Source: Candidatus Schekmanbacteria bacterium RIFCSPLOWO2_02_FULL_38_14
GTDB taxonomy: Bacteria; Schekmanbacteria; GWA2-38-11
Direction of reading: 5' to 3'
NCBI GenBank assembly: GCA_001790855.1
Contig: MGDH01000032.1
Span: forward strand, 20,713-45,217
DNA length: 24,505 bases
The notes under the pieces were generated by a model that was not told where the DNA came from, did no database searches, and saw only the letters and a program-made list of their open reading frames with translations. The translations under genes and the position numbers were made by a program. Shown here piece after piece: positions 1-24,505 of this stretch; positions within the stretch are counted from its first letter, which is position 1, and every line of letters begins with the position of its first letter.

Positions 1-1222
1 GATATTTTTCAATCCTGTCAGGTTTGATATTAAGCCCTTCAAACTCCGGAATGTTCAAAAGCTGTATTGCCTGGGTCTCAGAGAAACCTTCACCTTTTAT
101 CTCTTCATAGCTGATATTCTTATAAATCAATGGTTGTTCAAAATGTATCTTCTTTTCATCAAGGAATGGCAGGCATTCAACATAACCATGGGGTGGCGCC
201 TGCATTTTGCAGGCAGACTCTTTTAAAAGGTACTTGCAGTAGTCAGAAGTAGTTTCAACAATTAAAAAGTTTTTATTCACAAGCAAATTACTGATATAAT
301 TTTTAAAACTCTTTTTAGTGATTTCAACAGCCCTGAAATCTTTTATGCCTTCATCATAGTTTATCACTGCCTGAAAACATATCAGCCCGTGCGAGGTTTT
401 TACAAGAGGCATTGTAAAAATCAGAAGCTGATTCCCGTCAGGGTCAAGAATACTCAGATATCCTTCCCCTTTTGGAGTATGGGGTTTAAAAACCGGAGCT
501 TCATCGTTTTTCTTTCCTGCGGGTGTTTCTATTTTAAACCCCTTTTGCTTTAAAACGAAGAAGGATTTTTTCACAGCGTTTTTGATACTCTTTTCCTGCG
601 ATTTTTCATAGATATCCTGAAGAATTTTTATTTTTTCAGGGCTTGGAGCCTTTTTTAAAAGCTCTATTATGACTATGTCAAGTTCAGGGTCTTTTGAAAT
701 AATTTCTGAAATAAACTGAAGAGATTTTTTCCCTGTTTCTTCAATGAGCTGGTTAATGACACTCTCCCTGAGGTCTTTTTTTATTTTAAAAAAGCCTTCT
801 GAAAGAACTGAGCAGTCATCCTCCAAAAAAGTTTCTTTACACGAATGAATCGTTTCCATAAATTTTGCTGCTTCTCCAAGCTCAAGAAGCAGTTTTTCAT
901 CAAAGGACTTATCAATGAAACTTAGAATATTTGCGGCTTTGAGCTTAAACTCGATATTCAGAAATTTTTCTTCAATAATTCTCTTTAAAAGAGGAGCAAG
1001 GGATTTGTCGCTTATTGAGGACATAAGTGTCATTATCCGCGATTGCAGTTCTTTGTCCGCCTTGAAAAACTTCTTTTTAAGAAAATTTGAATATTCGTTC
1101 TTATATGAAATAAATTTTGACAGTTCAGGTTCCAGTTCGCCTGATGAGGAAAGGCCTTCTTTTATCCTTTCAATCAGTACATCAAAAAGGGAACTGGGTT
1201 CATCTGTTGTTTTTGTCTCCAT
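1..1222 (-). CDS. Hypothetical protein, possible helical-repeat protein, C-terminus beyond the left edge
   Basis: Reading the minus strand from ATG at 1222 gives an uninterrupted frame of about 407 codons that leaves the window, so the C-terminus is missing. The start is supported by GGAG about seven bases upstream. The first ~230 residues are charged and helical in appearance, rich in Lys, Glu and Leu (for example ELQSRIMTLMSSISDKSLAP), which suggests HEAT- or TPR-like helical repeats, but I see no clear repeat register. The second half looks like a mixed alpha/beta domain, with stretches such as GYLSILDPDGNQLLIFTMP. No signal peptide, membrane segment or catalytic motif is recognised. It lies 185 bases downstream of queC on the same strand, with hairpin repeats between, so co-transcription with the que genes is possible but not shown. 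I do not recognise the family. Confidence 0.75.
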   Translation of the reverse strand, partial: METKTTDEPSSLFDVLIERIKEGLSSSGELEPELSKFISYKNEYSNFLKKKFFKADKELQSRIMTLMSSISDKSLAPLLKRIIEEKFLNIEFKLKAANILSFIDKSFDEKLLLELGEAAKFMETIHSCKETFLEDDCSVLSEGFFKIKKDLRESVINQLIEETGKKSLQFISEIISKDPELDIVIIELLKKAPSPEKIKILQDIYEKSQEKSIKNAVKKSFFVLKQKGFKIETPAGKKNDEAPVFKPHTPKGEGYLSILDPDGNQLLIFTMPLVKTSHGLICFQAVINYDEGIKDFRAVEITKKSFKNYISNLLVNKNFLIVETTSDYCKYLLKESACKMQAPPHGYVECLPFLDEKKIHFEQPLIYKNISYEEIKGEGFSETQAIQLLNIPEFEGLNIKPDRIEKY

Positions 1223-1255
1223 GATTTCTCCAAATATCCTATTTTTTCAGAATGT

Positions 1256-1271
1256 GGGGTTAGAAAACCCC
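1256..1271. repeat. Short hairpin repeat GGGGTTAGAAAACCCC, copy 1
   Basis: Perfect 6-bp stem (GGGGTT/AACCCC) with an AGAA loop, followed by CGCCTAT. The same 16-mer, followed by CGTCTAT, recurs at 3287-3302 inside the MITE-like element. It sits just upstream of the left-edge gene. No T-run follows in either direction, so a terminator role is not supported. Confidence 0.7.
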
Positions 1272-1294
1272 GCCTATTAAATCTCTCTGTATTT

Positions 1295-1358
1295 TAAATC
1301 CTAAATCCTAAACCCCGTTAGAAAGTAAAATTTCTAAGCGGGGTAAACAAATTCAAAT
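1295..1358. repeat. Composite intergenic repeat, copy A (hairpin between conserved AT-rich arms)
   Basis: TAAATCCTAAATCCTAAA leads into an imperfect hairpin at 1313-1343 (CCCCGTTAGAAA paired with TTTCTAAGCGGGG, one bulged base), then TAAACAAATTCAAAT. The same two arms flank a different hairpin at 22627-22684. The hairpin lies downstream of queC and could weaken read-through, but reads better as a repeat than as an intrinsic terminator because no U-tract follows. Confidence 0.6.
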
Positions 1359-1407
1359 AACCAAAAAACTATAAATTATAAGCTGTAAGCTTTAAAGCAG
1401 AAAAGTA

Positions 1408-2106
1408 TTAAAGCTTATAGTCTGCGGCATATAGCGGGTCTTTGATGCCAGCCTCTGCAAAACCTTTCTTTCTCAGCATGCAACTGTCACACATTCCACA
1501 GGGTTTACCATTTTTAACCGGGTCATAACAGCTATGAGTAATGGAGTAATCAACTCCAAGGGACAACCCGTTTTTTATTATTTCTCCTTTGGTCATATTT
1601 ATCAGAGGCGCAAGGATTTTTATTTTGTCGGTTTCTTCTGCTCCGGTTTTTGTTCCAAGGTCTGCAAGGTTTTGAAATGCCTTTATGTATTCAGGCCTGC
1701 AGTCAGGATAACCACTCCAGTCAACTGAATTTACCCCAATGAAGATAGCCTTGCTGCCAATTGTTTCTGCCCATGCAAGGGCAATACTTAAAAATATTGT
1801 GTTCCTTGCAGGAACATATGTTGATGGAATTGAGCCTGATATTTCGCTGAGTTCCCGTTGTTTTGGAACAGACATCCCTGTTGTGAGACTTGAACCTCCT
1901 ATTTTTTTAAGGTCAATATCAAAAATCATATGCTCCTTTGCCTTGAACAGAGATGCTATTTTCTTTGCGCTGTTAATTTCATTTCCGTGTTTCTGTCCGT
2001 AGCAAAATGTAATTGGATAGAGTTCATAACCCTCCTGTTTTGCCATTGCCATCAGTGTTGCAGAATCAAGCCCTCCGCTTAAGAGTATGACAGCTTTTTT
2101 AGACAT
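1408..2106 (-). CDS. queC: 7-cyano-7-deazaguanine (preQ0) synthase QueC
   Basis: QueC is the ATP-dependent enzyme converting 7-carboxy-7-deazaguanine and ammonia to preQ0, the precursor of queuosine in tRNA. The 232-residue product has the family's usual length. Residues 8-15 carry the PP-loop LSGGLDSA that binds ATP. Near the C-terminus four cysteines (C193, C203, C206, C209, in HSCYDP and PCGMCDSC) form the structural zinc site. The start ATG at 2106 is preceded by AAGGAG, about 11 bases away. It is the last of three genes, queD-queE-queC, that together supply the route from 7,8-dihydroneopterin triphosphate to preQ0; a GTP cyclohydrolase is not in the window. The gap to queE is six bases, so one transcript is likely. 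Identification is firm. Confidence 0.97.
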   Translation of the reverse strand: MSKKAVILLSGGLDSATLMAMAKQEGYELYPITFCYGQKHGNEINSAKKIASLFKAKEHMIFDIDLKKIGGSSLTTGMSVPKQRELSEISGSIPSTYVPARNTIFLSIALAWAETIGSKAIFIGVNSVDWSGYPDCRPEYIKAFQNLADLGTKTGAEETDKIKILAPLINMTKGEIIKNGLSLGVDYSITHSCYDPVKNGKPCGMCDSCMLRKKGFAEAGIKDPLYAADYKL

Positions 2107-2112
2107 AGTGAA

Positions 2113-2751
2113 TCAGACTCCTTTTGCATTATGACCCCATATTATTTTGTGCATCTGAACCTGCAATCTTACATTCAGATTATCCTTCAATATCCATTCA
2201 GCCAGTTTTTTGGGGTCAAGGATACCATAAACCGGAGAAAACAAGATATTTTCTGTTATGCTTGTCAAGTTATTCTCTTCAATTATCTTTTTTGCCCAAT
2301 TATAATCGTTTTCATCCATAATCACAAACTTTACCTGGTCATTTCTGTTAAGATGGCTTAAATTGTTAAAATCCATCATTTCAGATTGACCGCTTCCGGG
2401 ACATTTGATGTCAAGAATCTTGATTACCTCTTTTGGAAGCCTGTTAACAGGCAGACTCCCATTTGTTTCAAACAGAATCAGGTACTTCATCTTTAGGGCT
2501 TTTTCAATAAAACCATATACTTCTTCCTGAAGCAGGGGTTCTCCTCCTGTGATTTCAATAAGGTTGCAGTTATAATTCTTTATTTTTTCCAAGATTTCCT
2601 GAGCTTTTATTTCATAGCCTTCCTCATAAGCAAATCTTGTATCGCAGTATAAACACTTGAGGTTGCAACCTGAGGTTCTTATGAAGATGCATGGAAGTCC
2701 CGAAAAGGTTGATTCTCCCTGTATGCTGTAAAAGATTTCACAAATTTTCAT
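2113..2751 (-). CDS. queE: 7-carboxy-7-deazaguanine synthase QueE (radical SAM)
   Basis: QueE is the radical S-adenosylmethionine enzyme that contracts the ring of 6-carboxy-tetrahydropterin to 7-carboxy-7-deazaguanine. The 4Fe-4S motif CxxxCxxC is visible as C29, C33 and C36 in GCNLKCLYCDT. The N-terminal FYSIQGE segment and the ITGGEPLLQ motif near residue 69, which contacts SAM, are hallmarks of this family. At 212 residues it is a normal length for QueE. Its ATG overlaps the queD stop codon (ATGA at 2748-2751), indicating translational coupling, and the gene ends six bases before queC. There is only a weak ribosome site (AGAAGAG) before the start, consistent with re-initiation by ribosomes finishing queD. 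Confidence 0.97.
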   Translation of the reverse strand: MKICEIFYSIQGESTFSGLPCIFIRTSGCNLKCLYCDTRFAYEEGYEIKAQEILEKIKNYNCNLIEITGGEPLLQEEVYGFIEKALKMKYLILFETNGSLPVNRLPKEVIKILDIKCPGSGQSEMMDFNNLSHLNRNDQVKFVIMDENDYNWAKKIIEENNLTSITENILFSPVYGILDPKKLAEWILKDNLNVRLQVQMHKIIWGHNAKGV

Positions 2752-3122
2752 GACTCTTCTGAATACGAGGCGCAGGATGTTTCTGTTTCCCAGACCCTTA
2801 CTTTTGATACTTTAATATTATCTGAGTTCATTTTGCCGCACAACTGATTGAAGACCCAGAGAGAGATATTTTCAGCTGTAGGGTTTTTATCCCTGAAGGG
2901 TTGGATTTCATTAAGGTTTTTGTGGTCAAGCTCAGCAAGTATCAGATTCGCAGCTTTTTTAATCTCTGCAAAATCCATGACCATTCCTGTTTTATCAAGA
3001 ACAGAGGATTTCACATAGACTTCAACTTTCCAGTTATGGCCGTGGAGAGCCTCACACTTTCCCCCATACTCTTTTAACTGGTGCGCAGCAGAAAAGCCTG
3101 ATGTTATCATCAATTCAAACAT
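2748..3122 (-). CDS. queD: 6-carboxy-5,6,7,8-tetrahydropterin synthase QueD
   Basis: QueD converts dihydroneopterin triphosphate to 6-carboxytetrahydropterin, the first dedicated step of preQ0 synthesis. Numbering from ATG at 3122, zinc ligands are H14, H27 and H29 (SAAH and LHGHNW), the catalytic cysteine is C23 (GGKCEALHGH), and LDHKNLN near residue 65 holds the conserved catalytic-histidine region. A TTG at 3137 would add five residues (LILKT). Neither start has a visible Shine-Dalgarno sequence; ATG is preferred because MFELMITSGFSAAH matches how family members begin. First gene of the que set, overlapping queE by four bases. No preQ1-type riboswitch was recognised upstream; the leader is filled with degenerate repeats. 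Confidence 0.93.
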   Translation of the reverse strand: MFELMITSGFSAAHQLKEYGGKCEALHGHNWKVEVYVKSSVLDKTGMVMDFAEIKKAANLILAELDHKNLNEIQPFRDKNPTAENISLWVFNQLCGKMNSDNIKVSKVRVWETETSCASYSEES

Positions 3123-3139
3123 AGTTTTTAAAATCAAAC

Positions 3140-3215
3140 AAAAAAGCTTACAGCTTAAAGCTTATAAATTCATTTGATATTTGGATTTTGACATTTGAAC
3201 TTTATTTGCTATTAT
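3140..3215. repeat. Degenerate AT-rich intergenic filler repeat upstream of queD
   Basis: Successive imperfect words of the type TCAAATGTCAAA, CCAAATATCAAAT and AAGCTTTAAGCTGTAAGC (minus strand). The same words recur at 1377-1397, 16255-16345, 17343-17490 and 24045-24120. No open frame or RNA fold was recognised here. Confidence 0.55.
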
Positions 3216-3224
3216 TTATCAAAT

Positions 3225-3349
3225 TATAGTGAACGACATAAGTAACATCCCATACGATAGGCGGGACATTCTTGTCCCGCCGAGAAGGGGTTAGAAAACC
3301 CCGTCTATCGGGATTGAGATATGTCAATTTATTTTTGTCGTTTACTATA
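3225..3349. mobile_element. MITE-like element with 12-bp terminal inverted repeats and TA flanks
   Basis: The ends are TATAGTGAACGACA (3225-3238) and TGTCGTTTACTATA (3336-3349), inverted repeats matching at 13 of 14 positions. Read as a TA target duplication plus TAGTRAACGACA ends, this is the pattern of IS630/Tc1-mariner-type elements. The ~120-bp interior has no coding frame but folds: GGCGGGACA/TGTCCCGCC (3260-3281) and GGGGTT/AACCCC (3287-3302) sit side by side within an outer CGATAG/CTATCG stem (3255-3310), a cruciform. It lies between the divergent queD and glnE. On the minus strand the left end plus flank creates TATAAT pointing toward queD, without a good -35. The transposase family is inference. 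Confidence 0.6.
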
Positions 3350-3471
3350 GAATGCAGTCCGGCAAAAAACGTATTAGAAATATCAGAGTACACAGGTGTT
3401 GTCAAGGAAAGGGTTTCAAGGGTCTGTGAATAAAATGCAAGAGTTTGATTACACAGATTATAAATAATATT

Positions 3472-6400
3472 ATGCCAGCACGAGAGACAGAAATTATAAG
3501 TGAGGAAGAAATAGCAGAAATAGTTGGCAGGGGTGTTTTTGAGGATATTAAAAAAGCAAAGAACAACCTTAATACCATACTGAATTCATTTTCCTCTATC
3601 CCTTTTTCAGAGGAGGAGCTTTCCCAATTTTTAAAGGCAATTGCCCAGTCACCAGACCCTGATATGGCTTTGAACAATCTTGAACGGCTTTTTTCTGCTG
3701 CAAAGAGAAAAAGGGAGATTGCATCTTACCTTTTTTCAGACATAAATGCGTTTTCATCTGTAATCAAGGTTTTTGGAACAAGTCAGTTTCTAAGCAACAT
3801 TATTTTAAACAATCCTGATTATCTTAAAAAAGTTCTTAATGCAGAAACTCTTAAAAGTGAAAAAGATGTTGATGTGATGCTAAAAGAGATGGATGTTGAT
3901 GAGGATAACCTGACGCAGGATGCAGTAACAGAAAAGTTGAGAACCTTTAAAAACAGGGAGTTTTTAAGAATCGGAGCAAGGGATATTCTGGGTATTGCCC
4001 CTTTGCCTGTAATAACTGAAGAGATTTCTTCTCTTGCGTCAGCCTGCCTTGAAGCAGCCTGCAGATTTGCAGAAAAAACCCTGAGAAAAACTTATGGGAT
4101 ACCTTATTGCCGCGCAAAAAATGGAGAACTTAAGGAAAGCAGGTTTTGTATCATAGGTCTTGGAAAGCTTGGAGGCTGGGAGCTTAATTACAGCTCAGAC
4201 ATTGATATTATCTATATTTATTCCACTGATGAGGGCGAGACTTCCGGAGTTGAATCAAACGGCAAGGAAAAAAATAAAATCACTCTTCACGAGTATTACA
4301 CAAAGATTGCAGAAATAATAAATAAACTTATTTCAAGCTCCACGGAGCAGGGCAATGTTTTCAGGCTTGATTTGAGGCTCAGGCCTGAGGGGAGAAGCGG
4401 GGATATGGTCAATTCCCTGAGGAGCATGGAGATTTACTATGAATCGTGGGGACAGACATGGGAGAGGCAGATGCTGTTAAAGGCAAAGCCTGTTGCAGGT
4501 GATATGGAACTTGGAAGAGATTTTTCAGAGCTTGTAAAACCCTTTATATACAGAAAACATCTTGATTTTCAGGCGATTCAGGAGATTAAAGAGATGAAGG
4601 AGAAAATAAATTTAAGCGTTAGCTCAAGGGGAGAGATGTTGAATGATGTAAAACTTGGCTATGGCGGGATAAGAGAGGTTGAGTTTTTTATACAGGCGCT
4701 TCAGCTTATTTACGGAGGAAGGGATGAGAAGATAATAGATGCCAATACACTGAAGGCTTTAAAAAAGCTTTGTGAAAACAAATATATCTCTGCTGATGAG
4801 CATACAACGCTTGTAAAGGGATACACATTTTTAAGAATGGTAGAGCACCGGATTCAGTTACTTGAAGGAAGGCAGGAACATTCATTTCCAAGTGAAGAAA
4901 AAAAGCTTAAAAAATTTGCCAGAAAGGTCGGGTATTTTCCTGAAAGAGAGGCTGATGAGAAGGAAAGATTTTTAAATGATTATAAATTTTTTACCAATGA
5001 AATAAGGAAGATATTTGACAAGCTTTTCTACGGGTCTGCGCAGCAAAAGGAGAAAGAGAAAAAAGATGAAGATTTTAATGTTTTATGGAATGATATTATC
5101 TCAGAGGAGGATGCAATAAAGGTACTGAACTCTATGGGTTTTTCAGAAGCGCAGACTGCTTATAAAAATTTAAAACTCTTAAGAGACGGAAAGCCATTCT
5201 CCCATTTTCTTGAAAAAAGCAAAGAGCTTTTAAGGGAAGCAGCGCCATTGCTTTTCAGGGAAATTGCAAAAACCCCTGACCCTGATATGGCATTAAACAG
5301 TCTTGAGAAATTCATATCAACATCATCTGCGCCTAACCTTACAGTCTCCCTTCTTGCAGAAAGTTCAGGAGCAAGGGATATTTTGCTTGACCTGTTCGGG
5401 ACAAGCAAGTTCATTTCAGATATCCTGATTCGCCATCCAGAGTATATTGACCTGATTCAGGAGGCTGATTTTCTTGAGCGAAGGAAATCAATATCAGAAA
5501 TTGAGAATGAACTTTTGATTTCCCTTGGGAAAAAGGAAGGGTGGGGTGAGAAGCTGGATTTATTAAGAAAATTCAGAACAGAAGGAATCTTAAGAATAGG
5601 GCTGATGGATATCCTTAAGGGTTTAGCGCTTGAGGATACTACAAAAGAGATATCAAAACTTGCAAAAGCCTGCTTAAAAGGCGCCTGCGCTATCTCATAT
5701 GAAGAGCTTAAAAAAGAATTCGGGGTTCCGTATGAAACTGACCATAATGGGGAGAAAAAAGAGAGTGAATTTGCAATCTTCGGGCTTGGAAAGCTTGGAG
5801 GAGAGGAGATTAACTACAGTTCAGACCTTGATGTCATTTTTGTATATTCAGGCGAGGGGGAAACAGAGCCTCAGAAAAGCCCCCAGAAAAAGATTACGAA
5901 TCAGGAGTTTTTCTCAAAACTTTCTATAAAAATCTTACAGGCAATGAATGAAATGAGAGAGGACGGACTTGTATTTAGAATAGACTCAAGACTAAGGCCC
6001 AGCGGTTCAAGCGGATACATAGCCCAGTCAATAAAATCCTATGAGAATTATTTTAAAGCCCGGTTGCAGCTATGGGAAAGGCAGACGCTTGTAAAAATAA
6101 AATTTCTGACAGGAAGCAGGCTCATTGAGAAAGACTTTATCCCTATGGTTCATAGAGTAGTTTTTGATGAGGAGTTTACTTCCGGGATGGCAGCTGAGAT
6201 AGACAAAATGCGAAAGCGTATGGAAAAAGAGCTTGCCCGCGAAGACACAGACACATTCCATCTGAAGTTTGGTGAAGGGGGGATTGTGGATATCGAATTT
6301 GTAGCGCAGGCACTGCAGTTAAAGTACGGCAGGAAAGAAAAAGGTGTAAGAAATGCAAATACCCTTGATGCTTTGAAAAAGCTTGAAGAATGCGGGTTTA

Positions 6401-6666
6401 TTGAAAAAAAAGATTATATGGACCTTGCAGAGTCTTATAAATTTTTAAGAATGGTTGAAAACCGTTTAAGGATTGTGCAGGACAAGCCATTGAATATCCT
6501 GCTCAAATCTCCTGAAAAGGTTGTCAAACTCGCAAAGAGGATGGGTTATCAGGAATCAGAAAAGGAGTCTGCCGGCGTTCAGCTTTTAAAAGACTATGAG
6601 TTATATACAGAAAAAGTCAGGGAGGTTTATAACAGATATTTCGGGATACTATGCAGTGATTCCTGA
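3472..6666 (+). CDS. glnE: Bifunctional glutamine synthetase adenylyltransferase/deadenylase GlnE
   Basis: GlnE attaches AMP to, and removes it from, glutamine synthetase in response to PII status, tuning ammonia assimilation. The 1064-residue product is somewhat longer than the ~950 of enterobacterial GlnE and shows the internal duplication of the family. Two nucleotidyltransferase domains each carry GLGKLGGxEhNYSSDhDhI: the first has metal-binding D243 and D245 (deadenylation half), the second D785 and D787 (adenylylation half). Repeated KTPDPDMALNSLE and FGTSKFISDIL-type segments precede each domain. A TTG at 3445 lies in frame upstream, adding nine residues; neither start has a strong ribosome site, so ATG 3472 is a judgement. 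No glnA or glnB is nearby. It is transcribed away from queD with the MITE between. Confidence 0.96.
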   Translation: MPARETEIISEEEIAEIVGRGVFEDIKKAKNNLNTILNSFSSIPFSEEELSQFLKAIAQSPDPDMALNNLERLFSAAKRKREIASYLFSDINAFSSVIKVFGTSQFLSNIILNNPDYLKKVLNAETLKSEKDVDVMLKEMDVDEDNLTQDAVTEKLRTFKNREFLRIGARDILGIAPLPVITEEISSLASACLEAACRFAEKTLRKTYGIPYCRAKNGELKESRFCIIGLGKLGGWELNYSSDIDIIYIYSTDEGETSGVESNGKEKNKITLHEYYTKIAEIINKLISSSTEQGNVFRLDLRLRPEGRSGDMVNSLRSMEIYYESWGQTWERQMLLKAKPVAGDMELGRDFSELVKPFIYRKHLDFQAIQEIKEMKEKINLSVSSRGEMLNDVKLGYGGIREVEFFIQALQLIYGGRDEKIIDANTLKALKKLCENKYISADEHTTLVKGYTFLRMVEHRIQLLEGRQEHSFPSEEKKLKKFARKVGYFPEREADEKERFLNDYKFFTNEIRKIFDKLFYGSAQQKEKEKKDEDFNVLWNDIISEEDAIKVLNSMGFSEAQTAYKNLKLLRDGKPFSHFLEKSKELLREAAPLLFREIAKTPDPDMALNSLEKFISTSSAPNLTVSLLAESSGARDILLDLFGTSKFISDILIRHPEYIDLIQEADFLERRKSISEIENELLISLGKKEGWGEKLDLLRKFRTEGILRIGLMDILKGLALEDTTKEISKLAKACLKGACAISYEELKKEFGVPYETDHNGEKKESEFAIFGLGKLGGEEINYSSDLDVIFVYSGEGETEPQKSPQKKITNQEFFSKLSIKILQAMNEMREDGLVFRIDSRLRPSGSSGYIAQSIKSYENYFKARLQLWERQTLVKIKFLTGSRLIEKDFIPMVHRVVFDEEFTSGMAAEIDKMRKRMEKELAREDTDTFHLKFGEGGIVDIEFVAQALQLKYGRKEKGVRNANTLDALKKLEECGFIEKKDYMDLAESYKFLRMVENRLRIVQDKPLNILLKSPEKVVKLAKRMGYQESEKESAGVQLLKDYELYTEKVREVYNRYFGILCSDS

Positions 6667-6691
6667 AACCGTTTTTTAATACATTTTTGTG

Positions 6692-6720
6692 TTGACAAAA
6701 AAACAGGAGAAAGCTATGTT
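6692..6720 (+). promoter_or_regulatory. Predicted housekeeping promoter for the 149-aa exported protein gene
   Basis: Perfect -35 TTGACA at 6692-6697, a 17-base spacer, and TATGTT (4 of 6 matches to TATAAT) at 6715-6720. It lies 25 bases after the glnE stop and about 75 bases before the next start, so the downstream gene has its own promoter and a leader of about 70 bases. Confidence 0.6.
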
Positions 6721-6795
6721 CTAATAGCACCATAGTTGAGTGGAAAAAAGTATAGGGGATTTAAATCTATAATATAGAAAGGAGGTGTAAATAGA

Positions 6796-7245
6796 ATGAA
6801 AAAAAATCTGACTTACTTATTAGTGCTTTTCGCAGTTGTCGGTTCTATCAGCTTAGTAGTTTCAAACTTTAATTTTGGCGTGGTTTCAAGTGTTGATGCA
6901 AAAAACACATCGAAAAACGGATTAGTGTTTGACCTAACATCATGCACATCAACTCCTGAAGGAGCACTGGTTTACGGTTATGTAGCTGATAGTAAGACCA
7001 GACGTCCATTGGTTGATGCAAATGTTCAGCTCTTTAAAAAGGGAATAAAGAAAGCGGTAGACAACTCACCTACTGATGAAAGGGGAAGCTATATGTTTGG
7101 TGTTGAGAGCAAAGGAACCTATTCTGTATCTGCAAGCATATCAAAGTACAAAACTGCCAAAGTCGAGATACTTATTGAACAAAAAAACATAAATGGCAAA
7201 GATAAGTATGTTGTGAATTTCGGTCTAAGACCAAAAGGAATGTAA
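6796..7245 (+). CDS. Exported protein with carboxypeptidase-regulatory-like (beta-sandwich) domain
   Basis: The 149-residue product begins with a signal peptide: MKKN, a hydrophobic stretch at about 5-23, and a probable cleavage after VDA at residue 35. Residues 58-147 (VYGYVADSKTRRPLVDANVQ, then GSYMFGVESKGTYSVSASISKYK) have the strand pattern of the carboxypeptidase-regulatory-like fold: a GxV..s.t..PL..A.V start and a G.Y.f.v..GtYsv.a core. Such domains are usually structural or binding modules of envelope proteins; no catalytic residues are seen. The ribosome site GGAGGTG at 6781-6787 is nearly ideal. With its own promoter and a strong terminator it forms a monocistronic, probably well-expressed unit. 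Molecular role unknown. Confidence 0.85.
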   Translation: MKKNLTYLLVLFAVVGSISLVVSNFNFGVVSSVDAKNTSKNGLVFDLTSCTSTPEGALVYGYVADSKTRRPLVDANVQLFKKGIKKAVDNSPTDERGSYMFGVESKGTYSVSASISKYKTAKVEILIEQKNINGKDKYVVNFGLRPKGM

Positions 7246-7281
7246 CTTTATAACAAGCGACTTTCTTTAAAATAAGTTATA

Positions 7282-7320
7282 AAACATTCCCCACCTCTTC
7301 AGGTGGGGAATGTTTATTTT
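7282..7320 (+). terminator. Strong intrinsic terminator after the exported protein gene
   Basis: Perfect 15-bp stem (7282-7296 with 7301-7315) around a CTTC loop, with CATTCCCCACCT as the GC-rich core, followed by a T-rich ATTTT tail. It closes the 6796-7245 unit; the next gene starts 14 bases later, so that gene depends on read-through or on a promoter I cannot see. Confidence 0.9.
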
Positions 7321-7333
7321 CAGGCAGGAAAAG

Positions 7334-8731
7334 ATGATGCTAAGACAGAAGAATTTAAAATTACCTTATACCGGCTTATTTTTTACAGTTTTAATATTGC
7401 TTTTATCCATAAACTGCACGCAGAAAAAACCTGTAAAAGATTTAGATATAGTTTTAATTTCCATTGATACCCTTAGAACTGACCATCTTGGCTGTTACGG
7501 GTATAGCAGAAACACTTCACCCAATATTGACAGAATAGCCAAGGAAGGGGTTCTGTTTAAAAATGTAATCTCATCTTCCTCATGGACATCTCCTGCAATG
7601 GCATCGCTTTTTACATCCCTTTATACTTCAAAGCATGGTGTTATACACGGAGTGATGAAGGAAGGAAAGGTTTATAGTCAGGAAGTATTTTCAGACTCGC
7701 TTGTAAGGATACCTACGGTTTTGAAAAAGCACGGTTATTTTACGATGGGGTTTTCAAGCAATCCGCACATGACAAAAGCACTTGGTTTTTCCAAGGACTT
7801 TGATATTTTTGTTTATGGCAAATATTTTAATGCCAGAAAGATAAACAAGGCTGCTTTGGGTTTTAAGAAAAAAAATCTGCCAAAAAACAAGAAATTATTT
7901 TTATGGGTTCATTATTTTGACCCTCACTGGAAGTATAACCCAATGAAGCCATGGATAGATGAGTATTCTAAAAACATAACAATGAAAAACTTTAATGAGA
8001 TTAAATTAAAACAAAATCCAAAAGAATTTATTATGGAATATAAACTTAAAGAAAACAAAGAGCTTATCAAATTCTTAATGGACTGCTATGACAGTGAAAT
8101 CAATTTTACTGATGAAGCATTAGGCAATTTGCTAAGAAGACTGAATCTTGATAAGGATAAAACCCTTATAATAATTGTTGCAGACCATGGTGAGGAATTT
8201 TTTGAACATAATGATTTCACTCACGGCAATAATCTCTACAATGAGACATTGAGAATACCTCTTATAATCAAATTTCCACGCTCAATGAATGTAAAGGGAA
8301 TGTCAATAAAGGAGAATGTGGGAATAATTGACGTTTTCCCGACAATCCTTGATGCTTTAAACATACCTCAGGAGTCAACCTTTGATGGGAAAAGCCTTCT
8401 TCCTCTGATAGTTAAAAGAAAGGGTTATGATAAGAGAGTGATTATGAGTGAACTTTACAGGGATAAAAACACGGCACTGTCTTCTAATCAGGGAAAATGG
8501 AAGTATATTCATGATTATAAAGATAATAAGACAGAGTTGTTTGATTTGGAAACTGACAAAAACGAAAAAATAAACCTTGCTGACAAAAATTCTGATGTAA
8601 AGCAATTGATGGAAAGCCATATTGTAAAGTTTTTAGATTCTCTCAAAGGCAGGAGTAAAATAAAACGAGAGGTTATAACCCCTGATGAGAAAACCATCAA
8701 AGAATTAAAGTCATTGGGCTACGTTGAATAA
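7334..8731 (+). CDS. Membrane-anchored alkaline-phosphatase-superfamily hydrolase/transferase (sulfatase-like)
   Basis: The 465-residue protein has one N-terminal hydrophobic segment (about 14-28, ending LLLSINC; either a membrane anchor or a non-canonical lipobox with C28), then a sulfatase-fold domain. VLISIDTLRTDHLGCYGY (about 40-57) supplies metal ligand D45. WTSPAMASLFTS (84-95) is the nucleophile region. VADHGEEFFEHNDFTHGN supplies D284 and H285. In formylglycine sulfatases the nucleophile motif is C/S-x-P-x-R; here it reads T85-S-P-A-M, so Thr replaces the modifiable residue, as in phosphodiesterase and phosphoglycerol-transferase relatives. A sulfatase activity is therefore doubtful. 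A longer frame opens at 7310, but that start lies inside the terminator; AGGA before ATGATG at 7334-7339 supports the internal start. It overlaps the next gene by eight bases. Confidence 0.9.
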   Translation: MMLRQKNLKLPYTGLFFTVLILLLSINCTQKKPVKDLDIVLISIDTLRTDHLGCYGYSRNTSPNIDRIAKEGVLFKNVISSSSWTSPAMASLFTSLYTSKHGVIHGVMKEGKVYSQEVFSDSLVRIPTVLKKHGYFTMGFSSNPHMTKALGFSKDFDIFVYGKYFNARKINKAALGFKKKNLPKNKKLFLWVHYFDPHWKYNPMKPWIDEYSKNITMKNFNEIKLKQNPKEFIMEYKLKENKELIKFLMDCYDSEINFTDEALGNLLRRLNLDKDKTLIIIVADHGEEFFEHNDFTHGNNLYNETLRIPLIIKFPRSMNVKGMSIKENVGIIDVFPTILDALNIPQESTFDGKSLLPLIVKRKGYDKRVIMSELYRDKNTALSSNQGKWKYIHDYKDNKTELFDLETDKNEKINLADKNSDVKQLMESHIVKFLDSLKGRSKIKREVITPDEKTIKELKSLGYVE

Positions 8732-10496
8732 AAAAGAAGAAAAAATAGTTTCAATTTCTATCCTTGTTCTAATCTCAATTTTAAGCTATGCAAATTCCCT
8801 GAATAACTCCTTTGTATGGGATGATAATGTCCTGATTGTTGAAAATGATTTTGTAAAAAATCCTAAGTATTTTAAGGAAATTTTTTCAAAGGATTTTTTT
8901 GATATTTCAGGTGTTGAGTTTAATTTCAAATATGGTTATTACAGGCCTGTGATAACACTTTCATATCTTTTTGACTATTATATATGGAAACTCAATTTTT
9001 CAGGATTCCACCTTACAAATATACTGCTTCATGCCTTCAATTCCATTCTGATTTATCTAATTTTGTTCAGGCTTTTAGAGAGCGGATTTGTTCCATTTCT
9101 GACTTCAATCATTTTTGCAGCCCATCCCATTCATACTGAATCTGTGGCATGGATTTCAGGAAGGACTGACGTTATTTGCGGTTTTTTTTTCTTTCTCTCC
9201 TTCTATTTTTATCAGAAAGGAAACAATTCAGGCAAAATCAATCTTGGGTTCTATTTAAGCTCTGTTCTCTGTTTTGCTGCGTCGCTTTTGTCCAAGGAGA
9301 TGGCTTTATCCCTTCCGTTTATTCTGATGATTTATGATTTTCTTTTTTATCCTGAAAAAAATTATAGCCTGAAAAAGCGTATTATAAGCGTTATCCCGTT
9401 TTTTGCAGTAATCGGGATTTATTCATTAATAAGATTTGTAATTTTAAAAATTTTCACAATAAATGAACTTGATAAGAGCATTACAAAAGGCATTACGTTT
9501 TATTCAAATGTTCTTTCATTCTTAAAGACAACAATAGTTGTGTATCTGTGGAAACTTTTTTTCCCCGTAGAACTTGTCGCTTATATTCAGAACAAATTTT
9601 CTCTTTCCCTTTTTGAGCCTGAGATAATCATCTCTATTGTGGTTTTGGTTTTACTTCTTGTTTTAATTGTGAAATGCTGGAAAAAGGAGAGACTTGTTTC
9701 ATTTTCTGTTTCTTTTTTTCTGTTGTCAATGATACCTCTTTCAAATTTTATAAGAATCAGCGGTCCCCGTGACATGGGGTTTATGAGCGCAGAAAGATTT
9801 CTGTACATAACTTCATTCAGCTTTTCACTTTTTCTTGCTGTCCTTTTTGGAAAACTGATTAATGATAAAAAAAGAAAAAACACAGCATACATCATCATAA
9901 TAATTTTATTATTGTCATTTATTATAAGGACAATTGACAGGAATTCAGACTGGAAGGATAACAAAACACTGTTTACAAAAACAATAAAACTTGCCCCTGA
10001 ATCTTCTTTGCTGAACCATATCATGGGAAATGAAATGGTTAGGGAAAAGAAATTTGATGAAGCTATAAGATATTATAGCAAAGCTCTTTCTTTAAATCCC
10101 TATTCCTATGCTTCCTTTCATAATATGGGGGTCATCTATTTTGACAGGGGCGAGATAGAGGAGGCTGTGAGTAGTTTTCTTATGGCTCTTGAAATAAAGC
10201 CTGATTATATTCAGTCCCGTTATAACATAGGCCTGCTTTATGATAAAATAGGTTTAGAAGATGAGGCGATGTCCGAATTTAAAGAGGTTCTTAAAATTAC
10301 ACAGCGCTATCCGCAGGCGCATAACAGCCTTGGCGTTATCTACGCAAAAAGAGGTTTTTATGAGGATGCAGAGAGGGAGTTCACAACCGCTATTGAGCTT
10401 GACCCTGAATATGAGTTGGCAAAAGTAAACTTAAAAAATTTGGAAGATAGAAAAAGTCTCGATTTTAAAAACCAGTATGATACTGCTGTAAGATAG
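8724..10496 (+). CDS. TMTC-like multi-pass membrane glycosyltransferase with C-terminal TPR repeats
   Basis: The 590-residue protein starts at TTG 8724, overlapping the preceding stop codon by eight bases; no later Met would keep the first membrane helix. Roughly ten hydrophobic segments fill residues 8-420. The first periplasmic loop has a WDD motif (W32-D34), and HPIHTESVAWISGRTD (134-149) is the signature of the TMTC/DUF1736 branch of GT-C enzymes, which transfer mannose from a polyprenyl donor in eukaryotes. About four TPRs follow from ~430 to 575 (for example YYSKALSLNPYSYASFHNMG), probably outside the membrane. Donor and acceptor are unknown. Overlap with the sulfatase-like gene suggests coupled translation and a joint role in modifying envelope proteins or glycans; that pairing is inference. 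Confidence 0.85.
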   Translation: MNKKEEKIVSISILVLISILSYANSLNNSFVWDDNVLIVENDFVKNPKYFKEIFSKDFFDISGVEFNFKYGYYRPVITLSYLFDYYIWKLNFSGFHLTNILLHAFNSILIYLILFRLLESGFVPFLTSIIFAAHPIHTESVAWISGRTDVICGFFFFLSFYFYQKGNNSGKINLGFYLSSVLCFAASLLSKEMALSLPFILMIYDFLFYPEKNYSLKKRIISVIPFFAVIGIYSLIRFVILKIFTINELDKSITKGITFYSNVLSFLKTTIVVYLWKLFFPVELVAYIQNKFSLSLFEPEIIISIVVLVLLLVLIVKCWKKERLVSFSVSFFLLSMIPLSNFIRISGPRDMGFMSAERFLYITSFSFSLFLAVLFGKLINDKKRKNTAYIIIIILLLSFIIRTIDRNSDWKDNKTLFTKTIKLAPESSLLNHIMGNEMVREKKFDEAIRYYSKALSLNPYSYASFHNMGVIYFDRGEIEEAVSSFLMALEIKPDYIQSRYNIGLLYDKIGLEDEAMSEFKEVLKITQRYPQAHNSLGVIYAKRGFYEDAEREFTTAIELDPEYELAKVNLKNLEDRKSLDFKNQYDTAVR

Positions 10497-10538
10497 ATTT
10501 TAAACTGTAGATAAAAGATTTTATGAAGGAGGGAGATA

Positions 10539-11516
10539 ATGCGCTTTGAACAGACTTTCATGAATTTTTTGCTTCATCATCAGGAAAAATATAACCGCAC
10601 TTATCATTTTATTATTTTGATGGATGCTTTGATAAGCGCGGCAAAACATATCCAGTATTATTACCTTACAGGTGCTTTGAGGGGGAATCTTGGCGTAACT
10701 GATGACGTGAATGTTCAGGGAGAGGATGTTATGCAAATGGACCAGATTGCCAATGAGATTACCCTTCATTACCTTAAATCATCAGACAGGGTTATTCAGG
10801 CGGTTAGTGAGGAATCAGAAGAGATTGTTTCAATGAATAGGGATGGACGCTATTTTGTCTATTTTGACCCTCTTGACGGTTCTTCAAATGTTTCCCATGT
10901 ATTGCCTGTAGGATTTATGTTCGGAGTTGCAAAGCGCAACCTCAATGGCGATGAGGACAATCATTTGCGTGCCGGCAGGGATTATATAGCAGCAGGCATG
11001 TTTGTTATACCTACCGGAACTTTCACCCTTGCCTTAAAAGACGCTGGTACGTGGAGATTTCATATTGATGAGACAATGAATTTTGTAAAACCTGTCAGAA
11101 TGGTTCTTCCTGAGAATCCCAAAAGCTGGGAACTCTCTTTTAATGCGACTAACCGGTATACTTTTGAGCAAAGGATACAGGACTGGATTGCAAATAACGA
11201 GAGGAAATTTGCCTTCAGGTATATAGGTTCACTTGCAGGTGACTTCCACAGGCTTCTTGGCAATGGGGGCATGTTTATGTACCCTGCAATTGTCAATCAC
11301 CCTGACCCGAAAAAAAACCGCCCGCAGGGAAAACTCCGTTTAATGTATGAAGCAGCAGTTGTTTCCTTTATGTGCCGTGAGGCAGGGGGGGCTGCTGTTG
11401 ATGAAACAGGAAAACCAATCCTTGAAATCCAGCCTCAGAAACACCACCAGAGAACAGCTCTCTATGTCGGCTCAAAACCGCTTGTTGAAGAAGTAGTAAA
11501 GCTGTTGAAAAAATAA
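10539..11516 (+). CDS. fbp: Class I fructose-1,6-bisphosphatase
   Basis: This enzyme removes the 1-phosphate of fructose 1,6-bisphosphate, the committed gluconeogenic step. The 325-residue length is normal. The metal site is visible as E91-E92 and DPLDGSSN (110-117), where D110 and D113 bind magnesium. VQGEDVMQMDQIANE (59-73) corresponds to the conserved Q-G-E...LD...N segment. RYIGSLAGDFHRLL and KLRLMYEA supply sugar-phosphate contacts. DPLDGSSN is followed by VS rather than the common ID/VD, a small departure. A strong AAGGAGG ribosome site precedes ATG 10539. The gene follows the membrane glycosyltransferase by 42 bases; whether it shares that transcript is unclear. In an organism with ferredoxin-dependent oxidoreductases, gluconeogenesis from acetyl units is a plausible setting. 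Confidence 0.96.
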   Translation: MRFEQTFMNFLLHHQEKYNRTYHFIILMDALISAAKHIQYYYLTGALRGNLGVTDDVNVQGEDVMQMDQIANEITLHYLKSSDRVIQAVSEESEEIVSMNRDGRYFVYFDPLDGSSNVSHVLPVGFMFGVAKRNLNGDEDNHLRAGRDYIAAGMFVIPTGTFTLALKDAGTWRFHIDETMNFVKPVRMVLPENPKSWELSFNATNRYTFEQRIQDWIANNERKFAFRYIGSLAGDFHRLLGNGGMFMYPAIVNHPDPKKNRPQGKLRLMYEAAVVSFMCREAGGAAVDETGKPILEIQPQKHHQRTALYVGSKPLVEEVVKLLKK

Positions 11517-11548
11517 GGCACAGGCAGGTGGGAATCGTTACGAGCCTT

Positions 11549-11660
11549 TGGCTCACAGAGGGACATGAAAATAGTCAGGTGGGACCTGCCGGCAGGCAGG
11601 CGCCTGTCCTATGGAATTTTCGGGTCATTGACTAAGAAACCTCTGTGGCAAGCCACATGG
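11549..11660. repeat. Imperfect palindromic intergenic element downstream of fbp
   Basis: TTGGCTCACAGAGG near 11558 faces CCTCTGTGGCAAGCCA near 11640, and a GACCTGCCGGCAGGCAGGCGCCTG cluster lies between, giving an imperfect inverted repeat. It sits between the convergent fbp and propeller genes and might act as a boundary; no clean U-tract is seen. No gene in 11517-11703. Confidence 0.4.
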
Positions 11661-11703
11661 AATTCTCAAGTCAAATAGTTTTGGAGAACAATCTTTTACC
11701 TCT

Positions 11704-12780
11704 TCAATCCTTTATTGAACTGATGTCCATCAGGTATAAAGTCAGTGTCCGAGTACCCTGAGGGGCATTGCGGCTTGAAGAAAACATCATTGTTTTCCCG
11801 TCAGGAGAAATAGAAGGGAACCCGTCAAAAGCATCACTATATGTAAGGCGGGTCTGCTTTCCTGTCTCCATATTCATCATGAATATCTCAAAGTTTGGAC
11901 CGGGATGGGTCTTTGCAGGCAATACTTTAACAAAAGCAAACTGTTTCCCGTCCGGGTGCGGATAGGGTGCCCAGTTTGTTCCTTCTTCTTTGGTAATCTG
12001 CTTCAAGTCAGTGCCGTTGTCTTTAATAGTAAAAATCTGCATTGGCTTGGAGCGCTTTCCATCGTCTTCAATTTTCCATGCGCGGTAAAGTATTGTTTTT
12101 GAATCAGACATATAACCAGCGCCTCCCTCCTGCCAGTCAGGAGTTTTGGTAATCTGTGTTTCTCCAGTACCATCAGACTTCATCTTCCAGAGGTCCATTT
12201 TTCCGTCAATCTGCCTGCCAAACAGAATCCACTTGCCATCAGGAGAAACTGTTACTTCAGCATCGTAGTATTTGTTGTTTGTAATGCGCTTTGTATTTGA
12301 GCCATCAAGGTCAGATATATAAAGCTCTGCGCCCTGTGGATAAATTTTTGCATCAGACCAGTCACCCTTTGGCATATCAAGATTATCCTTTGTAGAAGTC
12401 CAAACAATTTTTTTGTTGTCAGGGAAATAAAAATTGCAGGCATCTTCACCCTTATCATTGATGCGGTGAATATTTGTTCCATCAATGTTTGCTGTATAAG
12501 CATGGTAGGCGTTGGTTTCGATTCCAGGGTCGCTTGGCATCTGTGCCTGGCAAATAAGGCTCTTACCATCAGGAGAAAAATATGACTCTGCAGCCTTTGG
12601 AAGGTTTGGAATGTGGGTAACAGGAAGTTCCTGTGGTGTAGCTATTTGTATATCTTCCTTTGGAGCTGCTGGCTGTGATGTTTCAGCATTAACCAGACTG
12701 GTCAGAAAAAAGGTTGTTAACAGAACGGGAATTGAGAGGATAAGAAGCAGTGAAAAAACAGACACAAGTTTTTTATCCAT
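11704..12780 (-). CDS. Exported TolB-like beta-propeller (PD40 repeat) protein
   Basis: The frame is open to 12834, but ATG at 12780 is chosen because AGGAGG lies just upstream (12784-12790) and because it puts a signal peptide at the very start: MDKK, a hydrophobic run to about residue 30, and VNA before a likely cleavage at 32. The 358-residue product then shows repeated SPDGK-type blades (AESYFSPDGKSLICQ, EVTVSPDGKWILFGR, YPHPDGKQFAF, SISPDGKTMMFSSSR) interspersed with ELYISDLDGSNTKRIT-type turns, the PD40/WD40-like pattern of TolB. It lacks TolB's N-terminal domain, and no tolA, tolQ, tolR or pal is near, so it is not TolB itself. The role is probably periplasmic protein or ligand binding. 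It has its own promoter. Confidence 0.88.
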   Translation of the reverse strand: MDKKLVSVFSLLLILSIPVLLTTFFLTSLVNAETSQPAAPKEDIQIATPQELPVTHIPNLPKAAESYFSPDGKSLICQAQMPSDPGIETNAYHAYTANIDGTNIHRINDKGEDACNFYFPDNKKIVWTSTKDNLDMPKGDWSDAKIYPQGAELYISDLDGSNTKRITNNKYYDAEVTVSPDGKWILFGRQIDGKMDLWKMKSDGTGETQITKTPDWQEGGAGYMSDSKTILYRAWKIEDDGKRSKPMQIFTIKDNGTDLKQITKEEGTNWAPYPHPDGKQFAFVKVLPAKTHPGPNFEIFMMNMETGKQTRLTYSDAFDGFPSISPDGKTMMFSSSRNAPQGTRTLTLYLMDISSIKD

Positions 12781-12832
12781 AGTTCCTCCTATTGGAAAGT
12801 TTGGGATGTTAAGGGTTTTAAAATTAGCAATC

Positions 12833-12860
12833 AATATATCCAGACAGAATTTAAAGTCAA
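12833..12860 (-). promoter_or_regulatory. Predicted promoter for the TolB-like gene
   Basis: On the minus strand TTGACT (12860-12855) and TATATT (12838-12833) are separated by 16 bases, each 5 of 6 to consensus. The inferred transcript start is near 12826, giving a leader of about 45 bases that includes the AGGAGG ribosome site. Confidence 0.65.
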
Positions 12861-12909
12861 TTTCATTTACAAAAAATTAACAATTGGTTAATTGAAATAA
12901 TAAGAAAAA

Positions 12910-12936
12910 TTGCTGTTGAATTTATTCTGCTATACT
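12910..12936 (+). promoter_or_regulatory. Predicted extended -10 promoter for the flavin-barrel/AOR pair
   Basis: TGCTATACT (TGn extended -10, TATACT at 12931-12936) with a weak TTGCTG (12910-12915) 15 bases upstream. It is about 60 bases before the start at 12998 and divergent from the TolB-like gene's promoter. Confidence 0.5.
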
Positions 12937-12997
12937 GGTAACCCTTTAAAAAAGTTAAACTTTCCTGAGAAGTAACCATTAATTGTAAGGAGAAGCA

Positions 12998-13546
12998 ATG
13001 GCAAAAATCATTCAGCAGAAACTTCCGCCATCAATGGAAGCATCATTCAAAAAGGCAGGCATCAGAATAAAAAATTTTAAATCAGCAACAGAGTTTGAAA
13101 AATTGCTTAAAAATTTTCTTGCAAGGAACAATATCCTGCACCTTAGCACCTGTAAAAACAATATCCCAAGAACAACCCCTCTTGAGTACCGCCTTGATGG
13201 TTTTACTTTTTTTATTCTCTCTGAAGGCGGAAGCAAGTTTGATAACCTCAAGATAAACAAGAATGTCTCTTTTTCAATTGCAGAACCGTATCACCCTAAT
13301 GAGGATTTTTTTGGCGCTAAAGGGCTTCAGGCATGGGGAAAGGCAAAGGTCTACAGCAGGAAAGAAAACCCAAATGAGTTTAAAAAGGCTATGCAGAGGA
13401 TGAAGGTATATTCTGTTTTGAAAAAGCTTGGAATAAAAGAGCTTCCGAAAGAATTCAATTACAGGATTATTGAGATAACTCCTGACAGGATGAGGCTTGG
13501 GAGCATGAGAGAGGGAGTTTTCAAGGTAATTTGGGAGAGGAAGTAA
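12998..13546 (+). CDS. Pyridoxamine 5'-phosphate oxidase-like (FMN-binding split barrel) protein
   Basis: The 182-residue product looks like a flavin split-barrel of the PPOX class: after a helical lead of ~40 residues, NNILHLSTCKNNIPRTTPLE (about 45-64) forms the first strands and the usual flavin-phosphate region, followed by DGFTFFILSEGGSKFDNLKI and NKNVSFSIAEP. Such proteins bind FMN, F420 or heme and have diverse redox roles; the sequence does not say which applies. A good ribosome site (AAGGAG) precedes ATG 12998. The stop codon is one base before the AOR start, so the two are almost certainly co-translated. That pairing suggests a redox partner or protective role for the AOR, which is inference. 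It is not a true PdxH, despite pdxA lying elsewhere in the window. Confidence 0.85.
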   Translation: MAKIIQQKLPPSMEASFKKAGIRIKNFKSATEFEKLLKNFLARNNILHLSTCKNNIPRTTPLEYRLDGFTFFILSEGGSKFDNLKINKNVSFSIAEPYHPNEDFFGAKGLQAWGKAKVYSRKENPNEFKKAMQRMKVYSVLKKLGIKELPKEFNYRIIEITPDRMRLGSMREGVFKVIWERK

Positions 13547-13547
13547 A

Positions 13548-15470
13548 ATGGAAAAACTTTGTGGCTGGACAGGAAAGATATTAAGAATTGATTTAAATTC
13601 AGATGAGAAGCAGATTGTTGATACAAGCGAAATTGCAGAAAAATTCATTGGCGGAAGGGGATTTACTGCAAAGTTTTACTGGGACGAGGTAAGCCCGGAA
13701 ACTGACTCATTAAGTCCCGAAAGTCCTCTTTTAATCATGACTGGCCCGCTTGCAGGAACCCCTGCTATTGCAGGGTCAAGGTGGTTTATCAGCGGCAAGT
13801 CTCCACTTCTTTATCCTGAACAGTACGGGCTTGGAAGCATAGGAGGAGGCTTTGGAGTCGGGCTTAAATCTGCAGGTTTTGACGGGATTATAATATCAGG
13901 AAAGAGTCCCAAACCATCCTACCTTTGCATAAATGACAGCAATGTGGAGATAAAAGATGCAAGGGGATTATGGGGGTTTGAGACCTATGATACTCTGGAA
14001 AAGATTCGTTCTGAAAATGGCAGCAGGGTTCAGACAGTTTGCATTGGACCTGCAGGCGAGAACAGGGTAAGGCTTGCAATTGCAATGAGCGATAACGGAG
14101 CCTGCGGCGGAAGCGGGTTTGGCGCTGTGATGGGTTCTAAAAATTTAAAGGCAATCGTAGTAAAAGGCACAGGCAGGGTTCCAGTTGCCAACCCTGAGGG
14201 ATTGAAAAAAATCAACAGCGAGATTTTCTCCCTTACGAAAGGGAAAGTCCTGATGGACCCGTCAATTGAAGGGATAGAACTGATTAAAAGGTCTCCCTGT
14301 CACGGATGTCCCGGGGGATGTCCAAGAGGATTATATAAACATAGTTCAGGAAAAGAAGAGTTCTTGAAAAATTGCCAGTCTGTTTATTTCTATAACTCAC
14401 TTGATAAAAAATACCACAAAGGAGAGTCATCAGAAAACCCGTTCCTTGCCACATCTCTTTGCAACAGGTATGGCATCTGCACGCAGGAGATGGGAAATGT
14501 ATTGCGCTGGTTCAATAAATGTATTGAGAAGAATTTATTTACTGAGGATGAAACCGGATTGCCTCTTTCTAAAATTGGAAGTCTTGAATTTATAGAGAAA
14601 ATACTTCAAAAAATAACTTTGCGGCAGGGATTTGGTGATGTTTTAGCGCAGGGTACAATTCGGGCAGCAAAGATTGCCGGAAAGGGTTCAGAAAAAATTC
14701 TGGAAGGGACTGTTAACAGGAGCGGTTTTAATTCCCACGCTTACAATCCAAGGTACTTTATTACCAATGCTGTGTTTTATGCAACTGAGTCAACAAGCAC
14801 AATGAACCAGTTGCACGAAGTCTGCTTCCCTTTAATGAAATGGGCAATGTGGTATGCAACTGATGGTGCAATGTCTCCAATAAGCACTGAAGTGATGCAA
14901 AAAATTGCTAAAAAATTCTGGAAGAATGAAAGTGCTGTGGATTTTTCAAGCTATGAAGGAAAGGGCGAGGTGGCATTTATTATCCAAAACCGCGAATATG
15001 CAAAGGAGAATCTTGTAGCCTGCGATTTCTTTTATCCAATTCTTACTCCTGACGGCAAGGAAGACCATGTCGGGGACCCGACAATAGAAAGCCGCATTTT
15101 AAATGCAGTAACCGGTATGGATATTGATGAAAAAGGTTATTACCTTACAGGGGAGCGGATTTTTAATCTCCAGCGCGCAATACAGACAAAAGAGGGAAGG
15201 GTTGGGAGAAGGGATGATATTATTGATGAATTCAATTTTACTGAGGGGATAGAAACAGAAGAAGGGTTCTTTGGTATGTTTAACCCGGAGTTCATGCTTC
15301 CGGGTCCAAAGGGAGAACTAATATCAAGAAAAGGAAAGGTTGTTGAAAGGGATAAGTTTGAGAAGATGATGGATGAATATTACAGCATCAGGGGTTGGGA
15401 TGTGAAAACAGGGTTGCAGAAAAAAGAGAAGTTAGAAAAACTTTCTCTCTCAGATATTATTTCTGAATAA
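13548..15470 (+). CDS. Aldehyde:ferredoxin oxidoreductase family protein (tungstopterin enzyme)
   Basis: The 640-residue product belongs to the AOR family, which oxidises aldehydes to acids with ferredoxin using a tungsten (or molybdenum) bis-pterin and one 4Fe-4S cluster. The start WTGKILRIDL, then FIGGRGFTAKFYWDEV, and GPLAGTPAIAGSRWFISGKSP are typical of the N-terminal pterin-binding domain. The cluster ligands are C251, C254 and C258 (CHGCPGGC) with the distant C492 (LVACDFF), the spacing expected for AOR. RIFNLQRAIQTKEG near the C-terminus is also conserved. Substrate cannot be told from sequence. No ferredoxin or MoaD-like gene is adjacent; its direct neighbour is the flavin-barrel gene one base upstream. 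A terminator closes the unit. Confidence 0.95.
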   Translation: MEKLCGWTGKILRIDLNSDEKQIVDTSEIAEKFIGGRGFTAKFYWDEVSPETDSLSPESPLLIMTGPLAGTPAIAGSRWFISGKSPLLYPEQYGLGSIGGGFGVGLKSAGFDGIIISGKSPKPSYLCINDSNVEIKDARGLWGFETYDTLEKIRSENGSRVQTVCIGPAGENRVRLAIAMSDNGACGGSGFGAVMGSKNLKAIVVKGTGRVPVANPEGLKKINSEIFSLTKGKVLMDPSIEGIELIKRSPCHGCPGGCPRGLYKHSSGKEEFLKNCQSVYFYNSLDKKYHKGESSENPFLATSLCNRYGICTQEMGNVLRWFNKCIEKNLFTEDETGLPLSKIGSLEFIEKILQKITLRQGFGDVLAQGTIRAAKIAGKGSEKILEGTVNRSGFNSHAYNPRYFITNAVFYATESTSTMNQLHEVCFPLMKWAMWYATDGAMSPISTEVMQKIAKKFWKNESAVDFSSYEGKGEVAFIIQNREYAKENLVACDFFYPILTPDGKEDHVGDPTIESRILNAVTGMDIDEKGYYLTGERIFNLQRAIQTKEGRVGRRDDIIDEFNFTEGIETEEGFFGMFNPEFMLPGPKGELISRKGKVVERDKFEKMMDEYYSIRGWDVKTGLQKKEKLEKLSLSDIISE

Positions 15471-15494
15471 AGGGGACAGCAGACTGTCCCCTTT
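15469..15494. terminator. Bidirectional intrinsic terminator between AOR and tRNA-Asn
   Basis: AAAGGGGACAG (15469-15479) pairs perfectly with CTGTCCCCTTT (15484-15494) around a CAGA loop. The plus strand continues TATTT after the stem's own U-rich side; the minus strand gives CCCCTTTATTC. It begins inside the AOR stop codon and so can end both the AOR transcript and the convergent tRNA-Asn transcript. Confidence 0.85.
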
Positions 15495-15542
15495 TATTTG
15501 GAAGCTCCCCGGGCCGGACTCGAACCAGCGACAGGGTGGTTA

Positions 15543-16104
15543 CAAGTAATCCCAGTGTTTCCAAAGGGCTTGGACTATCTCATCACCCACTCTGATATAC
15601 AGCAAAGTTAGGGTGTCGGGCGCTTTTTAGAGGCTTATTGGTTGGGATCCTCACCTCTTAGTCTCTGCACGTTCTCGCTTACTTTTATCCCTTCAACGAG
15701 ATTCGCTCAGGATTACCATATCCTATGATATTATAGGATGTTAGGCTTCCCTGAATTCACCCGATTTTTCAACCACGGTTTCCCGTGGAAGCTGCAATTT
15801 TTAAATGAACCTCTCTATGACAATTGGCACAAAGTACTATGCATTTATCAAGTTCTTTTTTGATTTTTGACCAACTTCTTGTGTAACCATTATTTGAAAT
15901 ACCAAAATCCTTTCCATCTGAATCTAAGTGATGAAATTCAAGGGCTTCGATGCATTTACTATATCCACATCTACTGCATCTTGTTCCCTTGTATTCGAGA
16001 GCCATTTCTCTGAGCTTTTTACGACGCTTTTTAACGGCTCTGATCAAGTAGTCCCGACGATCTGCATAGTTTCTCTTGTCTTTTTTGGGGCTCATTTCCT
16101 GTTC
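15543..16104 (-). ncRNA. Group I self-splicing intron (562 nt) in the tRNA-Asn anticodon loop
   Basis: All core elements can be located. P1: exon GGCUGU (16110-16105) pairs with guide GCAGCU (15795-15790), placing the required U.G wobble at the 5' splice site. P2: CCACGG-GAAA-CCGUGG (15788-15773). P3: UCGGGUG (15764-15758) with CGCCCGA (15622-15616). P4: UUCAGG (15755-15750) with CCUGAG (15711-15706). P5 is capped by AUCCUAU/AUAGGAU. The R element GUGCAGAGACUA (15670-15659) and S element GAUAGUCC supply P7, GACUA with UAGUC (15577-15573). P8: CACCC (15615-15611) with GGGUG (15588-15584). The intron ends in the terminal G at 15543. P/Q sequences (AAUUCAGGGAAG, GGUAAUCCUGAGCGAAU) resemble cyanobacterial tRNA-Leu introns (IC3), but an extra helix AGAGG/CCUCU between P7 and P3' leaves the subgroup open. 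Confidence 0.93.
15769..16095 (-). CDS. Intron-encoded HNH homing endonuclease
   Basis: The 108-residue basic protein has an HNH nuclease motif: C40-x2-C43 and C89-x2-C92 as the zinc knuckles, H55-H56 (EFHHLD) as the first catalytic histidine region, and N91-C-H93-R-E-V-H97 as the C-terminal part. The first 35 residues are very rich in Lys and Arg (KKRRKKLREM), suited to DNA binding. ATG lies 10 bases inside the intron, after AGGA; the stop is in P2's 3' flank. The ORF therefore fills the P1 loop, and its codons for AASTGNRG also form the guide sequence and the whole P2 hairpin. It probably cleaves intronless tRNA-Asn genes to promote intron spread; target and activity are inferred. The motif appears intact. 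Confidence 0.9.
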   Translation of the reverse strand: MSPKKDKRNYADRRDYLIRAVKKRRKKLREMALEYKGTRCSRCGYSKCIEALEFHHLDSDGKDFGISNNGYTRSWSKIKKELDKCIVLCANCHREVHLKIAASTGNRG

Positions 16105-16201
16105 ACAGCCACCTGCTCTACCGACTGAGCTACCGGGGAATAAAACAGTTATTAACTAACAGTTTTATCTATTAGCTAAAACCATTTTAAAACTTTCTGA
16201 A

Positions 16202-16229
16202 GTTATACTTCTAAAAACTAAGTTGTCAA
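16202..16229 (-). promoter_or_regulatory. Predicted strong promoter for the tRNA-Asn transcript
   Basis: Minus-strand TTGACA (16229-16224, perfect) and TATAAC (16207-16202, 5 of 6) are 16 bases apart. Transcription would start near 16195, about 56 bases before the tRNA. It has the strength expected for a stable-RNA gene and shows the split gene has its own promoter. Confidence 0.75.
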
Positions 16230-16350
16230 GACAAATTCGTTTTCTTGTTAGACTCAAACAAATTTCAAAGCTCAAATAAAATCCAAGAGCCGAATCTTTA
16301 AATAAATCCTTTTGAAATCCATTTGGAACTTGGGTTTTGCTATTTGGAAT
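16230..16350. repeat. Degenerate AT-rich filler repeat downstream of porB
   Basis: Runs of imperfect words such as CAAATTTCAAAGCTCAAAT and CCATTTGGAACTTGGGTTTTGCTATTTGGAATTT, the same family as 3140-3215 and 17343-17490. No convincing gene; the short open frames across it are repeat-derived. Confidence 0.5.
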
Positions 16351-16354
16351 TTTA

Positions 16355-17299
16355 TTACTTGTATCCTGGAATGTTTGCGGCTTCAAGGGCTAAGAGCCTC
16401 TGCCAGTCTGCATTAATCTGCTCCTGCATTTCATCTAACACGTGCTGGTTTTCAGGTTTTTCAAGGTGGGAGAATCTTCCCTGTTCCTTAACCCATTCCC
16501 TGATTGGAACTATTTCTTTTGGCTTGATGTTTATCTTAAGCTTTCCGTCTTCAATCTCATAGAGAGGCCAATAGCAGGTCTGGACAGCAAGTCTGCAGAG
16601 TTCAATTGATTTTTCCATTTTGTTTCTCCAGCCGCGGTTGCAGTTTGCAAGGACATTTATAAAAGAAGGGCCGTCTTTTGAAAGTGCTTTTTTAACCTTT
16701 GTTACAAGGTCATTCCAGTGGCTTGGAGAGCCTTGGGCAACATAGGGGATTTTATGTGCTGCAGCAATCTGTGTTAAATCCTTTCTTGGCTGTTTTTTCC
16801 CGAAACTCACTTTACCGGAAGGATTTGTAGTTGTATGCGCACCATAAGGCGTCGCGCTTGAACGCTGGATGCCGGTGTTCATGTATGCGCCGTTATCATA
16901 GCAGATGTAGAGGAAGCGGTGCCTTCTCTCAAGCGCTCCAGAAAGTGACTGAAGCCCGATATCATATGTTCCGCCATCACCGCCTATGGCAATAAAATCG
17001 ATTCTGCTGTCTGCCGGAATTTTTCCCTGCTTTTTCAGTGAATTATACATTGCTTCAACACCTGATATTGTTGCAGCAGAGTTTTCAAATGCGCTGTGAA
17101 TCCAGTTCACTTTCCATGCAGTGTAAGGGAATATTGTGGTGGCTACTTCAAGGCATCCTGTTGCGCAGGAGACAACCACAGGGTTTTCAGTTGCAAGAAG
17201 AACCTGCCTGATGGCAACTGACACACCGCATCCTGCACACAACCTGTGACCTGAAGCAAGCAGATCATCTTTTTTTGATAATTCCTTTAATGTAGCCAT
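16355..17299 (-). CDS. porB: 2-oxoacid (pyruvate):ferredoxin oxidoreductase, beta subunit
   Basis: The beta subunit binds thiamine diphosphate and the 4Fe-4S cluster nearest to it in the enzyme that interconverts pyruvate and acetyl-CoA plus CO2 with ferredoxin. The 314-residue product has the four cluster cysteines C21, C24 (HRLCAGCG), C49 (ATGCLEV) and C220 (LANCNRG). The ThDP/Mg motif runs from GGDGGTYDIG (D108) to YDNGAYMNTG. A ribosome site AGGAG precedes ATG 17299. It is the last gene of a gamma-delta-alpha-beta set. Pyruvate is the likeliest substrate, but other 2-oxoacids cannot be excluded from sequence. A 197-base repeat-filled gap separates it from porA, unusual for this operon. 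Confidence 0.95.
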   Translation of the reverse strand: MATLKELSKKDDLLASGHRLCAGCGVSVAIRQVLLATENPVVVSCATGCLEVATTIFPYTAWKVNWIHSAFENSAATISGVEAMYNSLKKQGKIPADSRIDFIAIGGDGGTYDIGLQSLSGALERRHRFLYICYDNGAYMNTGIQRSSATPYGAHTTTNPSGKVSFGKKQPRKDLTQIAAAHKIPYVAQGSPSHWNDLVTKVKKALSKDGPSFINVLANCNRGWRNKMEKSIELCRLAVQTCYWPLYEIEDGKLKINIKPKEIVPIREWVKEQGRFSHLEKPENQHVLDEMQEQINADWQRLLALEAANIPGYK

Positions 17300-17342
17300 T
17301 CAATAAACTCCTAATCTTATAAATTTCAGCCAAGTTTTTAGA

Positions 17343-17490
17343 GATTAAACCCAAATATCAAAATCCAAATGTCAAATAAATATCAAATGTCTAAACGTTA
17401 AAAGGTTTCTTGTTTGTTTTGTCATTTGAGCTTTGAATTTCATTTAAACTTTGAACTTTATCATTTGACATTATCTAAAAATTTGGATTT
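17343..17490. repeat. Degenerate inverted filler repeat between porA and porB
   Basis: The left half has CCAAATATCAAAATCCAAATGTCAAA-like words and the right half their reverse complements (TTTGAACTTTATCATTTGACA, AAATTTGGATTT), so the gap is a long imperfect palindrome. No gene is seen. It interrupts what is normally a tightly packed operon. Confidence 0.55.
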
Positions 17491-17496
17491 ATATTT

Positions 17497-18678
17497 CTAT
17501 TCCCTTATTGTTATCCACTGGTAAAGTTCATTAACCTTTCCTGTTTCTGCTATTTTTATAAGGTCATTATAGACTTCCCTGATGTGCTCAACTCCGAGGT
17601 CTCTTCCTCCAAGGCCATAGATATAATTTACAATATTGGGTTTTTTCCCAAGGTCATAAAGACTTGACCTTATTTCAGAGAAAACAGGTCCTCCTGATGC
17701 GCCATATGAATCTGCTCTTTCAAGTACTGCAACAGCTTTCAGGTGCTTGAGTGCATTTCTTATCTCGTCCTGCGGAAATGGCCTGAAAACACGCAGTTTA
17801 AGAGAGCCTGCCTTAATCCCTTTTTCTCTGAGCTTGTCAACAACATATCTTACCGTACCTGCTGAGGAGTTTATTGAAACGATTGCAATTTCTGCATCTT
17901 CAAGCCTGTAGCCGTTTATAAAGCCGTAAGAAGTACCAAATTTTTTATTGAATTCCCCTGCAACATCTTTGATAGCTTTTTCAGAATTCCTCAATGCTTC
18001 AACAAGCTGTCTTCTGTGTTCAATATAGTAATCCTGAAGGTCAAGAGGTCCGTAAGTAATCGGTTGCCCGATATTTAACAGAGACCTTTTTGGTTTGTAT
18101 TCTCCTATAAATTCCTTTACATTGCTATCTTCAAGGAGTTCCATTGATTCAATCGAATGGCTGATTATGAATCCGTCAACACACACCATTACAGGGAGCC
18201 ATACTCCTTCTCTTTTACCGATTGCCGCTGCCTGGATTACATTATGATATGCCTCCTGAGCATTTTCTGAGTAAAGCTGTATCCATCCTGAATCCCTGCA
18301 TCCCATTGAATCCGAGTGGTCGCAATGGATGTTTATTGGAGCAGAGAGCGCCCTGTTGACAACTGTCATTACAATCGGGAGCCTGTAAGCTGCGGCTATT
18401 GGCAGCATTTCCCACATCAGGGCAAGGCCGCATGCAGATGTTGCAGTCATAACCCTTCCTCCTGCACAGGCAGCGCCAATGCAAGCGCTCATTGCGCTAT
18501 GCTCGCTCTCAACTGTTATAAGCTCTGTCTTTACAATCCCGTCTGCAACAAACTGGGAAAAAATCTGCATTACTTCCGTTGAAGGAGTAATGGGGTAAGC
18601 AGCAACAACATCAGGGTTAATCTGTTTCATTGCCTCTGCAACAGCCTCATTACCTGTCATTGATACCCGTTTTGCCAT
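17497..18678 (-). CDS. porA: 2-oxoacid (pyruvate):ferredoxin oxidoreductase, alpha subunit
   Basis: The 393-residue alpha subunit begins MAKRVSMTGNEAVAEA and shows AAYPITPSTEVMQ at about 25-37 and TELITVESEHSAMSACIGAA at about 51-70, both classic for the pyrimidine-binding domain of the alpha chain; the Glu in VESEHS helps activate the thiamine. TSACGLALMWE and VNRALSAPINIHCDHSDSM follow. The C-terminal half (RVFRPFPQDEIRNAL, VLERADSYGASGGPVF) is the transketolase-C-like domain. AAGGAG precedes ATG 18678. It works with PorB as the catalytic pair, while PorD carries electrons and PorG completes the complex. The product is cytoplasmic. Nothing is truncated. Confidence 0.96.
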   Translation of the reverse strand: MAKRVSMTGNEAVAEAMKQINPDVVAAYPITPSTEVMQIFSQFVADGIVKTELITVESEHSAMSACIGAACAGGRVMTATSACGLALMWEMLPIAAAYRLPIVMTVVNRALSAPINIHCDHSDSMGCRDSGWIQLYSENAQEAYHNVIQAAAIGKREGVWLPVMVCVDGFIISHSIESMELLEDSNVKEFIGEYKPKRSLLNIGQPITYGPLDLQDYYIEHRRQLVEALRNSEKAIKDVAGEFNKKFGTSYGFINGYRLEDAEIAIVSINSSAGTVRYVVDKLREKGIKAGSLKLRVFRPFPQDEIRNALKHLKAVAVLERADSYGASGGPVFSEIRSSLYDLGKKPNIVNYIYGLGGRDLGVEHIREVYNDLIKIAETGKVNELYQWITIRE

Positions 18679-18739
18679 TTATAGATTCTCCTTGATTACC
18701 GCTTTTAGCTATCAGCAATTAGCTTTCAGCTAAATACTG

Positions 18740-18837
18740 TTCACTATTCACTTTCTCATCACTCTGAACTGATGCTCAGAGATTGCTTCGGTCGCCTGCC
18801 TGCGGTAGGCAGGCTTTACTCCCTCGCAATGACACGA
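18740..18837. repeat. Palindromic intergenic repeat between porD and porA, with the CCTGCC...GGCAGG 19-mer
   Basis: AGATTGCTTCGGTCGCC (18780s) and CCCTCGCAATGACA (18820s) flank CCTGCCTGCGGTAGGCAGG at 18795-18813. The outer arms are partly complementary (GATTGC/GCAATG). The 19-mer recurs at 22648-22666 and inverted at 22857-22875. No gene in the 159-base gap. Confidence 0.65.
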
Positions 18838-19146
18838 CTAAGGGTTTTCATCCTTGTGGAATTCCACTTCCTCAAACATTGTGATGGCTTTTACTTTTGG
18901 CGGACATTCATTGGCACATATTCCACATCCCTTGCAGTGGTAGAGATTACAGCCTTCAACTTTTTCATTTTCAACAATGATACAGGAGTCAGGGCAGTAT
19001 ATCCAGCACTGCAGGCACTGGATACATTTGTTAAAATCCCATACGGGCCTGTAAGTTCTCCATGAGCCTGTATTATACTGCTCTGAATTGCCGGGTTCTT
19101 CGATTACTCCTCCTATTGGGAGTTCCTTCCAGTTTTTAAGACTCAT
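18838..19146 (-). CDS. porD: 2-oxoacid:ferredoxin oxidoreductase, delta subunit (2x[4Fe-4S] ferredoxin)
   Basis: This 102-residue protein carries two ferredoxin-type clusters: C41-x2-C44-x2-C47-x3-C51-P and C71-x2-C74-x2-C77-x3-C81-P. Additional cysteines C55 and C66 lie between them. The ~38-residue N-terminal lead (SWRTYRPVWDFNKC) is the standard delta-subunit extension. It relays electrons from the thiamine site to external ferredoxin. Its ATG overlaps the porG stop by four bases (19143-19146), implying coupled translation; its own end is followed by a repeat-filled gap before porA. Confidence 0.95.
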   Translation of the reverse strand: MSLKNWKELPIGGVIEEPGNSEQYNTGSWRTYRPVWDFNKCIQCLQCWIYCPDSCIIVENEKVEGCNLYHCKGCGICANECPPKVKAITMFEEVEFHKDENP

Positions 19147-19715
19147 CCTCCTTTTACCTCCTCATAAGCTCTCTCAATTGCCTTGTGGTTTGCCTCCACT
19201 ATTTTTTTTCCGAATTTTTTCCCAAATGAAGATTCTATTTCTTTCTTGATATTCTCTATTTTGAGAAAATCTGTTACTTTTGCTATTGCACCAAGGATCG
19301 GGGTGTTTGGTATTGGCCTGCCGATTGTTTCAAGCGCTATTTTTGTAGCATCAACAACATATACCCTGCCTTTTGGGGTTTTCAGTTTCTTCTTTGTTTC
19401 TTCATGTGAACGATCAGTGTTTATTATATAAATTGCATCCTCAGTAGCCCCGTCTGTTACATTTTCACCTGTCAGCAGAGTTGGGTCTATTACCACAACT
19501 ACATTTGGGTTTAATACCTGGCAGTAAATGGAAATCGGGTTATTTGAAAGCCTGTTATAAGCCCTGATTGGGGCTCCCATTCTTTCAGGACCATATTCAG
19601 GAAAAGCCTGGACAAACTTTCCTCCGCTCATTGCTGCTTCTGCCAGAGCTTTTGCTGCTGTAACAGCTCCCTGACCTGCCCTTGCGTGCCAGCGTAACTC
19701 AATATACTCACTCAT
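19143..19715 (-). CDS. porG: 2-oxoacid:ferredoxin oxidoreductase, gamma subunit
   Basis: The 190-residue product opens with ELRWHARAGQGAVTAAKALAEAA, the gamma-subunit signature GRAGQG-like loop, followed by FVQAFPEYGPERMGAPIRAYNR, also diagnostic. The remainder (VVVIDPTLL, RPIPNTPILGAIAKV) fits the alpha/beta fold of this subunit. It is the first gene of porG-porD-porA-porB. A GGAGG site sits eight bases before ATG 19715. No convincing promoter was found in the 88-base gap to recR, so the operon's transcript start is unresolved. Confidence 0.95.
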   Translation of the reverse strand: MSEYIELRWHARAGQGAVTAAKALAEAAMSGGKFVQAFPEYGPERMGAPIRAYNRLSNNPISIYCQVLNPNVVVVIDPTLLTGENVTDGATEDAIYIINTDRSHEETKKKLKTPKGRVYVVDATKIALETIGRPIPNTPILGAIAKVTDFLKIENIKKEIESSFGKKFGKKIVEANHKAIERAYEEVKGG

Positions 19716-19803
19716 TAAAGAAACCTCCTGTGTTTATTCACTATTTTTTTGGAATATGCAAGCTCTTATACAATGAAAAGTTCAAATGATTTAGAATGTT
19801 ACC

Positions 19804-20403
19804 TTATAGCGTTCTCCTTCCGTCAAGGGCTTTTGAGATAGTCACTTCATCTGTGTACTCCAAATCCCCACCGATTGGAATTCCGTAAGCAATCCGCGAT
19901 ATCTTTATTCCAAGAGGTTTTAAGAGTTTTGCAAGATACATTGCTGTTGCTTCACCTTCAGCATTAAAATTTGTGGCAATTATTATTTCATTAATGTTTC
20001 CTTCTGAAACCCTTTTAATAAGCTCATTGATTCGTAACTTTTCAGGGCCTATCCCGTCAAGGGGCGATAAACATCCTTCAAGGACATGATATATTCCCTT
20101 GTGACCCCTGGAGTTTTCAACGGTCAGGAGGTCGAAGGAGTCCTCAACAATGCAGATTGTTGAGCTATCCCTGCCCGGGTCTTTGCAGATGTTGCATATT
20201 TCGCTTTCACTGATGTTGTAGCAGACTGAACATCGTAAAATCTTATTCTTTATCTCAAGAATTGCTTCACCCAGTTTCTGCACCTCGTCTCTGTCTGCTT
20301 TTAAAATATAGAAAGCCAGCCTTGTTGCTGTTTTCTGACCAATGCTCGGGAGTTTTACCAGCGCCTTAATCAATTTTTCTAATGAAGGAGATTTTAAACT
20401 CAT
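19804..20403 (-). CDS. recR: Recombination mediator protein RecR
   Basis: RecR works with RecO (and RecF) to load RecA at single-strand gaps. The 199-residue length is standard. An N-terminal helix-hairpin-helix (KLPSIGQKTATRLAFYIL, about 17-34) binds DNA; C58-x2-C61 and C70-x2-C73 (CSVCYNISESEICNIC) form the zinc finger; a Toprim domain follows from about residue 81 (TICIVEDSFDLLTVE, then EIIIATNFNAEGEATAMYL). It lies 17 bases after ybaB, in the widespread order dnaX-ybaB-recR. The ribosome site before ATG 20403 is weak. Confidence 0.97.
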   Translation of the reverse strand: MSLKSPSLEKLIKALVKLPSIGQKTATRLAFYILKADRDEVQKLGEAILEIKNKILRCSVCYNISESEICNICKDPGRDSSTICIVEDSFDLLTVENSRGHKGIYHVLEGCLSPLDGIGPEKLRINELIKRVSEGNINEIIIATNFNAEGEATAMYLAKLLKPLGIKISRIAYGIPIGGDLEYTDEVTISKALDGRRTL

Positions 20404-20420
20404 ATTCTTAAGACAACCTT

Positions 20421-20735
20421 TTAAAGTCCCGGAATTTTCAATGAAAGCCCGCCAGCAACCTTTTTCATCTCTTCTTCCACCATATCCTTTGATTTCCTCA
20501 AGGCTTCGTTGACACCTGCAATTATCAGATCCTGAAGCATTTCTATATCTTCTTTGTTTACCACATCAGGCTCTATTTTTATTCTCAGAATTTCCTGTTT
20601 CCCATTTGCTGCAACCGTGACCATTCCACCTCCGGCGCTTGCTTCAACCTCGCGGTGTGACATTTCTTCCTGAATTTTAGCTATATCAGCCTGCATTTTC
20701 TGAGCCTGCTTAAGCAAATTGTTCAAGTTTTTCAT
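20421..20735 (-). CDS. YbaB/EbfC family nucleoid-associated protein
   Basis: The 104-residue protein shows the family pattern: a helical start (NLNNLLKQAQKMQADIAKIQEEM), then VEASAGGGMVTVAANGKQEILRIKIEPDVV, then a helical end with DLIIAGVNEALRKS. Family members form dimers that bind DNA and coat the nucleoid; they almost always lie between dnaX and recR, as here. AGGAGAG precedes ATG 20735. Gap to dnaX is 110 bases and holds a small inverted repeat, rather large for this cluster. Confidence 0.94.
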   Translation of the reverse strand: MKNLNNLLKQAQKMQADIAKIQEEMSHREVEASAGGGMVTVAANGKQEILRIKIEPDVVNKEDIEMLQDLIIAGVNEALRKSKDMVEEEMKKVAGGLSLKIPGL

Positions 20736-20755
20736 TATATCTCTCCTAAATTTAT

Positions 20756-20834
20756 GATTACAGAGATTTAAAAAAGATTCCAGAGATTATTATAGATTTA
20801 ATTGCTGTAATCTTAAAGAAATCGCTGGAATCAA
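20756..20834. repeat. Small inverted repeat between dnaX and ybaB
   Basis: Four copies of GATT(A/C)CAG: two forward (from 20756 and 20776) and two reversed (within 20813-20834). The two halves are complementary in part and could form a hairpin between the genes. A dispersed element rather than a terminator: no U-tract. Confidence 0.5.
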
Positions 20835-20845
20835 TTTTATAAATA

Positions 20846-22570
20846 TTATTTCAGAACTTTAACATCTACTATTTTTCCGGGGAAAATATCAAGTATATCT
20901 TTTATGAGGGGTTCTTTTAAAGCCCTGTGAAAAAGTGTCTCCCTGACAGCTTCTTTCTCCTTGTTAATAGCGGTATCTGGTTGACTCCCTTCGTTTTCAA
21001 CAGCTTCTTTTTTAAGAATTACCTCTATTTTTTTCTGGAGCATATTTTCACCGATGAGCTTCAGGATTTTTAAATTTTTATCCTTTTTAATTACCTGAAT
21101 TGTAAAAGAGTCTTCAAAGCCAAATATCATTTTATTTCCATCAATCTCTCTGGTACAGCCGTTATTTATGAAAGATGCCAGCGAGATTGATTCCTCCTCA
21201 ACTCTTCTTACGAATTCTTCCCATTGGAACTTTCCTCCTTCATTTTTTTCTTTTGGCGCGGTATTATAGGGTGCTTCTGTTTCTTCAGCAGATAAAGATT
21301 CTGTTGCTTCCGTTTTCTGGCTTACAGGTTTTTCGGGTTTTCCGGGTCTATCAGATGGAATTGATGAAGCAGTTGAGCCAGAGTAGTTTTTTGGTTCATT
21401 AGATTGAGAAGGGCTGTTATGAATATTGCTTTTAAGTCCTGCAATCTGGTCCAGAATTTTATTTAATGGAACGATTTTTTCAATTCTAAGCATCTTGAGA
21501 AGGGTTACTTCAAGCAAAAGCCTCGGATTGTCAGCCCTCCTTATCTCCTTTTCAGCTTCATAAAATACGGAAAAAAGCTGTATCCAGTTTTCGTGAGGGA
21601 TTTTTGAAGCCTGTTCTTTAAACTGGTTTTTATCTGTCTGATGAGATGTTTGGGAGAGTTTTTCATCCCCTGATAAAGAAATTACAATCATGTCCCTTAA
21701 ATGATTCAGAAACGATTTACAGAACTGCTTTATATCAGACCCTGATAAATAGAGCTCATTGACAAGAGAGATAATTCTGTTGGGGTCTTTTTCAATCAGT
21801 GCTTCGGAGAATGAAGAATGAATATTTGAATCAATAACTCCCAGTATATCAGCAACATTCCGGTAGCTTATTTCCATGTCTGATACAGAAACAATGCTTT
21901 CTAAAATGCTCAGAGAATCTCTTATACTTCCCTCTGAAGCATCTGAAATGAGAGAGAGGGCTTTTTCTTCAACCTTTATTCCTTCTTCCTTTGAAATCTT
22001 TTTCAAAAACTCAAATATTTTTTCCTTGCCCATAGGCCTGAAGTCATATCTCTGACACCTTGAAAGGATTGTTGGTGGGAGTTTATGGGCTTCAGTAGTG
22101 GCAAGAATGAAGATTACATGAGGAGGCGGCTCTTCAAGGGTTTTCAAAAGCGCATTAAAGGCAGGCGCTGTAAGCATATGGACTTCGTCTATGATATAGA
22201 CCTTGTATTTTGCTGTTGGAGGCGCGAACTTAACATTTTCTTTTAATTCTCTTATTTCATCTATGCCTCTGTTTGATGCGCCGTCAATTTCAATCACATC
22301 AAGGGAGTTTCCCTTTGTAACCTGCTCGCAGATGTCACACTCATTGCAGGGTATCGGGATTGGACCCTTTCTGCAATTTAAAGCCTTTGCAAGAACTCTT
22401 GCGCAGGTGGTTTTTCCTATGCCTCTTATGCCTGTGAACAGATAGGCGTGGGCAATCCTTCCTGTTGATATGGCATTCTTCAGGGTTTTTGTTATATGCT
22501 CCTGCCCGACAATTGATTCAAAAACCTGAGGGCGTTTCTTTCTTGCTAAAACCTGATATTCTGTTGTCAT
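20846..22570 (-). CDS. dnaX: DNA polymerase III subunit tau/gamma DnaX
   Basis: DnaX is the ATPase of the sliding-clamp loader and links the polymerase cores. The 574-residue product opens with the family's EYQVLARKKRPQVFESIVGQ. Walker A is GIRGIGKT (47-54); zinc cysteines are C66, C75, C78 and C81; Walker B is IIDEVH (D128, E129); the sensor region ends LSRCQRYDF with the arginine finger R171. Domain III follows to about residue 370, then a low-complexity Ser/Pro/Glu linker (about 385-435) and a C-terminal tau-specific domain. I saw no A-run in the proper register for a programmed frameshift to gamma. It heads dnaX-ybaB-recR. Confidence 0.97.
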   Translation of the reverse strand: MTTEYQVLARKKRPQVFESIVGQEHITKTLKNAISTGRIAHAYLFTGIRGIGKTTCARVLAKALNCRKGPIPIPCNECDICEQVTKGNSLDVIEIDGASNRGIDEIRELKENVKFAPPTAKYKVYIIDEVHMLTAPAFNALLKTLEEPPPHVIFILATTEAHKLPPTILSRCQRYDFRPMGKEKIFEFLKKISKEEGIKVEEKALSLISDASEGSIRDSLSILESIVSVSDMEISYRNVADILGVIDSNIHSSFSEALIEKDPNRIISLVNELYLSGSDIKQFCKSFLNHLRDMIVISLSGDEKLSQTSHQTDKNQFKEQASKIPHENWIQLFSVFYEAEKEIRRADNPRLLLEVTLLKMLRIEKIVPLNKILDQIAGLKSNIHNSPSQSNEPKNYSGSTASSIPSDRPGKPEKPVSQKTEATESLSAEETEAPYNTAPKEKNEGGKFQWEEFVRRVEEESISLASFINNGCTREIDGNKMIFGFEDSFTIQVIKKDKNLKILKLIGENMLQKKIEVILKKEAVENEGSQPDTAINKEKEAVRETLFHRALKEPLIKDILDIFPGKIVDVKVLK

Positions 22571-22626
22571 TTTTAAACTCTAAAAAATTTACTGAATTTC
22601 TTGCGTTGATAATCTGATTTAAATAC

Positions 22627-22684
22627 TAAATCCTAATATCTAAATCCCCTGCCTGCGGTAGGCAGGTAAACAAATTCAAAATTC
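22627..22684. repeat. Composite intergenic repeat, copy B
   Basis: TAAATCCTAATATCTAAATC, then the CCTGCCTGCGGTAGGCAGG hairpin (22648-22666), then TAAACAAATTCAAAATTCC. The arms match copy A (1295-1358), but the hairpin in the middle is a different sequence. Confidence 0.6.
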
Positions 22685-22773
22685 CAAACAGTTTAGATAT
22701 TAAAATTTTTAGTTTTAGTCAAAAACTTCCTCGAAGCTTTGCTTCGGGGTATGATTGTTTCTACAAGTTTATC

Positions 22774-22884
22774 GTCATTCCTGCGGAAGCAGGAATCCAG
22801 AGAAACTAAATAATCTAGATTCCCCCGTATCAAGTACGGGGCAGGCTTCTCAAGTGCCTGCCTACCGCAGGCAGGCGGAATGAC
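22774..22884. repeat. Palindromic intergenic element bounded by GTCATTCC/GGAATGAC
   Basis: 8-bp inverted termini (22774-22781 and 22877-22884) enclose three hairpins: CCTGC/GCAGG, CCCCGTA/TACGGGG and the inverted 19-mer CCTGCCTACCGCAGGCAGG (22857-22875). The layout, with short inverted ends and stacked hairpins but no frame, is that of a REP or MITE-like dispersed repeat. Confidence 0.65.
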
Positions 22885-22962
22885 AAATGAAATATATTTT
22901 TCAAGTTCCGCACAATAACTTACTTAAATCTTGCACATGAAAACTAAAAATGCAAGGAGAAA

Positions 22963-23997
22963 TCAGGAAAGGTTTTTTATTTTTTTTCTTGCCCAGAAAC
23001 TGGCAAATTTCAGGGCTTCAAAAAGACTTGCTGGATCTGCAATTCCCCTGCCTGCTATGTCAAATGCAGTTCCGTGGTCAACAGAGGTTCTTCTGATGGG
23101 AAGTCCAAGGGTGATATTTACCCTCCCAAATCCCCTGATTTTCACAGGGATTAAACCCTGGTCGTGATACATTGCAACTACTGCGTCAAACTTTTCCTTT
23201 ACAGCCCTGTAAAAAAGAGTATCAGCGCTGTGAGGACCTGAAACGTTGCAGCCATTTCTTTTTGCTTTAATAATTGCAGGAAGGATTTTTTCTTTTTCTT
23301 CCCTGCCAAAAATCCCTCCCTCCCCGCCGTGAGGATTTAATGCGCAAACTGCGATTTTAGGGTTTTTGATTCCAAAGCTTTTTAAGCTATCTGCGGTTAT
23401 CCGGATTGTCCTGTAAACTTTTTCTCTGCTTATTGCCTCCGGGACATCTTTAAGAGAGAGATGGGTGGTTACAAGCGAAACCCTGACATCACCGCCAACA
23501 AACATCATGACATAGTCTTTTGTTTTTGTTAATTTACCCAAGAACTCTGTATGTCCCGGATATTTAAATCCTCCTTTATTCAGGGCTTCCTTGCTGATTG
23601 GTGAAGTTGTTATTGCGTCTATCTTTCCATTCAGGCCATTCAGGGCTAATTTTACAGCTTCCTGAATGTATATTGCTGAAGCCCTGCCGCAATTTGCCTG
23701 AATTTTACCGGGATTTAAGTTTTTCACATCAAAGCATTTCTGGTCAAGAACTGCAATTTCCCCTCTTGTGATTTCTTTTCTGTCCGGAGTTGTTAGATGA
23801 GAAATATTTGATTTTATCCTGAGAAACTCAGAGTATTTTTTTAAAACTTCAATATCCCCGATTACAACAGGAATGCAGAAATCCCAGATTTTTTTATTTC
23901 TGTGAAGCTTTAGTATAATCTCAGGACCGATTCCATTAGGGTCCCCCATTGTAATGGCGATTACCGGGAGAGATTTTAAATTTGTTTTTGCTTTCAT
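22963..23997 (-). CDS. pdxA: 4-hydroxythreonine-4-phosphate dehydrogenase PdxA
   Basis: PdxA oxidises 4-phospho-hydroxythreonine to the unstable ketone used by PdxJ to make pyridoxine 5'-phosphate. The 344-residue product begins with VIAITMGDPNGIGPEI, the family signature. Divalent-metal ligands are H179 (VTTHLSL), H223 (LNPHGGEGG) and H278 (MYHDQGLIPVK), with the spacing seen in characterised PdxA; H149-T150 (PGHTEFL) is the substrate-binding pair. SVDHGTAFDIAG near the C-terminus is also conserved. No ribosome site is obvious before ATG 23997, but the next Met (17) is inside the conserved motif, so the start cannot be much later. pdxJ is not in the window. A PdxA2-type paralogue acting on other substrates is possible but less likely. 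Confidence 0.95.
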   Translation of the reverse strand: MKAKTNLKSLPVIAITMGDPNGIGPEIILKLHRNKKIWDFCIPVVIGDIEVLKKYSEFLRIKSNISHLTTPDRKEITRGEIAVLDQKCFDVKNLNPGKIQANCGRASAIYIQEAVKLALNGLNGKIDAITTSPISKEALNKGGFKYPGHTEFLGKLTKTKDYVMMFVGGDVRVSLVTTHLSLKDVPEAISREKVYRTIRITADSLKSFGIKNPKIAVCALNPHGGEGGIFGREEKEKILPAIIKAKRNGCNVSGPHSADTLFYRAVKEKFDAVVAMYHDQGLIPVKIRGFGRVNITLGLPIRRTSVDHGTAFDIAGRGIADPASLFEALKFASFWARKKIKNLS

Positions 23998-24044
23998 ATC
24001 AGGTAATATTAGATTATGTTTTTTAAGAAAATATAAAGATTATA

Positions 24045-24120
24045 TGAAGCAATGTCAAATGCCAAAGAACAAAGCTCAAATAATAATTTTTTCTTTTTTA
24101 TTGGCAAATAAGAATTAAAG
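24045..24120. repeat. Degenerate AT-rich filler repeat upstream of pdxA
   Basis: Words such as GCAATGTCAAATGCCAAAG and CAAAGCTCAAATAAT resemble the filler at 3140-3215 and 16230-16350. No gene or strong promoter for pdxA was recognised in 23998-24208. Confidence 0.4.
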
Positions 24121-24208
24121 ATGCTATGAATTTAATAGAAATAACATTATAAGTAGTTGCTGTTACCATTTTACATATAGAAGATAAATCAGAATAGAGG
24201 AGATAAAT

Positions 24209-24412
24209 ATGAGCATTGGTGTAATGGTTGAATTAAAAGTACAGGACATTGCAAATTCAATCAGAAAAATGAATAAAGAAGACAAAGAAATGCTGCTTCT
24301 CCTTTTGTCGGGTGAACACAAGGAAATATCTAAAAGACTAAGGGAGATAAAATCCAAGAAAATGAAAACTCTGACAAGGGAGCAGGTTTTTAAGGATGTC
24401 TTACAAAGATAG
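24209..24412 (+). CDS. Putative type II antitoxin
   Basis: The 67-residue protein is mostly helical and highly charged (KVQDIANSIRKMNKEDKEML, then KRLREIKSKKMKTLTREQVF). It resembles short antitoxins of the addiction-module kind, with an N-terminal dimerising or DNA-binding half and a C-terminal toxin-binding tail, but I cannot name the family. GAGGAG six bases before ATG 24209 is a good ribosome site. The main evidence is context: its last 17 bases overlap the start of a RelE/ParE-like frame. As antitoxin it would neutralise that toxin and probably repress its own operon. Confidence 0.65.
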   Translation: MSIGVMVELKVQDIANSIRKMNKEDKEMLLLLLSGEHKEISKRLREIKSKKMKTLTREQVFKDVLQR

Positions 24413-24505
24413 CTATCACCCCAGAATTAAATCTGATCTTAAGAAGATTGATATTGGAGCAGCACGAGAAATTCATGATATTCATGTCGAAATAATCTTA
24501 GAAAA
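24396..24505 (+). CDS. Putative RelE/ParE-superfamily toxin, N-terminal fragment cut by the window edge
   Basis: ATG at 24396 opens a frame of 36 codons that continues past the window: MSYKDSYHPRIKSDLKKIDI, then GAAREIHDIHVEIILE. The pattern Y.hhhHP..k.DLKKID is typical of the first strand and helix of RelE/ParE-fold toxins (mRNA interferases or gyrase inhibitors). It overlaps the upstream gene by 17 bases in another frame, so translation is probably coupled, the ordinary arrangement for antitoxin-toxin pairs. AAGG directly precedes the start. Catalytic residues lie beyond the edge, so family and activity are not settled. Confidence 0.6.
   Translation, partial: MSYKDSYHPRIKSDLKKIDIGAAREIHDIHVEIILE

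Follow-up and report, generated by a model that had tools for sequence, protein, structure and literature searches.

A group I intron with an HNH endonuclease gene in the tRNA-Asn(GUU) gene of a Schekmanbacteria genome, and its relatives in other bacteria and phages

ORF-less group I introns occur in tRNA-Leu(UAA), tRNA-Arg(CCU) and tRNA-Ile(CAU) of cyanobacteria and proteobacteria. The endonuclease of the cyanobacterial tRNA-fMet intron is I-Ssp6803I, an enzyme of the PD-(D/E)xK type. The cyanobacterial tRNA-fMet group I intron with its homing endonuclease is attributed to Biniszkiewicz (1994) and Bonocora & Shub (2001), as cited in PMC8450103 and PMC3984707. The bacterial tRNA hosts of group I introns have been named as Leu, fMet, Arg, Gly and Lys (PMC5733544) and as fMet and Ile2 (PMC8450103), and some tRNAs with such introns, of types left unnamed, were described as hard to detect (PMC8172020). 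Archaeal group I introns were found only in rRNA (PMC6125680). In the collaborative homing of phages, a freestanding endonuclease and an ORF-less intron share one target (Zeng 2009; Bonocora & Shub 2009, as reviewed in PMC3984707), and it was stated in 2014 that all phage group I introns so far were located in protein-coding genes (PMC3984707).

The window analyzed here, a stretch of 24,505 nt from Candidatus Schekmanbacteria bacterium RIFCSPLOWO2_02_FULL_38_14 (GCA_001790855.1, contig MGDH01000032.1, 20,713–45,217), carries a group I intron in tRNA-Asn(GUU), a host outside the known bacterial list of Leu, Arg, Ile and fMet, with Gly and Lys. Searches of the open full-text literature turned up no description of tRNA-Asn as a group I host, and on the basis of open full text priority for this host is not claimed with certainty. 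Like the tRNA-fMet intron, the element is an anticodon-loop group I intron with an endonuclease gene apparently aimed at the anticodon region of the host tRNA gene, but its host is tRNA-Asn and its protein an HNH one instead of the PD-(D/E)xK type. With the ORF-less Leu, Arg and Ile introns it shares the RNA class, the anticodon-loop location and the core type, and it differs from them in its insertion between nt 35 and 36 and in an internal guide sequence (IGS) that reads C32-U33-G34-U35. The element appears to belong to a widespread class of tRNA-Asn introns that have a homing endonuclease family to themselves, with splicing and cleavage as predicted activities. The earlier note on this DNA, made from the letters of the window, did not recall tRNA-Asn as an established host; this agreed with the open literature but was incomplete, the host being common in the sampled genomes (71 genes).

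Coordinates below are window positions unless a locus label (L followed by a number) is given, and all features of the interrupted gene lie on the minus strand. The 5' exon (16105–16139) comprises nt 1–35 of the tRNA (35 nt) and ends in C32-U33-G34-U35, and the 3' exon (15505–15542; 38 nt) extends from U36 to the discriminator G73, with the CCA not encoded. Between U35 and U36 lies the intron of 562 nt (15543–16104), its final base being the omega G (15543). On the minus strand the 5' junction reads TCCCCGGTAGCTCAGTCGGTAGAGCAGGTGGCTGT / GAACAGGAAATG and the 3' junction GATTACTTG / TAACCACCCTGTCGCTGGTTCGAGTCCGGCCCGGGGAG. The joined exons give a 73-nt tRNA-Asn(GUU) with the anticodon loop CUGU/UAA, which places the intron inside the anticodon. 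When the predicted spliced sequence was used as a query, uninterrupted tRNA-Asn genes were found in two genomes of the same order, G003 (identity to the query 73/73 nt) and G002 (96%), while the window's own genome returned only the two halves, the remaining matches being partial and to other tRNAs. The exon junction is not guesswork, therefore, since the intact G003 gene equals the predicted ligated exons. The neighborhoods of these empty genes did not show conserved synteny, and they are consequently regarded as empty genes of relatives, the orthology of the loci being unproven. ARAGORN did not detect an intact tRNA anywhere in the window, which is the result that a gene with a long insertion should give. 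The earlier claim that a group I intron splits tRNA-Asn(GUU) within its anticodon, with halves 562 bases apart joining into a perfect 73-nt tRNA, was borne out to the base by the G003 gene, the Rfam match and the covariation described below. The alternative host tRNA-Thr(UGU), as which some of the introns are readable with the cut shifted by two bases, was rejected; the acceptor stem pair U1-A72 and the intact Asn allele favored Asn, and at the window locus the Thr reading leaves no omega G.

The Rfam family RF00028 matched 15817–15551 along its entire model (1–253), scoring 88.4 bits against a cut-off of 50 (E 1.2e-21) on the minus strand, where the earlier note had proposed to look for it, and was the single Rfam family above cut-off across the whole window. 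This catalytic core (15551–15817) was supported by an alignment of 43 tRNA-Asn introns, each beginning at its IGS and running to the intron's 3' end, which folds into P2, P3, P4, P5, P6, P8 and P9 with at least one double compensatory change in 33 of the 39 consensus pairs. The IGS GCAGCU (15790–15795) pairs with the exon sequence GGCUGU to form P1, and at the splice site the last U of the 5' exon faces the IGS G as a G.U wobble (CUGU with GCAG). It is followed by the P2 hairpin CCACGG-GAAA-CCGUGG (15773–15788; six covarying pairs) and by P3, whose 5' strand UCGGG (15760–15764) pairs with the 3' strand CCCGA (15620–15616) in five pairs, four of them with double changes. Covariation was also found for P8 (CACCC/GGGUG, 15584–15615) and for the P9 hairpin CCCUUUG-GAAA-CACUGGG (15551–15568). 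P7, the guanosine-binding helix, was read from the sequence and the RF00028 alignment (5' strand GACUA, 15659–15663; 3' strand UAGUC, 15577–15573); its motifs AGAGACU and AGUCC are nearly or fully invariant among the 43 introns, and it is for this reason without covariation support. The earlier note had written out, for this core, the P1 U.G wobble, the P2 hairpin with its GAAA loop, P3, P4, a P7 from R and S elements, P8 and the terminal G. The omega G was read directly from the window sequence; the split-tRNA finder used for the survey demands an intron-terminal G, and the survey therefore cannot test this feature independently. Wherever an IGS was placed in a tRNA-Asn intron it kept GCAGC (66 of 66), although the placement itself sought GCAGC, and one tRNA-Asn intron (L297) had no placed GCAGC. 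No covariation was found between IGS position 5 and tRNA base 31, the IGS C staying opposite G, A or C, so that P1 rests on C32-U33-G34-U35. P10, inspected by eye, was weak.

Approximately the first 330 bases of the intron are filled by an ORF of 108 aa (15769–16095) located in the P1 loop, which was missing from the earlier account, as was the position of the IGS (15795–15790) after most of this ORF. The reading frame continues through the IGS and P2, which its 3' end overlaps. The ORF was matched by PHROG HNH endonuclease families (E 1.5e-30) and, below the curated cut-off, by the Pfam HNH family (PF01844, E 0.0005–0.002); a Foldseek comparison with the PDB gave no solved structure at E <= 0.001, with HNH nucleases at the top of the weak list. 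Among 30 HNH relatives the residues C40, C43, H56, C89, N91, C92 and H93, comprising zinc cysteines and HNH residues, were invariant. Compared with its closest relative, at L058 in a Deltaproteobacteria genome, the window HNH showed dN 0.14 and dS 1.14 (dN/dS ~0.13), and dN being far below dS indicates that it is maintained by selection. The overlap between HNH gene and IGS recurred in 26 of 28 distinct HNH-bearing introns (L060 and L257 being one locus), and this arrangement suggests that translation could hinder splicing. The gene sits in a probable mobile element, and the tRNA-Asn genes of G002 and G003 are empty. Against plasmids the protein gave weak partial matches only, and the intron DNA matched no known phage or plasmid; it therefore has no close nucleotide relative there.

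The genome of the window (2.68 Mb in a 43-contig draft, 99.43% complete) contained 46 tRNAs above the Rfam cut-off, each typed with ARAGORN. None of the 46 was a tRNA-Asn and an intact tRNA-Asn pattern had no match in this genome, so that the interrupted gene is the only tRNA-Asn as far as the draft allows, which is the situation in which, according to the earlier note, every asparagine codon would depend on splicing. The intact pattern, an exact one that misses some real tRNA-Asn genes, was matched in 1 of 53 intron-bearing genomes versus 16 of 27 others, the latter being 10 of 13 from the Paceibacterota phylum, 4 of 12 from Omnitrophota, and G002 and G003. The single-contig Omnitrophota chromosome with L059 had the split tRNA-Asn gene only. 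Judged from these sequences, the interrupted gene would usually be the sole tRNA-Asn of intron-bearing genomes. Separately, tRNA-Ser(GGA) was not among the 46 tRNAs of the window genome, in which the Ser anticodons are UGA, CGA and GCU; its gene may be either interrupted or missing, and RF00028 finds one intron only in the genome. The window also holds a run of genes resembling queC, queE and queD (1408–3137, minus strand; named by eye from the ORFs), which belong to queuosine precursor synthesis. Queuosine sits on G34 of tRNA-Asn, near the intron site, and the presence of these genes in the same window is probably a coincidence.

Related introns were found in several phyla. When bacterial and archaeal genomes were scanned with the HNH protein, four loci were obtained. 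The three besides the window's came from a Deltaproteobacteria MAG (ranked by NCBI in the Myxococcota), an Omnitrophota chromosome and a Paceibacterota MAG, and all lay inside tRNA-Asn between U35 and U36. RF00028 matched 10 of 98 diverse genomes at E <= 0.001, with five loci, the window's included, being tRNA-Asn introns. In the phyla of the Paceibacterota, Omnitrophota and Deltaproteobacteria (L058) genomes, matches were obtained in 160 of 332, 170 of 334 and 10 of 297 genomes, respectively. The exons were read with a purpose-made split-tRNA finder for 70 of the better matches in each of the first two phyla; 43 were in tRNAs in the Paceibacterota phylum, 31 of them Asn, and 65 in the Omnitrophota phylum, including 31 Asn and 22 Tyr(GUA). 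Because the finder needs a U before the intron and a G at its end, and because most of the matches read were top-scoring ones, the Asn and Tyr counts are not unbiased frequencies. The sample from the third phylum (Deltaproteobacteria/Myxococcota) added 4 tRNA-Asn introns, with L330 being the L058 intron again, for a total of 67 + 4 = 71 interrupted tRNA-Asn genes, all at 35/36. On this sequence evidence tRNA-Asn appears to be a common group I host and not a lone oddity. CPR rRNA introns (PMC11270868) are comparable in that group I introns are abundant in the same phylum, but they have rRNA hosts and LAGLIDADG enzymes, tRNA being nowhere mentioned in that paper, whereas the enzymes of the tRNA-Asn introns are HNH proteins.

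The 22 Omnitrophota tRNA-Tyr(GUA) introns (L219–L247 and L289–L320; for example L219, L220, L222, L228 and L236) were likewise inserted at 35/36, none with an HNH gene. GCAGC was present near the 5' end in 22 of 22, C32-U33-G34-U35 is common to tRNA-Asn and tRNA-Tyr, and the Tyr introns grouped with some Asn introns (SH-aLRT 99); the shared GCAGC and the grouping suggest that group I introns moved between tRNA-Asn and tRNA-Tyr. In the 122 tRNA-borne introns examined, HNH genes (E < 1e-10, sense strand) were present in 29 of 76 in tRNA-Asn versus 0 of 46 in other tRNAs (Fisher p 1e-7, with related introns not independent), so that the host was tRNA-Asn for 29 of 29 intron-borne copies. Among introns of other hosts, those of tRNA-Met(CAU) at L215, L291, L313 and L318 (650–740 nt) contained an ORF with the motif VKSAWF...RRTKTNRR that resembles the I-Ssp6803I type, and those of tRNA-Met at L207, L270 and L274 a distant HNH on the opposite strand.

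Viral contigs yielded 80 HNH relatives, which formed 47 clusters at 90% identity, 41 of them with a tRNA within 400 bp. A flanking tRNA was tRNA-Asn in 27 of these 41 clusters, whereas 2000 within-locus shuffles gave 10.4 on average and never more than 18, and in Aeromonas phages 4_4572 and LAh_6 tRNA-Asn stood directly before the HNH gene. The HNH family therewith seems to be tied to tRNA-Asn, either intron-borne in bacteria or freestanding in phages. In two viral loci (L099 and L109), a freestanding HNH gene was directly upstream of a tRNA-Asn with an ORF-less intron (194 or 206 nt), and a phage-like tRNA cluster (L070) contained a tRNA-Asn with a 183-nt ORF-less intron. All three introns have the IGS GCAGC, the motif GUGUAGAGACU and the matching AGUCC; RF00028 did not reach significance for them, and their assignment accordingly rests on exon, IGS and core motifs. 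The L099/L109 layout would be the arrangement expected for collaborative homing, with freestanding endonuclease genes beside the gene whose intron site is the presumed target and, elsewhere, the endonuclease inside the intron; the known cases concern phage protein genes, unlike the shared target tRNA-Asn.

Three further loci on viral contigs were not counted as phage introns since the DNA there may be that of a host, flanking an integrated element: L076 and L091, where a serine recombinase adjoins the tRNA, and L073, whose intron end matches the Omnitrophota locus L059. The large serine recombinase genes (L076:1468–3165 and L091:2491–4224) end beside the intron-bearing tRNA-Asn, and integrating elements therefore seem to use such genes as a site. 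Additionally, Klebsiella phage Muenster (MT708547.1 ~302840–303088; L339:1428–1676) carries an unannotated RF00028 intron (104 bits) in an apparent tRNA with anticodon CAU, one gene upstream of a tRNA-Asn and an HNH gene of the window-ORF family, and in the uncultured huge phage LR756501.1 (735 kb; L340:1444–1733) a tRNA-Leu(UAA) is split by an intron of ~205 nt. Several tRNA-Asn genes beside HNH in viral tRNA clusters (L080, L081, L085, L090, L102 and others) were predicted at 84–91 nt, perhaps reflecting an enlarged loop.

The window intron was 82.7% identical to the L058 tRNA-Asn intron over 556 nt, and the two HNH proteins paired in the HNH tree (SH-aLRT 94). In the intron tree the window core grouped with two Omnitrophota introns (SH-aLRT 95). 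Both trees were built from short alignments and are poorly resolved, with few supported forks. Intron-borne and freestanding copies were mixed in the HNH tree with 9 changes, of which the supported branches force no more than one. The similarity to L058, the Omnitrophota grouping and the intact tRNA-Asn genes of G002 and G003 make gain of the window intron by transfer the simplest reading. The direction of recruitment was probably from freestanding to intron-borne, by analogy with the known collaborative-homing pathway (PMC3984707).

Three other explanations were weighed against these data. An old intron, inherited vertically in the window lineage, would account for an insertion site that is identical across phyla and is helped by the scarcity of supported tree forks, but it was judged distinctly unlikely given the intact genes in the same order, group I matches in so few genomes of L058's phylum (10/297), the 82.7% identity to the L058 intron over 556 nt and the grouping with the two Omnitrophota introns. 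It is less credible still that the intron is degenerate and unspliced, a second tRNA-Asn being hidden in an assembly gap and the interrupted gene a dead copy. A draft of 43 contigs leaves room for such a gap; the completeness of 99.43%, however, the coverage of all other amino-acid types by the 46 tRNAs, the unmatched intact pattern in 52 of 53 intron-bearing genomes and the split gene as the only one on the L059 chromosome speak against it, as do perfect exons, a core that retains every helix and an HNH gene under purifying selection.

More weight, though still a minor share, was given to a real intron in which the HNH protein is incidental, a general nuclease of phage tRNA clusters with no specificity for tRNA-Asn. 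Fourteen of the 41 viral clusters had no tRNA-Asn within 400 bp and some adjoined Ile, Met or Thr tRNAs, as such a nuclease would predict; the Asn enrichment nevertheless exceeded all 2000 shuffles, and the intron-borne HNH, confined to tRNA-Asn (29/29), was never found in the tRNA-Tyr introns with the same IGS and position.

The window element is, with high probability, a mobile, self-splicing and horizontally transferred group I intron that interrupts the sole tRNA-Asn(GUU) gene, with an HNH homing endonuclease directed to tRNA-Asn. By sequence, the IGS GCAGCU pairs with C32-U33-G34-U35, leaving the G.U wobble at the 5' splice site. In the proposed mechanism, as in other members of the group I family, exogenous guanosine would attack after U35 and the freed 5' exon would then attack after the omega G, giving a normal tRNA-Asn, so that asparagine decoding would depend on the ribozyme. 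The HNH enzyme encoded in the P1 loop, judging by its association with these genes, may cut tRNA-Asn genes that lack an intron, at the insertion site or close to it, and repair of the cut would copy the intron into them. The intron probably acquired this enzyme from a freestanding homing endonuclease of phage type whose target was already tRNA-Asn; the composite of intron and HNH would then have spread between phyla.

The HNH family was found in three settings: next to intact tRNA-Asn, next to a tRNA-Asn intron that has no ORF, and within the intron itself. A broader proposal, on which our judgment is evenly divided, is that tRNA-Asn is a major unreported group I host, in phages as well as bacteria, and has an HNH family of its own that occurs at every stage of intron formation, and that HNH translation and tRNA splicing may be coupled. 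An essential tRNA that exists only after splicing by a ribozyme would tie all asparagine decoding to a selfish RNA, a dependence that appears to recur widely in the sampled Patescibacteria and Omnitrophota; as standard tRNA finders miss interrupted genes, many genomes will seem to be without tRNA-Asn. The tRNA-Asn/HNH series would show, in a natural setting open to testing, how a freestanding endonuclease merges with a ribozyme into a mobile intron, with phages as the likely source, and the HNH enzyme may also be a compact nuclease that cuts tRNA-Asn genes site-specifically.
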